DNA of 64,000 nt from Flavobacterium enshiense (GTDB lineage Bacteria > Bacteroidota > Bacteroidia > Flavobacteriales > Flavobacteriaceae): assembly GCF_022836875.1 (NCBI RefSeq), contig NZ_CP090376.1, positions 1,922,001 to 1,986,000 of the forward strand. Reading direction: 5' to 3'. Made by a program: the position numbers and the translations under genes. The first letter of the stretch is position 1; each line of letters starts with the position of its first letter. A model generated the notes under the pieces. It saw only the letters and a program-made list of their open reading frames with translations. It was not told the DNA's origin and ran no database searches. Positions 1 through 64,000 of the stretch are shown here, in pieces.

Positions 1-306
1 AGAGCAAATGGCGAGTTTCAATTTGTTTTAAAAGCAGGAAATGGTCAGGTTATTTTGGCTAGTGAAGGGTATACAACAAAAGCGGCCTGCGAAAACGGTA
101 TCGAATCGGTTAAGAAAAATTCTCAGGATGATGGCCGATTTGAGAGATTGGAATCAAAAAACGGAAAGCCTTATTTTAATCTGAAAGCATCAAACGGACA
201 AATCATTGGAAACAGTGAAATGTATGAATCAGAATCAGCTCGTGAAAATGGCATCGAATCGGTTAAGAAAAATGCACCCGACGCTGCTGTAAAAGAAGAA
301 TTGTAG
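1..306 (+). CDS. YegP-family DUF1508 protein, 5' truncated by window edge
   Basis: The open frame runs from base 1 to the stop at 304-306, so the true start lies outside the window. Two DUF1508-type repeats are visible. Each has a core like FQFVLKAGNGQVILAS or YFNLKASNGQIIGNSE followed by a nearly identical ENGIESVKKN segment. This duplicated layout is typical of small YegP-like proteins of about 110 residues, so only the first few residues are missing. The molecular role of the family is not established. A strong terminator follows at 321-353. Confidence 0.85.
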   Translation, partial: RANGEFQFVLKAGNGQVILASEGYTTKAACENGIESVKKNSQDDGRFERLESKNGKPYFNLKASNGQIIGNSEMYESESARENGIESVKKNAPDAAVKEEL

Positions 307-320
307 ATTTGAATACATAC

Positions 321-353
321 AAAAAAGCTCCTACATCAATAGGAGCTTTTTTT
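321..353. terminator. Bidirectional intrinsic terminator
   Basis: AAAAAAGCTCCTA and TAGGAGCTTTTTTT form a near-perfect stem around CATCAA, with a U-run on either strand. It separates the convergent YegP-like gene and the M28 peptidase gene. Confidence 0.85.
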
Positions 354-354
354 A

Positions 355-1383
355 TTATTTACCGTCTTTGTCAACTACCGGTCTATTTTCGCTGTTCGCC
401 AGTTTCCACGCTAAAGCAAAAGCCAGTTTTGTTCTTTTGGCTAACAAATCATATTCGATTTTATCTGGAGTATCGGTAGACTTATGATAGTCATCGTGAA
501 TTCCGTTAAAAAAGAAAATAGCCGGAATTCCTTTTTTTGCAAAGTTGTAATGGTCTGAACGATAGTAAATCTGCTCAGGATCGTTTCTGTCGTTGTATTT
601 GTAGTCTAAACGCAGGTTTACAGTTTCTTTATTCGCTTCTTCGTTCATTCGGTGCAAATCAGAACTTAAACGATCCGATCCAATCACATAAATATAATTA
701 TTGTCGTTAGGATTTAGGTTGTCGCGACGCCCGATCATGTCAATATTGATATCGGCTATGGTATTGGCAATCGGGAATAACGGATTCTCGGAATAATATC
801 TCGAACCATGAAGTCCGTGTTCTTCTCCTGTTACATGAAGAAATAAAATGGAACGTTTTGGTCCGTGTCCTGCTTTTTTAGCTTCCATAAATGCTTTTGC
901 AATTTCCATAACCCCAACTGTTCCCGATCCGTCATCATCAGCACCGTTGTAAACTTCTCCGTTTTTCATTCCAACGTGGTCATAATGAGCGGAAATAATC
1001 AATACTTCTTCTGGTTTTTCAGAACCTTCGATAAATGCCCAAATGTTTTCAGAATCATTTAATTTCGGAGCAAATCCTTTTTTCATGAATTCGGAAGGTA
1101 CTTTTTGGTAGTAGCTGTCAGCTCCTTTCGGATAAGAGATTCCCATTTTTTTGTACTGACTGATTATGTATTCCCCGGCTTTTTTCTGGCCAGGTTCTCC
1201 GGTATTTCTACCTTCCATTTCATCTGAGGCAATAACAAAAAGGTTTTTCTTTAAGTTTTCTGAACTTATTGATTTTATATAAGTATCACGTGAATTTTTA
1301 GTGGGTTCCGCCAGTTTCTGCTGTGAGGTACAGCTAGCGAAACTTAGCGAAAGTGCAAAACTTAGGATGAGTATCTTTTTCAT
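355..1383 (-). CDS. M28-family zinc aminopeptidase, lipoprotein
   Basis: Predicted secreted di-zinc metallopeptidase of the M28 family. The ATG at 1383 gives MKKILILSFALSLSFASC, a lipoprotein signal with the lipobox Cys at residue 18; a TTG six codons upstream is less likely. Metal-ligand motifs appear in the expected order: HYDHVG, NGADDDGSG, the catalytic TGEEHGL, DMIGR and a C-terminal HDDYHKSTDTPDK. The length of about 342 residues fits a single catalytic domain. It probably degrades peptides at the cell envelope. It is transcribed alone, toward the terminator at 321-353, and has no functional link to its neighbours. Confidence 0.88.
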   Translation of the reverse strand: MKKILILSFALSLSFASCTSQQKLAEPTKNSRDTYIKSISSENLKKNLFVIASDEMEGRNTGEPGQKKAGEYIISQYKKMGISYPKGADSYYQKVPSEFMKKGFAPKLNDSENIWAFIEGSEKPEEVLIISAHYDHVGMKNGEVYNGADDDGSGTVGVMEIAKAFMEAKKAGHGPKRSILFLHVTGEEHGLHGSRYYSENPLFPIANTIADINIDMIGRRDNLNPNDNNYIYVIGSDRLSSDLHRMNEEANKETVNLRLDYKYNDRNDPEQIYYRSDHYNFAKKGIPAIFFFNGIHDDYHKSTDTPDKIEYDLLAKRTKLAFALAWKLANSENRPVVDKDGK

Positions 1384-1446
1384 AGATGGTGTGTTTCTCA
1401 AATTAGTAGCTAAAAAGAACTTTTTGTTTCAAAAAAAGTACAGTAT

Positions 1447-2523
1447 TTAATGAATGCTCATAAAAGTGTATAAACTGTACAATGCAAGAATAATCCAAAA
1501 GGTAGTGAAATTTATTAAAAATAATGCTGAACTTTTCAAAAATGAAATTATTTTACTTTCACCATAAAGTCTTTTATGGGCTTTGTAAAAATAAATAATG
1601 GGCCAGAACATGTAAACGGTAAATAAAAGGCCCAAAATGATATCCATTGCAAGCCCGTCGCCCATATTTAATAACCACACCAATATCATAAGGATACTTG
1701 TCAATAAAAGAAGGAATGAAAAATAGTGGAGCGTGAAGATTCCGTGGTCAAAATAAAACCAACGTTTTTTTCCATGGATCAGCCACAGCCAAAAAGCAAA
1801 AAAGGGCATGTACAAAAAGAGAAGTTTTGGAAGATTCCGGAAAAAAAGTTCAAGCGATTTTCGGAAGGCTTCCTGCATGGTATTGTGTTCGGCAATCATA
1901 ACCAACCTTTTGGTAAACCAGTATTGCAGTTTCGACATCCGTTTGTTTTCCGGAAGTGAATTCTGAACCGAATCGAGTTCGCGTACTGATTCACTACCGG
2001 GAACCCACCCGTACTCATCATTTTTTGAAATTATTTTTTCAGCACTGTTTGAAATTACTTTTTCACCACTGTTTGAAATCACTTTTTCATCAACAGGACT
2101 CTCGGTGGAATAGTTGATATTGATTCCTTTCTTTTCTTGAAATTCTTTTGGAGCTGTTTCATTAATGGCAACCGGACCACTTTTATCATTAACAGTCATG
2201 TCGTCCAGATTGATAAAGAAACTCGTGATGAAGAAGGTAATAAAACTTATAAAAATATACAATTTAACAGGTACGACGTAACTTTTCCTTCTTCCTGAAA
2301 GATATTCCCGGGTTAATCGGGCAGGGTGGAAGAGTAAGTATTTTATGGTTGTCCAAAAACCACTGTCGTAGTGAACAAGGTCTTCAGCGGTATGGGTAAA
2401 AAGATAATGAAATGACTTTCGCGTTTCTGTGTTTTCCTGTCCGCAAAGAGGACAAAAACGGCCTTCAACCTTTGTACCGCAGTTTAAACAGGTTTTGTCT
2501 TCGCGAAGTGCTCCTTTACTCAT
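1447..2523 (-). CDS. DUF3667 zinc-ribbon membrane protein
   Basis: The 358-residue protein opens with a zinc ribbon (CLNCGTKV, then CPLCGQ), followed by the DUF3667-like segment FHYLFTHTAEDLVHYDSGFW. Several hydrophobic helices follow, one near residues 85-105 and three or four in the last 120 residues. The role of the family is unknown. Between the first helix and the C-terminal membrane block is a hydrophilic insert carrying three copies of an 8-residue repeat (VISNSGEK-like). The insert is encoded by a 24-bp tandem repeat at 2024-2095, so its length may vary between strains. It is monocistronic or weakly linked to the M28 gene. Confidence 0.8.
   Translation of the reverse strand: MSKGALREDKTCLNCGTKVEGRFCPLCGQENTETRKSFHYLFTHTAEDLVHYDSGFWTTIKYLLFHPARLTREYLSGRRKSYVVPVKLYIFISFITFFITSFFINLDDMTVNDKSGPVAINETAPKEFQEKKGININYSTESPVDEKVISNSGEKVISNSAEKIISKNDEYGWVPGSESVRELDSVQNSLPENKRMSKLQYWFTKRLVMIAEHNTMQEAFRKSLELFFRNLPKLLFLYMPFFAFWLWLIHGKKRWFYFDHGIFTLHYFSFLLLLTSILMILVWLLNMGDGLAMDIILGLLFTVYMFWPIIYFYKAHKRLYGESKIISFLKSSALFLINFTTFWIILALYSLYTFMSIH
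2024..2095. repeat. 24-bp in-frame tandem repeat, three copies
   Basis: Three consecutive 24-bp units start TTTGAAAT at 2024, 2048 and 2072 and differ at a few bases. Because 24 is a multiple of 3, the repeat encodes a tandem octapeptide (VISNSGEK, then IISKNDEY-like) in the hydrophilic insert of the DUF3667 protein and does not shift the frame. Confidence 0.8.
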
Positions 2524-2627
2524 GGTTGAAAAATTGTTTACCGTAAATAAAGTTATGAAAAATTTTTCAAAGAAGTACTTTTCTTATTTTTTTTGATTTT
2601 GACTTATCGGTCTGATTTTAAATAAAA

Positions 2628-2660
2628 AAGCCTCCAAAATGAAGGCTTGTGATTTTTTAG
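2628..2660 (-). terminator. Terminator of the uvrA-LOG transcript
   Basis: On the minus strand AAGCCT and AGGCTT form a short stem around a 9-base loop and are followed by TTTTTTATTT. It lies directly beyond the stop of the LOG-family gene. Confidence 0.7.
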
Positions 2661-3391
2661 AAGTTCGGACTGAGATTGTATTTTTTATAGAATGTATCAA
2701 GTACTTCAAGAACTTCATCTTCGGTATCTACAACCTTAATCAGGTTCATGTCTTCTATATCTGCATTTTTCTCTTCGTTAATGAGTACGTTTTTGATCCA
2801 TTCCAATAGTCCGGACCAAAAACTCCTTCCAACCAAAATGATAGGGAATTTGCCTATTTTCTTGGTTTGGATAAGGGTAACCGCTTCGAAAAATTCGTCC
2901 AAAGTTCCAAAACCTCCCGGCATAACTACAAAGCCCTGAGAATATTTCACGAACATTACTTTACGAACGAAGAAATAATCGAAATTAAGGTTCTTGTCTT
3001 TGTCAATATATGGGTTGTGATGTTGCTCAAAGGGTAAATCAATATTTAAACCCACCGAAATTCCGTTGCCTAAATGGGCTCCTTTGTTTCCGGCTTCCAT
3101 GATCCCGGGACCTCCACCGGTAATTACACCATAACCCGACTGACTGAGTTTATAGGCAATCTTTTCTGCCAAAATGTAATATTTATTATCCGGCTGTGTT
3201 CTTGCGGATCCAAATATGGTAACGCAGGGACCAATTCTCCCCATGGATTCATAACCATTAACGAATTCCGACATAATTTTAAAGATAGCCCACGAGTCGT
3301 TAGCACGAATCTCGTTCCAGGTTTTTCTTTTAAATTTATCATGAATTCTGTCTTCGTCATTTAAATAATCATCTTTCATCATCTTTTCCAT
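2657..3391 (-). CDS. LOG-family / TIGR00730 Rossmann-fold protein
   Basis: A 244-residue protein with the family hallmarks GGGPGIMEAGNKGA (about residues 92-105) and PGGFGTLDEFFEA (about 158-170). These are the phosphate-binding and catalytic motifs of the lysine-decarboxylase-like LOG family. Characterised members hydrolyse nucleoside 5'-monophosphates to free the base, for example in cytokinin activation. The natural substrate in Bacteroidota is not clear. It starts 26 bp after the uvrA stop on the same strand, so it is probably co-transcribed with uvrA. Several Met codons cluster at the N-terminus (MEKMMKDD), so the exact start is uncertain by up to five residues. Confidence 0.85.
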   Translation of the reverse strand: MEKMMKDDYLNDEDRIHDKFKRKTWNEIRANDSWAIFKIMSEFVNGYESMGRIGPCVTIFGSARTQPDNKYYILAEKIAYKLSQSGYGVITGGGPGIMEAGNKGAHLGNGISVGLNIDLPFEQHHNPYIDKDKNLNFDYFFVRKVMFVKYSQGFVVMPGGFGTLDEFFEAVTLIQTKKIGKFPIILVGRSFWSGLLEWIKNVLINEEKNADIEDMNLIKVVDTEDEVLEVLDTFYKKYNLSPNF

Positions 3392-3417
3392 TAAGTAAAA
3401 GTTAGTCTTTAGTCTTA

Positions 3418-6249
3418 CTAAGATAACTCTTTTTTCAGGAATTGGGCGGTGTAACTACGTTTATTTTTAATGATTTCTTCAGGTGTTCCCTTGGCAATTA
3501 ATTCACCTCCGCCTTTTCCTCCTTCATATCCGATATCGATTATGTAATCGGCAAGTTTAATTACGTCCATGTTGTGTTCGATAATCAAAACGGTGTTTCC
3601 TTTGTCAACGAGTTTGTTGATTACGTCCATCAATACGCGAATGTCTTCAAAGTGTAATCCTGTTGTTGGTTCATCAAGAATGTAAAAGGTATTTCCGGTA
3701 TCTTTTTTGGATAATTCGGTTGCCAGTTTGATACGCTGGGCCTCACCTCCCGAGAGCGTTGTACTTTGCTGACCAAGTGTAATGTACCCCAATCCAACGT
3801 CCTGTATCGTTTTGATTTTACGATAGATTTTCGGAATGTTTTCAAAGAAAGGAACCGCTTCATCTACAGTCATTTCCAATACATCCGAAATCGATTTTCC
3901 TTTATAGCGGATTTCCAGTGTCTCCCTGTTAAAACGCTTGCCCTGACAGGTTTCGCATTCCACATAAACATCCGGAAGGAAGCTCATTTCGATGGTTCTC
4001 ACACCCGAGCCTTCGCAGGTTTCACAACGTCCGCCGGATACATTAAAACTGAAACGTCCCGGTTTGTAACCGCGAATCATTGCTTCAGGTGTTTGTGTGT
4101 ATAAACTTCTGATTTCCGAGAAAACATCGGTATACGTAGCCGGATTGGAGCGTGGTGTACGCCCGATCGGACTTTGGTCAATATCGATTACCTTGTCGAT
4201 ATGTTCCAGGCCTTCAATTTTTTTATAAGGCTGTGGTTTTTTTACGGCATTGAAGAAATGGGTATTGAGAATAGGATAAAGCGTTTCATTAATCAATGTC
4301 GATTTTCCGCTTCCTGAAACCCCCGTAACGCAAATAAGCTTGCCTAACGGTAATTCCACCGAAACATTTTTCAGGTTATTTCCTGTCGCTCCGGTTAACT
4401 TCAAGACTTTTCCATTGCCTTCTCGACGTGTTTTCGGAACGGCGATTTCCATTTTACCATTCAGGAATTGTGCTGTAATGGTGTTTTCTTTGAGTAATTC
4501 GGCCGGTGTTCCTATACTGATAATTTCTCCTCCAAAACGCCCTGCTTTTGGACCAATGTCGATCACATAATCGGCTCTCTCTATCATGTCTTTATCGTGT
4601 TCGACCACAATAACCGAGTTTCCGATGTCGCGTAATTGCTCTAACGAATGGATCAGTTTCTCATTATCGCGTTGATGTAAACCGATACTAGGCTCATCCA
4701 GAATGTAAAGTACTCCAACCAATTGCGAACCAATCTGAGTTGCCAATCGGATTCGTTGTGCTTCACCACCGGAAAGGGATTTTGAACTTCTGTGCAATGC
4801 CAGATAATTTAGTCCCACATCCACCAAAAACTGAAGACGGGCTTTAATTTCTTTAACCACTTCGACTGCAATGGCTTTTTGCTTTTCGGATAAATGAGCG
4901 TCCAGATTTTTAAACCATCCGCTCAGTTCATCGATATCCATAGACGATAAATCGCCAATGTTTTTTTCGTTTATTTTAAAATATAAGGATTCTTTTCGTA
5001 AGCGGGTTCCGTGGCATTCCGGACATTCGATTTCGTCCATGAATTCTTTGGCCCAGCGTTTTATGGAAGCTGAATCACTTTCCTCATATTGATTTTTGAT
5101 GAAATTGGAAATTCCTTCAAAATCGATTTTATAGTCTTTGGTAATGCCCATCACTTTGGAAACCACTGAGAATTTCTCGTTTCCACCGTTTAAAATCATG
5201 TCCATGGCCTCAGCTGGAATGGATTCGATGGGATCAGTTAGTTTGAAACCGAATTTTTCACCGATAAATTCCAATTGCTTGAAAATCCATGTGCTTTTTT
5301 GTTCGCCCAATGGGGCAAATCCTCCTTGTTTGATGGATAATTTCTGGTTTGGGATAATCTTGTTCTGATTGATTTCGTTTACAGTTCCCAGTCCGTTGCA
5401 ATGCGGGCAGGCTCCTTTTGGAGAGTTGAACGAGAAATTGTTCGGCTCCGGATTCGGATAGGAGATTCCCGTGGTAGGACACATTAAATTTCTACTGAAA
5501 TAACGAACTTCCTGACTTTCCTGTTCGATAACCATCATAATGCCGTCTCCGTGGTACATGGCCGTTTTGATACTTTCCGTCAGGCGTTTGTCTACTTCTT
5601 CGGTCGAATCAATTGCCATTCTGTCGATTACCGTTTCGATATCGTGGGTTTTGTAACGGTCGACTTTCATTCCGAATTCCAAATCGCGGATTTCTCCGTC
5701 GACACGTACTTTTACAAAGCCCTGTTTGGAGATTTGCTCAAATAATTCACGGTAATGTCCTTTACGTGAACGGATTATTGGAGCTAATATGTTGATGCGT
5801 TTTCCGTTGAAGTTTTCAAAAATAAGTTCCTTAATCTGATCGTCGGAATAAGAGACCATTTTTTCACCGGTGTTATAACTGTAAGCTTCTCCGGCTCTGG
5901 CGAACAACAATCGGAGGAAGTCATAAATTTCGGTGATGGTTCCAACGGTGGAACGCGGACTTTTGCTGGTTGTTTTCTGCTCAATTGCAATTACCGGGGA
6001 AAGTCCATCTATCTTGTCAACGTCCGGCCGCTCCAGACCACCCAAAAACTGACGGGCGTAGGCGGAAAACGTCTCAATGTAACGGCGTTGTCCTTCGGCA
6101 TAAATGGTGTCAAAAGCCAATGACGATTTTCCGGAACCCGACAGCCCAGTGATCACCACAAGTTTTTCACGCGGAATGACAACATCAATGTTTTTCAGGT
6201 TATGAGCGCGTGCGCCGATAACTTCAATAGTATCCTCGGTATTCAGCAT
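3418..6249 (-). CDS. uvrA: UvrA, excinuclease ABC subunit A
   Basis: Damage-recognition ATPase of nucleotide excision repair, which loads UvrB on DNA. The 943-residue length is normal. It has two ABC modules: Walker [10 protein letters not shown] near residue 35 and GVSGSGKST near 640, with two LSGGEAQRI(R/K)LA signatures each followed by an ILDEP Walker B. Zinc modules are visible at [16 protein letters not shown] and the C-terminal [16 protein letters not shown] pair. On the minus strand a TACCTTTG box at 6283-6276 fits the flavobacterial -7 consensus and lies 27 bp before the ATG. The LOG-family gene follows closely and may be co-transcribed. Confidence 0.98.
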
Positions 6250-6597
6250 AATTTATTTTGTAATTGTGCAAAACGCAAAGGTACGATTTTGAAGCGAAAT
6301 TGAAGAGTGGAATGGGAAAGGTTTTGTTTTGATGCAGCACCAATATTGTTTCAAGTAATAAATTGTTATGAATATCAAGAAAAGTAATAAATAATAAAAT
6401 TTTTTTGATTTTTTCCTATTTTAACTTTTTGATTATCACCTGTTAACGATTTTTCATACAGTTAGTCATATTTTTTTTTTGCTTCAAATTTTTGTGTTCA
6501 AATTTGTCTTAACTAATCCACGAAAAACAAATCAGGTTGTATTTTTCTCCAACTACCTATTCGCTTTTTTCGAATCATTAACCAAATTAAGATATTT
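6250..6597. other. AT-rich intergenic region between divergent genes
   Basis: This stretch of about 350 bp holds the uvrA promoter box (6276-6283, minus) and the 5' region of the lipoprotein gene. CAAATTTG around 6500 differs from TAnnTTTG by one base and could be that gene's -7 box. I see no ORF, hairpin or repeat of note. Confidence 0.5.
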
Positions 6598-7290
6598 ATG
6601 AGAAACATTAAATTATTAGCAGTTGTTGCACTGGCAACATTGCTAGGTGTGATTAGCTGTTCAAAAGAAGACGCTATTTCATCAGAAGCTGATGAAAATT
6701 CAACAGAAAGAGCTAGTGAAAATCCTTCTGTAGCAAAGGCATCTCACAATTTAGACATTATCGGGGTTCCACAAAATTTTCTAGGACCTTGGCCGGACAT
6801 GACCAATAAAATTTTTGTTCCTCTGGAAGGAAGAACGAAAATTCAGATGGTTCAAGCTGATCAATATCAAATATTAGCTCCAAAAGATGGTATTGCAAGG
6901 TTTTCACTGCCAGATCTTAATCCAAGTGGCCCCGCATCCTATTCAATTTTTGCAAAAGCACTGGGAGGTGGAGGAACTGTAGGAATTTGGACTTGTCCTG
7001 CTGTTGGTGCTAGTACTGTTCAAGGAACTGATATTGATGGCTACTATAAATTATGTTCTGCCGGGTCATTAACCGTTGATGCAAGTCGCCGTGCAAGATA
7101 TTTAACTGTAACCGATCAATTCCTTACCATAAAAGTACCAAGTAATTTAAATCTAGACTCAGATGCTGACATTGAAGTAGCAGCCGGAACGTATCCGGTT
7201 TTTGATGATCGTCTTAAAGATTATTTTTGGAAACCATACGATGGCAACAATCGTTTAAAAATATTGCAATTACGATTAATTGAGGAATAG
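6598..7290 (+). CDS. Unknown lipoprotein, 230 aa
   Basis: The sequence begins MRNIKLLAVVALATLLGVIS followed by Cys21, a clear lipoprotein signal with lipobox LGVISC. An acidic, Ser-rich linker runs to about residue 50, as is usual for surface lipoproteins of Bacteroidota. The remaining 180 residues look globular and beta-rich, with GVPQNFLGPWPDMTN and a WTCPAVG segment, and contain only two further Cys. I do not recognise a domain. The gene is alone between a long AT-rich upstream region and the strong terminator at 7321-7349, so it is probably a single-gene transcript. Confidence 0.75.
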   Translation: MRNIKLLAVVALATLLGVISCSKEDAISSEADENSTERASENPSVAKASHNLDIIGVPQNFLGPWPDMTNKIFVPLEGRTKIQMVQADQYQILAPKDGIARFSLPDLNPSGPASYSIFAKALGGGGTVGIWTCPAVGASTVQGTDIDGYYKLCSAGSLTVDASRRARYLTVTDQFLTIKVPSNLNLDSDADIEVAAGTYPVFDDRLKDYFWKPYDGNNRLKILQLRLIEE

Positions 7291-7320
7291 TTTCTTATAT
7301 TTAGCTACAATACATTTACA

Positions 7321-7349
7321 AATAGCCCGTCAATTTGTGACGGGCTATT
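7321..7349. terminator. Strong bidirectional terminator
   Basis: A 12-bp perfect stem, AATAGCCCGTCA with TGACGGGCTATT, around the loop ATTTG. It lies between the convergent lipoprotein and ClC genes. Confidence 0.88.
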
Positions 7350-7384
7350 TTGTTTAGAAGTAATGTGTAGTATTAGAGATAAAG

Positions 7385-9205
7385 CTATTCTATTCGGAAG
7401 GATTTCAGTTTTTCGCGATAGGTATCCAGAATGTCTACTTTGGTGACATAACCCAGGCATTTGTTGTCTTTTAAAACAAACAGTTGCGTGGCATTGGTGG
7501 TTTCAAATTTTTCTATAACTGTTTCCATGACTTCGTCATACGATATGGTTGCTGCCGGTCTTTCGATAATGTCACTAAGTAAAGAGTATTTTACCTGAAA
7601 CGCATTGAAAATGATGTGACGGATGGAATCAAAATAAATCACACCAACAAATGAATCCTGTTCGTTGATTACCGGGAAAACAGATTGTTTTGTTTCAGAA
7701 AGCAGTTTTACAACCTCATCGATTTTTGAAGAGGATTTGATGGTTACAAAATCAGTTTTGATGAGTTTTGACAATTCGATTGACGAAAGGATGTTTTTGT
7801 CTTTATCAGAAGTGAAAACGGTTCCTGTATTGGCAAGGTTTTTTATGTCCATTGAGTGGCCTTCCAGATTTTTTGAGATGGCAAAACTGATGGAAGACAC
7901 AATTAAAAGCGGAACCATCAAACCATAGCCTCCAGTAATTTCGGCAATTAGGAAGATGGCAGTTAAAGGCGAATGAAATAAACCGCTTAAAACTCCTGCC
8001 ATACCGACTACAGAAAAATTGCTTATGGGTAAATCACGGTCGATTCCTGTAAGCCTGAAAAATTGAGCCACAAAAAAGCCAAGATACGAACCCACAAAAA
8101 GGGAAGGGGCGAAGTTACCGCCATTACCGCCACTGCCTAATGTCAGTCCAGTCGCTATTGATTTTATCATTAATGTCAAACCGATGAAAATCAGTAAAAT
8201 CCATTGGCTCGATTTGTGTTCATCGAGGATGGTATTTTCTAGTAAAACTCCAGGATTGGCTGACGAAAGTGTTTTGATGCTTTCATAACCTTCACCGAAT
8301 AATGTCGGGAAAAAGAAGATAAGAATTGCTAAAGCGGAAGCTCCAACCAATGCTTTTTTGTAGGTGGGCGATTTTGATTTACCAAAAAAATGCTCGACTT
8401 TTCGAAAGCTTCGTGCATGGTAAACCGAAACCAATCCGGCTAAAATTCCCAGGATGATATAATAAGGGATATTGTGGTAGTCGAAAGTAAGCTGGTTTTT
8501 AAAACTCAGCAAGATTCCTTCTTGTAAAATCACTTTAGAAACTAAAGCGCCGGTTGCAGCCGAAATCATGATTGGGATGAAGGCGGTGACGCTCATATCG
8601 GCCAAAATCACTTCGATGGAAAACAAAACCCCGGCTATGGGAGCGTTGAAAGCTGCAGCAATTCCCGCTGCAACGCCGCAAGCCAGCAAAAGAGTCCGGT
8701 CTTTATAATTCAGACGGTATTTTTGAGCGTAATTAGACCCGAAAGCCGCACCGGTAATGGTAATGGGTGACTCCAATCCGGCAGAACCTCCCAAGCCAAC
8801 AGTAAGTGAACTGGTTATGATTTGCGCATACATTTGTTTTTTGGGCATGATCCCTGATTTGTTAGCTACGGCAATCATGATTTGCGAGGTGCCTTTTTCT
8901 ATGCTTCCGTCAAGGAATTTTTTAACGACAAAAGCGGTTAACAGAATCCCAAAAATAGGCAGGATACTGTTGGAATAAGGTAAATGAAGTATTCTGTCAA
9001 TATAGTTCGCAAATCGAAAAACCGAATGGGCAAACGTTTTCAGTACGATTACGGCTAAAGCGGAAGAAATTCCCACCAACACACAGGAAACGTACAGGAA
9101 CTGACGGTTGCTTAAAATAGATTTCAGTAAAAACAAAAAAGCTTCAAAACGCTTTAATTGTTTGCGTAACAACAAAATAAACGGTGAAACTTTTTTGGTG
9201 GGCAT
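7385..9205 (-). CDS. ClC-family chloride channel/antiporter with CBS domains
   Basis: A 606-residue membrane protein with ClC signatures: GGSAGLESP at about residues 139-147, equivalent to the GREGP loop and retaining the gating glutamate (Glu145), then GSGGNGGNFAPSLFVGSYLG. About 10-12 hydrophobic helices span residues 35-450. The C-terminal 140 residues contain a CBS pair (TDFVTIKSSSKIDEVVKLLS and later FVLKDNKCLGYVTKVDIL), which usually binds adenine nucleotides. The retained glutamate allows either a channel or a Cl-/H+ exchanger. It lies 62 bp downstream of the AlkD-like gene on the same strand and may share its transcript. Confidence 0.92.
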   Translation of the reverse strand: MPTKKVSPFILLLRKQLKRFEAFLFLLKSILSNRQFLYVSCVLVGISSALAVIVLKTFAHSVFRFANYIDRILHLPYSNSILPIFGILLTAFVVKKFLDGSIEKGTSQIMIAVANKSGIMPKKQMYAQIITSSLTVGLGGSAGLESPITITGAAFGSNYAQKYRLNYKDRTLLLACGVAAGIAAAFNAPIAGVLFSIEVILADMSVTAFIPIMISAATGALVSKVILQEGILLSFKNQLTFDYHNIPYYIILGILAGLVSVYHARSFRKVEHFFGKSKSPTYKKALVGASALAILIFFFPTLFGEGYESIKTLSSANPGVLLENTILDEHKSSQWILLIFIGLTLMIKSIATGLTLGSGGNGGNFAPSLFVGSYLGFFVAQFFRLTGIDRDLPISNFSVVGMAGVLSGLFHSPLTAIFLIAEITGGYGLMVPLLIVSSISFAISKNLEGHSMDIKNLANTGTVFTSDKDKNILSSIELSKLIKTDFVTIKSSSKIDEVVKLLSETKQSVFPVINEQDSFVGVIYFDSIRHIIFNAFQVKYSLLSDIIERPAATISYDEVMETVIEKFETTNATQLFVLKDNKCLGYVTKVDILDTYREKLKSFRIE

Positions 9206-9266
9206 TGATTTTTTGTATTTTCAAACGGATGAAATGCTAAAATACACCATTTCTGTGAGAACATTG

Positions 9267-9932
9267 TTATAAATTTCGGAGCGCTTCCCTTTTACTGAGC
9301 GGTTTTAAGTCTGTTTTGCTTACAAAATTCCTGACACCTTCTGGATTGAACCGACTGTAATCACGTAAAGCCCATCCGATGGCTTTCTGAATGAAAAACT
9401 CTTTGGAGTCTTTGTGCTTTTCACACAGTGAAAACAGTAATTCCGCATCGGTTCTATCTTTGTAATCCAATTGAAAAAGAATGGCAGAGCGGTTGAGCCA
9501 CATATTATCGGAAGCGGAAAATTTTGAAATGATTTTTCCTGTCTCTTCCGGAAACTGAACAAGATAATTTCCTAGCAGGTATTTGGCAATTGTGTCTACA
9601 CTATCCCACCACGAATGGGTTGTTATCATTTTCTCGATTAGTAGTATATCTTCTTTGATATAGTTCTTTTTGAGCTCTTTTGTCAGGATTTCGATGGCAC
9701 AATAATGGAATTCCCGTTCTTTTTTTGAGAACAATTTCCAGACAATGGTTCTAGCGTTTTGCTTGACTTCTTCCTTATGAGTTTTCCAGAGTTCTTTCAG
9801 GATTTCTCTTCTGGGAGTGGTTTTGATTCCGAAGAAAGAGAAATTGTTTTTCATGTAAGTTTCCATTGATGCCGCTGTTTCCAAAGAAGCATTTTGGATG
9901 AAAGCATTTTCGAGTTCAGCAACAAAATACAT
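9267..9932 (-). CDS. AlkD-like DNA alkylation repair protein
   Basis: A 221-residue all-helical HEAT-repeat protein of the DNA alkylation repair family. Characteristic stretches are FFGIKTTPRREILKELW near the N-terminus and HSWWDSVDTIAKYLLG in the middle, with a conserved Trp-Asp, then RSAILFQLDYK and AIGWALRDYSRF. AlkD-type glycosylases excise positively charged alkylpurines without base flipping. Its start codon overlaps the stop of the ACP phosphodiesterase gene by one base (TAATG), so the two are translationally coupled although functionally unrelated. Confidence 0.87.
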   Translation of the reverse strand: MYFVAELENAFIQNASLETAASMETYMKNNFSFFGIKTTPRREILKELWKTHKEEVKQNARTIVWKLFSKKEREFHYCAIEILTKELKKNYIKEDILLIEKMITTHSWWDSVDTIAKYLLGNYLVQFPEETGKIISKFSASDNMWLNRSAILFQLDYKDRTDAELLFSLCEKHKDSKEFFIQKAIGWALRDYSRFNPEGVRNFVSKTDLKPLSKREALRNL

Positions 9933-10516
9933 TATAAAATGGATAGTTTTTGTTGTACATGAGCGCGTAAATCTTCGAAAAAAGCAGTGAATTCCGATTC
10001 GAATTCGGTGTAGTATTGTTCAAGTTCTTTAACCGCATTTTGCATGGCAACCCGGTTTTTGGTGCGATGATCCATCTGAAAAAGTATCATTCCGATGCCT
10101 TCCACGGTAGAATAACTCGCTAACCAGTTCCTGCCAATCATCGACGGCATCATACTTTGGGTTTTTGAAGTAAGCCAGTCGTAATTTTCCCTGAGCGAAT
10201 TGTAAAACCGATTGGCATACTCTTCCAGATTTTCATCGGAATATTGTGCCCAGTTTTTCGCCAGGAAATGATCGTAGAAAATATCCATGATCACGCCCGA
10301 ATAATGTCCGTAAGCATCATGCAATCTGTGTTTGCTCTGCCTGAAAATAGGATGCGCATCGGTAAAGGTATCAATGGCGCGGTGCAGTAAAATTCCTTTT
10401 TGTACATCCAGTGGAAACTGCTCATAGTCATGCCCGCGAATACCATCCGCCATGAAATTTCCGATTTTGATTAGATCGTTTTCGCCGGAAAGATAGATAT
10501 GTGCTAAAAAGTTCAT
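9932..10516 (-). CDS. acpH: Acyl carrier protein phosphodiesterase
   Basis: A 194-residue protein matching the AcpH family. The N-terminus MNFLAHIYLSG is followed by IGNFMADGIRG, then a metal-binding HRAIDTFTDAHP and GVIMDIFYDHFLA. AcpH removes the 4'-phosphopantetheine arm from holo-ACP, and the Asp/His pattern fits the HD-like active site. It is the first gene of a short operon with the AlkD-like gene (TAATG overlap). ACPs are not encoded in the window. Confidence 0.9.
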   Translation of the reverse strand: MNFLAHIYLSGENDLIKIGNFMADGIRGHDYEQFPLDVQKGILLHRAIDTFTDAHPIFRQSKHRLHDAYGHYSGVIMDIFYDHFLAKNWAQYSDENLEEYANRFYNSLRENYDWLTSKTQSMMPSMIGRNWLASYSTVEGIGMILFQMDHRTKNRVAMQNAVKELEQYYTEFESEFTAFFEDLRAHVQQKLSIL

Positions 10517-10585
10517 ATTACTAATATAATAATTTTAAATGATGATTTTTAAATTTTAATTGATTTTCTCAAAACCACAATTCGC

Positions 10586-10593
10586 TATATTTG
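10586..10593 (+). promoter_or_regulatory. Candidate glmM -7 box
   Basis: TATATTTG matches the Bacteroidota -7 consensus TAnnTTTG, 47 bp before the glmM ATG. The nearest upstream TTG (10560-10562) is 23 bp away, somewhat long for the -33 element. Confidence 0.5.
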
Positions 10594-10640
10594 TCACTGC
10601 ATTTAAAAATTAACATTTAAAATTTAGAATAACCCTTTAT

Positions 10641-12029
10641 ATGACTTTAATAAAATCCATTTCTGGAATCCGCGGAACCATCGGTGGTAAAGTGGGCGAT
10701 AATCTGACGCCGGTTGATGCCGTTAAATTCGCATCAGCTTACGGAACTTTTCTGAAGCAAAATATAAATAAAGAGAGATTGACCGTGGTTATTGGCCGTG
10801 ATGCACGTATTTCCGGACCGATGATTCACAATCTTGTGGTAAATACGCTTGTTGGACTTGGGATTGACATAATCGATTTAGGTTTGTCAACAACACCAAC
10901 AGTAGAAGTGGCTGTTCCTTTGGAAAAAGCCGATGGCGGAATCATTTTAACGGCATCGCATAATCCGAAACAATGGAATGCTTTGAAGTTATTAAACGCG
11001 AAAGGTGAGTTTTTAAGCGGTGCTGATGGTGCCAAAATCCTGGAAATAGCCGAAGCAGAAGCTTTTGATTTTTCGGATGTCGACAGTTTAGGAACAGTAA
11101 CTGAAAATGACGCTTATATGGACATTCACATTGATGAGGTATTGAATTTGCCTTTAGTAGATGTGGATGCAGTAGCGAAAAGAAAGTTCAAAGTAGTTGT
11201 TGACGGCGTGAATTCTTCGGGAGGAATCATTATTCCGAAGCTATTGGAGCAAATGGGCGTGGAAGTAGTAAAATTATACTGCGAACCAAACGGTCATTTC
11301 CCGCACAATCCGGAACCTTTGAAAGAACATTTAGGTGATATCTGTAAATTGGTTGTGGAAGAAAAAGCCGATTTCGGAATTGTAGTAGATCCGGATGTAG
11401 ACCGCTTGGCCTTCATTTTAAACGATGGCGAAATGTTCGGGGAAGAATATACTTTGGTGGCAGTTGCCGATTATGTATTGAGCAAAACACCTGGAAATAC
11501 GGTTTCCAACATGTCTTCTTCACGAGCATTACGAGATATTACCGAAAAACACAACGGAAGTTATGAGGCAAGTGCAGTAGGAGAGGTAAATGTGGTGGAA
11601 CTGATGAAAGCATCCAATGCGATTATCGGAGGAGAAGGGAATGGCGGTATCATCTACCCTGAAATCCATTACGGACGCGATGCGTTAGTTGGTGTAGCTT
11701 TGTTCCTGACTCATTTGGCAAACCAGACACAAACTGTTGCCGAAATGCGTGCAGCATATCCTCAGTATTTCATGAGTAAAAACAAAATCGAGTTGACTCC
11801 ACAGATTGACGTGGACGCTGTTTTGAAGACGATGACTGAAAAGTATGCTTCGGAAAATATTTCAACTATTGACGGAGTGAAAATCGATTTCCCAACGGAA
11901 TGGGTGCATTTAAGAAAATCTAATACCGAACCGATTATCCGTATTTATACCGAAGCTCCAACGCAAAATGCTGCAGATGTTTTGGCGGAACGTTTTGTTG
12001 GTGAGTTGAAGCAGATTGCCGGAATTTAA
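10641..12029 (+). CDS. glmM: Phosphoglucosamine mutase / phosphohexomutase
   Basis: A 462-residue alpha-D-phosphohexomutase. The phosphoserine loop TASHNP puts the catalytic Ser at residue 106, the metal loop is DPDVDRLAF, the sugar-specificity loop is GGEGNGGIIYPEIHYGRD, and the C-terminal phosphate-binding loop is RKSNTEPIIRIY. The reaction interconverts glucosamine-6-P and glucosamine-1-P for UDP-GlcNAc. Other phosphohexomutase substrates (mannose, glucose) cannot be excluded by motif alone. It is monocistronic, ending at a terminator at 12062-12087. Its last codons and terminator are echoed by a degenerate copy near 12866-12944. Confidence 0.9.
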   Translation: MTLIKSISGIRGTIGGKVGDNLTPVDAVKFASAYGTFLKQNINKERLTVVIGRDARISGPMIHNLVVNTLVGLGIDIIDLGLSTTPTVEVAVPLEKADGGIILTASHNPKQWNALKLLNAKGEFLSGADGAKILEIAEAEAFDFSDVDSLGTVTENDAYMDIHIDEVLNLPLVDVDAVAKRKFKVVVDGVNSSGGIIIPKLLEQMGVEVVKLYCEPNGHFPHNPEPLKEHLGDICKLVVEEKADFGIVVDPDVDRLAFILNDGEMFGEEYTLVAVADYVLSKTPGNTVSNMSSSRALRDITEKHNGSYEASAVGEVNVVELMKASNAIIGGEGNGGIIYPEIHYGRDALVGVALFLTHLANQTQTVAEMRAAYPQYFMSKNKIELTPQIDVDAVLKTMTEKYASENISTIDGVKIDFPTEWVHLRKSNTEPIIRIYTEAPTQNAADVLAERFVGELKQIAGI

Positions 12030-12090
12030 TTTGAAGTTGTTTCAGTTCTTTATATAAAATGAAACCCTGAGTGAAAGCTCAGGGTTTATT
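12008..12090 (+). repeat. glmM tail + terminator, copy A of a dispersed duplication
   Basis: Intact copy: the last glmM codons (KQIAGI, stop), about 30 bp of spacer and the AAACCCTGAG hairpin. A degenerate copy in the same orientation is at 12866-12945, with the cupin gene lying between the two. Confidence 0.7.
12062..12087. terminator. glmM terminator
   Basis: AAACCCTGAG and CTCAGGGTTT form a 10-bp stem around TGAAAG, followed on the plus strand by a T-rich tract. It may also end the convergent cupin transcript, but the U-run is weaker on that strand. Confidence 0.8.
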
Positions 12091-12110
12091 TATTTTTCCA
12101 GAATTAACAT

Positions 12111-12599
12111 TTATTTCTTATTTCTCGGATCATCGGCAGGATTAACATAGATGATATTCCAAGGCCCCATACCGTGTATTTGTACGATAGTTTCCTCTTT
12201 AGCAAATGCAAAATGGCGGGTACCCATCAACATTACTGCAAATCCGCCTGTTGGCATCTCTCTCGCTATTTTTTTATCAAATTTTTCACCAAGTCCCATA
12301 TTAAATGATCCTTTAATGACAGTAATATGCTCGTCAGCAGGGTGATAATGCGGCATTATCGTATAATTGGCGGGAATTTTAACTCGCATGGTGAATAATC
12401 CTGCAACTTTGGGGTCGCCTTCTATTACTGCTACTTTTGCGCCTGGAGGTAAAGCAGGTGGAGCATCTGACCATTTAATATCACTGGGCATGACCATGAT
12501 GTGGTCGGCAGGCATTTTCATGTCTTGTGCCTGAATCTTAAGAACTGCGCTGAAGATACTCAACAGTATCAAAACAGCAATTTTTTGTGTTGTTTTCAT
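12111..12599 (-). CDS. Secreted cupin-domain protein
   Basis: A 162-residue protein with a Sec signal peptide (hydrophobic residues 7-22, cleavage after IQAQ). The mature part is a single cupin barrel with a metal-ligand pattern, HYHPADEHITVIKGSF, and a later His in MGTRHFAFAKEE. This resembles cupins of the DUF4437 type, whose substrates are mostly unknown. It sits on the opposite strand between glmM and the slipin gene, flanked by two related copies of the glmM terminator region. That arrangement suggests local insertion or duplication. No partner gene is adjacent. Confidence 0.8.
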   Translation of the reverse strand: MKTTQKIAVLILLSIFSAVLKIQAQDMKMPADHIMVMPSDIKWSDAPPALPPGAKVAVIEGDPKVAGLFTMRVKIPANYTIMPHYHPADEHITVIKGSFNMGLGEKFDKKIAREMPTGGFAVMLMGTRHFAFAKEETIVQIHGMGPWNIIYVNPADDPRNKK

Positions 12600-12942
12600 T
12601 TGTCCATTTTTATTAGTTTAGTTTTTTAATATCGCTTCATTCTGTTTTCAAATGCAAAATAAATAATATACCCGCACCAGGTTGTAAATAATAAAAATGG
12701 GGTTTTTTTGTGTTAGATTGCTATTTTTTAGCTTTGTTTTTTAATGACTTTTACGACCTATAAAGTTAAGTATAAAACTTGATAATCAGGGTTTTAAAAG
12801 TTTTTTTGTTAAATTGACAACATAAAAACACAGGGTGATTTTAGAAGGGTATTCTTCCTGCAGGTTCAAACAGATTGCCGGTATTTAAGCAGGAGTATCT
12901 CAGTTTTACATAAAAAGAAACCCTGAGTAAAAGTTCAGGGTT
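12600..12942. other. Intergenic region with degenerate glmM tail
   Basis: AT-rich, with no ORF. The left half should carry the cupin promoter (minus), but no clear TAnnTTTG box is visible. The right end, from about 12866, carries copy B of the glmM tail and terminator. Confidence 0.6.
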
Positions 12943-12945
12943 TTA
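12866..12945 (+). repeat. Degenerate copy of glmM 3' end and terminator (copy B)
   Basis: CAGATTGCCGGTATTTAA matches the glmM end CAGATTGCCGGAATTTAA with one change and would read FKQIAGI-stop. A similar spacer follows, then a second AAACCCTGAG-type hairpin. Spacing from tail to hairpin is within a base or two of copy A. Confidence 0.7.
12918..12944. terminator. Terminator hairpin at slipin 3' end (copy B)
   Basis: AAACCCTGA pairs with TCAGGGTTT around GTAAAAGT. It abuts the slipin stop codon, and no intact plus-strand gene precedes it, so it is probably a relic of a glmM terminator now serving the slipin gene. Confidence 0.7.
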
Positions 12946-13731
12946 TTTTCCTTTTCGTTTTTTATTCTCTGATTTCTTTTTGGAGATGACTTCCGTAAAG
13001 TTCTTTGCCGCATTGGTAAAATCGGAAGGAATCAGCACAATAGTAGTCGTGTTGTTATCAATACCAATTTCGGATAGCATTTGCATCCTTCTTAGTTCCA
13101 GAGCTATTGGACTTTCCGCCATTTTTGTTGCTCCTTGTGTAAGTTTGATGGAAGCGTCGAGCTCGGCTTCGGCTTTGACAATTCTTGCTCTTTTTTCCCG
13201 AATGGCTTCGGCTTCGCGCGCCATGGCTCTTTGCATGCCTTCGGGGATTTCCACGTCTTTCATTTCTACCATTTCAATTTTAATTCCCCAAGGCTCCGTT
13301 GCCGAATCGACAATCCGTTGCAGCGTTCCGTTTATTTTTTCCCTTTCCCTTAATACTTCATCCAGCGAGTGCTGTCCGATGATATTTCGTAATGCAGTTA
13401 CCGAAAATTGATACACGGCCTTATTGAAATCGGCTACTTTAATAATTGCGTCTTCCGGATTGGTGATTTTGAACCAAAGCACCGCGTTTACTTTTATGGT
13501 AACGCTATCTTTTGTAATGGTTTCCTGCTGTTCCAGATCCACGGTTTTTGTACGGATGTCAACTCGTTGCTGCCAATCTATTAAAGGAATATTATAATAA
13601 AGTCCCGGGCCTTTTACCTTATAAAACCGCCCGAGTCTGAAAACAATGCCTCGCTGATATTCCTGTGCTATGCGAAACCCTGAAAGAAGGAGGATCACAA
13701 CGATAATTCCTATGATTTGAATAGTTGTCAT
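12943..13731 (-). CDS. Slipin / stomatin-like SPFH membrane protein
   Basis: A 262-residue prokaryotic stomatin. One N-terminal hydrophobic segment (residues 3-20) anchors a Band 7/SPFH domain: GIVFRLGRFYKVKGPGLYYNIP, then VDIRTKTVDLEQQE and DSVTIKVNAVLWFKI. A charged coiled-coil follows (EAIREKRARIVKAEAEL) and a Lys-rich tail. Such proteins form membrane-associated oligomers thought to organise microdomains. Many slipin genes are paired with an NfeD-type gene, but none is present here. Confidence 0.9.
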   Translation of the reverse strand: MTTIQIIGIIVVILLLSGFRIAQEYQRGIVFRLGRFYKVKGPGLYYNIPLIDWQQRVDIRTKTVDLEQQETITKDSVTIKVNAVLWFKITNPEDAIIKVADFNKAVYQFSVTALRNIIGQHSLDEVLREREKINGTLQRIVDSATEPWGIKIEMVEMKDVEIPEGMQRAMAREAEAIREKRARIVKAEAELDASIKLTQGATKMAESPIALELRRMQMLSEIGIDNNTTTIVLIPSDFTNAAKNFTEVISKKKSENKKRKGK

Positions 13732-13980
13732 AATCTTTTGTGATAAAATTTGTTCATTATTGACTTGTTGATTTTGATTGGAATCAACCTATAAATTTAC
13801 GACTAATGTTTGCAATAAATGAGTCTTTTGTAAATAAATTCAGTGAGTTATATACGAATTGGATGTTTTGTTTTACAGTTGTAATCATTTTTATCAATAT
13901 TCAAATCGGTACAATCAATTCAGTCGTATATGGATTTATGATTGGAATTTGTACTTTTGAAAACCATTAAAAAACCAAGA

Positions 13981-14739
13981 ATGAAAATCGTTATTTCTCC
14001 TGCTAAGTCATTGGATTTTGAAAAAGAACTGCCAACACCTCAATTTACCGAGGCCTGCTTTTTAAAAGAGGCTAATTCGGTGCATAAAGTGTTGAAGAAA
14101 AAGAAACCGAAACAGCTGATGGAATTAATGGATATTTCGGATAAGCTGGCCGATCTGAACTGGCAACGCAACCAGGAATGGGCAACTCCTTTTACTCCCG
14201 AAAATGCACGTCCGGCAGTTTATGCTTTTAATGGGGATGTTTATCACGGCTTGGATGTTTATAATCTACCGGTTGAAAAATTAGACGTTTTGCAGAATAA
14301 ACTCCGAATTCTCTCCGGTTTATATGGCCTTCTGAAACCATTGGATTTAATCCAGGCATACCGTCTGGAAATGGGCACGCATATGCCAATCGGTAAAAAC
14401 AAAAACCTTTATGAGTTCTGGAAAACGAAAATCACCAAAGAGCTGAACAAGGAACTTAAAAAGGAAGATTTATTCCTTAATCTCGCCAGCAATGAGTATT
14501 TTTCTGCTGTAGATGTAAAAGCATTGAAAGTCCCTGTAATTACTCCGGAATTCAAAGACTACAAAGACGGAAAACTTAAAATGATAAGCTTCTTTGCTAA
14601 GAAGGCCAGGGGAATGATGGTGCGTTACATTATTGACACAAATGCAGAAACTCTCCAGGATTTGAAGGGTTTCAATTATGAGGGTTATAAATTCGACGAA
14701 AACCTGAGCAAGGGCAATACTCTGGTTTTTACACGTTAA
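13981..14739 (+). CDS. yaaA: Peroxide stress protein YaaA (DUF328)
   Basis: The conserved N-terminus MKIVISPAKSLDFEKELP sets the start at the ATG at 13981. The 252-residue length and segments such as AVYAFNGDVYHGLD and LRILSGLYGLLKPLD are diagnostic. YaaA in E. coli limits intracellular free iron and DNA damage under peroxide stress. A TACTTTTG box at 13952-13959 fits the -7 consensus and would give a very short leader. The stop overlaps the stop of the convergent unknown gene by 4 bp, so both 3' ends are antisense to one another. Confidence 0.92.
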   Translation: MKIVISPAKSLDFEKELPTPQFTEACFLKEANSVHKVLKKKKPKQLMELMDISDKLADLNWQRNQEWATPFTPENARPAVYAFNGDVYHGLDVYNLPVEKLDVLQNKLRILSGLYGLLKPLDLIQAYRLEMGTHMPIGKNKNLYEFWKTKITKELNKELKKEDLFLNLASNEYFSAVDVKALKVPVITPEFKDYKDGKLKMISFFAKKARGMMVRYIIDTNAETLQDLKGFNYEGYKFDENLSKGNTLVFTR

Positions 14740-15089
14740 TATCCTAAATGTAAATATTCTTCATAATCTCGGAAAGTGTCACGTGTCATTTTGCGCTGAT
14801 CGCGAGATATTTCACGCAGAGCTTCAACACCTTTGCGGGCACAATGTTTAACTCTTGTCAATCTTGAGGAGAATTCCATTAGTTTATTCGCATCGGAAGG
14901 ATGAAGTTTTTCGCGAAGTTCATTTACGAATTCAGAAAATTCATTCATTGTATAACTGTTTTCATCATATTCCGCTTGTAAGTCTACTAGAAACTCATCA
15001 ATTTCCTTCTCGATATCGTGACAATTATGTTCACTTTTCATTAAAAATTCTTTTAGAATTCTTCTGTCTCCTTTAGTAAAAATGCCCAT
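14736..15089 (-). CDS. Unknown helical protein, 117 aa
   Basis: Small, highly charged protein predicted to be all-helical, with no signal peptide and two Cys (residues 22 and about 88). It starts MGIFTKGDRRILKEFLMKSE, has an acidic middle (EIDEFLVDLQAEYDE) and ends in a basic-aromatic stretch (DTFRDYEEYLHLGY). I recognise no family. The coding frame is convincing: it is compact, has no internal start ambiguity and fills its interval. It ends by overlapping the yaaA stop by 4 bp on the opposite strand. No neighbour suggests a role. Confidence 0.65.
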   Translation of the reverse strand: MGIFTKGDRRILKEFLMKSEHNCHDIEKEIDEFLVDLQAEYDENSYTMNEFSEFVNELREKLHPSDANKLMEFSSRLTRVKHCARKGVEALREISRDQRKMTRDTFRDYEEYLHLGY

Positions 15090-15240
15090 GATGAATGTAG
15101 TTTTTGGTTAATAGATTATAACTATCTGATTAACAATTAAATAAGTTTAACTGCGTTTTAAAATTAGCTTAAATAATAGTTATTTTTTTTGCAAATCGAT
15201 TAAATGAAAAAAAAAACGACTAAGCGAAAAACTAATAAAA

Positions 15241-15269
15241 AAACTCTGAACAATTACTGTTCAGAGTTT
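15241..15269 (-). terminator. Terminator of the efflux operon
   Basis: A 12-bp perfect stem, AAACTCTGAACA with TGTTCAGAGTTT, around ATTAC. On the minus strand it is followed by seven Ts, just beyond the MFS gene. Confidence 0.88.
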
Positions 15270-15296
15270 CCTAATCAAATAACAACTATGCTTAAA

Positions 15297-16874
15297 TTAA
15301 TGAACATTCGACATGTCTACTTTTCCTGCTCCTCGCTTGATTAAAAGTACAAACGGGATACAGATCACGAACATAATGCCTAAGTAGAGGAAGACATCCA
15401 TGTAAGAGAGTACGGTGCTTTGTTTCATTACCGACATTTCAATGGCTTTATGCGCTTTGTCCAACGATTCGCTTGCGCTGAAACCTTTAGACATGAAACC
15501 CATTTGCAATTGTTGAATCCGTTGCTGTACTTCAAATTTTGTTGAATCCAGATGAGCGATTAGGTTTACACGATGTGCTTGTGTAAAACGGGAAATGAAT
15601 GTTGTGATAATGGCAATTCCGAAGGAACCTCCCAATTGTCGCATCATCCCTGTAAATGCGGCACCTTCGCCAATTTGTCTGCCATGTAAAGTTGACAAGG
15701 CCAGCGTTGTAATCGGCACGAAAAGGAGGCCGAGTCCCATACCACGCAAAATTAATGGCCAGAACATATGTTCCGTTCCTGTGTCCGGAGTCATTATGCT
15801 GTACATCCAAAAAGTAAATCCGAAGAAAATCATAAATCCGATAGCTACCAGATAGGCCTGCGGAACTCCTTTTTGAATCATTTTCCCGATAATTGGCATC
15901 ATAATCCCAGTCATGATTGAACTAGGAATCAGCAATAATCCTGCATCGGTGGCTGTCCATCCCAAAATAGCCTGCGTGTAAATCGGGATAATGAACGTTG
16001 AGCCATACAATCCGAAACCTAAAATAAAACACATTATGGTTCCGATGCGTAGATTTCGGTCCTGGAGCACACGAAGGTTTACAATTGGGTATTTATAAGT
16101 GAGTTGTCGCCAGATAAATAAAATTAATCCAAAAAACGAAACCACAGAAAGGATGATGATTGTAATATCTTCAAACCAGTCGTCTTGTTGCCCGTGTTCC
16201 AAAACAAATTGCAGCGATCCGATAAAGGATGCCAGAAACACGATTCCCCACCAATCCACCTGATTAGCTTTTAATTTTTCGCCGTATTTCGGACTTTTTA
16301 CAAAGTAAAGTGTCAAAATGGTCGCAATTATTCCTAATGGTATGTTGATGTAGAAAATATAAGGCCACGAAAAATTATCCACAAGATATCCCCCAAGAGG
16401 CGGACCTAAAGTCGGACCCACAATTACTCCCATTCCATAAATAGCTTGTGCCATTCCGCGTTTGGCTGCCGGATAACTTTCGGTGATAATGGTTTGAGCC
16501 GTTACCAAAAGTGCACCACCACCCATTCCTTGGATGAATCGGAAAAATACCAATTCCCAAATGCTGGACGCATTTCCGCAAAGGAAAGAGGAGACGGTAA
16601 ATATGATAATGGAAGCCGCAAAATAATTTCTTCTTCCGAATTGTTGGGAGAGCCAACTAGTCATCGGAATGATGATTACATTGGCAATAGCATAAGCGGT
16701 AATTACCCAGGCAACATCGGTCAGAGTGGCTCCCAAACTACCCTTCATGTCGTTCAGGGCAACGTTTACGATAGTAGTATCTACAATTTCCAGCAGTGCA
16801 CAAAGTACTGCCGTAATTGTGATGATGACTCTACGAAAGCCATATTCTACTAAATCTTCTGCTTGTGTTGTCAT
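15297..16874 (-). CDS. DHA2-family MFS multidrug efflux permease (EmrB-like)
   Basis: A 525-residue, 14-helix major facilitator of the DHA2 drug:H+ antiporter group. It carries motif C-like GPTLGPPLGGYLVD, the loop motif WLSQQFGRRNYF (motif A equivalent) and LEIVDTTIVNVAL in helix 1. It is the inner-membrane pump of a tripartite system whose adaptor and outer-membrane channel lie immediately upstream on the same strand. Only 1 bp separates it from the HlyD-type gene. Substrates are probably hydrophobic or amphipathic toxicants, controlled by the TetR repressor that heads the operon. Confidence 0.93.
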   Translation of the reverse strand: MTTQAEDLVEYGFRRVIITITAVLCALLEIVDTTIVNVALNDMKGSLGATLTDVAWVITAYAIANVIIIPMTSWLSQQFGRRNYFAASIIIFTVSSFLCGNASSIWELVFFRFIQGMGGGALLVTAQTIITESYPAAKRGMAQAIYGMGVIVGPTLGPPLGGYLVDNFSWPYIFYINIPLGIIATILTLYFVKSPKYGEKLKANQVDWWGIVFLASFIGSLQFVLEHGQQDDWFEDITIIILSVVSFFGLILFIWRQLTYKYPIVNLRVLQDRNLRIGTIMCFILGFGLYGSTFIIPIYTQAILGWTATDAGLLLIPSSIMTGIMMPIIGKMIQKGVPQAYLVAIGFMIFFGFTFWMYSIMTPDTGTEHMFWPLILRGMGLGLLFVPITTLALSTLHGRQIGEGAAFTGMMRQLGGSFGIAIITTFISRFTQAHRVNLIAHLDSTKFEVQQRIQQLQMGFMSKGFSASESLDKAHKAIEMSVMKQSTVLSYMDVFLYLGIMFVICIPFVLLIKRGAGKVDMSNVH

Positions 16875-16875
16875 A

Positions 16876-17955
16876 TTATTTTACGTGAACATCTACTTCC
16901 ACATTCATACCCGGACGTAGTAATTTTACTTTTTCCTGATCATTATTTGCAGACAATTTTATTTTAACCGGTAAGCGCTGAATCGTTTTAACGAAGTTAC
17001 CCGTTGCATTGTCCGGAGGCAGGATAGAGAAACGCGACCCGGTTGCAGGAGAGAACGAGTTTACTTCGCCTTCAAACTCTGTATCAGGATAAGCGTCTAC
17101 TTTGAATGTAACTTTTTGTCCCACACGCATTTTGTTTAATTGCGTTTCTTTGAAATTGGCGATTACCCAAGTGTCTGCATTGTTTACGATGTAAAATAAA
17201 GACTGTCCCGGTTGTATCATCTGACCGGCCTGTACATCCACGCTTGAAACCTGACCGTCTACAGAAGCTGTTATAACGGTATAACCTAAGTTAAGTACGG
17301 CAGCATCTAAAACTGATTGTGCACGTTTTATGTTAGCGTTTGCCACGCCGATTTGTTTATTGGCTACATTGGTTTTTGAAACCACGGCTTCACGCTGGTG
17401 CGCGCTGGCATTGCGCTGTTGTTGCAGGATTTCAACTTGTTTTTCCGCTTCCTGCTTAGCTGCTAAAGCCTGCTCGTATTGCTGTTTCGTAATGGAATGG
17501 TTTTTATACAGATTCGAATAGCGTTCAAAATCATTGGTAGCTCTTCCTAAACGTATTTTAGCTGCTTCGATGCTCCCAAGGTTGGATTGAATTGTAGCCT
17601 CTGAAATTGAAATATTTGCGGCTGTAGCTCCCACATCGGCTTTTGAAACTTCAAGGGAATTTTCCGCTACGGCCAAAGCGGCTTTTGCTTCTTCAACTTT
17701 AACTAAAAAGTCCTTATTGTCGATTACCAAAAGCGTATCGCCTTTTTTTACGAAGTCATTATCTTTGATATAAACTTTTGATACATAACCTGCCACACGC
17801 GGTATGATCGGATTCATGTTTTGTTCGATCTGGGCATCATCGGTTTCTTCGTGTGCCTGACCGTGCATGTATTTGAAAGTTCCGTATACACCCCCCAGAA
17901 GAACTAAAGAGCCAATTATTAGAATGAATTTTTTATTTGCTGGTTTATTTTCCAT
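16876..17955 (-). CDS. HlyD/EmrA-type periplasmic adaptor
   Basis: A 359-residue membrane fusion protein. One N-terminal transmembrane segment (residues 9-26) is followed by a biotinyl-lipoyl-like half motif (IPRVAGYVSKVYIKDNDFV). A long alpha-helical hairpin rich in Ala/Gln/Glu spans roughly 90-215. The second lipoyl half (TVITASVDGQVSSVDVQAGQ) and a beta-barrel domain follow. It bridges the EmrB-like pump and the TolC-like channel. It lies 16 bp downstream of tolC in the same operon. Confidence 0.92.
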   Translation of the reverse strand: MENKPANKKFILIIGSLVLLGGVYGTFKYMHGQAHEETDDAQIEQNMNPIIPRVAGYVSKVYIKDNDFVKKGDTLLVIDNKDFLVKVEEAKAALAVAENSLEVSKADVGATAANISISEATIQSNLGSIEAAKIRLGRATNDFERYSNLYKNHSITKQQYEQALAAKQEAEKQVEILQQQRNASAHQREAVVSKTNVANKQIGVANANIKRAQSVLDAAVLNLGYTVITASVDGQVSSVDVQAGQMIQPGQSLFYIVNNADTWVIANFKETQLNKMRVGQKVTFKVDAYPDTEFEGEVNSFSPATGSRFSILPPDNATGNFVKTIQRLPVKIKLSANNDQEKVKLLRPGMNVEVDVHVK

Positions 17956-17971
17956 GATGAGTGATGTTAAT

Positions 17972-19291
17972 TTAGTTTTTGGTTGGTAATACTGTTGATG
18001 AGGTTAATTTGCCTGAAGCCGCTAAGATTTCATAATATTTCTCAACGATATCGGCTCTTGAAGAGGATTCGTTGATTTTTGAAAGCAGTTGTTGTACATC
18101 TGCCTCCAGTAATTCGTCCGTGTCGGCCAAACCATTGTCGTGTTTGTCTTTCACAATTCTGAAATTTTCAGCGGCCTGTGCAACGGCTTCTTCATACACT
18201 TTGTTTTGTTTCTGAGCCAGAAGATAATTTTCATTAGCCTGCTGAATCTGTATTTTTGCCTTATCGGTCATTATATCCAATGATTGTTCTGCTTCTTTTG
18301 CTTTGCTTTTAGCTGCTTTGACATCTTTTCCGTTTTTGAAAACGGAAGATAGGTCATAAGACAGCCCTGCCCCGAAGTTCATGGCATTGGTAACGGTAAC
18401 AGTATTCTGCAAATCAAAACCGATGTAGCCTCCCATAAGGGTCAAAGCAGGGTAGTAGTTGCCTTTTGCTATTTTTACGTTGGTTTCGGCTGCCTTTTGT
18501 TGCAATCGGATTGCATTTAAATCGTTTCTGCCGGAAATATCGTCTGAAGGTGTATCAAAACCAGTTTTTTTCTTGAAAGTGTCAGAATCGGGATTTATGA
18601 TTGTTTCTTCGGGTAGTTTCAAAAGAGTTACCAGTTGATAATTTACGGTACTCATATTTTTTCTGGCTTCTTCCAAGGCAATCTGATAATTAGAAACCTG
18701 TAATTGTGCTCTCAACAAATCGTTTCGGGCAATTAGTCCGTTTTCTTCCATCGCTTTGAAATCGACCACACGCTGTTCGGCTCTTTTGATGTTTTCCTGA
18801 ATTAGTTTTTCATTTTCCTGAGCTTTGTACAACGTTACGTAAAGTTTTACAGCCTGTATCCCTACATCTTCCTTGGTTTGTTTGGAGTAGAATTGTTCCG
18901 CTTCATACAAACTTTGTGAGGCTTTGATACTGTTTTGGATTTTAAGACCTGCAAATACCGGAACAGTTGCCATCGCGTTTCCTAAAATAAGCTGGTGCAC
19001 TTCCGGCGTGCTTCTGCCTTGCGATTGGTTTCCTAATTTGAAATCCACATCTGCATTGGTAAGTCGCTGGTACTGCCCGTTGATTTTTACATCGGGAAGT
19101 TGCTTGTTTTTAACCGTCTGCATTTCGAATTCTTTCGAAGCCACTTTGGTATCTGCCAATTTGGCCTCGTTGCTCTGTGCGGTAGCCATCTGAACGGCTT
19201 CTTCAAGAGTCATGTTTTTTTTCTCCTGCGCTAATGCGGAAGAAATTCCAAGCAGGAAGAAAATTCCAAGCTTGATAGTGTTATTTTTCAT
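17972..19291 (-). CDS. TolC-family outer-membrane efflux channel
   Basis: A 439-residue protein with a Sec signal peptide (cleavage near SALAQ, residue 22) and two repeats of long amphipathic helices typical of the OEP family. Examples are TLEEAVQMATAQSNEAKLAD in the first repeat and an Ala/Gln-rich counterpart around residues 330-400. It forms the trimeric outer-membrane duct for the adjacent adaptor and MFS pump. Its start overlaps the end of the tetR gene by 11 bp, showing translational coupling. Confidence 0.92.
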   Translation of the reverse strand: MKNNTIKLGIFFLLGISSALAQEKKNMTLEEAVQMATAQSNEAKLADTKVASKEFEMQTVKNKQLPDVKINGQYQRLTNADVDFKLGNQSQGRSTPEVHQLILGNAMATVPVFAGLKIQNSIKASQSLYEAEQFYSKQTKEDVGIQAVKLYVTLYKAQENEKLIQENIKRAEQRVVDFKAMEENGLIARNDLLRAQLQVSNYQIALEEARKNMSTVNYQLVTLLKLPEETIINPDSDTFKKKTGFDTPSDDISGRNDLNAIRLQQKAAETNVKIAKGNYYPALTLMGGYIGFDLQNTVTVTNAMNFGAGLSYDLSSVFKNGKDVKAAKSKAKEAEQSLDIMTDKAKIQIQQANENYLLAQKQNKVYEEAVAQAAENFRIVKDKHDNGLADTDELLEADVQQLLSKINESSSRADIVEKYYEILAASGKLTSSTVLPTKN

Positions 19292-19904
19292 ATGTCAGTA
19301 GGGCTTTAATAGTTTGTTTGATGTGACGCGTAAGTTCTGTGTTAACGTAGTTGTCTATATCTTCCGGCGTATTTAAATTCAGAATGTCTTTAAAATAGGG
19401 TTTGTTCATCTGGAAATGAAAATACGTTCCCATGATGGTAGTGGGAATCAAAATGGTATTGACATCTTTACGGAAAAAACCTTTGTCCTGACCTTCGGCA
19501 ATAATGTTTTTCAAAATCTCCAGATTGTATTTTTTTATTTCATTGAAAGCATCGCAATTGATGATTCTTTTTCCGGATGAAATTTCAAAGTGGATAATCT
19601 GATAGATGCTTTTGTTTCGGTTGATGCGCTTGATGTATAATTCAATTAAGCGATCAATTTTTTCTAAAGGGGTGAGGTCTTCGCGATACAAATTTTCCAT
19701 CTGCAAACGCATATCCGAAATCCGGTAAATAATTAACGCTTCGAGCAACTTTTCTTTCGAACCGAAATAGTAGGAGATCATTGCAATATTGACGTTGGCC
19801 AATTTGGCAATATCGCGTACCGAAGTTCCGTCAAAACCTTGTTCCGCAAACAGCTTTTCGGCTGCCTGTAAAATTTCAATTTGCTTATCGTTAAAATCAG
19901 TCAT
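19281..19904 (-). CDS. TetR/AcrR-family repressor of the efflux operon
   Basis: A 207-residue regulator with an N-terminal TetR helix-turn-helix: KLFAEQGFDGTSVRDIAKLA, then VNIAMISYYFGSKEKLLEAL at about residues 17-57. The C-terminal ligand-binding region is helical. It is the first gene of tetR-tolC-emrA-emrB. Its promoter overlaps two palindromic sites at 19935-19967, which suggests autorepression of the whole operon relieved by a pump substrate. The inducer cannot be inferred. Confidence 0.92.
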   Translation of the reverse strand: MTDFNDKQIEILQAAEKLFAEQGFDGTSVRDIAKLANVNIAMISYYFGSKEKLLEALIIYRISDMRLQMENLYREDLTPLEKIDRLIELYIKRINRNKSIYQIIHFEISSGKRIINCDAFNEIKKYNLEILKNIIAEGQDKGFFRKDVNTILIPTTIMGTYFHFQMNKPYFKDILNLNTPEDIDNYVNTELTRHIKQTIKALLTYEK

Positions 19905-19929
19905 TTTTATTTGATTTTAAATTCGGATA

Positions 19930-19967
19930 CAAAATTAAACACTTGTTTAAATTAAACGTTTGTTTAA
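19930..19967 (-). promoter_or_regulatory. Tandem TetR operators overlapping the -7 box
   Basis: Two 16-bp inverted repeats of form TTAAAC-N4-GTTTAA lie at 19935-19950 and 19952-19967, with centres 17 bp apart. The minus-strand box TAATTTTG (19937-19930) matches TAnnTTTG and overlaps the first site. A repressor bound there would block the promoter. Confidence 0.75.
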
Positions 19968-20133
19968 ATTAATTTTAACATCTTTTTAACAAAATGAATT
20001 TGATTGATTTTTGATGGTTTTTAGATGGAGGAGGTGAGTGAAAATTAAGTGGTTCGAATTCTTTTTTGAACCAATAATTTGTGTAGTTTTATCAAATGAA
20101 AAATTGACAATCTAAATAGGTTGTCGGATACTG
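19968..20133. other. Intergenic region with small hairpins
   Basis: Lies between the divergent end of tetR and the end of trpA. It contains TGGTTC/GAACCA (20050-20073) and a weaker GACAA/TTGTC hairpin (around 20105-20125), followed by the strong terminator at 20134-20170. No ORF is seen. Confidence 0.5.
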
Positions 20134-20170
20134 AAAACCACTTTTTAAGCCTTTAAAAAGTGGTTTTTTT
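20134..20170. terminator. Strong hairpin terminator downstream of trpA
   Basis: A 15-bp perfect stem, AAAACCACTTTTTAA with TTAAAAAGTGGTTTT, around GCCT. The U-run is longer on the plus strand (eight Ts) than on the minus strand, although the only adjacent transcript known to need it is the minus-strand trp operon. Confidence 0.8.
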
Positions 20171-20236
20171 TGTATATAAATAAAATCTATAGTTTATGTT
20201 TAAATGATTTATTACCAGTGTTTTATATTTGTTATG

Positions 20237-20998
20237 TTAAACTACCTGTTTAATGTGTTTTTCAATACTGCTTATTTCGTTGTTTTTGAGGTGATTTACG
20301 AATGAGCTTCCGATAATGGCTCCTTTTTGATGCTTGGTTGCTTCTGAAAATGTTTCTTTATTTGAGATTCCGAAGCCGACAATTTGAGGGTTTTTAAGGT
20401 TCATTTTTGAGACTTTTTCGAAGTAATTTTGTTGTATTTCTCCAAACGAATTTTGACTTCCGGTGGTGCTTGAACTGCTCACCATATAGATGAAACTATC
20501 GGACAATCCGTCAATTTTCTGTATCCTTTCTTCCGAAGTTTGGGGGGTAATTAGGAAGATGTTTTTGAGATTATTTTGCTCAAAAATGACCTTAAATTCA
20601 TCCTCGAAAACCTCCAAAGGAAGGTCTGGAATGATGAGTCCATCGATACCGATTTCTGCACATTTTTTACAAAATTCCTCTACTCCATACTGTAAAATTG
20701 GATTGAAATAGCCCATAATCAGGAGCGGAATTTTGACTGTTTTTCGGATGTTTTTCAGCTGTTCGAAAAGCAATTTTGTGGTCATTCCGTTCTGTAAAGC
20801 GATGGTTGAACTCTCCTGAATTGTCGGTCCGTCTGCTAACGGATCACTAAAAGGTAAACCGATTTCAATCATGCCGACACCACTTTTTTCGAGTTCTTCA
20901 ATAATGGAAACCGTATCGTTGAGGTTAGGAAATCCTGCTGTAAAATAGATGGAAAGCAGCTTCTTTTCCTCTTGTAATTTTATGTTTATTCTGTTCAT
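20237..20998 (-). CDS. trpA: Tryptophan synthase alpha subunit
   Basis: A 253-residue TIM barrel that cleaves indole-3-glycerol phosphate to indole, which is channelled to TrpB. The family motif IEIGLPFSDPLADGPTIQ includes the catalytic Glu and Asp. The phosphate-binding loop near the C-terminus is VGFGISNKETF and later GAIIGSSFV. It is the last gene of the trp operon. A 121-bp spacer with a structured element separates it from trpB, unlike the usual tight trpB-trpA junction. Confidence 0.96.
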   Translation of the reverse strand: MNRINIKLQEEKKLLSIYFTAGFPNLNDTVSIIEELEKSGVGMIEIGLPFSDPLADGPTIQESSTIALQNGMTTKLLFEQLKNIRKTVKIPLLIMGYFNPILQYGVEEFCKKCAEIGIDGLIIPDLPLEVFEDEFKVIFEQNNLKNIFLITPQTSEERIQKIDGLSDSFIYMVSSSSTTGSQNSFGEIQQNYFEKVSKMNLKNPQIVGFGISNKETFSEATKHQKGAIIGSSFVNHLKNNEISSIEKHIKQVV

Positions 20999-21017
20999 TT
21001 TTTAGTGTTTTGTGTCT

Positions 21018-21114
21018 GCGTTAGGGATGGGAATAGCATCCTTTTTACGGTCGTTGAGGCTCTCGAAATGACCGTAAAAAGATAAAATGGACAGCCCGAC
21101 CTTTGTGGTAACGC
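21018..21114 (+). ncRNA. Structured intergenic element resembling Flavo-1 RNA
   Basis: Outer arms GCGTTA (21018-21023) and TAACGC (21109-21114) enclose a 12-bp perfect stem, CTTTTTACGGTC (21041-21052) with GACCGTAAAAAG (21070-21081). Flanking conserved-looking bits are AGGGATGG and ACAGCCCG. From memory this matches the dispersed flavobacterial element called Flavo-1, a conserved RNA of unknown function. Its conserved orientation is opposite to the surrounding trp operon. The family assignment is recall, not a covariance-model hit. Confidence 0.55.
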
Positions 21115-21119
21115 CCAAA

Positions 21120-22301
21120 TTAATAGTTGAAATAGTCTATATATGTGTTCAAATCCTTGTCGCCGCGACCTGATAAATTGATGATTACAACATCATTTTT
21201 GTCAAATGTTTTTTGCTCTAAAACCGCCAAAGCGTGCGAACTTTCAATAGCGGGAATGATGCCTTCCGTTTTACAGAGATTCAATCCTGCTTTCATGGCT
21301 TCATCGTCGGTAATAGCCATAAATTTAGCTCTTTTCGTTGCGTGTAAATGGGCGTGCAACGGTCCGACGCCAGGATAATCCAGGCCGGCAGATATGGAAT
21401 ATGGTTCAGTAATCTGACCGTCTTCCGATTGCATCAACAGGGTTTTACTTCCGTGGATAATACCGATTTTCCCCAATACCGAAGTTGCGGCACTTTCCCC
21501 AGAATCAACACCTTTTCCGGCGGCTTCGACTGCAATGAGTTTCACGTTTTCTTCATCCAGGAAATGATAAAAAGCCCCTGCAGCGTTGCTTCCGCCGCCC
21601 ACGCAAGCTATTATATAATCAGGATTTCCTCGGCTTTCCTTTTCTAATAATTGCAGTTTAATTTCCTCAGAAATAATACTTTGAAAACGTGTCACCATAT
21701 CCGGATATGGGTGCGGCCCTACTACCGAACCGATGATGTAAAACGTATCGACCGGATTATTGATCCAATCCCTAATCGCTTCATTGGTAGCGTCTTTTAG
21801 TGTTTTTGAACCGGAAATTGCTGGACGAACTTCGGCACCGAGCATTTTCATTCGGGCTACATTTGGTGCTTGCCTTTGGATGTCAATTTCGCCCATATAG
21901 ACGATGCATTCCAACCCCATCAAAGAGCAAACCGTTGCAGTGGCCACACCATGTTGACCCGCACCTGTCTCGGCAATGATTCGGGTTTTGCCCAATCGTT
22001 TGGCTAACAGGATTTGTCCAATGGTATTGTTGATTTTATGGGCGCCGGTATGACACAAATCTTCACGTTTTAGGTAGATTTTGGTATTGTATTTTTGGGA
22101 TAAACGTTCGGCAAAATAGAGTGGCGTAGGGCGTCCGACATAGTCTTTCAGGAGTTGTTGGAATTCGGCCTGAAAGCTTTCGGTTTCTATTATTTTTAGA
22201 TAGTTCTGACGTAATACTTCTACGTTCGGATAGAGCATTTCTGGGATGAAAGTGCCGCCGAAGTCGCCGTAAAATCCTCGTTCGTTAACTTGATATGACA
22301 T
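21120..22301 (-). CDS. trpB: Tryptophan synthase beta subunit
   Basis: A 393-residue PLP enzyme condensing indole with serine. The PLP lysine is Lys89 in [14 protein letters not shown]. Other hallmarks are [13 protein letters not shown], the glycine-rich phosphate loop [12 protein letters not shown] and [11 protein letters not shown]. Standard length. The start overlaps the end of trpF by 17 bp. Confidence 0.97.
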
Positions 22302-22890
22302 GTTGTAATTGTTTTAAAAGTTGTGTGTTTTTTAATCCTGGTTCGATTTCAAATTTGCTGTTGACATCGATTGCGTGAATGGGTAAATTCAGTTGTTGCA
22401 CGGCTTTAACTTCTTCTAGACCAATGCCTCCGCTTAGGAAGAAAGGTTTTTGGGAAGTGTAATTTTCCAGAATCTGCCAGTTGAAAGTTGTTCCGTTACC
22501 ACCTTGATATTGCCCCTTAGTGTCGAATAAGAAATAATCACAAACATTTTCGTAGGGCGTAATGGTTTGAAAATCAAAGTTATCATCAACTGAAAATGCT
22601 TTGATCACTTTAATATTTATATGTTTCAACAGATAACAGAATTCAGGTGATTCATTTCCATGTAACTGAACGAGCTGTAAATTGTAACGTCGTATTTTGT
22701 CTAGTATATCATCTAAATAAGCATCTACAAAGACGCCTACTTTTTGTGTTGATTTGGGCAATATTGGTATTACTTTATTGAAAAACCTTGGTGATTTCTC
22801 ATAGAAGATAAAACCCAGATAATCGGGTTGTAATTTTGCAACTTCCTCAATGTTAGCCGAATATTTCATGCCACAGATTTTTGTTTTCAT
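22285..22890 (-). CDS. trpF: Phosphoribosylanthranilate isomerase
   Basis: A 201-residue TIM barrel performing the Amadori rearrangement of N-(5'-phosphoribosyl)anthranilate. The catalytic Cys is in the N-terminal KTKICGM. Further signatures are [41 protein letters not shown] (catalytic Asp) and [11 protein letters not shown]. It overlaps trpC by 4 bp and trpB by 17 bp, so the three are tightly coupled. It is a free-standing enzyme, not fused to TrpC as in E. coli. Confidence 0.95.
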
Positions 22891-23678
22891 GGTTTTACAA
22901 GTAAAGTATTGATTAAAGATTTTGCAGCTATTCCCGGATTTTCGGTTTTCATGAAATGTTCACCTATTAAAAATCCTTGATAACCATATTGTTGCAATTC
23001 TATAATTGCCTCAGTAGAACTGATTCCGCTTTCGGAAACTTTTACGAATTCATTTGGAATGTGTTTGGCTAATTCTTTGCTGTATTTCAAACTTATTTCG
23101 AAGCTTTTCAGGTTGCGGTTGTTGACGCCGATCATGTTTAAACTTGGCATAAAGGCTTTGTCTAATTCTTCACGATTGTGTACTTCCAATAATACTTCAA
23201 GGCCTAAAGATTGAGCAAATTCGGAAAGCTGCTTTATTTCTTTACGAGTTAAAACAGCTGCAATCAGTAAGATAGCATCGGCGCCGTGGGCTTTGGCTTC
23301 CAGAATCTGATATTTGTCAATGATGAATTCTTTCCTTAAAATCGGAATATTGACCGATGCTTTTGCCAAGAGTAAATCGTCCAGCGAACCCCCAAAATAC
23401 TTTCCGTCGGTCAAAACAGAAATCCCTGAAACTCCGGCATTTTGGTAACCCATTACTACTTCTTCCACGGAAAAATTGTTGTTTATTATCGGTTTCGATG
23501 GTGAACGACGCTTGTGTTCAGCGATGATTCCCACCGCATTGTTTCGTAAATTCTTGCTTAAAGAGTGCGTTCGGCTTCCAAATAGCGCTGAGTTTTCCAG
23601 TTGGTTAACAGTAATAAGTTGTTTTTTAAGAACTACTTCTCTTTTTTTGTCGGATATTATTTTATCTAGAATGGTCAT
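22887..23678 (-). CDS. trpC: Indole-3-glycerol phosphate synthase
   Basis: A 263-residue TIM barrel that closes the indole ring. The N-terminal IAEHKRRSPSKP holds the catalytic Lys region, followed by ISVLTDGKYFGGSLDDL, IPILRKEFIIDKYQI, GVNNRNLKSFEI and KVSESGISS. Full length. Upstream, between trpC and trpD, is a 7-copy heptanucleotide array (23706-23754). Confidence 0.96.
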   Translation of the reverse strand: MTILDKIISDKKREVVLKKQLITVNQLENSALFGSRTHSLSKNLRNNAVGIIAEHKRRSPSKPIINNNFSVEEVVMGYQNAGVSGISVLTDGKYFGGSLDDLLLAKASVNIPILRKEFIIDKYQILEAKAHGADAILLIAAVLTRKEIKQLSEFAQSLGLEVLLEVHNREELDKAFMPSLNMIGVNNRNLKSFEISLKYSKELAKHIPNEFVKVSESGISSTEAIIELQQYGYQGFLIGEHFMKTENPGIAAKSLINTLLVKP

Positions 23679-23705
23679 GATTTTTATGTTTTTATTTCGT
23701 TGAAA

Positions 23706-23754
23706 GGGAAAAGGGAAAAGGGAAAAGGGAAAAGGGAAAAGGGAAAAGGGAAAA
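23706..23754. repeat. Heptanucleotide tandem array (GGGAAAA)x7
   Basis: Seven perfect copies of GGGAAAA on the plus strand, placed between trpC and trpD. The trp transcript would contain (UUUUCCC)x7. A related array with seven GG(G/T)ATAA units is at 36438-36486, and a degenerate one is near 56239-56280. Confidence 0.9.
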
Positions 23755-23774
23755 GGTTGCGACTTATCTATGTC

Positions 23775-24773
23775 TTATCCCTTATAACTGATTTCTTGTA
23801 GTTTTTTAAGTTTTTCAAATGCTTTTCCGCTTTGTAGGCTTTCTTTAGCAAATCCAAATCCATCTGAAATCGAACAGTTTTTTACTGTGGAAATAGCTAT
23901 TCCGGCGTTGGCGCAAACCACATTGTTTTGAGCTTCAGTTCCCTTTCCTGACAAAATAGCAAGGAATATTTCTGCCGATTTTTCAACGGTTACTCCACCT
24001 AGAATTTCGGTTTCATTGAGTTTTTTTGTTTGAAAATCTTCGGGTTTCAAGATTTGCTCTGTGTTTTTGGAAATGATTTTGGTATTTCCCGTCAGTGAAA
24101 TTTCGTCATAGCCTTCCAAACTGTGCAGAATCGTGAAATTGGTTTCGGTATTTTGATACAGATAAGCATACATCCGAGCCAATTCCAGACTGAAAACGCC
24201 TACCATTTGATGTTTTGGAAAACTCGGATTCACCATTGGTCCCAACATATTGAAAAAGGTTTTTACCGCCAGTTCTTTACGAATCGGTGCCACATTTTTC
24301 ATTGCCGGATGGAAGAGCGGAGCGTGCAACACACAGATTCCGGCTTCCTCAATGCTTTTTTTCAGAAAGTTTTCTTCATTGCTGAATTTTACACCTAGAG
24401 TTTCCATGACATTGCTCGATCCTGAAATGGAAGAAACACCGTAGTTTCCGTGTTTAGCAACCTGAATTCCGGCTCCGGCAGTTACAAAAGAAGCCAATGT
24501 TGATATGTTAAATGTGTTTTTTCCATCGCCACCGGTTCCACATAAATCGATGGTATCGTAATCGGTTAAATCAATCGAGATACACAGTTCTAATAATGCT
24601 TCTCGAAATCCTGCCAATTCCTCAACGGTAATGCTTCGCATCATGTAAACGGTCAGGAAACTGGCTATTTGTGAAGGATTGTATTGTCCGTTGGAGATGT
24701 TTTTGAGTACGGTTTTCGCTTCTTCTTTGCTGAGCGTTTCGTGCTGTATGAGTCTGTTTAGTATTATTTTCAT
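23775..24773 (-). CDS. trpD: Anthranilate phosphoribosyltransferase
   Basis: A 332-residue enzyme that transfers phosphoribose from PRPP to anthranilate. Diagnostic motifs are DLCGTGGDGKNTFNIST (PRPP loop), AKHGNYGVSSISGSSN and FNMLGPMVNP. Normal length, and not fused to TrpG. It lies 86 bp downstream of trpG, across a spacer with a small TTAAGTT/AACTTAA hairpin (24807-24825). Confidence 0.96.
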   Translation of the reverse strand: MKIILNRLIQHETLSKEEAKTVLKNISNGQYNPSQIASFLTVYMMRSITVEELAGFREALLELCISIDLTDYDTIDLCGTGGDGKNTFNISTLASFVTAGAGIQVAKHGNYGVSSISGSSNVMETLGVKFSNEENFLKKSIEEAGICVLHAPLFHPAMKNVAPIRKELAVKTFFNMLGPMVNPSFPKHQMVGVFSLELARMYAYLYQNTETNFTILHSLEGYDEISLTGNTKIISKNTEQILKPEDFQTKKLNETEILGGVTVEKSAEIFLAILSGKGTEAQNNVVCANAGIAISTVKNCSISDGFGFAKESLQSGKAFEKLKKLQEISYKG

Positions 24774-24859
24774 AGTGTCTGAATTAGGTATGAGTTGTGC
24801 CAGGTCTTAAGTTTTTTCAACTTAAAACTGATTGATATTTTCGATAAAAGAGTTGTTAA

Positions 24860-25429
24860 TTAGCTATTCACCCAATTTTCTAGAATCTTCTTGCCGTTGG
24901 GAGTAAGAACGCTTTCGGGGTGATATTGTACCCCGCGGACATTGTAGGTTTTGTGACGGAGCGACATGATTTCTCCGTTTTCATCGGTTGAAGTGACTTC
25001 AAGTACATCTGGGAAATCGCTTGTATTTACTACCCAGGAATGGTAACGCCCCACTTCAATTTCGTTGGGTAAACCTTGATAAAGGATTTCATCGGGAACT
25101 GTGATTTTGACTTTTGTAGAAACACCGTGATAGACTTTTTCAAGATTGGTCAGGCTTCCTCCAAAAACTTCCCCAATCGCTTGCTGGCCAAGACAAACGC
25201 CAAGTATACTTTTGGTAGGAGCATAGGTTTTGATGACTTCTTTTAATAATCCGGCTTCGTCAGGAATGCCCGGGCCTGGCGAAAGGAGGATTTTATCGAA
25301 GTCTTTGAGCTCATCAATATAAAATTCATCGTTTCGGAAAACGGTTACCTTGCAATTTAAATCTTCCAGATAATGCACTAAATTATATGTGAAGCTATCG
25401 TAATTGTCTATGACTACTATCTTTTTCAT
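24860..25429 (-). CDS. trpG: Anthranilate synthase component II (glutamine amidotransferase)
   Basis: A 189-residue class I glutamine amidotransferase that supplies ammonia to TrpE. The catalytic Cys79 is in LGVCLGQQAIGE, and the His-Glu pair is in GVQYHPESVLT. The N-terminal VVIDNYDSFTYNLVHYLE and LLSPGPGIPDEAG are family hallmarks. It starts 10 bp after trpE. A dual role with folate biosynthesis (PabA) is possible, but the operon context supports tryptophan. Confidence 0.95.
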   Translation of the reverse strand: MKKIVVIDNYDSFTYNLVHYLEDLNCKVTVFRNDEFYIDELKDFDKILLSPGPGIPDEAGLLKEVIKTYAPTKSILGVCLGQQAIGEVFGGSLTNLEKVYHGVSTKVKITVPDEILYQGLPNEIEVGRYHSWVVNTSDFPDVLEVTSTDENGEIMSLRHKTYNVRGVQYHPESVLTPNGKKILENWVNS

Positions 25430-25439
25430 GGTTCTGATT

Positions 25440-26840
25440 TTAAATTGTTTCGGCTAAATCTAACGCTCTGTTCAGTGCTCCTAATTTATTATAGACTTCC
25501 TGCATTTCGCTTTCTTCATTTGAATTTGCTACAATTCCGGCCCCAGCCTGATAATGCAGTTGATGATTTTTGCTTAAAAATGTCCGAATCATAATGGCGT
25601 GGTTAAAGTTACCATCAAAATCCATAAATCCAATGGCACCTCCATAGAAATTCCGACTAGTGTTTTCAATGGTTTCAATCAGTTGTATGGCTTTATGTTT
25701 CGGAGCACCAGACAAGGTTCCGGCTGGAAATGTATCGCTAACAATCTGCATGGTGGAAGCCTTGTCGTGCATTTGTCCGGTGACTTTCGAAACGAGATGA
25801 ATTACATGCGAAAAAAACTGAACTTCACGATATTTTTCAACTTCAACACTGTAAGCGTTTCTGCTTAAATCGTTTCTTGCTAAATCTACAAGCATGACGT
25901 GTTCGCTGTTTTCTTTCGGATCTTCTGATAATTGTTTGGCCAATAGCGCATCTTGTTCATCATTGCCTGTTCGTTTGAATGTTCCGGCAATCGGATGGAT
26001 TTCTGCTTTTCGGTTCTTGACAACCAATTGTGCTTCAGGAGAGGAACCCAAGATTTTGAAATTTCCGTAATCGAAAAAGAACAAATAAGGTGATGGATTG
26101 ATGCTTCGTAAAGCACGATAAACGTTGAATTCATCACCTTTAAACCCTTGTGAAAATCGTCTGGACAAAACCAATTGAAACACATCGCCACGGTAACAGT
26201 GTTTTTTTGCTAAAGTTACATTGGATTTGAAATCTTCATCGGATAGATTGGAAACCGAATTACCTTCTTTTGAAAACGAATAGGAGGCAAAATTTTTTGA
26301 CTGGATCAGTTGTTCGATTTCTGTAATATTATTTTGATTGTCAATGCTGTGGCAGAAAATATAAGCGTCATTTTTAAAGTGATTGATAGCGATGATATTC
26401 TGATATATTGCATAAAATAGATCAGGAATCTGTAAATCTGACGCTTTTTTATCGACAGTCACCTTTTCGAAATAACGAACAGCATCATAGCTCGTAAATC
26501 CGAATAATCCGTTTGAGATGAATTTGAAATCGTTTTTCTCAGGCTCAAACATTCCAACAAATTCTTCAATGCCTTCGATCACATTTTTTTGATTTTCAAT
26601 GTTTTTGCTGATTGATGCCCCATCTGGAAAAGTCATTGTGATTGTCTCGTTTTCCACTTTGATGCTCGAAATGGGATTGCAACAGATATATGAAAAGCTA
26701 TTGTTGTTACCCTGATAATCATTGCTTTCCAGCAAAAGACTATTCGGGAATTTGTCTCTGATTTTCAGATAAACGCTTACCGGCGTAATGGTGTCAGCAA
26801 GGATTTGTTTGTAATGGGTATGTAATTTATATTTTTTCAT
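25440..26840 (-). CDS. trpE: Anthranilate synthase component I
   Basis: A 466-residue chorismate-utilising enzyme, the committed step of tryptophan synthesis. C-terminal signatures are GSSPEAQLVVKN, PIAGTFKRTGNDEQD, LVDLARNDLSRN, FPAGTLSGAPKHKAIQLIE and FYGGAIGFMDFDG. The N-terminal LLESNDYQGNNNSFSYICC corresponds to the LLES-type feedback site for tryptophan. It is the first structural gene of trpEGDCFBA, preceded by the WWW leader and attenuator at 26861-26989. Confidence 0.96.
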   Translation of the reverse strand: MKKYKLHTHYKQILADTITPVSVYLKIRDKFPNSLLLESNDYQGNNNSFSYICCNPISSIKVENETITMTFPDGASISKNIENQKNVIEGIEEFVGMFEPEKNDFKFISNGLFGFTSYDAVRYFEKVTVDKKASDLQIPDLFYAIYQNIIAINHFKNDAYIFCHSIDNQNNITEIEQLIQSKNFASYSFSKEGNSVSNLSDEDFKSNVTLAKKHCYRGDVFQLVLSRRFSQGFKGDEFNVYRALRSINPSPYLFFFDYGNFKILGSSPEAQLVVKNRKAEIHPIAGTFKRTGNDEQDALLAKQLSEDPKENSEHVMLVDLARNDLSRNAYSVEVEKYREVQFFSHVIHLVSKVTGQMHDKASTMQIVSDTFPAGTLSGAPKHKAIQLIETIENTSRNFYGGAIGFMDFDGNFNHAIMIRTFLSKNHQLHYQAGAGIVANSNEESEMQEVYNKLGALNRALDLAETI

Positions 26841-26860
26841 AATGCTTAAGTTTTGGGAAT

Positions 26861-26893
26861 AAAAAAAGGCTTGTCGTGATTGACAAGCCTTTT
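26861..26893 (-). terminator. trp attenuator terminator
   Basis: On the minus strand AAAAGGCTTGTC and GACAAGCCTTTT form a 12-bp perfect stem around AATCAC, followed by a T-run. It lies between the trp leader peptide and trpE, so transcription must read through it to express the operon. Loop bases TCACGA (26879-26874) can pair with TCGTGA at the end of the leader ORF (26938-26933), the candidate antiterminator. Confidence 0.88.
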
Positions 26894-26932
26894 ATCTATG
26901 TTGTTTTTAAAAATACAGATAGGAGGATTCGC

Positions 26933-26989
26933 TCACGATTTTCGACGTAAGTTGTTCCACCACCATGTATTGTTTAAAATGTTGTTCAT
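26933..26989 (-). CDS. trpL: trp operon leader peptide with three consecutive Trp codons
   Basis: An 18-codon ORF, MNNILNNTWWWNNLRRKS, ends in TGA 40 bp before the attenuator hairpin. Three consecutive Trp codons in an 18-residue peptide are very unlikely by chance and are the hallmark of ribosome-mediated attenuation. Downstream of the Trp codons CTTACG (26951-26946) can pair with CGTGAG (26937-26932), a 1:2-type hairpin covering the end of the ORF. Stalling at WWW would mask the first arm and free the second for the antiterminator. The likely transcription start is about 13 bp upstream. Confidence 0.9.
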   Translation of the reverse strand: MNNILNNTWWWNNLRRKS

Positions 26990-27008
26990 TTTGTGTTTTT
27001 GTTTGATG

Positions 27009-27040
27009 CAAAGTTATAGAAATGATTTTCGAATACACAA
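27009..27040 (-). promoter_or_regulatory. trp operon promoter
   Basis: On the minus strand TTG (27040-27038), a 21-bp spacer and TAACTTTG (27016-27009) match the Bacteroidota TTG/TAnnTTTG consensus. The predicted start near 27002 places the leader peptide ATG about 13 nt into the transcript. Confidence 0.7.
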
Positions 27041-27114
27041 GTTTTTTAGCGAAAAAAATTTTCACTCTGTAAATATTGATAATTCTGAAATTATAAAAAT
27101 TTGATAATAAATTA

Positions 27115-27144
27115 TTGTTTTACGATAATTAATTGTTACATTTG
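27115..27144 (+). promoter_or_regulatory. Promoter of the DUF2975-HTH pair
   Basis: TTG (27115-27117), a 19-bp spacer and TACATTTG (27137-27144) match the Bacteroidota promoter consensus, 27 bp before the DUF2975 start. It is divergent from the trp promoter. Confidence 0.72.
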
Positions 27145-27170
27145 CTTTGTTGAATTTAAATTTCTGATAT

Positions 27171-27686
27171 ATGAAATTAGTTAGGATTATAGCTTCTTAT
27201 TTGCATATAGTGGTAAAAATTGTAGCTGTTGCTTATTTGTTAACGGCTTTTTATGCTTTGATTAATTGTGTTTTTGAAGGTCCGTTTTTTGAAAGAATGG
27301 AAGAGAATCGTTTTGCAATTAACTTTCCGTTTACCAATCAGCATTTTCTTTTAGGATCTGAATTTACATTGGAATATGTTTCGGAAATGGTTTTAGGTTT
27401 GGCTTTATACGGTTTGTTTTTTTGGGTATTGGGCAATGTTTTTAAAACCTTTAAACAGGAACGTTTGTTTACCAAAGATGGACTAAGGAATTTGAAACAG
27501 TTTTACCAGTTCAATCTGTTGTTGTATCCTGTCGTTGCTGTACTTTGGTCGGTTATCAGTATTGAGGATTTTCCTTTTTTGGCCATGATTGTGGCTCATG
27601 CGATTATGGGGGTTTTTATCTTTTTTATGGCTGCTATTTTTCAGCAGGGAGTGAGTCTTCAGAACGAACAGGATTTATATATTTAG
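27171..27686 (+). CDS. DUF2975 membrane protein
   Basis: A 171-residue protein with four hydrophobic helices (about residues 12-32, 65-90, 110-130 and 135-160), matching the DUF2975 pattern. The helices frame a soluble loop (FKTFKQERLFTKDGLRNLKQF) typical of the family. Function is unknown. DUF2975 genes are commonly followed, as here after 4 bp, by a small YozG-like HTH regulator. This suggests a membrane-sensor/regulator pair. Confidence 0.82.
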   Translation: MKLVRIIASYLHIVVKIVAVAYLLTAFYALINCVFEGPFFERMEENRFAINFPFTNQHFLLGSEFTLEYVSEMVLGLALYGLFFWVLGNVFKTFKQERLFTKDGLRNLKQFYQFNLLLYPVVAVLWSVISIEDFPFLAMIVAHAIMGVFIFFMAAIFQQGVSLQNEQDLYI

Positions 27687-27690
27687 AAGT

Positions 27691-27897
27691 ATGCCAATTA
27701 TAGTAAATGTGGATGTGATGCTGGCTAAGCGTAAAATGCAGTCCAAGGAATTGGCGGAAATTTTGGGTATTACCCCAGCGAATCTGTCAATCCTTAAGAC
27801 GGGAAAAGCAAAAGGTATCCGGTTTGAAACTCTTGAAGCGATTTGTAAAGCGTTGGATTGTCAGCCGGGGGATGTTTTAGAATACGTCAGCGAATAA
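27691..27897 (+). CDS. YozG-like XRE-family HTH regulator, 68 aa
   Basis: The protein is almost only a Cro/CI-type helix-turn-helix: MLAKRKMQSKELAEILGITP, then ANLSILKTGKAKGIRFETLE and ICKALDCQPGDVLEYV. This is the standard Xre fold of small YozG-like proteins. It follows the DUF2975 gene after 4 bp. Its targets probably include its own promoter (27115-27144), but no operator palindrome stands out there. Confidence 0.88.
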   Translation: MPIIVNVDVMLAKRKMQSKELAEILGITPANLSILKTGKAKGIRFETLEAICKALDCQPGDVLEYVSE

Positions 27898-28055
27898 ATA
27901 CTATCTTTTAGTAAATATAAAATATCGGTTTTTTTAACCGACAGGGATTTTTTTGCCCAAATTTTCCGCACGGAATTCATGAAAATTAATCAATAATCAT
28001 CACACCCGAGGCGCAGCCGAACTGTTTGGAGCGCAGCGGAAAAAAATCAATCAAA

Positions 28056-28937
28056 ATGAACAGTTTAATCATCAAAAATCTTCAAAAAACCTATGGAAAC
28101 GGAGTAAAAGCCATTGACGGCATTTCGCTTGAAATCGGAAACGGGATGTTTGGGTTGTTAGGTACGAATGGAGCAGGAAAATCATCATTGATGCGTACTA
28201 TTGTCGGTTTACAATCTGCTGATAGCGGCCAGATTTTCTTCAATGATGTCAATGTTTTGGAACATCCGGATTTCATTAAGAAACAATTGGGTTTTTTGCC
28301 TCAGGATTTCGGGGTTTATCCTAAAGTTTCTGCTTACGATTTGTTGAATCATTTAGCGGTTCTGAAAGGAGTCAGTGATTCAAGAGAACGGAAAGAACAA
28401 GTGCTGTCGTTGCTCGAAAAAGTGAATTTGTCTGCCCAGCGAAAAAAAGAAGTGCACACTTTCTCAGGCGGTATGCGTCAGCGGTTTGGTGTTGCTCAGG
28501 CTTTATTGGGTAATCCGAAAATCATCATCGTGGATGAACCAACCGCAGGTCTTGATCCGGAGGAACGCAACCGATTCAACAGTCTTTTAAGTGAAATAGG
28601 GGAAGACCGAATCGTGATTTTATCCACCCATTTGGTAGAAGATGTACGCAACTTGTGTTCAAAAATGGCAATTATGGATGAAGGGCAGGTTCTCTTGCAA
28701 GGCGCTCCGGCCGATTTACTGCAATCCCTTGAAAATAAAATCTGGAGAAAGCAGATTCAGAAAGAGGAGTTGACCCATTACAAAAGGGAATATTCAGTGA
28801 TTTCATCCCAGTTTACGGCCGGTAAAATGAATATTCATGTATTTTCTGAACAACAACCAGCCGATTTTATGAAAGTAAATCCAACGCTTGAAGATGTTTA
28901 TTTTACTGCGCTGAACCAAAAATCATTTGTGTTATGA
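28056..28937 (+). CDS. ABC transporter ATP-binding protein
   Basis: A 293-residue ABC ATPase. The ATG at 28056 (MNSLIIKNLQKTYGNG) is the natural start. It has Walker A GTNGAGKSS, Q-loop LGFLPQDFGVYP, signature FSGGMRQRFG, Walker B IIIVDEPTAGLD and H-loop STHLVED. It resembles the ABC-2-type gliding or antibiotic-export ATPases. The stop overlaps the start of the permease-peptidase fusion by 4 bp, so they form one transporter. Just upstream (28005-28040) is a GC-richer imperfect repeat (GGCGCAGCCG, GAGCGCAGCGG) unlike the surrounding AT-rich DNA. Confidence 0.92.
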   Translation: MNSLIIKNLQKTYGNGVKAIDGISLEIGNGMFGLLGTNGAGKSSLMRTIVGLQSADSGQIFFNDVNVLEHPDFIKKQLGFLPQDFGVYPKVSAYDLLNHLAVLKGVSDSRERKEQVLSLLEKVNLSAQRKKEVHTFSGGMRQRFGVAQALLGNPKIIIVDEPTAGLDPEERNRFNSLLSEIGEDRIVILSTHLVEDVRNLCSKMAIMDEGQVLLQGAPADLLQSLENKIWRKQIQKEELTHYKREYSVISSQFTAGKMNIHVFSEQQPADFMKVNPTLEDVYFTALNQKSFVL

Positions 28938-31900
28938 AAACAGTATTCTGGTTCGACCTTCAAGGGTATTTCAAGAGATGGGGTTTTTACGTGGTGGTAC
29001 TATTGATTTTTGCTTTCGGAGTTTTTGGCGGACAAAACGCCCGTTTTTCGGTTGGCGAAAATGTGTTTTACAATTCGCCTTACCAAGTGGGTTTCATAAC
29101 GGCTTTTATCAGTTTGACCACTATTTTTTTCAGTACGCTTTTTGTTGCCCAACTCGCTATTAAGGAAGTAGATAATCGCTTTGAACAGATTTATTTCAGC
29201 GCTCCGATTCAAAAGAAACAATTTCTTTCGGGTCGATATGCTTCGGTTTTGATAGTAAGCCTTTTGTGTACAATTGTTTTAACCGTCAGCTTTTTCATCG
29301 GTCAGGCAACAAACTCACGAATTTTAGAAAGCGGTCATTTCAATTTGACGCACTACCTGGTTCCAATGCTATATTTTACGGTCATCAACACGATTTTTGT
29401 AACTGCTGTCCTGTGTGTGGTGGCTTGGTTTACGAAAAGTAAAATGCCTATTTATGTGAGCGGTTTACTGCTGTATATTTTCTATATGGTAGCCTTGGTG
29501 TTTTCCAGTTCGCCTTTTATGGCGCAGAGTTTACCACAATCGGAGAAAACGAAATTCATCTCGGGAATTTTGGATCCTTTCGGGTTGTCGGCTTTTTTCA
29601 ATCAGACGGCACAATGGACAGTAGAACAGCGAAATTCGGCAATAATAGGTTTTGACGGCGTTTTTCTCGGCAATCGCGCAGGTGCTTTGCTCATGGCTTT
29701 TGTTCTGCTTTATATTGCTTTCAGAGATTATTCTTTTACCGCAAAAACCAAGTATAAAAAGGTTGGCTTATCAGAAGAAAATCAGGAAATTACTGCTATT
29801 CCGTTTACTTTCGTGGATACAAAAGAAGGTCTAAAAGTAAAAATGATGGCATTAGTGTCATTCGTAAAGATCAATCTGATTTACATTTTTAAAAGCATTC
29901 CGTTTGTACTGATTGTTTTGGCACTCCTTTTTGCTGTCGGGATGGAGATGTATGCGGAAATTGAAAAAGGCATCCGGATTCCGCAGAAGTATGCCACTTC
30001 AGGATTAATGGTTTCCACAATCATTCAGAATTTTTATGTGTTGGGCGTAATTGTGGTGGTGTTTTACACCCATGATGTTTTCTGGCGCAGCAAAAATGTC
30101 AATTTTAATCTGATTGAAAACAGCACTTCCAATGCGAAAACACAATTCTGGGCACATTGGCTGACGTTATTGTTTGTGATTGCAAGCTTTTCACTGGTCT
30201 TGATTGTTGAAGGAATTGCGTTCCAGTTTCTTTACGGGTATCCGGTTTTGGAATGGTCCCTTTACAGTAGAGTGTTGTTGTTTACCACATTACCGTTATT
30301 CGTTTTAAGTGGATTTTTATTGGCTATTCAAAAACTGGTGCGACAGAAGTATGTTGCCTTGGGACTTGCGGCTTTATTTGCTTTTGTTATGGCGACATCG
30401 CTTGGAAAAAAACTGGTTGCAGTGCCGTTTCTGAAATTTTTGTACAGTATCAATTTCGATTACAGTGACATGAATGGCTTTGGCAGTTATGAAGGCTTTT
30501 TTATTTACAGATTGATGTTCGGTTTTCTTCTTTTAGCGATTTTGTTTTACGTCGTTACGCTGAGAAAATTCCATTTCAGAAAAGTTTATATCTATCTGAC
30601 ATTGTTTGTCCTTGGGCTAAGTGCTTTCGGTTTGAGGCATAAAATCAGCGAGGGTTATTTGCCAAAAGACGAAAATTCCCAATGGCTGGCACAGGCCGAT
30701 TATGAAAAACAGTTTAGTCGTTACCAAAATCTGCCACAGCCCACCATTACCGATGTAAAAACCACCGTTGAATTATTTCCGGAACGCAATTCGTATACGG
30801 TTGAAGGAACTTATATTCTAGAAAATAAGACAGAAAGGAATATTGAAAAAATACTGATTGGTTTTTCAGATGGTTTTATGGTAGCCAAAGCTGATTTTCA
30901 GTTTAATTATGAAGTGCAAACTGTTGTAAGTCAGTATCAAATTGTGAAGTTGAAGCAATCAATGTTACCGAGAGAAAAAGCGAAATTGACCTTTAAGCTG
31001 TCCTATAGATGGCAACCGGTAAACGGTCATCAATCGTTTAATGCCATAGTGGAAAACGGTTCCTTTATGCGAATTAGCCGCTATTATCCGCAAATAGGTT
31101 ATAATTCGGATAATGAAATTCAGGAAGAGTCTATTCGGAAACAGTTTCACTTGGGGGCTAAAACGGAGCCGAAAGCCTTTAATGCACCAAAAGGACCGAA
31201 TGTTGACTTTATCAATTTGGATATGACCATAGTAACTTCCGATACTCAAACAGCAATAGGGATGGGAGAATTAGTCAGACAATGGAAAAAAGGAAACAGA
31301 AATGGGTTTCAATATCAGGTGAAACAAATTCCTTTCAGGTTTGCTGTTTCATCGGCGGAATATGCGGTTAAAAAAGAACAATACAAAGGCAAAACTTTTG
31401 AAGTGTATTATCACCCTTCCCATCATGAAAATGTACAGCATTTACTGAAAAATGCCAAACTGACGATGGATTACTGCGAGCATAATTTCGGACCTTATCC
31501 CTATAAAACTATTCGTTTTGCAGAGGTTTCAGGTTTTACCAAAGGTTTTGCGGCTACGGCTTATCCGGCAACGGTTTACATGACGGAGGATATGATTTTT
31601 CACAGCAATATCAAAGCCGATGAACAGCAAGATGTAATCAATGAACTGGCAGGTCATGAATTGGCGCATTTGTGGTGGGGTGGTAATCAGATTGTTCCTG
31701 ACGACAGGGATGGAGCCGCCATGCTCACCGAAACCTTAGCGATGTATACCGAAATGATGCTATTGAAGAAAATGTACGGGAAAGAAGCAATGTTGAAACG
31801 CGTTCAGATGCATCTGGATATTTACAATAATGAGAGAGGTTTTTCAAATGAAATGCCTTTGTATCATGTAAAAGCCAATGCCAGTCATATTTCGTATTCG

Positions 31901-32128
31901 AAAGGAGCAATCGTGATGTGTCTTTTGAGTGAAATGATAGGGGAAGACAAGATGAATTTGGCTTTAAAGCGATTTTTACAAAACAATAAATTTCCAAATC
32001 CTAAACCGGTTTCTACGGATTTCATTGCAGAATTATACAAGGTTTCGGATAAAAAGTATCATGCAAAGATTGAATCACTTTTTACTAAAATTGAGCCTTT
32101 AAAAGAGAGCGATTTGAGAATGCAGTAA
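28934..32128 (+). CDS. ABC-2 permease fused to M1 aminopeptidase
   Basis: A 1064-residue fusion. Residues 1-570 contain two ABC-2-like blocks of about six hydrophobic helices each. From about 590 onward is a soluble M1-peptidase-like region. Its zinc site is GHELAHLWWGGN (His908, Glu909, His912), with a candidate third ligand in ETLAMYTEM about 20 residues on. The canonical GxMEN exopeptidase motif is not evident and is replaced by a GFTKGFAATAYPA stretch, so specificity is unclear. The start overlaps the ATPase gene by 4 bp. Together they may export a peptide and process it outside. Similar fusions exist in Bacteroidota. Confidence 0.88.
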   Translation: MKTVFWFDLQGYFKRWGFYVVVLLIFAFGVFGGQNARFSVGENVFYNSPYQVGFITAFISLTTIFFSTLFVAQLAIKEVDNRFEQIYFSAPIQKKQFLSGRYASVLIVSLLCTIVLTVSFFIGQATNSRILESGHFNLTHYLVPMLYFTVINTIFVTAVLCVVAWFTKSKMPIYVSGLLLYIFYMVALVFSSSPFMAQSLPQSEKTKFISGILDPFGLSAFFNQTAQWTVEQRNSAIIGFDGVFLGNRAGALLMAFVLLYIAFRDYSFTAKTKYKKVGLSEENQEITAIPFTFVDTKEGLKVKMMALVSFVKINLIYIFKSIPFVLIVLALLFAVGMEMYAEIEKGIRIPQKYATSGLMVSTIIQNFYVLGVIVVVFYTHDVFWRSKNVNFNLIENSTSNAKTQFWAHWLTLLFVIASFSLVLIVEGIAFQFLYGYPVLEWSLYSRVLLFTTLPLFVLSGFLLAIQKLVRQKYVALGLAALFAFVMATSLGKKLVAVPFLKFLYSINFDYSDMNGFGSYEGFFIYRLMFGFLLLAILFYVVTLRKFHFRKVYIYLTLFVLGLSAFGLRHKISEGYLPKDENSQWLAQADYEKQFSRYQNLPQPTITDVKTTVELFPERNSYTVEGTYILENKTERNIEKILIGFSDGFMVAKADFQFNYEVQTVVSQYQIVKLKQSMLPREKAKLTFKLSYRWQPVNGHQSFNAIVENGSFMRISRYYPQIGYNSDNEIQEESIRKQFHLGAKTEPKAFNAPKGPNVDFINLDMTIVTSDTQTAIGMGELVRQWKKGNRNGFQYQVKQIPFRFAVSSAEYAVKKEQYKGKTFEVYYHPSHHENVQHLLKNAKLTMDYCEHNFGPYPYKTIRFAEVSGFTKGFAATAYPATVYMTEDMIFHSNIKADEQQDVINELAGHELAHLWWGGNQIVPDDRDGAAMLTETLAMYTEMMLLKKMYGKEAMLKRVQMHLDIYNNERGFSNEMPLYHVKANASHISYSKGAIVMCLLSEMIGEDKMNLALKRFLQNNKFPNPKPVSTDFIAELYKVSDKKYHAKIESLFTKIEPLKESDLRMQ

Positions 32129-32265
32129 CGAAAAAAGAAGTTTTATTTTTGAGGACATGATTGTTTTTCTTGGATTTTCCATATTCTGTGAAGGTTTATT
32201 TTTGTTATATATGCGGAAAAATAAAGGCTTTTATGGGTAATAATAACAATTTTGCAAAATTATCT

Positions 32266-32295
32266 TTGATTAATAAAAAAAACTTTATAGGTTTG
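32266..32295 (+). promoter_or_regulatory. Promoter of the sulfate assimilation operon
   Basis: TTG (32266-32268), a 19-bp spacer and TAGGTTTG (32288-32295) match the Bacteroidota consensus exactly. Transcription would start near 32302, about 18 nt before the first Cys/Met leader ORF. This makes the longer upstream reading frame from 32161 untranslatable as one ORF. Confidence 0.75.
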
Positions 32296-32319
32296 CAGAG
32301 TTCAAAAGAACCGAAAAAA

Positions 32320-32394
32320 ATGAAAAACCAAGTTTTAAATATGATGATGTGTATGTGCTGCTCAGACAATGAGGAGGGCTTTGCTATTCGTTAA
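32320..32394 (+). CDS. Cys/Met-rich leader peptide 1 of the cys operon
   Basis: A 24-codon ORF whose middle reads MMMCMCC (residues 8-14), followed by SDNEEG and a stop. Seven consecutive Met/Cys codons directly before a cysteine biosynthesis operon mark it as a leader peptide. The two adjacent Cys codons TGC TGC (32356-32361) overlap CTGCTCA (32358-32364). That segment can pair with TGAGGAG (32370-32376), with one G-G mismatch. The same TGAGGAG is perfectly complementary to CTCCTCA (32424-32430) in the terminator's 5' arm. This is the classical 1:2, 2:3, 3:4 attenuator arrangement. Confidence 0.85.
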   Translation: MKNQVLNMMMCMCCSDNEEGFAIR

Positions 32395-32420
32395 TATTTA
32401 AAATCATAAATATTCGGCAA

Positions 32421-32452
32421 AAACTCCTCAAGCAATTGGGGAGTTTTTTTTT
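32421..32452 (+). terminator. Attenuator terminator 1 of the cys operon
   Basis: AAACTCCTCAA and TTGGGGAGTTT form an 11-bp stem (one T-G wobble) closed by a GCAA tetraloop and followed by a long T-run. It lies 26 bp after leader ORF 1 and well before any structural gene. Confidence 0.88.
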
Positions 32453-32485
32453 CTCTGAATTTTAACAACAATAAGAAACACAAAA

Positions 32486-32599
32486 ATGAATACAATAACA
32501 ATAGTAACGTCCATTATAACAACATCTGCAGTTTGTATGATGATGATGTGTTGTATGCGAAACTTCGCAGGAGGCCGTCTGTTGTATTATTTGAAGTAA
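32486..32599 (+). CDS. Cys/Met-rich leader peptide 2 of the cys operon
   Basis: A 37-codon ORF with CMMMMCCM at residues 17-24 after a Thr/Ile-rich start (MNTITIVTSIITTSAV). TGCGA (32556-32560), just beyond the two adjacent Cys codons (32549-32554), can pair with TCGCA (32565-32569). The next segment, CAGGAGGC (32568-32575), is complementary over 8 bp to GCCTCTTG (32622-32629) in the following terminator, with one G-T wobble. A ribosome stalled on Cys codons would hide TGCGA and favour the antiterminator. No separate promoter is seen, so it is probably in series with leader 1. Confidence 0.83.
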   Translation: MNTITIVTSIITTSAVCMMMMCCMRNFAGGRLLYYLK

Positions 32600-32619
32600 A
32601 GAATAGTATATGAAAACGC

Positions 32620-32648
32620 AAGCCTCTTGATTCCAAGGGGCTTTTTTT
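32620..32648 (+). terminator. Attenuator terminator 2 of the cys operon
   Basis: AAGCCTCTTG and CAAGGGGCTT form a 10-bp stem (one T-G wobble) around ATTC, followed by seven Ts. It lies 20 bp after leader ORF 2 and 25 bp before cysH. Confidence 0.88.
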
Positions 32649-32673
32649 ATTTCCAATTGTCAAATAACCCACT

Positions 32674-33369
32674 ATGAATACTGAAATTATAAACAAATTA
32701 AATCAAAATCAGGACATCGAAGAAAACCTGAAATTCCTATCCGAAAACGTATCGGGAAAGATTGTGTTTTCAACCAGTTTCGGAATTGAAGACCAATTGA
32801 TTACCGATGTAATTTTCTCTCAAAAACTGAACAATATTGAAGTTTTTACTTTGGATACCGGACGATTATTTCAGGAAACCTATGCAACATGGCATAAAAC
32901 CGAATTGCATTACAGCCAGAAGATTAAGTCGTTTTATCCGAATACTGAAAACCTGGAAATCTTCATTAATGAACGCGGAATCAATCCTTTTTACGAGAGT
33001 CAGGAATTACGAAAGCAGTGCTGTCACATCCGAAAGGTAGGACCACTGCAAAGAGCTTTGGCAGGCGCAAGTGTTTGGATAACAGGACTCAGAGCGGAAC
33101 ATTCGCCGAACAGAAACTCAATTGAAATAGTGCATTGGGACGAACAATACCAGCTTTACAAATACAATCCATTGCTGCATTGGACAACCGAAGAAGTGAA
33201 AGTACATGTTACCCGAAAAGGCATCCCATACAACGTTTTACACGACCAGGGATTCATAAGTATCGGTTGTGCACCTTGTACCAGAGCGGTTAAGGAAGGA
33301 GAAGATTTTAGGGCAGGCCGCTGGTGGTGGGAAGAGGCTTCAAAAAAAGAATGCGGGCTTCATAAGTAG
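32674..33369 (+). CDS. cysH: Assimilatory adenylyl-sulfate (APS/PAPS) reductase
   Basis: A 231-residue PAPS reductase-type enzyme reducing activated sulfate to sulfite. Catalytic Cys227 is in the C-terminal KKECGLHK. Two Cys pairs, CC at 116-117 and CAPC at 199-202, are the [4Fe-4S] ligands that distinguish APS-using reductases from the Cys-poor PAPS enzymes of E. coli. With no cysC (APS kinase) in the operon, APS is the likely substrate. It is the first structural gene, 25 bp after the second attenuator terminator. Confidence 0.93.
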   Translation: MNTEIINKLNQNQDIEENLKFLSENVSGKIVFSTSFGIEDQLITDVIFSQKLNNIEVFTLDTGRLFQETYATWHKTELHYSQKIKSFYPNTENLEIFINERGINPFYESQELRKQCCHIRKVGPLQRALAGASVWITGLRAEHSPNRNSIEIVHWDEQYQLYKYNPLLHWTTEEVKVHVTRKGIPYNVLHDQGFISIGCAPCTRAVKEGEDFRAGRWWWEEASKKECGLHK

Positions 33370-33429
33370 TTTTCGCTCGAAGTCGCAGTTTTCAAAAGAA
33401 ATACTTAATAATTATAATCACTGATCAAA

Positions 33430-34335
33430 ATGAATAACTCAACAAATTATTTAAACCAATTGGAAGACGAAGCCATATACATTCTTCGTGAAACAGCGGC
33501 ACAGTTTGAAAAACCTGCCTTGTTGTTTTCCGGTGGAAAAGATTCTATCGTATTGGTACATCTGGCTTTGAAAGCCTTTCGCCCGGGAAAATTTCCGTTT
33601 CCCTTAGTGCATATTGATACCGGACATAATTTCCCGGAAGCCATTGCATTCAGGGATTATCTGGTAAATAAGGTCGGTGAAAAACTAATTGTAGGTTCGG
33701 TGGAAGAAAGTATCAGGAAGTACAACCTGAAAGAAACCCAAGGCCGCTTTCCATCGAGAAATGCTCTACAAACCTATGCTTTATTGGACACGATTCAGGA
33801 AAATGAATTTGATGCCTGCATAGGAGGAGCGAGACGTGACGAGGAAAAAGCCAGAGCCAAGGAACGCATTTTTTCTGTCAGAGATGATTTTGGCCAGTGG
33901 GATCCAAAACTGCAACGCCCGGAACTTTGGGATATTTTGAACGGTAAAGTGGAAAAAGGCCATAATGTCCGCGTGTTCCCGATAAGCAATTGGACAGAAT
34001 TAGATGTGTGGAATTACATCCAAAAGTACAATATCGAATTGCCGAGCCTGTACTTCGCCCATGATAGGGAATGTATTGTGCATCAGGACAAACTGGTAGC
34101 AACCTCCGAATTCATTCAGCCACTACCAACCGATAAAGTGGTAGTAGAAAAAGTTCGATACCGAACTGTTGGCGATATGACATGTACAGCAGCAGTTCCT
34201 TCCGAAGCAGCTACAATTAAGGATATTATCGATGATATTGTCCAAACCCGAATCAGCGAACGGGGACAAACCCGATTGGACGATCAGCTTTCGGAAGCGG
34301 CAATGGAGGATCGAAAAAAGCAAGGGTATTTTTAG
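33430..34335 (+). CDS. cysD: Sulfate adenylyltransferase subunit 2
   Basis: A 301-residue PP-loop ATP pyrophosphatase. The SGGKDSIVLVHLA motif is near residue 30, and conserved blocks include PLVHIDTGHNFPEA and GGARRDEEKARAKER. It adenylates sulfate to APS in complex with the GTPase subunit CysN, which is encoded next. Full length. The spacing to cysH and cysN (60 and 47 bp) holds no terminator. Confidence 0.96.
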   Translation: MNNSTNYLNQLEDEAIYILRETAAQFEKPALLFSGGKDSIVLVHLALKAFRPGKFPFPLVHIDTGHNFPEAIAFRDYLVNKVGEKLIVGSVEESIRKYNLKETQGRFPSRNALQTYALLDTIQENEFDACIGGARRDEEKARAKERIFSVRDDFGQWDPKLQRPELWDILNGKVEKGHNVRVFPISNWTELDVWNYIQKYNIELPSLYFAHDRECIVHQDKLVATSEFIQPLPTDKVVVEKVRYRTVGDMTCTAAVPSEAATIKDIIDDIVQTRISERGQTRLDDQLSEAAMEDRKKQGYF

Positions 34336-34382
34336 AGAGACAAGGGGCAGGGGAATTAGTCATTAACTAAAATTTTAAAGAA

Positions 34383-35615
34383 ATGAACACATTAAAATTT
34401 ATAACAGCAGGAAATGTAGACGACGGGAAAAGCACCTTAATCGGTCGTTTGCTATACGATTCCGACAGTATACACACTGATCAATTGGGTCTATTGCAAA
34501 AGCAAACCAAGCAGGAAGGTGTCGAAATCGATTTATCAATGATAACCGACGGATTGCGTGCCGAACGCGAACAGGGAATAACAATAGATGTAGCCTATAA
34601 ATATTTCTCGACAAAAAAGAGAAAATTCATCATTGCCGATGCACCGGGACACGAGCAATACACCCGTAACATGATTACCGGAGCTTCCAATTCCGATTTG
34701 ATTATCATTTTAGTCGATGCTAGAAAAGGAATTACAATCCAAACCAAGCGTCATGCATCGGTTGGTTCGCTGATGGGAATTAAAAAAGCCATCATCGCCG
34801 TGAATAAAATCGATTTGGTGAATTATTCCGAAACGATTTTCAACGATATTAAAGCCGCTTTCGAAGCCATTAAGGGAAATCTTAATTATGATGAAATCGC
34901 CTATATTCCGGTAAGTGCGCTGGTGGGCGATAACATCGTAGAGAAATCAGAAAAAACACTTTGGTTTGAAGGCGATACGCTGTTGCAAACTCTGGAACAC
35001 ATCGAAATTCCCACTAAGGAAAATCTGGCTCCCCGTTTTCAGGTGCAATGGGTAATCCGACCGAAAGATGAAGAAAACCACGATTACCGCGGTTATGCCG
35101 GACAAGTTTTAAGCGGGAATTATAAAATTGGTGACAAGGTAAAAGTTCTACCAAGCGGAATTGAAACGACAATCGTAAAGATTGAAAAACATCAGCAAAT
35201 TATCGAAAAAGCGATTGCCGGAGAAAATGTGGTACTGCATTTGGCCGATAATATTGATGTCAGTCGCGGTGACAGTATCATTAAAACGGATAATCTTCCG
35301 ATTGCTTCCAATGAGCTGAAAACTTGGGTTTGCTGGCTGGATAATTCGCCTTTGCAGATTGGGAAAACCTATTTATTGCAGCATCGTTTCAGAACCGTTC
35401 GCGTAAAAATTCAGGAAATCGATCGGAAATGGGACATCAATGAGTGGCAGTTCAATGAGTCAAATGAAGTAAAACTCAACGATATAGGACAAATATCACT
35501 AAGAACAAACCAGCCTTTGTTTTTTGACGCTTTTACAGAAAATTCAAAAAACGGGAATGCGATTTTAATTGATGAGACCAATTTCAGTACCGTAGGCGCC
35601 TTAATGTTCTTATAA
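34383..35615 (+). CDS. cysN: Sulfate adenylyltransferase subunit 1 (GTPase)
   Basis: A 410-residue EF-Tu-like GTPase. G1 GNVDDGKST, G3 DAPGHEQY and G4 NKID are all intact, followed by beta-barrel domains. GTP hydrolysis drives APS formation by CysD. The length excludes a fused APS kinase (CysC) domain, consistent with an APS-reducing pathway. The stop is 1 bp before the cysE start. Confidence 0.96.
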   Translation: MNTLKFITAGNVDDGKSTLIGRLLYDSDSIHTDQLGLLQKQTKQEGVEIDLSMITDGLRAEREQGITIDVAYKYFSTKKRKFIIADAPGHEQYTRNMITGASNSDLIIILVDARKGITIQTKRHASVGSLMGIKKAIIAVNKIDLVNYSETIFNDIKAAFEAIKGNLNYDEIAYIPVSALVGDNIVEKSEKTLWFEGDTLLQTLEHIEIPTKENLAPRFQVQWVIRPKDEENHDYRGYAGQVLSGNYKIGDKVKVLPSGIETTIVKIEKHQQIIEKAIAGENVVLHLADNIDVSRGDSIIKTDNLPIASNELKTWVCWLDNSPLQIGKTYLLQHRFRTVRVKIQEIDRKWDINEWQFNESNEVKLNDIGQISLRTNQPLFFDAFTENSKNGNAILIDETNFSTVGALMFL

Positions 35616-35616
35616 A

Positions 35617-36432
35617 ATGAAACATCCCATTTACATAAAAAACAATCGGAGTGAAAAAAAATTACCTGATAAAGCGAGAACCGAAGCCTGGACCGAAGCC
35701 ATTTTTCACTGGCTCTTTTCGATAGTGGAAGGCTATGCTGATTACGATCTCTTCCTGAAAGAGGAAGCACAGCTTTGGTCGGCATTGACCGAATTACTGG
35801 ATAACGTTCTTACCGATAATGAAAGCAGATTCGAAACGGCAAACTGTTTTTTCGGCAAACTTGAAACGATTCACACACAATTGGAAGCCGATTTGGAAGC
35901 GGTCTTCAATTTCGACCCCGCGGCAAAATCGGTGAGCGAAGTATTGATTGCCTATCCCGGTTTTTTTGCCATAACGGTTTACCGATTGGCACATGAACTT
36001 TGGAAAAACAATATTCCGATACTTCCGAGAATAATGGCTGAATATGTTCACAGTAAAACCGGAATCGACATCCATCCGGGGGCAAAAATAGGCGAGCGTT
36101 TTTTCATCGATCACGGAACGGGAATCGTAATTGGTGAAACTTCGGTAATCGGGAACGATGTGAAAATCTATCAGGGAGTTACACTCGGGGCGTTAACGGT
36201 GAGTAAGGACAAAGCGGCAGAAAAACGTCATCCAACCATCGGAAACAATGTGACACTTTACGCGAACGCGACCATTTTGGGGGGAAATACAATAATCGGT
36301 GATAATGCCGTGATTGGCGGAAACGTTTGGATTACTCAGTCGATTCCCGCAAAATCTCTGGTGTATCATAAAAGTGAAATCATTATTAAGAGTAAAGCTG
36401 AATTTCCAGAGCCACTGAATTTTGTGATATAG
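35617..36432 (+). CDS. cysE: Serine O-acetyltransferase
   Basis: A 271-residue acetyltransferase forming O-acetylserine for CysK. The N-terminal helical domain is somewhat long. The C-terminal left-handed beta-helix shows hexapeptide repeats (IDIHPGAKIGERFFIDHGTG, then VIGETSVIGNDVKIYQGVTLG) with catalytic Asp/His in FIDHGTG. It ends in a short tail. It is immediately downstream of cysN. A 7-copy heptanucleotide array follows in the gap before cysK. Confidence 0.94.
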   Translation: MKHPIYIKNNRSEKKLPDKARTEAWTEAIFHWLFSIVEGYADYDLFLKEEAQLWSALTELLDNVLTDNESRFETANCFFGKLETIHTQLEADLEAVFNFDPAAKSVSEVLIAYPGFFAITVYRLAHELWKNNIPILPRIMAEYVHSKTGIDIHPGAKIGERFFIDHGTGIVIGETSVIGNDVKIYQGVTLGALTVSKDKAAEKRHPTIGNNVTLYANATILGGNTIIGDNAVIGGNVWITQSIPAKSLVYHKSEIIIKSKAEFPEPLNFVI

Positions 36433-36437
36433 TGGAA

Positions 36438-36486
36438 GGGATAAGGTATAAGGGATAAGGTATAAGGTATAAGGTATAAGGGATAA
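36438..36486. repeat. Heptanucleotide tandem array GG(G/T)ATAA x7
   Basis: Seven units alternate GGGATAA and GGTATAA (G,T,G,T,T,T,G at position 3) between cysE and cysK. The period and copy number match the GGGAAAA array between trpC and trpD. Just downstream is an AATCTGCTATATCTGCGAGA-like relic of a dispersed repeat. Confidence 0.88.
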
Positions 36487-36587
36487 GAGTAAGTGATAAG
36501 AAGCAATAATTTGAAAATCTACTTAATCTGCTATATCTGCGAGAAATAAATTGATAATAGAAATAAAACCAACAAAAAGTAAATACA

Positions 36588-37499
36588 GTGAAAGCGAAAA
36601 CTATTTTAGAAACCATAGGAAACACACCCGTGGTAAAAATCAATAAACTCTTCGGAGCAAATAAAAACGTTTGGATTAAACTGGAAAGAACCAATCCGGG
36701 TAGCAGTATCAAGGACCGAATTGCTCTGGCGATGATTGAAGATGCGGAACGCAAAGGAATATTAAAACCCAACAGCGTGATTATCGAGCCAACCTCAGGG
36801 AATACCGGTATTGGTCTGGCTTTGGTAGCGGCTGTTAAAGGTTATAAAGTGATACTTGTAATGCCGGAATCCATGAGTGTGGAACGCAGAAAACTAATGG
36901 AAATCTACGGTGCGCAATTCGAATTGACGCCTCGTGAAAAAGGAATGAAAGGTGCTATTGAAAAGGCCAATGAATTGGTCAGCCAAATCCCTAATGCCTG
37001 GTCACCGCAACAGTTTGACAATCCTGCGAACGTGGAAGTTCACGAAAGAACGACCGCTCAGGAAATTATAGCTGATTTCCCGGAAGGACTGGATTACCTA
37101 ATTACTGGAGTGGGAACCGGCGGACACATTACCGGTGTGGCGAAAGCACTGAAATCGAAATTTTCCAAATTGAAGGTTATCGCCGTAGAGCCAGAATTAT
37201 CTCCGGTCTTAAGCGGAGGTTCGCCTGCACCACACCCGTTACAAGGTATCGGAGCGGGATTTGTACCGGGAATTTACAACAACGAATTTATCGATGAAGT
37301 GGTTCAGGTTGGAAGAGACGAAGCGTTTGAAAACACCCGTAACATTGCCAAACAGGAAGGGATTTTGGTCGGAATTTCAACGGGCGCTTCTTTATCGGCG
37401 GTAGCTAAAAAACTGGAAACCATTCCGGACGGCGCGAACGTTTTAACCTTCAATTACGACACCGGCGAACGCTACCTTTCCATAGAAGGACTCTTCTAA
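36588..37499 (+). CDS. cysK: Cysteine synthase (O-acetylserine sulfhydrylase)
   Basis: A 303-residue PLP enzyme converting O-acetylserine and sulfide to cysteine. The PLP lysine is Lys42 in [11 protein letters not shown]. Other signatures are [15 protein letters not shown], the phosphate loop [13 protein letters not shown] and [17 protein letters not shown]. The start is a GTG at 36588; no in-frame ATG precedes the conserved [10 protein letters not shown] CysM-type assignment is possible from sequence alone, but the context (cysE, sulfate reduction) favours the sulfide-using form. Confidence 0.93.
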
Positions 37500-37558
37500 A
37501 AAACAACTAATAAAACATGTGGTTTTTCCTCGCTTTTTCAAGCGAGTAGGGGATTCTC

Positions 37559-38395
37559 ATGCCTAAAAAAACAAAGGAAATGAAATATTTAAATAAAGGA
37601 AAAGTGATTTTAGCAGGCGCAGGCCCCGGTGATCCGGACTTAATCAGTCTGAAAGCACTCAAATATCTTCAAAAAGCTGATGTAGTCTTAACAGACCGTT
37701 TGGTTTCACCGGAATTGATTGAAGAATATGCCGATAAAAACGCTTTGGTGATTTATGTGGGTAAGCAATGTTCCAAAGGAATTCACACACCACAGCAGGA
37801 CATCAATGAGTTGATGGTGGAATTTGCGCTTCAAGGGAAACTCATACTCCGATTAAAAGGAGGTGATTCCATGCTTTTTTCCAATATTCTGGACGAACTA
37901 AAGGTACTGAAAGCCAATGCCATTGCTTATGAAATCATACCAGGTATTTCGGCCGCTTTTGGTGCAGCTTCCTATACCGGGATTCCGCTTACGGCAAGGG
38001 AGTATTCGAGAGGTGTCCGTTTTCTGACGTTGTATGATTTGAAAACCGTAGCACCCAGTCAGTGGAAAGATTGGGCTAATACGAGTGATACACTGGTTTT
38101 TTATATGAGCGGACAACGTTTGGATGCGTTGACGGAATCCCTTTTGGAAAACGGTATCAGTACCTCAAAAGGTATCGCTGTTGTACAACAGGCCACTACG
38201 CCAAACCAAAAAACAACGGTGTTTTCTTTTGAAGATCTGCAAACGAAATCCTTGCCCGAATTTGAATATGTTCCGACACTCATCATTGTAGGCGCTGTCG
38301 TGAATCTTCATGAGGAATTCTCCTGGATAAAAGAGAAAAACACTATTGAATCTTATTTCGATAACCATAAAAATACCTATCAAAATGCTATCTGA
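37559..38395 (+). CDS. cobA: Uroporphyrinogen-III C-methyltransferase (SUMT)
   Basis: A 278-residue SAM-dependent methyltransferase producing precorrin-2 for siroheme. The family motif VILAGAGPGDPDLISLKALK is near the N-terminus, then DRLVSPELI, ILRLKGGDSMLF and YEIIPGISAAFGAASYTGIP. The start is either 37559 or the Met at 37580. The 3' end overlaps the preferred cysJ start by 11 bp. Siroheme is the cofactor of CysI, encoded two genes on. The later dehydrogenase step is supplied by the fusion gene at 42471. A CTCGCTT/AAGCGAG hairpin (37529-37546) lies in the leader. Confidence 0.93.
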   Translation: MPKKTKEMKYLNKGKVILAGAGPGDPDLISLKALKYLQKADVVLTDRLVSPELIEEYADKNALVIYVGKQCSKGIHTPQQDINELMVEFALQGKLILRLKGGDSMLFSNILDELKVLKANAIAYEIIPGISAAFGAASYTGIPLTAREYSRGVRFLTLYDLKTVAPSQWKDWANTSDTLVFYMSGQRLDALTESLLENGISTSKGIAVVQQATTPNQKTTVFSFEDLQTKSLPEFEYVPTLIIVGAVVNLHEEFSWIKEKNTIESYFDNHKNTYQNAI

Positions 38396-40046
38396 AACTA
38401 AATTAACGCTATTGCAGCAACTCGTTCAGCAGGCTTCCAAAGAGGAAATCATCTGGACGAAAGGTTATCTGGCTGGTTTTCTGGACAGCAATCAACTTAC
38501 GGTTCCAACTGTTGAAACGCCAACCGCGGTAACGGTAAAACCATTGATTGTCTATGGTACCGAAACCGGAAATGCGAAGAAAATAGCCTCGCAATTGCTT
38601 ACGAACTTTAAGAAGAACAAGATACAGGCAAAGTCCACCGATATTTTTCAGTTAGATGTTTCGAAATTGGAGAAAGAAAGTTTGGTGCTTTTCATTGTAA
38701 GTACGCAGGGGGAAGGTGAATTTCCTCAAAATGCCGTTGCTTTTTACGAAAAACTGAAAGCCTCAGAAACGAATTTAAGTACTCTGAATTTCGCGGTTTT
38801 GGGATTGGGCGACACGTCCTATCCGCTTTTCTGTAATGCCGGTGTATTATTGGATGAGGTTTTGGAACAGAAAGGAGCCAAACGCTTATTATCCTTGGTT
38901 AAAGCCGATGTGGATTACGCCGAAACCGTAACGAAATGGGAAAACGATTTGCAGCAGGTGTTTTCGAAAAATGTTTCGCCATCATCTGTTCCGACACAAA
39001 AAAGTACTGCTTCTTCCGTTGGAAATAAAAAGAATTACAGTGGAATCGTTTCGCATAAAGTGGTTTTAAACGACAGAGGTTCGAACAAGGAAACCTATCA
39101 TATCGAAATCACGCCAAACGAAGAAGTGGTTTACGAACCCGGCGATGCTATCGGGTTTTATCCAAAAAACAATGAACATGAAATTGATGAAATTGCTTCA
39201 TTTTTTGATGAAAATGCTAAAAAAGAAATACTTTTTGATAAAAATATACGCGGATTAGGTAAAAAATCAATTCAATCGATTTCCGGATTATTTGGAATTG
39301 ATATCCATGAAGAGAAAGTAGATTTATTGGATATCCTGAAAAAATATCCCAAACCTGAGTCGGTTTCCTTCGATGATATCGTTACTGTACTTCATCCAAT
39401 TGCACCACGTTTGTATTCGATTTCTTCTGCTGCGAATGCGCATGATGGCGAAGTGCATGTGACGGTTAACCTAAACACATTTTCGGTTGACGGAACCACT
39501 AAAACAGGCTTATGTTCGCAGTTTTTGGCCGATTTTCCAAAAGACACGGAAATCGAATTCTACATCCACAAAAACAGCAATTTCAAACTTCCATCAGATG
39601 ATACGGATATTATCATGATTGGTCCAGGAACGGGGATAGCTCCCTTTAGAAGTTTCATTGCTCACCGTGATGCAGAGGGTGCGGAAGGCAAGAACTGGTT
39701 GTTTTTCGGTGAGCAGCATTTCGTGTTGGATTTTTATTATCAAACGGAGATTCAGGAATGGTTGGCTACAGGCACACTGGCCAAATTAGACACGGCTTTT
39801 TCACGTGACCAGCAAAAGAAAATCTATGTGCAGGACCGCATAAGGGAAAAAGCAAATGAGTTTAACCAATGGTTGGAAAACGGGGCGTCGATTTACATCT
39901 GCGGACAAAAAAATCCGATGAGCACCGATGTTGAAAATACCATAATCGAAGTGATTGCTTCCGAAAGAAATATCGGTTTAAACGAAGCCAAGCAGGTTCT
40001 GGACGATTTGGAAACTGCCGGTAAATATCAAAAAGACGTGTATTAA
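38385..40046 (+). CDS. cysJ: Sulfite reductase flavoprotein subunit
   Basis: A diflavin reductase of about 553 residues. An N-terminal flavodoxin domain binds FMN (VYGTETGNAKKIA, then VSTQGEGEFPQNA), and C-terminal FAD and NADPH domains follow (RLYSISSA, GPGTGIAPFRSF, YICGQKNPMSTDV). The ATG at 38385 (MLSETKLTLLQQL) is preferred over an upstream in-frame Met because it leaves only an 11-bp overlap with cobA. It transfers electrons from NADPH to CysI. Slightly shorter than the E. coli protein (599 residues). Confidence 0.94.
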   Translation: MLSETKLTLLQQLVQQASKEEIIWTKGYLAGFLDSNQLTVPTVETPTAVTVKPLIVYGTETGNAKKIASQLLTNFKKNKIQAKSTDIFQLDVSKLEKESLVLFIVSTQGEGEFPQNAVAFYEKLKASETNLSTLNFAVLGLGDTSYPLFCNAGVLLDEVLEQKGAKRLLSLVKADVDYAETVTKWENDLQQVFSKNVSPSSVPTQKSTASSVGNKKNYSGIVSHKVVLNDRGSNKETYHIEITPNEEVVYEPGDAIGFYPKNNEHEIDEIASFFDENAKKEILFDKNIRGLGKKSIQSISGLFGIDIHEEKVDLLDILKKYPKPESVSFDDIVTVLHPIAPRLYSISSAANAHDGEVHVTVNLNTFSVDGTTKTGLCSQFLADFPKDTEIEFYIHKNSNFKLPSDDTDIIMIGPGTGIAPFRSFIAHRDAEGAEGKNWLFFGEQHFVLDFYYQTEIQEWLATGTLAKLDTAFSRDQQKKIYVQDRIREKANEFNQWLENGASIYICGQKNPMSTDVENTIIEVIASERNIGLNEAKQVLDDLETAGKYQKDVY

Positions 40047-40077
40047 TAACCAGCTAATAGCTAAATGCTAAAATAAA

Positions 40078-41727
40078 ATGAGCAATAAATTATCACCAGT
40101 AGAAGCCATAAAAACCAAAAGTGACGGTTTGCGAGGCACTTTAAAAGAAAGTATTGATTTAGACAATCACACGGGAAATGTACGTCCGGATGATGAAACC
40201 TTAGTGAAATTCCACGGAATGTACGTACAGGACGACCGTGACCGAAGAGCAGAACGCGCGGCTAAAAAACTGGACAAATTGTATTCCTTTATGATTCGGT
40301 TGAGGATTCCGGGTGGAGTCATTAATGCCGATCAATGGTTGGCCACACACGGTATTTCGGAAGAATTCGGAACCGGAACACTAAAAATTACGACTCGTCA
40401 AACAGTGCAATTGCACGGCTTGTTAAAACACCAATTGCGTCCGACGATTCAGGCGTTTAACACGGCTAAACTGGATTCGATTGCAGCCTGTGGTGATGTG
40501 AACCGAAACGTAATCGTGAGTTCGCATCCGCAACTTTCACCATTGCATCAGGAGATTTATGAATATGCCGATAAAATTTCAACATTGTTATTGCCTAAAA
40601 CGCAATCGTATTATGAGGTTTTTATAGACGGAGAAAAGATTTACGAACGTTCTTCGGAAGCCGATCCGTTGTATGAAGATCGTTATCTGCCGAGAAAATT
40701 CAAGATTGCTATTGCGATTCCGCCTTCTAACGATGTGGATGTTTTTACCAACGACATCGGACTGATTGCAATTATCGAAAACAACAGACTGAAAGGTTTC
40801 AACATTGCTGTGGGCGGCGGATTGGCAACAACTCACGGGAATCCGAATACCTATGCACGTTTGGGGTCCATCATCGGATTTACCGATACCGAAGAAAAAA
40901 CATTGAAAGCAGTGTATGAGATACTAACGGTGCAAAGGGATTTCGGTAACCGAGAGGACAGGAAGCTTTCGCGTATGAAATATACTGTGGATAAATTAAC
41001 GGTGGAAGGTTTCAAAAAAGAGTTGGAAAACCGCATCGGGTTTGAATTGCTACCCGAGCAGCCGTTCATTTTTACCGAAAGAAGTGACCGCTTTGGTTGG
41101 GAGAAAAATCATGAAGGGAAGTGGTTTTATACCTTATTTGTAGAGCATGGCGTGGTGAAACCATATCAGAAGCAGTTTTTATATGAAGTGGCGCAACTGA
41201 AAATCTCCAACTTCATTTTTTCCGGAAACCAGAACCTGATTTTAGGGGAAGTTGCGGATAATGAAAAAGCGAAAATAGATGCCTTGCTAATCAAACATGA
41301 AATTGACAAAAGCGACAGCGCACTTCGTAAAAATTCGATGGCGTGTGTTGCGTTGCCAACCTGTCCGCTAGCTTTGGCGGAAGCCCAACGGTATTTACCG
41401 GAATTGGTTACGAAAATCGAACCTATCTTGGAAAAATACAACCTTCATAATGAGGAGATTTCTATCCGAATGACAGGCTGTCCAAATGGTTGTGGCCGTC
41501 CGTATGTGGCTGAATTGGGTTTTATCGGAACCGGACCAGGGCAGTATAATTTCATGTTGGGAGGCGACCGATTTGGTGAAAGACTAAACAAATTATACAA
41601 AGAAAAACAGACGGAAGCAGAAATTTTAACCGAAGTCGACCATTTGCTGGATCGCTATACAAAAGAGAAAAATGAGAACGAAACCTTTGGCGATTTTACG
41701 TTCAGGAAAATCATTTCACAAAATTAA
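40078..41727 (+). CDS. cysI: Sulfite reductase hemoprotein subunit
   Basis: A 549-residue siroheme-[4Fe-4S] enzyme reducing sulfite to sulfide with six electrons. The Fe-S/siroheme ligands are CVALPTC (C-x5-C) and CPNGC (C-x3-C). The N-terminal FHGMYVQDDRDRR and TTRQTVQLHGL are ferredoxin-like repeat landmarks. It pairs with CysJ. Its end overlaps the DUF2490 gene by 56 bp. Confidence 0.96.
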   Translation: MSNKLSPVEAIKTKSDGLRGTLKESIDLDNHTGNVRPDDETLVKFHGMYVQDDRDRRAERAAKKLDKLYSFMIRLRIPGGVINADQWLATHGISEEFGTGTLKITTRQTVQLHGLLKHQLRPTIQAFNTAKLDSIAACGDVNRNVIVSSHPQLSPLHQEIYEYADKISTLLLPKTQSYYEVFIDGEKIYERSSEADPLYEDRYLPRKFKIAIAIPPSNDVDVFTNDIGLIAIIENNRLKGFNIAVGGGLATTHGNPNTYARLGSIIGFTDTEEKTLKAVYEILTVQRDFGNREDRKLSRMKYTVDKLTVEGFKKELENRIGFELLPEQPFIFTERSDRFGWEKNHEGKWFYTLFVEHGVVKPYQKQFLYEVAQLKISNFIFSGNQNLILGEVADNEKAKIDALLIKHEIDKSDSALRKNSMACVALPTCPLALAEAQRYLPELVTKIEPILEKYNLHNEEISIRMTGCPNGCGRPYVAELGFIGTGPGQYNFMLGGDRFGERLNKLYKEKQTEAEILTEVDHLLDRYTKEKNENETFGDFTFRKIISQN

Positions 41728-42463
41728 TAGTAATAGAACAGTAGTACTTGTAGTATTGTTGTTTTCTCAACTGAATCTTTTGGCTCAGAAGAACATGACA
41801 CATCAGCAACAGATTTGGTATGGTTATTACAATTCGCTGGCGTTTAACGAGAACTGGTGTTTAAAGAGCGAAATTCAGGAACGGCAGTTCATCAATCCGA
41901 CAGCGCAGCATCAGTTGCTTTTCCGTACGGATTTGGAATACAAGTTGGAGGGAAACTGGAATGTTTTTGTTGGAGGTGCATTCTTTTTACAGAGTCCGAA
42001 TGACCCTAATTCAGACAGTGATCTGGTTGTTCCGGAATTACGCCCGAATATCGGCTTCAACAATAAACAGAAACTTTCCTTTCTGACCATTTCGCATCGA
42101 TATAAAGCCGAAGCCCGTTTTTTTCATGATGTTGAAAATGAAGAGTTGACAGGAGGTTATCGTTTTTCGAATTTCCGGTTGCGCTACCAGTTAGGATTTG
42201 ATATTCCGGTTGTAAAAAAAGAAAATCAGGAACGAGTCATTCTGAAACTGAAAGATGAGGTAATGTTCAATGTCGGCAGTAAAATAGTTAAAAACTCCTT
42301 TGATCAGAACCGTATTTATCTGGCATTGAATTATATGGTAAGCCCTGCAATTGCTATCGAAGCCGGTTACATGAATTGGTTTCAGCAACAGAAATCGGGT
42401 GTCGATTTTTATAATCGCGATATTATCCGGTTCTCCTTTTTCCATAATCTGATAGTAAAATAG
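41672..42463 (+). CDS. DUF2490 outer-membrane-like protein
   Basis: A 263-residue protein with a signal peptide (VVLVVLLFSQLNLLAQ, about residues 23-39) and a mature part of alternating hydrophobic/polar strands (WNVFVGGAFFLQS, then YKLEGN, RYKAEARFFHD). This matches the DUF2490 family of probable beta-barrels with unknown function. The first Met lies 56 bp inside cysI, so translation is coupled to it. The operon position suggests an outer-membrane role in sulfur uptake, but that is inference. The long N-terminal leader before the signal is unusual and the start is uncertain. Confidence 0.78.
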   Translation: MRTKPLAILRSGKSFHKINSNRTVVLVVLLFSQLNLLAQKNMTHQQQIWYGYYNSLAFNENWCLKSEIQERQFINPTAQHQLLFRTDLEYKLEGNWNVFVGGAFFLQSPNDPNSDSDLVVPELRPNIGFNNKQKLSFLTISHRYKAEARFFHDVENEELTGGYRFSNFRLRYQLGFDIPVVKKENQERVILKLKDEVMFNVGSKIVKNSFDQNRIYLALNYMVSPAIAIEAGYMNWFQQQKSGVDFYNRDIIRFSFFHNLIVK

Positions 42464-42470
42464 AAAAAAT

Positions 42471-43925
42471 ATGAGTAGTACATTATTTCCGGTATTCCTG
42501 AAAACCGAAACCGCCCGATTTTTGATCGTTGGGGGCGGCAATGTAGGTTTGGAAAAAACGGAAACCTTATTAAGACAGAATCCCGACATAAATATAAAAT
42601 TGGTGGCCAGTGAAATTTCATCGGCTTTGAAAGAAGTTTTGGCGAAACATCCTCATATTGATTTTCACGAACGTCCATTTCAGGAAGCCGATTTGAATGA
42701 AACCGATTTTGTGATAGCAGCCACAAACAATAGAACAGTTAATGCCGAAATTAAGTGGCAGGCCAACGAACGGAAAATATTGGTCAATGCCGCAGATCAG
42801 CCGGATTTATGCGATTTCTACCTGGGTTCGATTGTAAAGAAAGGAAATCTGAAAATCGCTATTTCCACCAACGGAAAATCGCCTGTCTTGGCAAGGCGTT
42901 TGCGCGAACATCTGGAAGAAGCGATTCCAGATGATATCAATGAAAGCATTGAAAATCTGAATCAATTCAGGGACAAGCACAAAGGTGATTTTCAGGCGAA
43001 ACTGGCATTATTGAATGAAATCACATCCTCTTTGATTGACGACGAAACCCCTAAAAAACAAGGAAAAAAATATAAGAAACTGACGTTTGAAATTGCGGTG
43101 GTTTTCCTGGCGCTTTTCTTTGGTTACGGATTGTCGACGGTGATTTCGGTTCAGGATTTGAATTCTTTTGCGAGTGATATTCCGCCCGCTTTTTATGCGA
43201 TGATAGCGGTTGGTTTTTTTGCGCAAATGGTGGATGGGGCTGTAGGATTAGGCTATGGCGTGACTTGTGCCACGAGCATGATGTTGTTTGGAGTCAAACT
43301 GCCGGCCATCAGCGGAAGCATTCATACGGCGGAAATGTTTTCCAGCGGTATCAGTGGTTTTTCGCATTATAAATTCGGAAATGTCAATAAGAAACTGTTG
43401 CTGTGGCTGGCAGTTCCCGGAGTAATAGGAGCAGTGAGCGGTGCTTTGCTGTTGGTTTACCTCGGTAATAAATACGAAACCATTACCTATGCTATTTTGG
43501 CTTCTTATACGATGATTATCGGAATTCGCTTGATTATCATTGCTTTCCGAAAGAAAATAGTAAAACAAAAAGTGAGAAATACGGGGATTTTAGGTTTTTC
43601 CGGCGGACTTTTGGATGCTTTTGGAGGAGGAGGCTGGGGACCGATCGTGACCTCTACACTTTTATCCAAAGGAAGAAAATCAAGTTATGTTGTGGGAACG
43701 GTAAGTCTGGCTGAGTTTTTTGTAACCTTGGCGGCTTCACTGACCTTTTTTGCTTCGATAGGCGTCAGCCATTGGTATATAGTGGTTGGATTGATACTCG
43801 GCGGATCGTTGGCAGCACCGTTAGCGGCTAGAGTGGCAGGTAAACTTCCCCAAAAAACGGCAATATTGGCCGTTGCTTTTCTGGTAATTGTTTTCAGTAT
43901 CCGGATGTTGTTTAAAATTATATAA
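42471..43925 (+). CDS. Fusion: siroheme-synthase dehydrogenase domain + TauE/SafE transporter
   Basis: A 484-residue protein in two parts. Residues 1-195 match the CysG N-terminal NAD-binding domain (RFLIVGGGNVGLEKTETLL, AATNNRTVNAEI, LVNAADQPDLCDFYLGS, ISTNGKSPVLARRLRE). This domain oxidises precorrin-2 and may insert iron. From about residue 205 a TauE/SafE (TSUP) transporter of about eight helices follows, with GFFAQMVDGAVGLGYGVT and LGFSGGLLDAFGGGGWGP. It complements CobA to complete siroheme synthesis. The transporter half may move sulfite, sulfate or a related anion. It is the last gene of the cys operon. Confidence 0.88.
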   Translation: MSSTLFPVFLKTETARFLIVGGGNVGLEKTETLLRQNPDINIKLVASEISSALKEVLAKHPHIDFHERPFQEADLNETDFVIAATNNRTVNAEIKWQANERKILVNAADQPDLCDFYLGSIVKKGNLKIAISTNGKSPVLARRLREHLEEAIPDDINESIENLNQFRDKHKGDFQAKLALLNEITSSLIDDETPKKQGKKYKKLTFEIAVVFLALFFGYGLSTVISVQDLNSFASDIPPAFYAMIAVGFFAQMVDGAVGLGYGVTCATSMMLFGVKLPAISGSIHTAEMFSSGISGFSHYKFGNVNKKLLLWLAVPGVIGAVSGALLLVYLGNKYETITYAILASYTMIIGIRLIIIAFRKKIVKQKVRNTGILGFSGGLLDAFGGGGWGPIVTSTLLSKGRKSSYVVGTVSLAEFFVTLAASLTFFASIGVSHWYIVVGLILGGSLAAPLAARVAGKLPQKTAILAVAFLVIVFSIRMLFKII

Positions 43926-43930
43926 ATAAA

Positions 43931-43960
43931 AAAAGCCGCTTAAAGTAAGCGGCTTTTTTT
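43931..43960. terminator. Bidirectional terminator of the cys operon
   Basis: AAAAGCCGCTTA and TAAGCGGCTTTT form a 12-bp stem around AAG with T-runs on both strands, between the cys operon and the convergent yceI-like gene. Confidence 0.88.
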
Positions 43961-43975
43961 ATAATACATCAGGAA

Positions 43976-44548
43976 TTAGATTGCTAAAGTAACATTCAAT
44001 TCAAATTCATCATAGATAGCTTTGTCTCCAATGCTGTCGAAGAACGATTTAGAAGCGTATTTGATGTCATATTTAGTTCTGTCAACCATCAATTTAGTTG
44101 TAGCTGTATTTTTTGCAACAACCATGTCAAAAGTAATAGGGTTTGTGATTCCTTTGATTGTTAAGTCGGCAGTAACAGTATAAGTGTTGTTACCTTTAGC
44201 AGCGATAGTTTTGAAAACTAATTTTGAAGTAGCAAATTTTTCTGAACCGAAGAAGTCATCATTTTTTAAGTGACCTTCTAATTTTTCTTTTCCATTTCCT
44301 GCTTGCATGTCAGTTACATTGATGGAAGTCATATCCACTGTGAAGTTACCACCTGCTAATTTTTTTCCTTTGAATACTAAAGCACCCTCTTTAAGAGCAA
44401 TTGTTCCTTCGTGCTGACCGGTTACTTTTTTACCAACCCACCCAATGTTACTTTTCGATACATCTACTTTTTTTGTTGTTTGAGCTGTAGCTGTTAATGT
44501 TCCTAAAGCTACTACTAATGCCAATGCAATTGATTTTAATTGTTTCAT
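43976..44548 (-). CDS. Secreted YceI-family protein
   Basis: A 190-residue protein with a Sec signal peptide (residues 1-22, ending TATAQ) and a YceI lipocalin-like barrel. Family segments are KSNIGWVGKKVTGQHEGTI, a central ADLTIKGITNPITFDMVV and the C-terminal FELNVTLAI. YceI proteins bind isoprenoids such as ubiquinone or menaquinone precursors in the periplasm. It lies 51 bp after the nitroreductase gene and may belong to the MarR-controlled transcript. Confidence 0.9.
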   Translation of the reverse strand: MKQLKSIALALVVALGTLTATAQTTKKVDVSKSNIGWVGKKVTGQHEGTIALKEGALVFKGKKLAGGNFTVDMTSINVTDMQAGNGKEKLEGHLKNDDFFGSEKFATSKLVFKTIAAKGNNTYTVTADLTIKGITNPITFDMVVAKNTATTKLMVDRTKYDIKYASKSFFDSIGDKAIYDEFELNVTLAI

Positions 44549-44599
44549 GATTTTAATTGTTTAATTTAATTGATTTAATTTATTGGTTAGTGTTTATAA

Positions 44600-45232
44600 T
44601 TATAAATTGATAAATAATTCTTTTTTTGATTTGCGGACTTTCACATTATGCTGCGTTGCGTCCTCTTCATGACGGTAACCAACGGTAGCAATTAGTGACG
44701 CATTCAATCCTAATGCATCCAGTCCGAGGATTTCATTTACTTTTTCTGCTTCGAAACCTTCCATCGGAGTGGCATCAATCTGAAGTTCGGCAGCAGCATT
44801 CAGTAAATTTCCTAAAGCCAGATACGTTTGCTTTGAAGTCCAGTTGTTCTTTACATTTTCCGGTAAAGATATAATTTTAGATTTCATGAAATCTCCGTAA
44901 CCTTCCAAATTTTCAGCTGGAATTCCTCTGGTTTCAGCTATGTTGGCAATATACTTGTCTATTTCTTTTTCGCCTAAATTTACCATATTGGCAAAAACGA
45001 ACAGGTGAGACGCTTCTGTAATTTGGGTTTGTCCCCAAGCCACCGGTTGTATTTTTGCTCTTAATTCAGGGTTTTCAACGATAATAACTTTATAAGGTTG
45101 TAAACCATAAGAAGAAGAACTTAATCGGATGGCTTCTTTTAATATTTCCAAATCGTGTTCCGATATTTTTTTGGAAGCATCGAATTTTTTGGTGGCATAA
45201 CGCCAGTTTTGATGTTTTATGAAATTGCTCAT
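44600..45232 (-). CDS. NAD(P)H-dependent nitroreductase-family oxidoreductase
   Basis: A 210-residue FMN enzyme of the nitroreductase family. The N-terminal WRYATKKFDASKKISEHDLE and RLSSSSYGLQPYKVIIVENPE hold FMN phosphate and ring contacts, and the C-terminal VGYRHEEDATQHNVKVRKSK is typical. It probably reduces quinones or nitroaromatics by two electrons. It begins 2 bp after marR, so it is under its control. This fits a detoxification cluster with the YceI-like protein. Confidence 0.9.
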   Translation of the reverse strand: MSNFIKHQNWRYATKKFDASKKISEHDLEILKEAIRLSSSSYGLQPYKVIIVENPELRAKIQPVAWGQTQITEASHLFVFANMVNLGEKEIDKYIANIAETRGIPAENLEGYGDFMKSKIISLPENVKNNWTSKQTYLALGNLLNAAAELQIDATPMEGFEAEKVNEILGLDALGLNASLIATVGYRHEEDATQHNVKVRKSKKELFINL

Positions 45233-45234
45233 CT

Positions 45235-45690
45235 TTAAATTGTTCTGTATTTTTCTAATAAATTATTTAATTGTTCCAGTTCATCCTGTGTCAGGTTTTG
45301 AGAAAAGAGATGTTCGTGATTCTCTACTTTCGGATCCAGATCGGTTAACAACTGCATTCCTTTTTCGGTAATAGTTACCTCCATTTTTCTCCTGTTTTCA
45401 GGGCAGACTTCTCGGGTAACCAGGTCTTTCAGTAAAAGTTTGTCGACCAATCGGGTAGTGTTACTTGTTTTGGCCAGCATTCGTTCCTGGATATCGCACA
45501 TATTAGTGGCTTTGCCGTTTTGTCCTCTCAAAATTCGGAGTACATTATATTGTTCCCCGGACAGATCATAAGGTTTTAGTATTTCTGAAAATTTGTCGGA
45601 AACGATATTTTGCGTGTAGAAGATATTAAGCACGGTCTTTTTAGCCGTAGTTAATTCTTTTGTCGATTTTATGATTTCTTCGATTTTCAT
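45235..45690 (-). CDS. MarR-family regulator
   Basis: About 151 residues from the ATG at 45690 (MKIEEIIKSTKELTTAKKTV); an 18-codon upstream extension would run into the operator region. The winged helix is clear: YNVLRILRGQ, then MCDIQERMLAKTSNTTRLVD (recognition helix) and the wing ENRRKMEVTITEKGM. It probably represses itself and the nitroreductase gene through two TTGT-N4-ACAA sites at 45703-45744. Several Cys, including one near PENRR, could act as redox or electrophile sensors. Confidence 0.9.
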   Translation of the reverse strand: MKIEEIIKSTKELTTAKKTVLNIFYTQNIVSDKFSEILKPYDLSGEQYNVLRILRGQNGKATNMCDIQERMLAKTSNTTRLVDKLLLKDLVTREVCPENRRKMEVTITEKGMQLLTDLDPKVENHEHLFSQNLTQDELEQLNNLLEKYRTI

Positions 45691-45702
45691 ATCTTCATTA
45701 AT

Positions 45703-45744
45703 TTGTTGATACAAATGTAGTAATGTTTTTAATTGTATATACAA
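45703..45744 (-). promoter_or_regulatory. marR promoter with two TTGT-N4-ACAA operators
   Basis: TTGTTGATACAA (45703-45714) and the perfect palindrome TTGTATATACAA (45733-45744) have centres 30 bp apart, three helical turns. The minus-strand -7 box TACATTTG (45719-45712) overlaps the first site and a TTG within the second serves as candidate -33 element. Confidence 0.72.
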
Positions 45745-45920
45745 ATGTGTTATTAAATTTTTGTTAATGTTATAAAAAGCGGTGCTAGCTTATCAATCTA
45801 GTATTGGTATTTCAATATTGTGATTTACTCTTTTTTATTTTCTGATTAAAATTTTATGTTAATATAAGGCTTAAAAAAAGTAAGATTTTTTATCTTTAAG
45901 CAAAATAAAAAAGTAATTCC

Positions 45921-46457
45921 GTGAGAAGTTTGTCCATTCTTTTGTTATTTACTGGTTTTTTATCCTTCGCGCAAATCAATAAGGGTGAAGCTGGTGCTGA
46001 TTTGAAACCCACCAGGATTTATAATAGTGAAGGGGTTAAGATTGCTTCCTTTGATTTTAATTCCCTTGAACCCATTCTGCATAAAAATGACGATACAATT
46101 TATGTGATTAATTTTTGGGCTACATGGTGTTTGCCTTGTGTAAAGGAATTGCCTTATTTCGAACAGATTAATAAGAAATACAGAAATAAAAACGTAAAAG
46201 TGATATTGGTCAGTATAGATATGCCAAAGAAGGTGGAATCCGCTTTGATTCCATTTGTGAAGAAAAAAAAGCTGGAGTCTGAAATTATTCATCTTGATGA
46301 TCCCGACGCTAATGCCTGGATAGAAAAAGTCGATAAAAGCTGGAGCGGGTCAATTCCGGCTACGATAATCTATAACAGTAAAACCAGAAAGTTCTACGAG
46401 CGCTCCTTTACATTTGAAGAACTTGAAAAAGAAGTATTAACAACAATCAACAAATAA
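45921..46457 (+). CDS. TlpA/ResA-like periplasmic thioredoxin
   Basis: A 178-residue secreted thioredoxin-fold protein. The GTG at 45921 is the only start before the signal peptide (cleavage near SFAQ, residue 18). The redox motif WCLPC has Cys70 and Cys73 in an NFWATWCLPC context, and a cis-Pro segment IPATIIYN follows. Such proteins reduce disulfides in apocytochromes or envelope proteins. It is followed after 3 bp by another thioredoxin-fold gene. Confidence 0.9.
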   Translation: MRSLSILLLFTGFLSFAQINKGEAGADLKPTRIYNSEGVKIASFDFNSLEPILHKNDDTIYVINFWATWCLPCVKELPYFEQINKKYRNKNVKVILVSIDMPKKVESALIPFVKKKKLESEIIHLDDPDANAWIEKVDKSWSGSIPATIIYNSKTRKFYERSFTFEELEKEVLTTINK

Positions 46458-46460
46458 ATT

Positions 46461-47075
46461 ATGAAAACAGTCAAAATTGCAGCATTAGTGTTATTGGTGA
46501 GCATCGTGAGTGCTTTTACCTTGGTTAAATCAGAGTTGGGAGGTTATCAGATTGGTGACGTTGCTACCGATTTCAGCCTTCAAAATGTAGACACGAAAAA
46601 AGTATCTTTAAGTGATTTTAAAGATGCGAAGGGATTTATAGTTGTTTTTACATGTAATCATTGTCCATATGCAAAAGCCTACGAAGAGAGAATTATGGCT
46701 TTGGACAAGAAATACAAAAAATTGGGTTATCCCGTTGTTGCAATCAATCCCAACAATCCTGCTGTTCAACCTGATGACAGTTTTGAAATGATGCAGAAAA
46801 GAGCAAAAGAAAAAGGATATACTTTCCCGTATTTATTTGATGAAGGCCAAAAAATTTATCCACAGTACGGAGCTACTAAAACGCCTCATGTGTACATTCT
46901 GGAGAAAACCAAAGCCGGCAATGTTGTGAAATATATTGGAGCTATTGATGACAACTATTCAGATGAATCGGCCGTAAAGACAAAATATGTTGAAAATGCT
47001 GTAGATGCTCTTTTAAAGAATCAGGAGGTTCCGGTAAAAACAACCAAAGCTATTGGATGTTCCATCAAAGCATAG
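46461..47075 (+). CDS. Secreted redoxin-type thioredoxin-family protein
   Basis: A 204-residue protein with an N-terminal signal/anchor (residues 5-21). The redoxin fold begins GDVATDFSLQNVDTKKVSL, and the active site is TCNHCPYAKAYEERI (Cys65, Cys68). This is the CxxCP pattern of a peroxiredoxin-like thioredoxin family common in Bacteroidota. The C-terminus ends in a Cys-containing IGCSIKA. Its partner is likely the neighbouring TlpA-like protein. The rhodanese gene begins 22 bp after its stop. Confidence 0.87.
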   Translation: MKTVKIAALVLLVSIVSAFTLVKSELGGYQIGDVATDFSLQNVDTKKVSLSDFKDAKGFIVVFTCNHCPYAKAYEERIMALDKKYKKLGYPVVAINPNNPAVQPDDSFEMMQKRAKEKGYTFPYLFDEGQKIYPQYGATKTPHVYILEKTKAGNVVKYIGAIDDNYSDESAVKTKYVENAVDALLKNQEVPVKTTKAIGCSIKA

Positions 47076-47097
47076 TATTTTTGCAAAAAATACAACT

Positions 47098-47412
47098 ATG
47101 AATATTTCACAAGAACAATGGTGGCAAGGTGCTCAGGATAATGAAAATGCTGTAATGCTTGATGTAAGAACGGAAGGTGAATGGAATGAAGGTATTATAC
47201 CAGGAGCAATTAACATCGATATTTATAAAGGACAGGGTTTCATCTATAAATTGGATGAACTTGATAAATCAAAAAAATATTATGTGTATTGCCGTTCTGG
47301 AGCCCGCAGTGGTCAGGCATGTAACATTATGCAACAAATGGGTTTTGAAAACGCATTCAACCTTTCCGGAGGTATAATGGAGTGGGACGGACCTGTTGTT
47401 TCACCAGAATAA
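47098..47412 (+). CDS. Rhodanese-like domain protein
   Basis: A 104-residue single rhodanese domain starting at the ATG at 47098 (MNISQEQWWQG). The active-site loop is VYCRSGARS with Cys65, preceded by LDVRTEGEWNEGIIPGAINI. It is cytoplasmic and could carry persulfide sulfur. A redox or sulfur-transfer role fits the preceding thioredoxin genes. Confidence 0.9.
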   Translation: MNISQEQWWQGAQDNENAVMLDVRTEGEWNEGIIPGAINIDIYKGQGFIYKLDELDKSKKYYVYCRSGARSGQACNIMQQMGFENAFNLSGGIMEWDGPVVSPE

Positions 47413-47416
47413 AAAT

Positions 47417-47447
47417 AAAAAAGGAGCTGTTTCAAGCTCCTTTTTTT
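47417..47447. terminator. Bidirectional terminator
   Basis: AAAAAAGGAGCT and AGCTCCTTTTTT form a 12-bp stem around GTTTCA, between the rhodanese gene and the convergent fnr-like gene. Confidence 0.85.
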
Positions 47448-48126
47448 ATTCGGCTAATTTTCTAAGCCCTTTTTTGTCTTTCAATATTATTTTTTTTCCG
47501 GTAAGTTCAATCAGACCGATTTTGTTGAATTCCGAAAGTAATCGGATGCAACTTTCTGTAGCGGTTCCAATTATACTGGAAATCTCCTCTCTAGACAACT
47601 GAATTTTCAAAGAGTCGTCTTCGTTAATTCCAAAGGTGTCTTCAAGATATAAAAGTGTAATGGCAAGCCTTTCTTTTACACTTTTTTGAGCCAGGTTCAC
47701 CAAAACGTTATCGGCTTCTTTTAAATCATGGCAAACATTTTTCATCATACTAAGTGAAAATTTGTTGTTTGCGTTGAAAAATTCCATTACCTGACTTTTA
47801 GGAACAAAACATACCTGCATATCTTCCAAAGCAATCGCTCCCAAATTGGTAGGCTCTTCGCTAATCAGGGAACGTTGTCCTAATAGTTCTCCTTTTGTTA
47901 CTAGTTTGACAATCTGGTCTTTACCGTTAGAACTTAGCTTGGTAAGTTTGCAAACGCCGTCTTTAACACAATAAATTCCATCAAGAATGTCGCTTTCTTC
48001 AAAAATAGTTTCGCCTTTTTTTACGGTAAAGGAAGTTTTACAATCGGAAAGCTTTAGTAATTCATCCTTATTCAGGGCTTTTAAGGCGCTGAACTCCCTA
48101 ACAATGCATTGCTCACATTTACTCAT
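47446..48126 (-). CDS. Crp/Fnr-family regulator, probable FNR-like redox sensor
   Basis: A 226-residue regulator from the ATG at 48126 (MSKCEQCIVREFSALK); longer upstream frames would cross the promoter. An N-terminal CxxC (Cys4, Cys7), Cys29 and further Cys at 53 and 59 resemble the Fe-S ligand supply of FNR. A cyclic-nucleotide-type beta-roll follows. The HTH is LSREEISSIIGTATESCIRL; the recognition helix ESCIR keeps the Glu and Arg of FNR's ETISR. It is divergent from ccoI. FNR-like sites lie in the shared intergenic region, before ccoS and before hemN. Confidence 0.88.
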   Translation of the reverse strand: MSKCEQCIVREFSALKALNKDELLKLSDCKTSFTVKKGETIFEESDILDGIYCVKDGVCKLTKLSSNGKDQIVKLVTKGELLGQRSLISEEPTNLGAIALEDMQVCFVPKSQVMEFFNANNKFSLSMMKNVCHDLKEADNVLVNLAQKSVKERLAITLLYLEDTFGINEDDSLKIQLSREEISSIIGTATESCIRLLSEFNKIGLIELTGKKIILKDKKGLRKLAE

Positions 48127-48144
48127 TGAAATAGAATGTTTTTG

Positions 48145-48203
48145 CAAAGATACTAAAGGATGACAAATATCATATCTTAAAATTTTGTAAATTGTAACCT
48201 TTG
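48145..48203. promoter_or_regulatory. Divergent fnr/ccoI promoter region with FNR-like site
   Basis: ATGACAAATATCAT (48160-48173) is an FNR-like inverted repeat. For ccoI (+), AACCTTTG (48196-48203; one mismatch to TAnnTTTG) starts 29.5 bp from its centre, as at ccoS and hemN. For fnr (-), TATCTTTG (48152-48145) has the site only 7 bp upstream, so binding would repress. Confidence 0.7.
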
Positions 48204-48225
48204 TGACAGGTAAATGAGCAAATTT

Positions 48226-50601
48226 ATGAATAACACTAATTGTTTCCATTGTGGTAACGATATTGTAAAAGTAGATGAAATTGTTTTCGATGAAAGAATA
48301 TTTTGTTGCAACGGTTGCAAAACCGTATATGAAATTTTCAGTCTGAATGATTTAACCTGTTATTACGATTTTGAAAATGCTCCTGGAGCAACACCACAAG
48401 ATATTAAAGGCAAATACGATTTTTTGGAGAATGAAGACATTGTTTCAAAACTCCTTGAATTCGACGAGGATTCAATTCGTATTGTTTCACTTTATATTCC
48501 ACATGTGCATTGCAGTTCATGTATTTGGATTCTGGAAAACCTGCACAAGCTCCAAAATGGGATTACTACTTCTCAGGTAAACTTCCACAGCAAAAAAGTG
48601 AGGGTTACTTACAATCCGATCGAAACCAATCTGAAAGAAATCGTATTGTTGCTGAGTTCCATAGGATATGAGCCATACATCAGTCTGGAAAATTACGATG
48701 CAAAAAAAGAAGCAGTCGACCGAAGTTTGTATTACAAAATTGGAGTCGCCTTTTTCTGTTTTGGAAATATCATGCTTTTGTCATTTCCCGAGTATTTTGA
48801 AGTCGGCGAATTCTGGATAGAACAATATAAAGGATTCTTTCGCTGGCTGATTTTCGCGCTGTCTTTACCGGCTTTTTTTTATTCAGCGTGGGGATATTAC
48901 GTTTCTGCGTGGAAAAGTATTAAGTCACGAATGCTTAACATCGATATTCCTATTGCATTGGGAATTGTTGTTATGTTCGTAAGAAGTACTGTCGATATTG
49001 CATTCAATTACGGTCAGGGATTCTTCGACAGTATGTGCGGACTGATTTTTTTCATGCTTCTGGGCAAGTTGTTTCAGCAGAAAACCTACAACTTTTTATC
49101 TTTCGAACGCGATTACAAATCGTATTTCCCGATTGCGGTTACCAAAATACACTCTGATGGTACTGAAGAAGCGATTCAGGTATATGATGTAGAAAAAGGC
49201 GACCGATTGTTAATCAGGAATCAGGAGTTAATTCCTGTTGACGGTATATTAATGTCGGAATCTACGCGAATCGATTACAGTTTTGTAACCGGTGAGGCTG
49301 AGCCAATAGAGAAAAAATCAGGTGATAAGATTTTTGCCGGCGGAAAGCAATTGGGAAAAGTTATTGAGATGGAAGTTCTGCATTCGGTTTCCCAAAGTTA
49401 TCTGACGCAATTATGGAGCAACGATGTTTTTCAGAAAAAAGTCGATCAGAAATACAAAACCATAACAGATTCGCTTAGCCGTTATTTTACGCCCGCTTTG
49501 CTGATTCTGGCTTTTGTTTCCTTCGGATATTGGATTTTTATCGATACAAGCATGGCATTTAATGTTTTTACGGCAATCTTAATTGTAGCCTGTCCATGCG
49601 CTTTGGCTTTAACAGCACCTTTTACCTTGGGGAATGTCCTGCGGATAATCGGTTACAAAAAATTATACCTGAAAAATGCCACAGTGATTGAACAATTGGC
49701 AAAAGTCGATACGATTGTTTTTGATAAGACAGGGACAATTACGTCAAATAAAAAATCGGCGATTGAATTCTTTGGAACGCCAATTTCTGAAACCGAGTTA
49801 ATCCTTGTGAAAAATATACTGAGAGGCTCAAACCATCCGTTAAGCCGAAGATTATATGAATTTCTTCCTCAAACGGGAATTAAAAAGGTCGAGCATTTTG
49901 AGGAAATAACCGGAAAGGGGATTTCAGGGACTATTGATGGGAAAACAGTTAAGGTAGGTTCGGCTGAATTTGTTGGAAAAGAGAAAGATAATCAAATTAA
50001 GCAGACTTCGGTTCATATCAGTATCGATAATAATTACTTAGGGAATTATGTGTTTGACAATCAATATAGGAAAGGATTAGAAAAGTTATTTTTCAATTTG
50101 AGTAAGACTCATGATGTGAAGGTACTTTCCGGCGATAACGAAGGAGAAAGAGAAGTTTTGGAACGATTGCTTCCTAAAACTACCGAACTGGTTTTTAATC
50201 AGAAACCGGAACAAAAACTGGCCTTTATTGAAAACCTTCAGAGACAAGGGAAGAACGTACTTATGATTGGAGACGGCCTTAACGATGCAGGAGCGTTGGC
50301 ACAAAGTAACGTAGGGATTTCCATTACCGAAAATGTAAACGTGTTTTCACCGGCGTGTGATGGTATATTGGACGCTTCTCAATTTCCGAAAATCAGCTAT
50401 TTCCTCAACTTCTCCAAAAATGCGATGCGAACCATTATGATGAGCTTCGGACTTTCATTACTCTACAATGTAGTGGGGCTGAGTTTTGCAATTACAGGGA
50501 ATCTTTCACCTATAGTTGCGGCGATTATCATGCCTCTTAGCACCGTCACAATTATAAGCTTCGTAACGGTTATAAGTAACCTTTTCTCGAAAAAGGACTA
50601 G
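48226..50601 (+). CDS. ccoI: Copper-translocating P-type ATPase CcoI
   Basis: A P1B-type ATPase of about 791 residues that supplies copper for cbb3 oxidase assembly. The N-terminal Cys pairs CFHCGND and FCCNGCKT are typical of CcoI/FixI, followed by an HMA-like HVHCSSCIW. Then come the membrane copper site CPCALALTAPF, phosphorylation motif DKTGTIT and ATP-hinge GDGLNDAGALAQ. The start at 48226 (MNNTNCFHCG) is preferred over 48214 because the predicted transcription start is near 48210. It is divergent from fnr and upstream of the ccoS operon. Confidence 0.92.
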   Translation: MNNTNCFHCGNDIVKVDEIVFDERIFCCNGCKTVYEIFSLNDLTCYYDFENAPGATPQDIKGKYDFLENEDIVSKLLEFDEDSIRIVSLYIPHVHCSSCIWILENLHKLQNGITTSQVNFHSKKVRVTYNPIETNLKEIVLLLSSIGYEPYISLENYDAKKEAVDRSLYYKIGVAFFCFGNIMLLSFPEYFEVGEFWIEQYKGFFRWLIFALSLPAFFYSAWGYYVSAWKSIKSRMLNIDIPIALGIVVMFVRSTVDIAFNYGQGFFDSMCGLIFFMLLGKLFQQKTYNFLSFERDYKSYFPIAVTKIHSDGTEEAIQVYDVEKGDRLLIRNQELIPVDGILMSESTRIDYSFVTGEAEPIEKKSGDKIFAGGKQLGKVIEMEVLHSVSQSYLTQLWSNDVFQKKVDQKYKTITDSLSRYFTPALLILAFVSFGYWIFIDTSMAFNVFTAILIVACPCALALTAPFTLGNVLRIIGYKKLYLKNATVIEQLAKVDTIVFDKTGTITSNKKSAIEFFGTPISETELILVKNILRGSNHPLSRRLYEFLPQTGIKKVEHFEEITGKGISGTIDGKTVKVGSAEFVGKEKDNQIKQTSVHISIDNNYLGNYVFDNQYRKGLEKLFFNLSKTHDVKVLSGDNEGEREVLERLLPKTTELVFNQKPEQKLAFIENLQRQGKNVLMIGDGLNDAGALAQSNVGISITENVNVFSPACDGILDASQFPKISYFLNFSKNAMRTIMMSFGLSLLYNVVGLSFAITGNLSPIVAAIIMPLSTVTIISFVTVISNLFSKKD

Positions 50602-50651
50602 TAATGCATTGTTGTTCAGAAAATTATTATTAATTTAAACTATAATTTCAG

Positions 50652-50697
50652 ATATGACAATTGTCATATTTTGTCCCATATCGCTAAACTAACTTTG
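50652..50697 (+). promoter_or_regulatory. cco operon promoter with perfect FNR-like palindrome
   Basis: ATATGACAATTGTCATAT (50652-50669) is an 18-bp perfect palindrome. The -7 box TAACTTTG (50690-50697) starts 29.5 bp from its centre, placing the site near -43, as for class II activation. Confidence 0.8.
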
Positions 50698-50715
50698 ATA
50701 AACAAAATTTAAGGT

Positions 50716-50892
50716 ATGAGCGTTATTTATCTGTTAATCTCCATCAGTATCGTTGTGGCCCTGGTGTTCTTATACATTTTTATAAGAGCCGTAAAAAGTG
50801 GCCAGTTTGACGACGATTACACTCCCTCTGTCAGAATACTTTTTGACGATGAATTGAAAAAAGATCAAAATAAATCCGAAAAACAAAATTAA
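50716..50892 (+). CDS. ccoS: cbb3 oxidase assembly protein CcoS
   Basis: A 58-residue protein, MSVIYLLISISIVVALVFLY then IFIRAVKSGQFDDDYTPSVR, with one transmembrane helix and the CcoS hallmark GQFDD. CcoS is needed for cofactor insertion in the cbb3 oxidase. The ATG follows an AAGG ribosome-binding-like sequence by 1 bp, unusually close. It is the first gene of the ccoS-NO-Q-P-G-H cluster, 2 bp before ccoNO, and is easy to miss because of its size. Confidence 0.93.
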   Translation: MSVIYLLISISIVVALVFLYIFIRAVKSGQFDDDYTPSVRILFDDELKKDQNKSEKQN

Positions 50893-50894
50893 TT

Positions 50895-53090
50895 ATGGAA
50901 GTGCAACAATTTTACTATGACAACAAAATTGTAAAGAAGTTCCTGTATGCTACAATCGTTTTTGGTGTAGTAGGAATGTTAGTTGGGCTATTGGTAGCGG
51001 TATTCTACCTTTTTCCTAACCTGACTGACGGAATCCCTTGGTTGAGCTACGGTCGTTTGAGACCATTACACACAAATGCGGTAATTTTTGCATTTGTGGG
51101 GAATGCCATTTTTGCCGGGATATATTATTCTTTGCAACGCCTTTTAAAAGCAAGGATGTATAGTGATGTTCTGAGTAACATTAACTTCTGGGGCTGGCAA
51201 TTGATTATCGTAGCAGCCGCAATTACTTTACCTCTCGGCTATACAACTTCTAAAGAATATGCCGAATTAGAATGGCCGATTGATATTGCCATTGCCATTG
51301 TATGGGTAGTGTTTGGTATCAATATGATGATGACCATTTTAAAACGCAGGGAGCGTCATTTGTATGTAGCCATTTGGTTTTATATTGCCACTTTCGTAAC
51401 GGTAGCTGTATTGCATATTGTTAACAGTTTGGAAATTCCTGTGGCGGGATTGAAAAGTTATTCGGTTTATGCCGGCGTTCAGGATGCCCTGGTGCAGTGG
51501 TGGTACGGACACAATGCGGTAGCGTTCTTCCTTACGACACCTTTCCTAGGATTGATGTATTATTTCATTCCTAAAGCTGCCAACCGACCTGTATATTCTT
51601 ATAAATTATCAATCATTCACTTCTGGTCACTTATTTTCTTATATATCTGGGCAGGTCCGCACCATTTGCTTTATACTGCGTTGCCGGAATGGGCTCAAAA
51701 TCTAGGTGTAGTTTTCTCTGTGATGCTAATTGCTCCGTCTTGGGGAGGTATGATCAACGGATTATTAACCCTTAGAGGAGTTTGGGATAAAGTCCGCACA
51801 GAACCAATTTTGAAGTTCTTCGTGGTTGCTATTACCGGTTATGGTATGGCCACTTTTGAAGGGCCAATGTTATCCCTTAAAAATGTAAACGCTATTGCTC
51901 ACTTTACAGATTGGATCGTGGCTCACGTTCACGTAGGAGCTCTGGCATGGAATGGATTCATGACTTTCGGTATGATTTACTGGCTGATTCCGAGAATGAC
52001 AAAAACGAATCTGTATTCTATTAAGCTGGCTAATTTCCACTTCTGGGTAGGAACACTTGGAATCATTTTATATGCCTTACCGCTTTATGTGGCCGGATTT
52101 ACCCAAGCACAAATGTGGAAACAATTTAATCCGGACGGATCTTTAGTATACGGTAACTTCCTGGAAACTGTAACAGCAATTATGCCAATGTATGCGATGC
52201 GTGCCATTGGAGGAACCTTATATCTTACCGGAATGTTAGTCTTGGTATATAATATTATCATGACGGTAAGACAAGGACAAAGTGTTGAAGATGAATTGGC
52301 TGAGGCACCTGAATTACAACGAATAGCCGCTAGAAGATTAAAAGGTGAAAAATTCCACACCTGGTTAGAAAGAAAACCTGTCCAACTTACGATTTTGGCT
52401 ACTATTGCGATTTTGATCGGTGGAATCATCCAGATTATTCCAACGCTGGTTGTGAAATCAAACATTCCGACGATTTCAAGTGTAAAACCTTATACGCCCC
52501 TTGAACTGGAAGGTCGCGATCTGTACATACGAGAAGGATGTGTGGGATGTCACTCGCAGATGGTACGTCCTTTCCGTTCGGAAGTGGAACGTTATGGAGA
52601 GTATTCTAAATCAGGAGAATTTGTCTATGATCACCCGTTCCTTTGGGGATCAAAACGTACAGGGCCCGACTTGCATCGTGTGGGCGGAAAATATTCAGAC
52701 AACTGGCATTTTAACCATATGTGGGATCCGCAAAGTACTTCTTCGGGATCAATCATGCCGGGTTATAAATGGCTGTTCGAAAATAAACCGATGGATTATG
52801 CCAATACTGAGGAGAAAATGAGAGCAATGGTAAAATTAGGAGTTCCATATACTGAACAGGATATTGCCAATGCTAAGCAAAGTGTTGCAAAACAGTCTGA
52901 ACAAATTGAAAAGAACCTAACTAACGATCCTGATTTCGTAAAAAGTTATGAGGAAAGTAAGAAAAATGCACAAGCCAGAGGCGAGCGTTTTATACCTATG
53001 AAAGATCGTGAAATAGTAGCATTGATTGCTTATTTACAACGATTAGGGACTGATATTAAAGTTAAAGATGTAGCTCAACTTCAAAAATAA
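50895..53090 (+). CDS. ccoNO: Fused CcoN-CcoO cbb3-type cytochrome c oxidase
   Basis: A 731-residue fusion of catalytic subunit I and the monoheme cytochrome subunit II. Residues 1-480 form the heme-copper oxidase with about 12 helices, including LRPLHTNAVIFAFVGNAIF, a metal-site block GPHHLLYTALPEWAQ and AHVHVGALAWN. From about 520, the CcoO part has a TM helix and the heme c site EGCVGCHSQMVRPF, with a later SIMPGYKWL axial Met. It terminates high-affinity aerobic respiration. The fusion is typical of Bacteroidota. Confidence 0.95.
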   Translation: MEVQQFYYDNKIVKKFLYATIVFGVVGMLVGLLVAVFYLFPNLTDGIPWLSYGRLRPLHTNAVIFAFVGNAIFAGIYYSLQRLLKARMYSDVLSNINFWGWQLIIVAAAITLPLGYTTSKEYAELEWPIDIAIAIVWVVFGINMMMTILKRRERHLYVAIWFYIATFVTVAVLHIVNSLEIPVAGLKSYSVYAGVQDALVQWWYGHNAVAFFLTTPFLGLMYYFIPKAANRPVYSYKLSIIHFWSLIFLYIWAGPHHLLYTALPEWAQNLGVVFSVMLIAPSWGGMINGLLTLRGVWDKVRTEPILKFFVVAITGYGMATFEGPMLSLKNVNAIAHFTDWIVAHVHVGALAWNGFMTFGMIYWLIPRMTKTNLYSIKLANFHFWVGTLGIILYALPLYVAGFTQAQMWKQFNPDGSLVYGNFLETVTAIMPMYAMRAIGGTLYLTGMLVLVYNIIMTVRQGQSVEDELAEAPELQRIAARRLKGEKFHTWLERKPVQLTILATIAILIGGIIQIIPTLVVKSNIPTISSVKPYTPLELEGRDLYIREGCVGCHSQMVRPFRSEVERYGEYSKSGEFVYDHPFLWGSKRTGPDLHRVGGKYSDNWHFNHMWDPQSTSSGSIMPGYKWLFENKPMDYANTEEKMRAMVKLGVPYTEQDIANAKQSVAKQSEQIEKNLTNDPDFVKSYEESKKNAQARGERFIPMKDREIVALIAYLQRLGTDIKVKDVAQLQK

Positions 53091-53095
53091 AAGGT

Positions 53096-53290
53096 ATGCT
53101 GAAGTTTGTTAAACATAATTTGGAAACGATCTCGGGAGTTGAGATTTATCCAATCATTTCATTACTGATTTTCTTTGTTTTCTTTATTGGATTATATATA
53201 TGGGTATTTACCTATAAAAAAGAAAAAATAGACGAAATGAGCAACATTCCTTTTGCGGATGAGAAAACCAATGATATTTTAAACAGCTAA
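53096..53290 (+). CDS. ccoQ: cbb3 oxidase subunit CcoQ
   Basis: A 64-residue single-helix protein: an N-terminal amphipathic stretch, IYPIISLLIFFVFFIGLYIW as the membrane helix, then a charged tail (FTYKKEKIDEMSNIPF). This is the usual CcoQ/FixQ layout. It is 5 bp after ccoNO and 3 bp before ccoP. Confidence 0.88.
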   Translation: MLKFVKHNLETISGVEIYPIISLLIFFVFFIGLYIWVFTYKKEKIDEMSNIPFADEKTNDILNS

Positions 53291-53293
53291 AAG

Positions 53294-54232
53294 ATGAAAA
53301 AGTTTTTTCCAATATACGTTCGAATTCCGGTATTGTTCTTCTTGTTTTATATGGCAATGGAATTCTTTATCGATTCCGGAGACAAACCGGCATTTATAAA
53401 ATACCCGATTGTCATGGTATTGCTTCTATTGTTCCTGTTCGTGTTAATAGCAATGGAGATTGTTGTTAAAGCGTCTAACAACGTTTTGAACAGTTTACTG
53501 ACAGAAGAACAGCTAAAAGCTAAAGAAGCAGAAGAAAATCTTCCGTTTAAAGAGACTCAATTCTATAAAAATCTGATGCACAAATTAACGCGTTCCAATA
53601 AAATGGAAGAGGAAAAAGAGTTATTGCTGCATCACGATTACGATGGTATCAAAGAGCTTGATAATGTGCTTCCTCCTTGGTGGGTGTATCTTTTCTATGC
53701 CTGTGTCGCTTTTGCCTTTATTTATATGGTTCGTTTCCATATTTTGGGGCATGATAATCAGATTCAAGAATTTGATAAAGAAATGGCAGCTGCAAAAATT
53801 GCTGTAGAGGAGTACAAAAAAACAGCTCCGGATATTATGGATAAGGAAAAAGTTACTTTGCTGACAGATGCTGAAAGTATTGCTGCCGGTAAAACCATTT
53901 TCGAAACCAATTGTGTAGCGTGTCACCGTGCTGATGGAGGTGGGGCAATTGGACCGAACCTGACCGATAATCACTGGATTTTAGGTGGAGGAATCAAAAA
54001 TGTCTTCAATACAATCATGGAAGGTGGTCGTGACGGAAAAGGAATGGTAGCCTGGAAAGCAACAATCAAACCGTCAGATATTCAAAAAGTGGCAAGTTAT
54101 GTTTTGAGTTTACAGGGATCAAATCCACCAAATCCAAAAGCACAAGAAGGAGATGTTTGGGCTGAAGAAGGTGCTGCTCCAGCAGAAACAGCTGCACCAA
54201 CAGCGGATACAGCAAAAACTGCTGCACCATAA
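53294..54232 (+). CDS. ccoP: cbb3 oxidase cytochrome c subunit CcoP
   Basis: A 312-residue membrane cytochrome. Two N-terminal hydrophobic helices (about residues 9-23 and 37-54) and a third near residue 135 (WWVYLFYACVAFAFIYM) precede one heme c domain with CVACH (near residue 207) and the axial Met region DGKGMVAW. Only one CxxCH is present, unlike the diheme CcoP of proteobacteria. The last 30 residues are an Ala/Pro/Glu-rich tail. It donates electrons to CcoNO. Confidence 0.93.
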   Translation: MKKFFPIYVRIPVLFFLFYMAMEFFIDSGDKPAFIKYPIVMVLLLLFLFVLIAMEIVVKASNNVLNSLLTEEQLKAKEAEENLPFKETQFYKNLMHKLTRSNKMEEEKELLLHHDYDGIKELDNVLPPWWVYLFYACVAFAFIYMVRFHILGHDNQIQEFDKEMAAAKIAVEEYKKTAPDIMDKEKVTLLTDAESIAAGKTIFETNCVACHRADGGGAIGPNLTDNHWILGGGIKNVFNTIMEGGRDGKGMVAWKATIKPSDIQKVASYVLSLQGSNPPNPKAQEGDVWAEEGAAPAETAAPTADTAKTAAP

Positions 54233-54255
54233 ATGACAGCAAAATAAAAACAAGT

Positions 54256-55674
54256 ATGTCCAAATCACCAGAAGATAGTTTTAGAGACACCATTGGAACC
54301 ATTGACAAAGAGGGCAAACGCGCCTGGGTTTTTCCAAAAATTCCAAAAGGTAAGTGGTATGAGAGAAGAAAATGGGTGAGTTATTTTTTGTTACTCTTTT
54401 TATTCTCGGCACCGTTTATCAAAATCAATGGAAATCAGTTCTTATTGTTTAATGTAATAGACAGGAAGTTTAATATTTTCGGATTTCCGTTCTGGCCTCA
54501 GGATTTTTATCTGTTCGTTACTATGATGATTATCTGTGTTGTCGGACTGGCTCTTTTTACCGTTGCTTTTGGACGTATTTTCTGCGGTTGGATTTGCCCT
54601 CAGACCATTTTCATGGAGATGGTTTTCAGAAGAATCGAATTTTGGATTGATGGGGACAGAGGCTCACAGATGAGATTGGCTAAACAGAAGTGGGATAGCG
54701 AGAAAATAAGAAAGAGAAGTACTAAGTGGACCATCTTTTTCATTATTTCGTTCTTAATAGCGAATATTTTTCTTGCCTATATTATTGGAAGTGATGAACT
54801 TCTGAAAATGGTAACCGAAGGCCCGTTGCATAACACAACAACGCTTTTTGCATTACTGATTTTTACCAGTGTGTTTTATTTCATATATGCCTGGTTCAGG
54901 GAGCAGGTTTGTATCATTGCGTGCCCATATGGGCGCCTGCAAGGGGTTTTACTTGATAATAAATCGGTAGTTGTTGCCTACGATCATAAAAGAGGTGAGG
55001 CTGAAAAAGGTCGCGGCAAATTCAATAAAAATGAAGATAGAAATGCGTTAGGAAAAGGTGATTGTATTGATGATCGCCTATGCGTAAATGTTTGTCCGAC
55101 CGGAATCGATATTCGTAACGGAACACAATTGGAATGTGTCAACTGTACCGCCTGTATTGATGCTTGCGACTTTATCATGCAAAGCGTTAATTTGCCGCGA
55201 GGGTTGATACGCTATGCATCGGAAGACGAAATCGTCAAAAAGGAAAAATTCGTTTTCACAGCGCGAATGAAAGGTTATGTAGCCGTTTTAGCTATTTTGA
55301 CCGGTGTTTTTATTGGAATGTTGTTCCTGAGAAACGACGTACAGGCTACGGTTTTACGCTTACCTGGACAATTATTTGAACACAAAGGAGAAAACATAAG
55401 CAATGTGTTTACTTATAAAATTGTAAACAAGACGGTTAAGGATTTTAATCACGTACACTTTAAGTTAGTTGACATTAAAGGTGAAATTAAAGTGGTGGGA
55501 AAACCTGAGTTTATAATCAAAAAAGAAGGGATGGCCCAAGGAACATTGTTTATAGAGATTCACCCTGCGTTTTTAAAAGGAGATAAAACCAAGATTAAAA
55601 TTGAAGTGTATGACGGAGATTTGCTTTTGGAAACGACAACGACTAATTTCCTTGGCCCGAGAAGTTTTAATTAG
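54256..55674 (+). CDS. ccoG: cbb3 oxidase accessory protein CcoG (RdxA/FixG)
   Basis: A 472-residue membrane polyferredoxin. Several helices in the first 220 residues carry the FGRIFCGWICPQTIFMEM and CIIACPYGRLQGVL motifs. A dicluster 4Fe-4S ferredoxin segment (CVNVCPTGIDIRNGTQLECV, then CTACIDACDFIM) and a C-terminal IgG-like domain follow. It is implicated in copper reduction and delivery to the cbb3 oxidase. It is 23 bp after ccoP. Confidence 0.95.
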   Translation: MSKSPEDSFRDTIGTIDKEGKRAWVFPKIPKGKWYERRKWVSYFLLLFLFSAPFIKINGNQFLLFNVIDRKFNIFGFPFWPQDFYLFVTMMIICVVGLALFTVAFGRIFCGWICPQTIFMEMVFRRIEFWIDGDRGSQMRLAKQKWDSEKIRKRSTKWTIFFIISFLIANIFLAYIIGSDELLKMVTEGPLHNTTTLFALLIFTSVFYFIYAWFREQVCIIACPYGRLQGVLLDNKSVVVAYDHKRGEAEKGRGKFNKNEDRNALGKGDCIDDRLCVNVCPTGIDIRNGTQLECVNCTACIDACDFIMQSVNLPRGLIRYASEDEIVKKEKFVFTARMKGYVAVLAILTGVFIGMLFLRNDVQATVLRLPGQLFEHKGENISNVFTYKIVNKTVKDFNHVHFKLVDIKGEIKVVGKPEFIIKKEGMAQGTLFIEIHPAFLKGDKTKIKIEVYDGDLLLETTTTNFLGPRSFN

Positions 55675-55742
55675 ATGAAAAACCGAAGAGACAATTTAAA
55701 AAAGTTGCTTACAAAAAGGTAAATGGTTTACGAAATAGCCCT

Positions 55743-55762
55743 GTCCCGATAGCAATCGGGAC
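55743..55762. repeat. Small perfect hairpin GTCCCGAT-AGCA-ATCGGGAC
   Basis: An 8-bp stem around AGCA in the gap between ccoG and ccoH. It has no adjacent U-run. From memory, CCCGATAGC-type palindromes are dispersed in flavobacterial genomes, so it is probably a small repeat rather than a terminator. Confidence 0.6.
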
Positions 55763-55785
55763 GCTTTAAATAAAAAAGAGAAATT

Positions 55786-56232
55786 ATGAGAATCAATTGG
55801 GGAACAGGAGTCGTGATTGCATTTGCTTTGTTTATGACGTTTATTTTATACTTCGTTTTCAAGGTGCAAGTTGACTCGCAGTACGACCATGAAATGGTTA
55901 CTGAAGAATACTATAAAAAAGAACTTGATTTTCAGAATCAGATCGATAAGCAACAAAACGCTAATAATCTTACGGAAAGAGTTTCAATCGAATCAAATGG
56001 AAATGGTTTGTTGATTGTTTTTCCGAAAGCCTTTGATATTGCCAAAATAAAAGGAAAAGTGTCCTTATACCGACCGTCCAACCAGAAATTAGATTTCGAA
56101 GTTCCGATTTCGTTGTCTACTTCAAATTTGCTCATACCTAAAACAAATTTGGTTGACGGTCGTTGGGACATTGCTGTAGAATGGGAATATGATGGGAAGG
56201 AATACCTGAATAGAAAGGGGATTAGTTTGTAA
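55786..56232 (+). CDS. ccoH: FixH/CcoH-family protein
   Basis: A 148-residue protein with one N-terminal transmembrane helix (GVVIAFALFMTFILYFVFKV, about residues 8-26) and a periplasmic beta-sandwich domain ending in DGRWDIAVEWEYDGKEY, the typical FixH C-terminal pattern. It is an assembly factor of cbb3 oxidase that works with CcoI. The hairpin at 55743-55762 lies upstream. Confidence 0.88.
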   Translation: MRINWGTGVVIAFALFMTFILYFVFKVQVDSQYDHEMVTEEYYKKELDFQNQIDKQQNANNLTERVSIESNGNGLLIVFPKAFDIAKIKGKVSLYRPSNQKLDFEVPISLSTSNLLIPKTNLVDGRWDIAVEWEYDGKEYLNRKGISL

Positions 56233-56238
56233 AGACAA

Positions 56239-56280
56239 GGGAAATGAGATAAGGGAAAAGGAAAAAGGAAAAAGGAGACA
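56239..56280. repeat. Degenerate heptamer array
   Basis: Six G/A-rich heptamers (GGGAAAT, GAGATAA, GGGAAAA, GGAAAAA twice, GGAGACA) lie in the gap between ccoH and the SafE-type gene. The period matches the arrays at 23706 and 36438, and several units are degenerate. Confidence 0.65.
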
Positions 56281-56336
56281 GAGGTTTCCTCCTTCTATCA
56301 TCTTTGTTCTAGTATCTTTTTTCTCAAAATTAAAAT

Positions 56337-57044
56337 ATGTTGTATTCAGGATTCATACTAGGTTTAATAAGCAGTTTGCATTGCATAGGGATGTGTGGTC
56401 CCATTGCGATGATGCTGCCTGTCGATCATAAGAATCCGGCTAAGAAAACAACGCAACTTCTTACGTATCATTTGGGTAGGATAACTGCTTATATGACGCT
56501 GGGTCTGGTTTTTGGCTTGTTGGGAAAAGGGATTTATTTGGCCGGAATGCAGCAGCAATTGTCGATATTTATTGGAGTTTTGATGATTACTTTCGTTTTA
56601 ATTCCGGAAAAAGTATTTGCCCGATATAATTTTTCAAAACCGGTTTATAAAGTCATTTCAGCACTTAAAACCAAACTGGGAAGTCAGTTCAAAAAGAAAA
56701 CTTTTAAAGCGCTTTTCACTATTGGTTTACTTAACGGATTTTTGCCTTGCGGATTGGTTTATGTAGCTCTTTTTGGGGCTATTGCCATGCAAAATGAAAC
56801 TTTGGGGGTAACCTATATGTTTTTATACGGATTAGGAACCATTCCGATGATGAGCATGATCACGTTTGTTTCCGGGTTTCTGACAGTTCCGGTTCGGAAT
56901 AGAATTCAGAAAATCATACCGATTGTTACCATTTGCATAGGAATGTTGTTTATCATGCGTGGATTGGGATTGGATATTCCGTTTGTTTCACCAAGTAATA
57001 TGAGTCTTTTTGTGCAGGGTAATTCAATATGTAAAACGGATTAA
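56337..57044 (+). CDS. SafE-type sulfite exporter-like / cytochrome biogenesis membrane protein
   Basis: A 235-residue protein with about six helices. The first is GFILGLISSLHCIGMCGPIA, with the Cys-x5-Cys pattern seen in proteins associated with FixH/CcoI and copper handling. The second repeat is GLLNGFLPCGLVYVALFGA. Members are annotated TauE/SafE or DsbD-like. The position at the end of the cco cluster supports a role in copper or heme delivery, which is inference. It is followed closely by a YdcH-like gene. Confidence 0.83.
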   Translation: MLYSGFILGLISSLHCIGMCGPIAMMLPVDHKNPAKKTTQLLTYHLGRITAYMTLGLVFGLLGKGIYLAGMQQQLSIFIGVLMITFVLIPEKVFARYNFSKPVYKVISALKTKLGSQFKKKTFKALFTIGLLNGFLPCGLVYVALFGAIAMQNETLGVTYMFLYGLGTIPMMSMITFVSGFLTVPVRNRIQKIIPIVTICIGMLFIMRGLGLDIPFVSPSNMSLFVQGNSICKTD

Positions 57045-57084
57045 GTAACTTTATAGTAAGATATTAACTTGATATTGAAGCACT

Positions 57085-57315
57085 ATGGAAAGACATGATT
57101 TATTACACGAGTTTCCTGAGCATCAGGACAAAATTCACCAATTAAAAACGTCTGATACTCATTTTAGAGAATTATTTGACGAATATGACAAACTGGAACA
57201 CGAAATTCACCGAATCAACACGGGAGAGGAAGTTGTTACGGATGAGGCAACTCACGAAATGAAAGCAAGGCTGCTTTTTATTAAGGATGAAATTTTTTCG
57301 ATGCTTCAAAACTGA
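57085..57315 (+). CDS. YdcH-family (DUF465) protein
   Basis: A 76-residue highly charged coiled-coil protein: HDLLHEFPEHQDKIHQLKTS, then FRELFDEYDKLEHEIHRINT. This is the YdcH/DUF465 pattern of unknown function. Its end is followed by a long hairpin at 57343-57395, probably the shared terminator. Confidence 0.85.
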   Translation: MERHDLLHEFPEHQDKIHQLKTSDTHFRELFDEYDKLEHEIHRINTGEEVVTDEATHEMKARLLFIKDEIFSMLQN

Positions 57316-57342
57316 ATAGAAGTCATTTTGAAGCTCGAAAAA

Positions 57343-57400
57343 AAGAACCGCAGATTCGCGAATTAAATATATTAAATCGTGAATCTGCGGTTCTTCTTTT
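57343..57400. terminator. Long hairpin between YdcH-like and unknown genes
   Basis: A 15-bp perfect stem, AAGAACCGCAGATTC (57343-57357) with GAATCTGCGGTTCTT (57381-57395), around an AT-rich 23-nt loop that pairs a little further (GCGA/TCGT). A CTTTT tract follows. The CGCAGATTCGCG/AATCTGCGG sequence recalls a repeat dispersed in flavobacterial genomes, so it may be a mobile-type hairpin recruited as a terminator. Confidence 0.7.
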
Positions 57401-57535
57401 GATATTTTTAGGTTTTTATTTTCGTAGTAAGTTAACCACTTTAGTATTTTCGATGGAGTAGCTCCTCTGATTTTCAAGTAGGATTAAAACTTCTCTTTTA
57501 TACTAAAGTCCGCTGGAACGAATATTTCCTGATAT

Positions 57536-58018
57536 TTATTTTTTGGTACCCTGTATCTCTCCGTAAGTAGGTATCTGCTGCATGATTTGTGCTCTTACAA
57601 GGGTTAGCAGGTAGACTTCGGCCTGATAGAACTGAAAAGCTACTGTAGCGTTAGTGGCTGATTTGATCTTTTTGTAATAAACCTCCAGTTTTTTTTCCTG
57701 ATCCATCCGGTTTGCAAAATACTGGTTGGCTAAAGAATCTGCCCTTTGCGGAGTCAGATTACTGTAGGATAGTGCAGTTTTCTCATACAATTTCATCCTT
57801 TGGGTTGCGGTCTTTTTGTTTTCTTTTTGATATTCATCATAAATTTTCCAGAACGCATCTGCATCTTTTCCTGTAACGTTTACAAGTCGGGCCATAGCTT
57901 CTTTTTTCTGAACACCCAAAAGATTAACCATAGCTTCCATTTCTGCATCAGATGTCTGGCAATAGGTCGTAGCAGTGCTAACGAAGAATACAGCTAAAAG
58001 TAATGTGATTTTTTTCAT
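57536..58018 (-). CDS. Unknown secreted helical protein, 160 aa
   Basis: A signal peptide (residues 1-20, cleavage near TYCQ) and a mature all-helical region with AMARLVNVTGKDADAFWKIY, MKLYEKTALSYSNLTPQRAD and YYKKIKSATNATVAFQFYQA. The Phe-Trp-Lys-Ile-Tyr pattern and regular heptads recall periplasmic Spy/LTXXQ-type proteins, but I cannot assign a family. It is preceded by a 240-bp AT-rich region and transcribed alone. Confidence 0.7.
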   Translation of the reverse strand: MKKITLLLAVFFVSTATTYCQTSDAEMEAMVNLLGVQKKEAMARLVNVTGKDADAFWKIYDEYQKENKKTATQRMKLYEKTALSYSNLTPQRADSLANQYFANRMDQEKKLEVYYKKIKSATNATVAFQFYQAEVYLLTLVRAQIMQQIPTYGEIQGTKK

Positions 58019-58260
58019 AGGATTAAGTTTGATTAATTGGTTAGAAATAATGTGGTAATCCTGATAATGATGATAGACTCGTTTTAAGTCTGATGGTAAA
58101 CAGTTTAAAGATAGTGACTTATAGTGTAAGAAAAAAGTAAAATGTTAAAATTTGAAACGACTTTTCTTAAGTTATATTACTTGATATGTGTTTAAGTTCT
58201 TTCGTATTTTGTCTGTAAAGTATAGGTGTATTTAAAAGGTTTGAGAACAGCTGTCAATTA

Positions 58261-58701
58261 CTATTGGCTTTCGGCAAAATTTTTGAATGCCGTGAGGTAT
58301 TTCAAGGATTGTTTTTTGAAAACGCCAGGCATCAGAAACGCAATAATCTTCATCGCCAAACCTTGTAACTGAAATTCATGCTCAGTAATATACTTCGTTT
58401 TAGAATCGGATATCTTAACAAAAGAGTTCTTTACAATATTGACAACTCCTTTTGCTTCGTAAGTACCTGTAAACTCTTCGGGTAAATTTCGAACTGTAAC
58501 GGTTTCAATCATTTCCATTTCGCGTTTGCCCATTTTGAATTTCAGTCTGGATTTAGCTCCGGGTTGTCCTGGTGTACCGCTGATATGTTCGAAACTCTCC
58601 AAACCTTCCATCCATTTTTTTAGGTTCTCCGGATTATCGAAAAGGGCTATTACCTTGTCTATCGGTTTGTTGATTTCTATTTCTGTTGTGTATTTCATCA
58701 T
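58261..58701 (-). CDS. SRPBCC-family protein (polyketide-cyclase-like)
   Basis: A 146-residue START-like helix-grip protein: EIEINKPIDKVIALFDNPEN, then LKKWMEGLESFEHI, and a C-terminal helix KQSLKYLTAFKNFAES. The hydrophobic cavity fold binds small ligands or lipids; the substrate is unknown. The second Met of the MMK start may be used. It is 62 bp downstream of the transglutaminase-like gene on the same strand. Confidence 0.83.
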   Translation of the reverse strand: MMKYTTEIEINKPIDKVIALFDNPENLKKWMEGLESFEHISGTPGQPGAKSRLKFKMGKREMEMIETVTVRNLPEEFTGTYEAKGVVNIVKNSFVKISDSKTKYITEHEFQLQGLAMKIIAFLMPGVFKKQSLKYLTAFKNFAESQ

Positions 58702-58763
58702 TCTGATTTTTTTAGAATTCTTAAAATATTGCTTTCATGAAATCGTTGTTGTGTTTTGTGCTT

Positions 58764-59888
58764 TTATTTTGGTTCAGTCCAGAATAAATCAGGATTATTT
58801 GTTTTATAAAGGATGAATTTTACACCTGTTTTTGTATTTGTTTGTTCAGTTTTCTGCGGCGTTTGTTCGATGCCGTCTAAGGGTAGCAACTCAACATAGG
58901 TTATTTCTTTTCCGCTTTTCCAGGTTTCGGAATCGTATTCACTAACCAAAGGTGCTTGCAGTCGGTATAAGTTTTTCGTCATATAGGTTTCCAGATAGTA
59001 TTCTTTTGTTTGCGAACTCTTTTTGTTCCAATTGGCATCTGGGTTCAGAATTAATGTTTTTCCGTTAATCAGTCTTTTTCTAACTTCATCGATTCCCAAT
59101 AATTCCCCTTTTTCATTCATTACATAGGCGTCAAACGTCGGGTCAATCCAAATCCATTTTTTTAAATCAGTGTTGTAAACCATGTTGATAACGTGGCAAT
59201 CATCAAATTTTGTTTCTTTAGGCATACAGGTTATGTATCTTGATTTAATGCCTAATGACAAATAACATTCATTCAAGACTGTTGCCATCATTCGGCAGTT
59301 AACGCCCCTGTTTTCGGTTTTACAGACTTTGATTAAATCAATCGCGTTTTTAACCGTTGGATCCTTACTGCTTCCGTCATGTCTTATTGTGTTATGAACC
59401 CAATGTAATAAATTGAGGATTTTGGAGGTTTCATTTCCAGTGCCTGCTATTGAATCTAGTTTTAAATCTTGCCTGATTTTAACAAGGTTGGGATTGTCCA
59501 TTGCCTGATAACTGAAGTTGGGTACAAATCTCGTGTCGGAGTAATTGTATTTTTCTGCTTTTTTTAATTTTTCAGAATAAGGAAGTTGATATTTGATTCG
59601 TGTAAAAGCAGAATCTTTACTGTTAAGCAAAACAATGAAATCAAAAGTGTCCTTTTTCGGGCTTATTTTGATTTTAATGGAATCTGTATCGGTGAAGAAC
59701 GTTATTTTGTTACTTGAAGTCGTATAAATATCCGGATTTATTTCCGGAGATATTGTCCAGGCTTTACGTTTAAAATTATTACCGTCTTTGATGTCAACCG
59801 ATGTGGAATTGGCTTTTATTACGGGTAACTTTTTTTGTGAAAACGCTATTTGCGCCAGACATAACAGAAGTAATAATTTAGCTTTCAT
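58764..59888 (-). CDS. Secreted transglutaminase-like protein
   Basis: A 374-residue protein with a signal peptide (MKAKLLLLLCLAQIAFSQ). The transglutaminase-like triad is visible: Cys in RGVNCRMMATVLNECY, His in DDCHVINMVYN and Asp in WIDPTFDAYV. N- and C-terminal beta regions flank the domain. Bacterial members may act as proteases or cross-linking enzymes on envelope proteins; the substrate is unknown. It lies downstream of the carboxypeptidase-regulatory-domain gene, 169 bp apart. Confidence 0.85.
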   Translation of the reverse strand: MKAKLLLLLCLAQIAFSQKKLPVIKANSTSVDIKDGNNFKRKAWTISPEINPDIYTTSSNKITFFTDTDSIKIKISPKKDTFDFIVLLNSKDSAFTRIKYQLPYSEKLKKAEKYNYSDTRFVPNFSYQAMDNPNLVKIRQDLKLDSIAGTGNETSKILNLLHWVHNTIRHDGSSKDPTVKNAIDLIKVCKTENRGVNCRMMATVLNECYLSLGIKSRYITCMPKETKFDDCHVINMVYNTDLKKWIWIDPTFDAYVMNEKGELLGIDEVRKRLINGKTLILNPDANWNKKSSQTKEYYLETYMTKNLYRLQAPLVSEYDSETWKSGKEITYVELLPLDGIEQTPQKTEQTNTKTGVKFILYKTNNPDLFWTEPK

Positions 59889-60057
59889 TTGTTTTGCTTT
59901 TTAGTTTAGTATTTTAGAGTGTCACCCAACATCCCGATTAGGGGATTACATTAGTTTAGTCTTTAAGCCTCATTTTTTAAAGCCAACTGCGGGAAATCGT
60001 TATTTTTTAAGTTATCTGATTTCAGCATAAGAAAATATGTAATAGAGGCTTTAGTGG

Positions 60058-61584
60058 CTATTCAGCAACCCTAAACTGCTTCATTTCTTCCAATGGTTCC
60101 ATAGAAACGAAATCTTTCCATACTGCAGGATCATAACGTTTAAGGACCAGGTAATTGAAATCTTCCTCTTTAATGTTTTCAAAGGCATTTTCACTGATTT
60201 CCGATTTGGAAATATTCAGGAATTCGGTTTTCTCACTCAAATTTCCTTCTACCTTAAAGTCAAAGGCTACCACATCTTTTTCGCTATGTGTCAGTTCAAT
60301 GAATTTTAGCGGTCTGTTTACGTAAAAGTATTGGCCGGTTTCCTCTGAAGCATATTGCAAATAATAACCCGTGCCGTCAGGGTTTTTCTTATAAAGAAGT
60401 GTGCCTTTGCTCATATTTTCAGATACTTTCACTCCCAACAAAAGTTTCATGCTGAATCCGCCAAGATCTTTCCCGTCAGCTAAGTTATAATCGCAGCGTA
60501 CTACCGCATAATCCGTTTCTGAAATGTATAATTTTCCGGAATATTTTGCTTTATTTTTTCTGGGTTCGAATTTCAGTACATACATGCCATCATTTTCATC
60601 ATTATATATCTTACCTTCATACGCATACTCATACAATTCAGGTTTGTTTAAGAAATCTAGTTTGCTGTTCAGCGGGTTGTTTTCGGTGATAAATCCTGTA
60701 AGATTGGCTTTTGAAGAAGTCAATTTGGTGTTTTTGTTTTTGACATACTTTTTGTTTTTTTTCTCATTATAATTTTTACTTAATGAAATGGTATCACGGG
60801 AACCAAACCACCCGCTTTTAATTCTGTAAAACTTGGTGCTGTCCAAATGTTTCAGAACGATATTTGTTCCTGTTTTCTCTATATCGTCCAATGATACTGA
60901 ATTGTCACCATTCTTAAGCACGGTAGCTTTTATTACCTCAAGTTTTTGTAAGATAGTTTGTTTATCGTCCTTCTTTTTTGAAAGCGTATAATAATTACAC
61001 AACATATCCTTTAATTCTTTTGGCGGGTGTGAAATGAGTTTGGCGGTAAATGCATTCATTTCTGCGTTGGTCGATTTAAGTGCATTTTCTGTAAAACCTG
61101 TCGATTTTGTGATTTCCACATCTATTTTCTTTGGTTTAAAAGAGGTTCCATCACGGTAAAACAACATATTTTTAGCTGATTGTCCGCCATTTTTGTAATG
61201 AACCGGAAGATTCTTTTTAACCTCTGCCATAATTGCATAGGGATCCGGTTTGACGTTGGAAATGGTTAGGTTTTCGAGTTCAAAAACGCCCGGTTCAAGT
61301 TTAATTGTATATTGCAGGGTTTTCAATTCGCCCACAGTTATCTTGCGTTTAACATATCCGAGATACGAAACGGTCAGTACAGTCGTATCACTATTGTTAC
61401 TTTCAGTCAGGGTGAAGTTACCTTCAGCATTCGACACAAGATTTACTGTTTCGTTTACAATAATGTTGGCATAAGGTAGGGTTTCGCCGGTTTTGGAATC
61501 GATAATCTTCCCACTAAGGTTTTGAGCAGATCCAACATGAAATCCGAATAGAATTAAAACTAAATTAAAAAAAATTCGAGTCAT
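60058..61584 (-). CDS. Carboxypeptidase-regulatory-like domain protein, 508 aa
   Basis: A signal peptide (cleavage near GSAQ, residue 20) precedes a CarboxypepD_reg-like beta-sandwich: LSGKIIDSKTGETLPYANII, then NAEGNFTLTESNNSDTTVLT and VSYLGYVKRKITVG. The rest (residues 110-508) is beta-rich with YEGKIYNDENDGMYVLKFEP and FKVEGNLSEKTEF. There is no TonB plug or barrel, so it is not a SusC-type receptor. The family has no assigned function; it is probably an envelope protein. Confidence 0.82.
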   Translation of the reverse strand: MTRIFFNLVLILFGFHVGSAQNLSGKIIDSKTGETLPYANIIVNETVNLVSNAEGNFTLTESNNSDTTVLTVSYLGYVKRKITVGELKTLQYTIKLEPGVFELENLTISNVKPDPYAIMAEVKKNLPVHYKNGGQSAKNMLFYRDGTSFKPKKIDVEITKSTGFTENALKSTNAEMNAFTAKLISHPPKELKDMLCNYYTLSKKKDDKQTILQKLEVIKATVLKNGDNSVSLDDIEKTGTNIVLKHLDSTKFYRIKSGWFGSRDTISLSKNYNEKKNKKYVKNKNTKLTSSKANLTGFITENNPLNSKLDFLNKPELYEYAYEGKIYNDENDGMYVLKFEPRKNKAKYSGKLYISETDYAVVRCDYNLADGKDLGGFSMKLLLGVKVSENMSKGTLLYKKNPDGTGYYLQYASEETGQYFYVNRPLKFIELTHSEKDVVAFDFKVEGNLSEKTEFLNISKSEISENAFENIKEEDFNYLVLKRYDPAVWKDFVSMEPLEEMKQFRVAE

Positions 61585-61733
61585 ACTTTTCTTTTTGATT
61601 ATGATGATTGATGATTTGTGTGTTATTTTTAATTTATTGAGAGTAATATAGCAATAATATTAAAAATAAAAAAATTCCTTCAACCGCAATAGTATGAAGA
61701 AATTTCTTAAAAAAAAGTTATGATTTAAAAAAA

Positions 61734-63098
61734 TTACACGGTCATTGAAAACAACTGTGTTTGAGGTGCATTTCGTTTCAGACGTAAATCGAACGCCATG
61801 CATATGTTTCTGACAAATGGTTTGCCTTTTTCAGTAACGGTAATGGCATTTTTCTGAATTACCAGTAAACCGTCGTTTTCCATTTCACCGAGTTGTGCAA
61901 TAACTTCGGGAAGTTCTTTAAAGTATAAATGTGATTCATCCCAGGAAGTGGTAAATTGGCACATTAAATTCAGGATGTGTTTGCGAATGATTAAATCTTC
62001 ATTCGTTAGAAAATGCCCTTTGAAAACAGGTAATTCGTTCTTTTCCAGTCTTGCATAATAATCCTCAATCGTTTTTTCATTTTGGGCAAAACCATACCAG
62101 CTGTCGCTTATGGAAGAAGATCCCAATCCAATCATCAACTGTGTTTTGGAAGAAGTATACCCCATAAAATTACGGTGCAGTTTTCCTTCCCGAAAGGAAG
62201 TAAACATATTGTCTTTTTTCAAAGCAAAATGATCCATGCCGATTTCGTGATAGCCTTTTTTTGTCAGCAATTGTTTCCCGATTTCATAAAGTTTTCTCTT
62301 TTCGTCGTCTTTTGGAACGTCTTCGTCTTTAAAACCACGCTGTCCGTTACCTTTAATCCATGGCACATGGGCGTAACTGTAGAAGGCTAAACGGTCAGGG
62401 GAAAGCGATTTTGTTTTTTCGATGGTATCCACAACATCTTCCATTGTTTGAAAAGGTAATCCGAAAATCAAATCGTGAGAAACGGAAGTATAGCCTATTT
62501 CCTTTGCCCAAAACGTAACCTTGGCCACATTATGAAAAGGCTGGATTCGATGTATTGCTTTTTGCACCGTTTCGCTGTAATCCTGAACGCCAAAACTTAC
62601 GCGGCGAAATCCTAAATCGTAAAGTTGTTTCAGATGTTCCCTTGTAGTGTTGTTGGGGTGACCTTCGAAACTGAATTCATGCTGTTCGGCTCTTTCAGCT
62701 CTTAGGAATAGCCCATCAATTAAAGTTTTAAGATTTTCCGGTGAAAAAAAGGTTGGTGTTCCTCCTCCCAAGTGAATTTCTTTGATTATCGGTCTTTCCG
62801 GAAACATGTCGCAGTACAGATTCCATTCTTTCAGAACTGCTTCTATGTAAGGATTTTCAACTTCGTGTCGCTTGGTGATTCGTTTATGGCAACCACAGAA
62901 CGTACATAAACTTTCGCAAAACGGCAGATGGATGTAAAGGCTGATTCCTTCTGAAGCATTGCTTTCGTTGAAGGATCGGATAAAAGTATCCTGCCATATT
63001 TTACCTGAAAAACTTTCATCTTCCCAATAAGGAACTGTTGGATAACTTGTGTACCTTGGTCCCGGAACATTATATTTTTGTACTAATGAAGTTGTCAT
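61734..63098 (-). CDS. hemN: Oxygen-independent coproporphyrinogen III oxidase
   Basis: A 454-residue radical SAM enzyme that decarboxylates coproporphyrinogen III without oxygen. The cluster motif IHLPFCESLCTFCGC has Cys at 61, 65 and 68 plus the HemN-specific extra Cys70. Other hallmarks are GGGTPTFFSPE, a LIFGLPFQT block and SSSISDSWYG. It would support heme supply for the cbb3 oxidase under low oxygen. Its promoter carries an FNR-like site at 63149-63162 in the same geometry as the cco operon. Confidence 0.95.
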   Translation of the reverse strand: MTTSLVQKYNVPGPRYTSYPTVPYWEDESFSGKIWQDTFIRSFNESNASEGISLYIHLPFCESLCTFCGCHKRITKRHEVENPYIEAVLKEWNLYCDMFPERPIIKEIHLGGGTPTFFSPENLKTLIDGLFLRAERAEQHEFSFEGHPNNTTREHLKQLYDLGFRRVSFGVQDYSETVQKAIHRIQPFHNVAKVTFWAKEIGYTSVSHDLIFGLPFQTMEDVVDTIEKTKSLSPDRLAFYSYAHVPWIKGNGQRGFKDEDVPKDDEKRKLYEIGKQLLTKKGYHEIGMDHFALKKDNMFTSFREGKLHRNFMGYTSSKTQLMIGLGSSSISDSWYGFAQNEKTIEDYYARLEKNELPVFKGHFLTNEDLIIRKHILNLMCQFTTSWDESHLYFKELPEVIAQLGEMENDGLLVIQKNAITVTEKGKPFVRNICMAFDLRLKRNAPQTQLFSMTV

Positions 63099-63118
63099 AC
63101 TTTGCCATTTTTCTACAT

Positions 63119-63162
63119 CAAAAGTAGGTTAGAATACCTTCTGCTAAAATGATAATTGTCAT
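63119..63162 (-). promoter_or_regulatory. hemN promoter with FNR-like site
   Basis: ATGATAATTGTCAT (63149-63162) is an FNR-like palindrome with one asymmetric base. On the minus strand the -7 box TACTTTTG (63126-63119) starts 29.5 bp from its centre, and hemN begins about 14 nt after the predicted transcription start. Confidence 0.78.
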
Positions 63163-63256
63163 ATTTTTAGGTGTGTAAGAAAAATTGTTTTCCATTTATT
63201 TTATTAGTAATATTGGCGTCCGTAAGCGAAAGGCAAAAAAACCGCTTGGTTTTAGT

Positions 63257-64000
63257 ATGAAAAAATTTAAAAACAGCTTTTTTTATATCGGAATTGTTGG
63301 TGTAACAACCGCAATAATGTATTGGACGATTCAAAACGGGAAAATCCTGGAAGAAGGCCGAAATGTCGTCCTTCCCAATAACGGGAAAAGCCAGTGGGAA
63401 GAATTTATAATTTCACTTACACACAATCTAACCCATCCATTAGCCATATTATTAGCCCAAATTGTTACGATTGTTTTCGTGGCAAGATTGTTTGGTGCAA
63501 TTTTCAAAAAAATAGGCCAGCCATCCGTAATTGGAGAAATCCTTGCCGGAATTGCGCTAGGGCCCTCATTGTTGGGAAATTATTTTCCTGAATTTTCTAA
63601 TGCTTTATTTCCCGTCGCATCACTTGGAAATCTCCAGTTTTTAAGTCAGATTGGACTGATTCTCTTTATGTTCGTAGTTGGGATGGAGCTCGATTTGAAA
63701 GTGCTTCAGAACAAAGCGAAAGAGGCGGTAATTATTAGCCATGCCAGTATTGTAATCCCGTTTACGTTAGGACTTGTTTTGGCTTATTTTATATTCCAAC
63801 AATTTGCTCCGGACGGTGTCGAGTTTATATCCTTTGCACTTTTTACAGGGATTGCCATGAGTATTACAGCTTTTCCGGTTTTAGCCCGAATAGTGCAGGA
63901 GCGTGGTTTGCATAAAACGCGACTTGGTGCTATGGTGATTACCTGTGCTGCTGCCGACGATATTACGGCTTGGTGTATTCTGGCTGCCGTTATTGCAATT
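63257..64000 (+). CDS. CPA2-type cation:proton antiporter, truncated by window end
   Basis: Starts at the ATG at 63257 (MKKFKNSFFYIGIVGVTTAI) and is open to the end of the window (248 codons). It has many transmembrane helices. IGQPSVIGEILAGIALGPSL and FMFVVGMELDL are CPA2/Kef-NhaS-type signatures, and the AADDITAW segment holds the paired acidic transport residues. It is divergent from hemN. The C-terminus is outside the window, so regulatory domains cannot be judged. Confidence 0.9.
   Translation, partial: MKKFKNSFFYIGIVGVTTAIMYWTIQNGKILEEGRNVVLPNNGKSQWEEFIISLTHNLTHPLAILLAQIVTIVFVARLFGAIFKKIGQPSVIGEILAGIALGPSLLGNYFPEFSNALFPVASLGNLQFLSQIGLILFMFVVGMELDLKVLQNKAKEAVIISHASIVIPFTLGLVLAYFIFQQFAPDGVEFISFALFTGIAMSITAFPVLARIVQERGLHKTRLGAMVITCAAADDITAWCILAAVIAI

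Follow-up and report, generated by a model that had tools for sequence, protein, structure and literature searches.

The sulfate-assimilation and cysteine operon of the Flavobacterium genome considered here (cysHDN-cysE-cysK-siroheme-cysJI) is very probably regulated, to judge from sequence and folding models, by ribosome-mediated attenuation that follows the supply of Cys-tRNA and is exerted by two attenuators in series. The window, that is the whole stretch of 64,000 nucleotides analysed, contains two leader-terminator units in tandem upstream of cysH, with the operon downstream of them; the parts of these units, their conservation, the stall geometry and the fit between each region 2 and the terminator of the same unit are established here. 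The elements of the control region, with window coordinates and strand, are the following:

32265-32295 (+), Bacteroidetes-type (flavobacterial) promoter TTTG-N19-TAGGTTTG, assigned by motif
32320-32394 (+), leader peptide 1, MKNQVLNMMMCMCCSDNEEGFAIR, 24 codons, Met/Cys run 32341-32361
32358-32364 (+), region 1 (CTGCTCA), overlapping the Cys codons and pairing with region 2
32370-32376 (+), region 2 (TGAGGAG), antiterminator 5' half, assigned by pairing and folding
32419-32448 (+), intrinsic terminator 1, 13 pairs, GCAA loop, T run to about 32452
32424-32430 (+), CTCCTCA core of the terminator 1 5' arm, antiterminator 3' half
32486-32599 (+), leader peptide 2, MNTITIVTSIITTSAVCMMMMCCMRNFAGGRLLYYLK, Met/Cys run 32534-32557
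32556-32569 (+), small hairpin TGCGA-AACT-TCGCA directly after the leader 2 Met/Cys run, assigned by folding
32569-32575 (+), region 2 of attenuator 2 (AGGAGGC), with its partner GCCTCTT in terminator 2
32620-32643 (+), intrinsic terminator 2, followed by a T run

The first-pass annotation of this DNA had proposed one cysteine-sensing attenuator before cysH, and the elements on which it relied are all present: the 24-codon ORF (ATG at 32320, stop ending at 32394) with seven consecutive Met/Cys codons, the intrinsic terminator with a GCAA loop, and region 2, which pairs perfectly with the CTCCTCA core (7/7) or alternatively with CTGCTCA (6/7, with one G-G mismatch). In the folding model this alternative pairing of regions 1 and 2 has a probability of 0.85 without a ribosome. 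The proposal of a cysteine-sensing attenuator is supported by the conservation of its parts, by the match between region 2 and terminator and by the stall geometry in silico; the number had to be corrected, the attenuators being two in series. The second unit, leader 2 with terminator 2, lies within the 225 bases that separate terminator 1 from cysH, and a search of the 1-kb region returned two terminator-like sites versus 0.4 expected in shuffles, the second being that of leader 2. A protector hairpin formed by regions 1 and 2 is found in leader 1 of the window, and leader 2 has only the small TGCGA-AACT-TCGCA hairpin, which reaches a probability of 0.39-0.83 with a ribosome upstream and, in the model, is a possible protector of the leader 2 region 2.

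The promoter that had been placed at 32266-32295, upstream of leader 1, is recovered as TTTG (32265-32268), a spacer of 19 nt and TAGGTTTG (32288-32295), TTTG being what we take to be the consensus of the -33 element of the Bacteroidetes promoter. Of the 24 loci whose leaders were called by script, 21 have the full motif upstream of leader 1 and 23 have the -7 element there, the background in the window being about 0.04 full motifs per 115 nt. The motif is absent from the spacer that separates terminator 1 from leader 2 (21 loci scanned) and from that between the last terminator and cysH (24 loci scanned), and both units and the operon are predicted to share one transcript with a single start before leader 1. 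A TAnnTTTG element has been described for the Bacteroidetes promoter (PMC9723704). In the window the motif ends at 32295, 24 nt 5' of the leader 1 ATG, and a leadered start is predicted. The start context of the leaders is A-rich: of 45 starts chosen by script, 37 have A at -3, which is reported to favour initiation in F. johnsoniae (PMC6847099). Region 2 of both leaders resembles a strong Shine-Dalgarno sequence (GAGGAG in 32370-32376 and AGGAGG in 32569-32575), an element reported as ignored by Bacteroidia ribosomes (PMC9976891).

The genes from cysH to the siroheme synthase-TauE fusion lie on one strand throughout:

32674-33369 (+), cysH, phosphoadenylyl/adenylyl-sulfate reductase, operon gene 1, above cut-off for NF002537 and TIGR02055
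33430-34335 (+), cysD
34383-35615 (+), cysN
35617-36432 (+), serine O-acetyltransferase, EpsC model above cut-off and cysE model below cut-off
36588-37499 (+), cysteine synthase cysK
37559-38395 (+), uroporphyrinogen-III C-methyltransferase (siroheme)
38346-40046 (+), cysJ-like sulfite reductase flavoprotein, below the equivalog cut-off
40078-41727 (+), cysI, sulfite reductase hemoprotein, NF010029 above cut-off
41672-42463 (+), DUF2490 protein
42471-43925 (+), fusion of a siroheme synthase N-terminal domain and a TauE/SafE sulfite-exporter domain

Cysteine is the product of this operon and matches the regulatory codons of the leaders that precede it. Among named CysH proteins, the F. enshiense one is nearest to that of the window (88% identity). 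Between 32.2 and 32.7 kb no Rfam family reaches its gathering score, the weak matches being far below theirs. The only match of the window to the Bacteroid-trp leader (RF01692, 64 bits) is at 26882-27009 (-), and the presence of this tryptophan attenuator indicates that attenuation is probably a mechanism at home in this genome. The window also contains a Flavo-1 RNA (RF01705), a motif without known function, at 21009-21105 (+).

In the proposed mechanism, transcription would begin once, upstream of leader 1. With ample cysteinyl-tRNA, the ribosome would cross the Met/Cys codons onto region 2, leaving the terminator 5' arm free, and RNA polymerase would stop; a shortage of cysteinyl-tRNA, and perhaps of methionyl-tRNA, would stall the ribosome in the Met/Cys run with region 2 free to pair with the terminator 5' arm before the 3' arm is made, and the polymerase would read on. 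Leader 2 would repeat the decision of leader 1, and two equal switches in series would multiply repression and make induction steeper. We infer stalling, read-through, cysteine as the signal and the multiplicative effect, with Met shortage perhaps as an additional signal; the Cys codon runs in both leaders point to one shared signal.

The geometry of the leaders is consistent with this mechanism. In the folding model the ribosome is assumed to cover the positions from P-15 to P+14, the size of a ribosome footprint, and the transcript ends just past the terminator 5' arm. For 51 attenuators, on the transcript before the 3' arm, the median antiterminator probability is 0.95 when the ribosome stalls on the first Cys of the run, 0.0 with the ribosome at the stop codon and 0.56 with no ribosome, and, given this last value, termination without translation is no general prediction. 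In 46 of the 51 the antiterminator is more probable with the stall than with the ribosome at the stop, pairing across the ribosome being allowed (the "downstream only" stop values, zero by construction, were not used), and the five exceptions all belong to leader 2 of clade A, the clade of the window (L002, L053, L054, L162, L166). In clade-A leader 2 the stop codon is mostly about 21 nt (12-24) behind region 2, so that a ribosome at the stop would hardly cover it. When the ribosome is advanced one codon at a time along the window leaders, antiterminator 1 keeps a probability of at least 0.85 as far as the last Cys codon and falls to 0.00 two codons on; antiterminator 2 keeps at least 0.91 as far as the final Met of its run and falls to 0.00 three codons on. 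The last stall codon to permit the antiterminator is, in all 51 modelled leaders, the last Cys codon itself or one of the next four (0-4 codons), a result in which the search for region 2, started after the last Cys codon, bounds how early the limit falls, not how late. If the full leader 1, with the 3' arm of its terminator, is taken to folding equilibrium, the probability of the terminator is 0.98-1.00 wherever the ribosome stands, stalls included; the switch must therefore be kinetic, the antiterminator presumably forming first and lasting long enough.

A further line of evidence is the match between region 2 and its own terminator. The stretch after the last Cys codon was paired with the terminator 5' arm and compared with 300 dinucleotide shuffles in 51 attenuators, leaving out the same-species duplicates L052, L160 and L161, and also leaving out L167, whose leaders were called only by eye. 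The pairing beats the shuffles at p<=0.05 in 40 of the 51, a count in which related orthologs are not independent, and no reliance is placed on a Fisher combination, which assumes independence. Both window pairings beat the shuffles, with p of 0.01 and 0.003. The 11 pairings that are no better than shuffles at 0.05 are those of Apibacter (0.67), seven clade-B leader 1 sequences (0.09-0.26), leader 1 of L162 (0.08) and leader 2 of L007 and of L168 (0.19 each). The pairs change together from group to group and can be recognised by eye as TGAGGAG/CTCCTCA, AAGAGGC/GCCTCTT, GCAGAGG/CCTCTGC, AAGGAGC/GCTCCTT, and CCGAAG/CTTCGG. When the arms of 15 representatives were exchanged, the mean with the own arm was -12.2 versus a permuted mean of -8.6 (sd 0.72) and none of 100,000 permutations was as low, a p of about 1e-5 that is indicative because some representatives are related; five of the 15 have their own arm as the best in the row, and the fit is poor for leader 2 of L007, both leaders of L168, and Apibacter.

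Covariation of the antiterminator, which the first-pass annotation had expected among relatives, is found as one compensatory change in the closest orthologs and, as the stronger sign, as the matching pairs across groups; it is weak inside orthologous sets. In particular, in clade-A leader 1 (11 sequences) the antiterminator has 94.8% of cells paired with one two-sided change (L054), 29 of 500 shuffles being as high, and the terminator has 99.0% of cells paired with three two-sided changes, 2 of 500 shuffles being as high. In clade-B leader 1 (12 sequences) the antiterminator helix is 91.7% paired, and the terminator is 100% paired, yet 276 of 500 shuffles are as high. A small AU hairpin of clade B, between region 2 and the terminator, was considered as a conserved helix and set aside, with 61.9% of cells paired. 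Leader 2 of L004, L163, and L165 has another antiterminator design, in which the terminator offers its loop side (GGTAATAG) as the pairing partner of CTATTACC or CTATTGCC. In L070, L074, and L078, from Saprospiraceae and Chitinophagales, an RSGC motif follows six Cys codons and its codons form the antiterminator.

Short ORFs are easily found by eye, and the leaders could be chance ORFs or unrelated small proteins in front of constitutive terminators; this explanation is hardly credible and is largely refuted by the specificity of the leaders for the region upstream of cysH and by antiterminators that match their own terminators. A loose scan, which required a short ATG ORF with at least three of six codons Met/Cys, including at least two Cys, and a hairpin with a T run within about 120 nt of the ORF, was run on both strands of the window plus 1.2 Mb of the same 3.25-Mb genome (39% of the genome). 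It returned five matches, two before cysH and three weaker ones with 3-4 of 6 Met/Cys codons; six of six was reached only by the two ORFs before cysH. A stricter scan (4/7 codons) of 109 loci around cysH genes, totalling 1.23 Mb with both strands counted, gave 16 matches in 11 loci, every one on the sense strand and upstream of cysH, versus no match in the reversed sequences of the same 109 loci. A chance ORF is ruled out by the loose scan over 39% of the genome together with the empty reversed control.

The tandem layout is conserved in a clade of Flavobacterium. CysH is found at E<=1e-95 in 24 of 398 Flavobacterium genomes, and 20 of these 24 have two leader-terminator units, 19 by script and one (L167) by eye, with weaker hairpins; L009, L171, and L173, the last with a broken cysH, have one leader by script, and L010 has none. 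Two genomes retrieved under their species names, F. humi (L054) and F. supellecticarium (L055), are also tandem, which brings the total to 22 genomes of the set (21 by script, one by eye). It could be argued that the two leaders sense different things, or that one is active and the other is a relic of duplication: one leader is called in the three loci just named, the terminators of L167 are weak, and in some tandem genomes one or both pairings are no better than shuffles, both in L007. Such a division of roles is unlikely, as each leader in all 19 script-called tandem genomes keeps at least two Cys codons and a terminator and both pairings of the window exceed the shuffled ones.

The sequences of the leader peptides vary (MKNQVLNMMMCMCC, MIFTVCNMCCCMGKISA, MSNTITNKMFACCCKKCC, MACCCCCC), with Cys runs and terminators retained, and outside the Cys/Met run the peptides are not conserved between leader groups. 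This bears on whether the peptides could act as nascent-chain sensors of copper, oxidants or thiol-reactive electrophiles that operate the same downstream RNA switch. Short Met/Cys-rich peptides suit metal or thiol chemistry, and a nascent-chain sensor could employ the same alternative hairpins; known arrest peptides are conserved in sequence, and these are not outside the run, the controlled genes make cysteine, and the end of the Cys run is the point where a codon-level stall loses compatibility with the antiterminator, all of which makes such a sensor very improbable. Methionine could instead be the main signal in the clade of the window, where Met codons make up 4/7 and 5/8 of the runs: the Met runs are conserved in clade A, and modelled stalls at Met codons also permit both window antiterminators. 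The other clades, however, keep the Cys codons and have few Met codons, and since Met is needed for initiation its shortage would presumably strike initiation first; methionine as the main signal is accordingly quite unlikely, and the supply of Cys-tRNA is preferred as the signal.

The first-pass expectation of a Cys/Met run and terminator before cysH orthologs held in the Flavobacterium clade and failed at most loci examined outside it. In 20 loci with a more distant CysH (L011-L030) no leader is present in the 900 bases before cysH. A class-wide sample of 68 further Bacteroidia upstream stretches, drawn from 75 CysH genomes with G796, G914, and G879 left out and with four stretches shortened by contig ends (66, 61, 816, and 853 nt), contains no leader either, so that the leader is no longer proposed as a general feature of Bacteroidia. 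All three Saprospiraceae examined (L070, L078, L094), one Chitinophagales bin (L074) and one unplaced Bacteroidetes bin (L066) have a single poly-Cys leader before cysH, and Apibacter muscae (L056) has a weaker one; among 80 named cysH loci leaders are found in 11, six single and five in named tandem Flavobacterium. In a CysH tree of 71 chosen rows, one group (99/98) holds 22 tandem rows, three single rows and one leaderless row, and another (100/98) holds the Saprospiraceae/Chitinophagales leaders with two rows that lack a leader, Hymenobacter among them; for the single state the tree forces at least three changes, with gains and losses indistinguishable. Five loci form one CysH group (100/98) in which L004, L163, and L165 have clade-B leaders and L005 and L166 have clade-A leaders, so that the control region has apparently been exchanged or rewritten with the tandem layout kept.

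Attenuation is a known principle, and cysteine leaders have precedents in Actinobacteria and Rhodobacterales. The trp/his-type attenuators, including Bacteroid-trp (RF01692), share with the cysH leaders a run of end-product codons, an antiterminator and an intrinsic terminator, whereas here the amino acid is cysteine (plus Met) and two units are in series; the RF01692 covariance model gave no match at 32.2-32.7 kb. Poly-Cys leader peptides before cysteine genes have likewise been described as polycysteine short ORFs in mycobacteria (Canestrari et al. 2020, via PMC13236596) and predicted in 2005 for Actinobacteria (PMC1262725). There the start is leaderless, with the transcript beginning at the ATG, translational control is described, and a conserved terminator hairpin was not found, whereas the cysH leaders have a predicted leadered start, terminators and matched antiterminators. 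The uORFC-8-2 element before cysS in Rhodobacterales has, as here, tandem Cys codons, a terminator and a predicted ribosome-mediated attenuation, but it belongs to another phylum, to cysS and to a single attenuator rather than to cysH of Flavobacterium and to two (PMC8632094). Two leader ORFs in one leader RNA are also found in the mgtCBR operon of Salmonella, where they answer two signals (ATP and proline) and the stem-loops are unlike intrinsic terminators (PMC3641672), whereas both ORFs before cysH contain Cys codons and each is followed by an intrinsic terminator. Structured 5' regions of F. psychrophilum with clues of leader-peptide attenuation before amino-acid biosynthesis operons resemble the present ones, and the main-text section that treats them names no cysteine operon (PMC9723704); part of the finding on the cysH leaders may already be listed in the supplement of that paper. 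In the open literature, with subscription papers mostly outside this search, nothing was found on cysteine leader attenuators in Bacteroidota and no case of two same-signal leader-peptide attenuators in series.

The leaders thus offer a concrete candidate regulator of sulfate assimilation for a clade of Bacteroidota and a natural design for what two like attenuators add over one, i.e., deeper shut-off, steeper induction or both; moreover, as the tandem layout persists while peptides and hairpins change, it can reveal which parts of an attenuator are held by selection.

Other Flavobacterium seem to rely on a different control of cysH. All 15 of the 8-kb stretches from such genomes (L036-L050) have a gene for an Rrf2-family regulator (PF02082) upstream of cysH, as do 6 of the 20 loci L011-L030, for which 1.5 kb upstream were covered; the gene was found in none of the 28 short leader-type loci (L001-L010 and the L160-L173 group) and in none of the five longer ones, and the 64-kb window has no convincing Rrf2 match. 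The contrast between 15 of 15 and none in leader-type loci suggests that one kind of control replaced the other, and from the gene neighbourhoods leader control and Rrf2 control seem mutually exclusive. A broader proposal, in which tandem attenuators for the same amino acid form a multiplying switch, stand in for Rrf2 and act in the clade of the window as joint Met/Cys sensors, is put forward tentatively, as a plausible possibility somewhat short of probable. If true, the clade would keep two attenuators in series despite sequence turnover and would respond steeply to a shortage of sulfur amino acids. In L050 (G123:C1:2125400-2133500, minus strand) the Rrf2 gene just upstream of cysH is itself preceded by a Met/Cys leader, MRINNLNMVMCMCKCFSKEE, and a terminator; this leader is the only leader match in the 15 Rrf2-type stretches, and the attenuator appears to be placed there on the regulator rather than on cysH.
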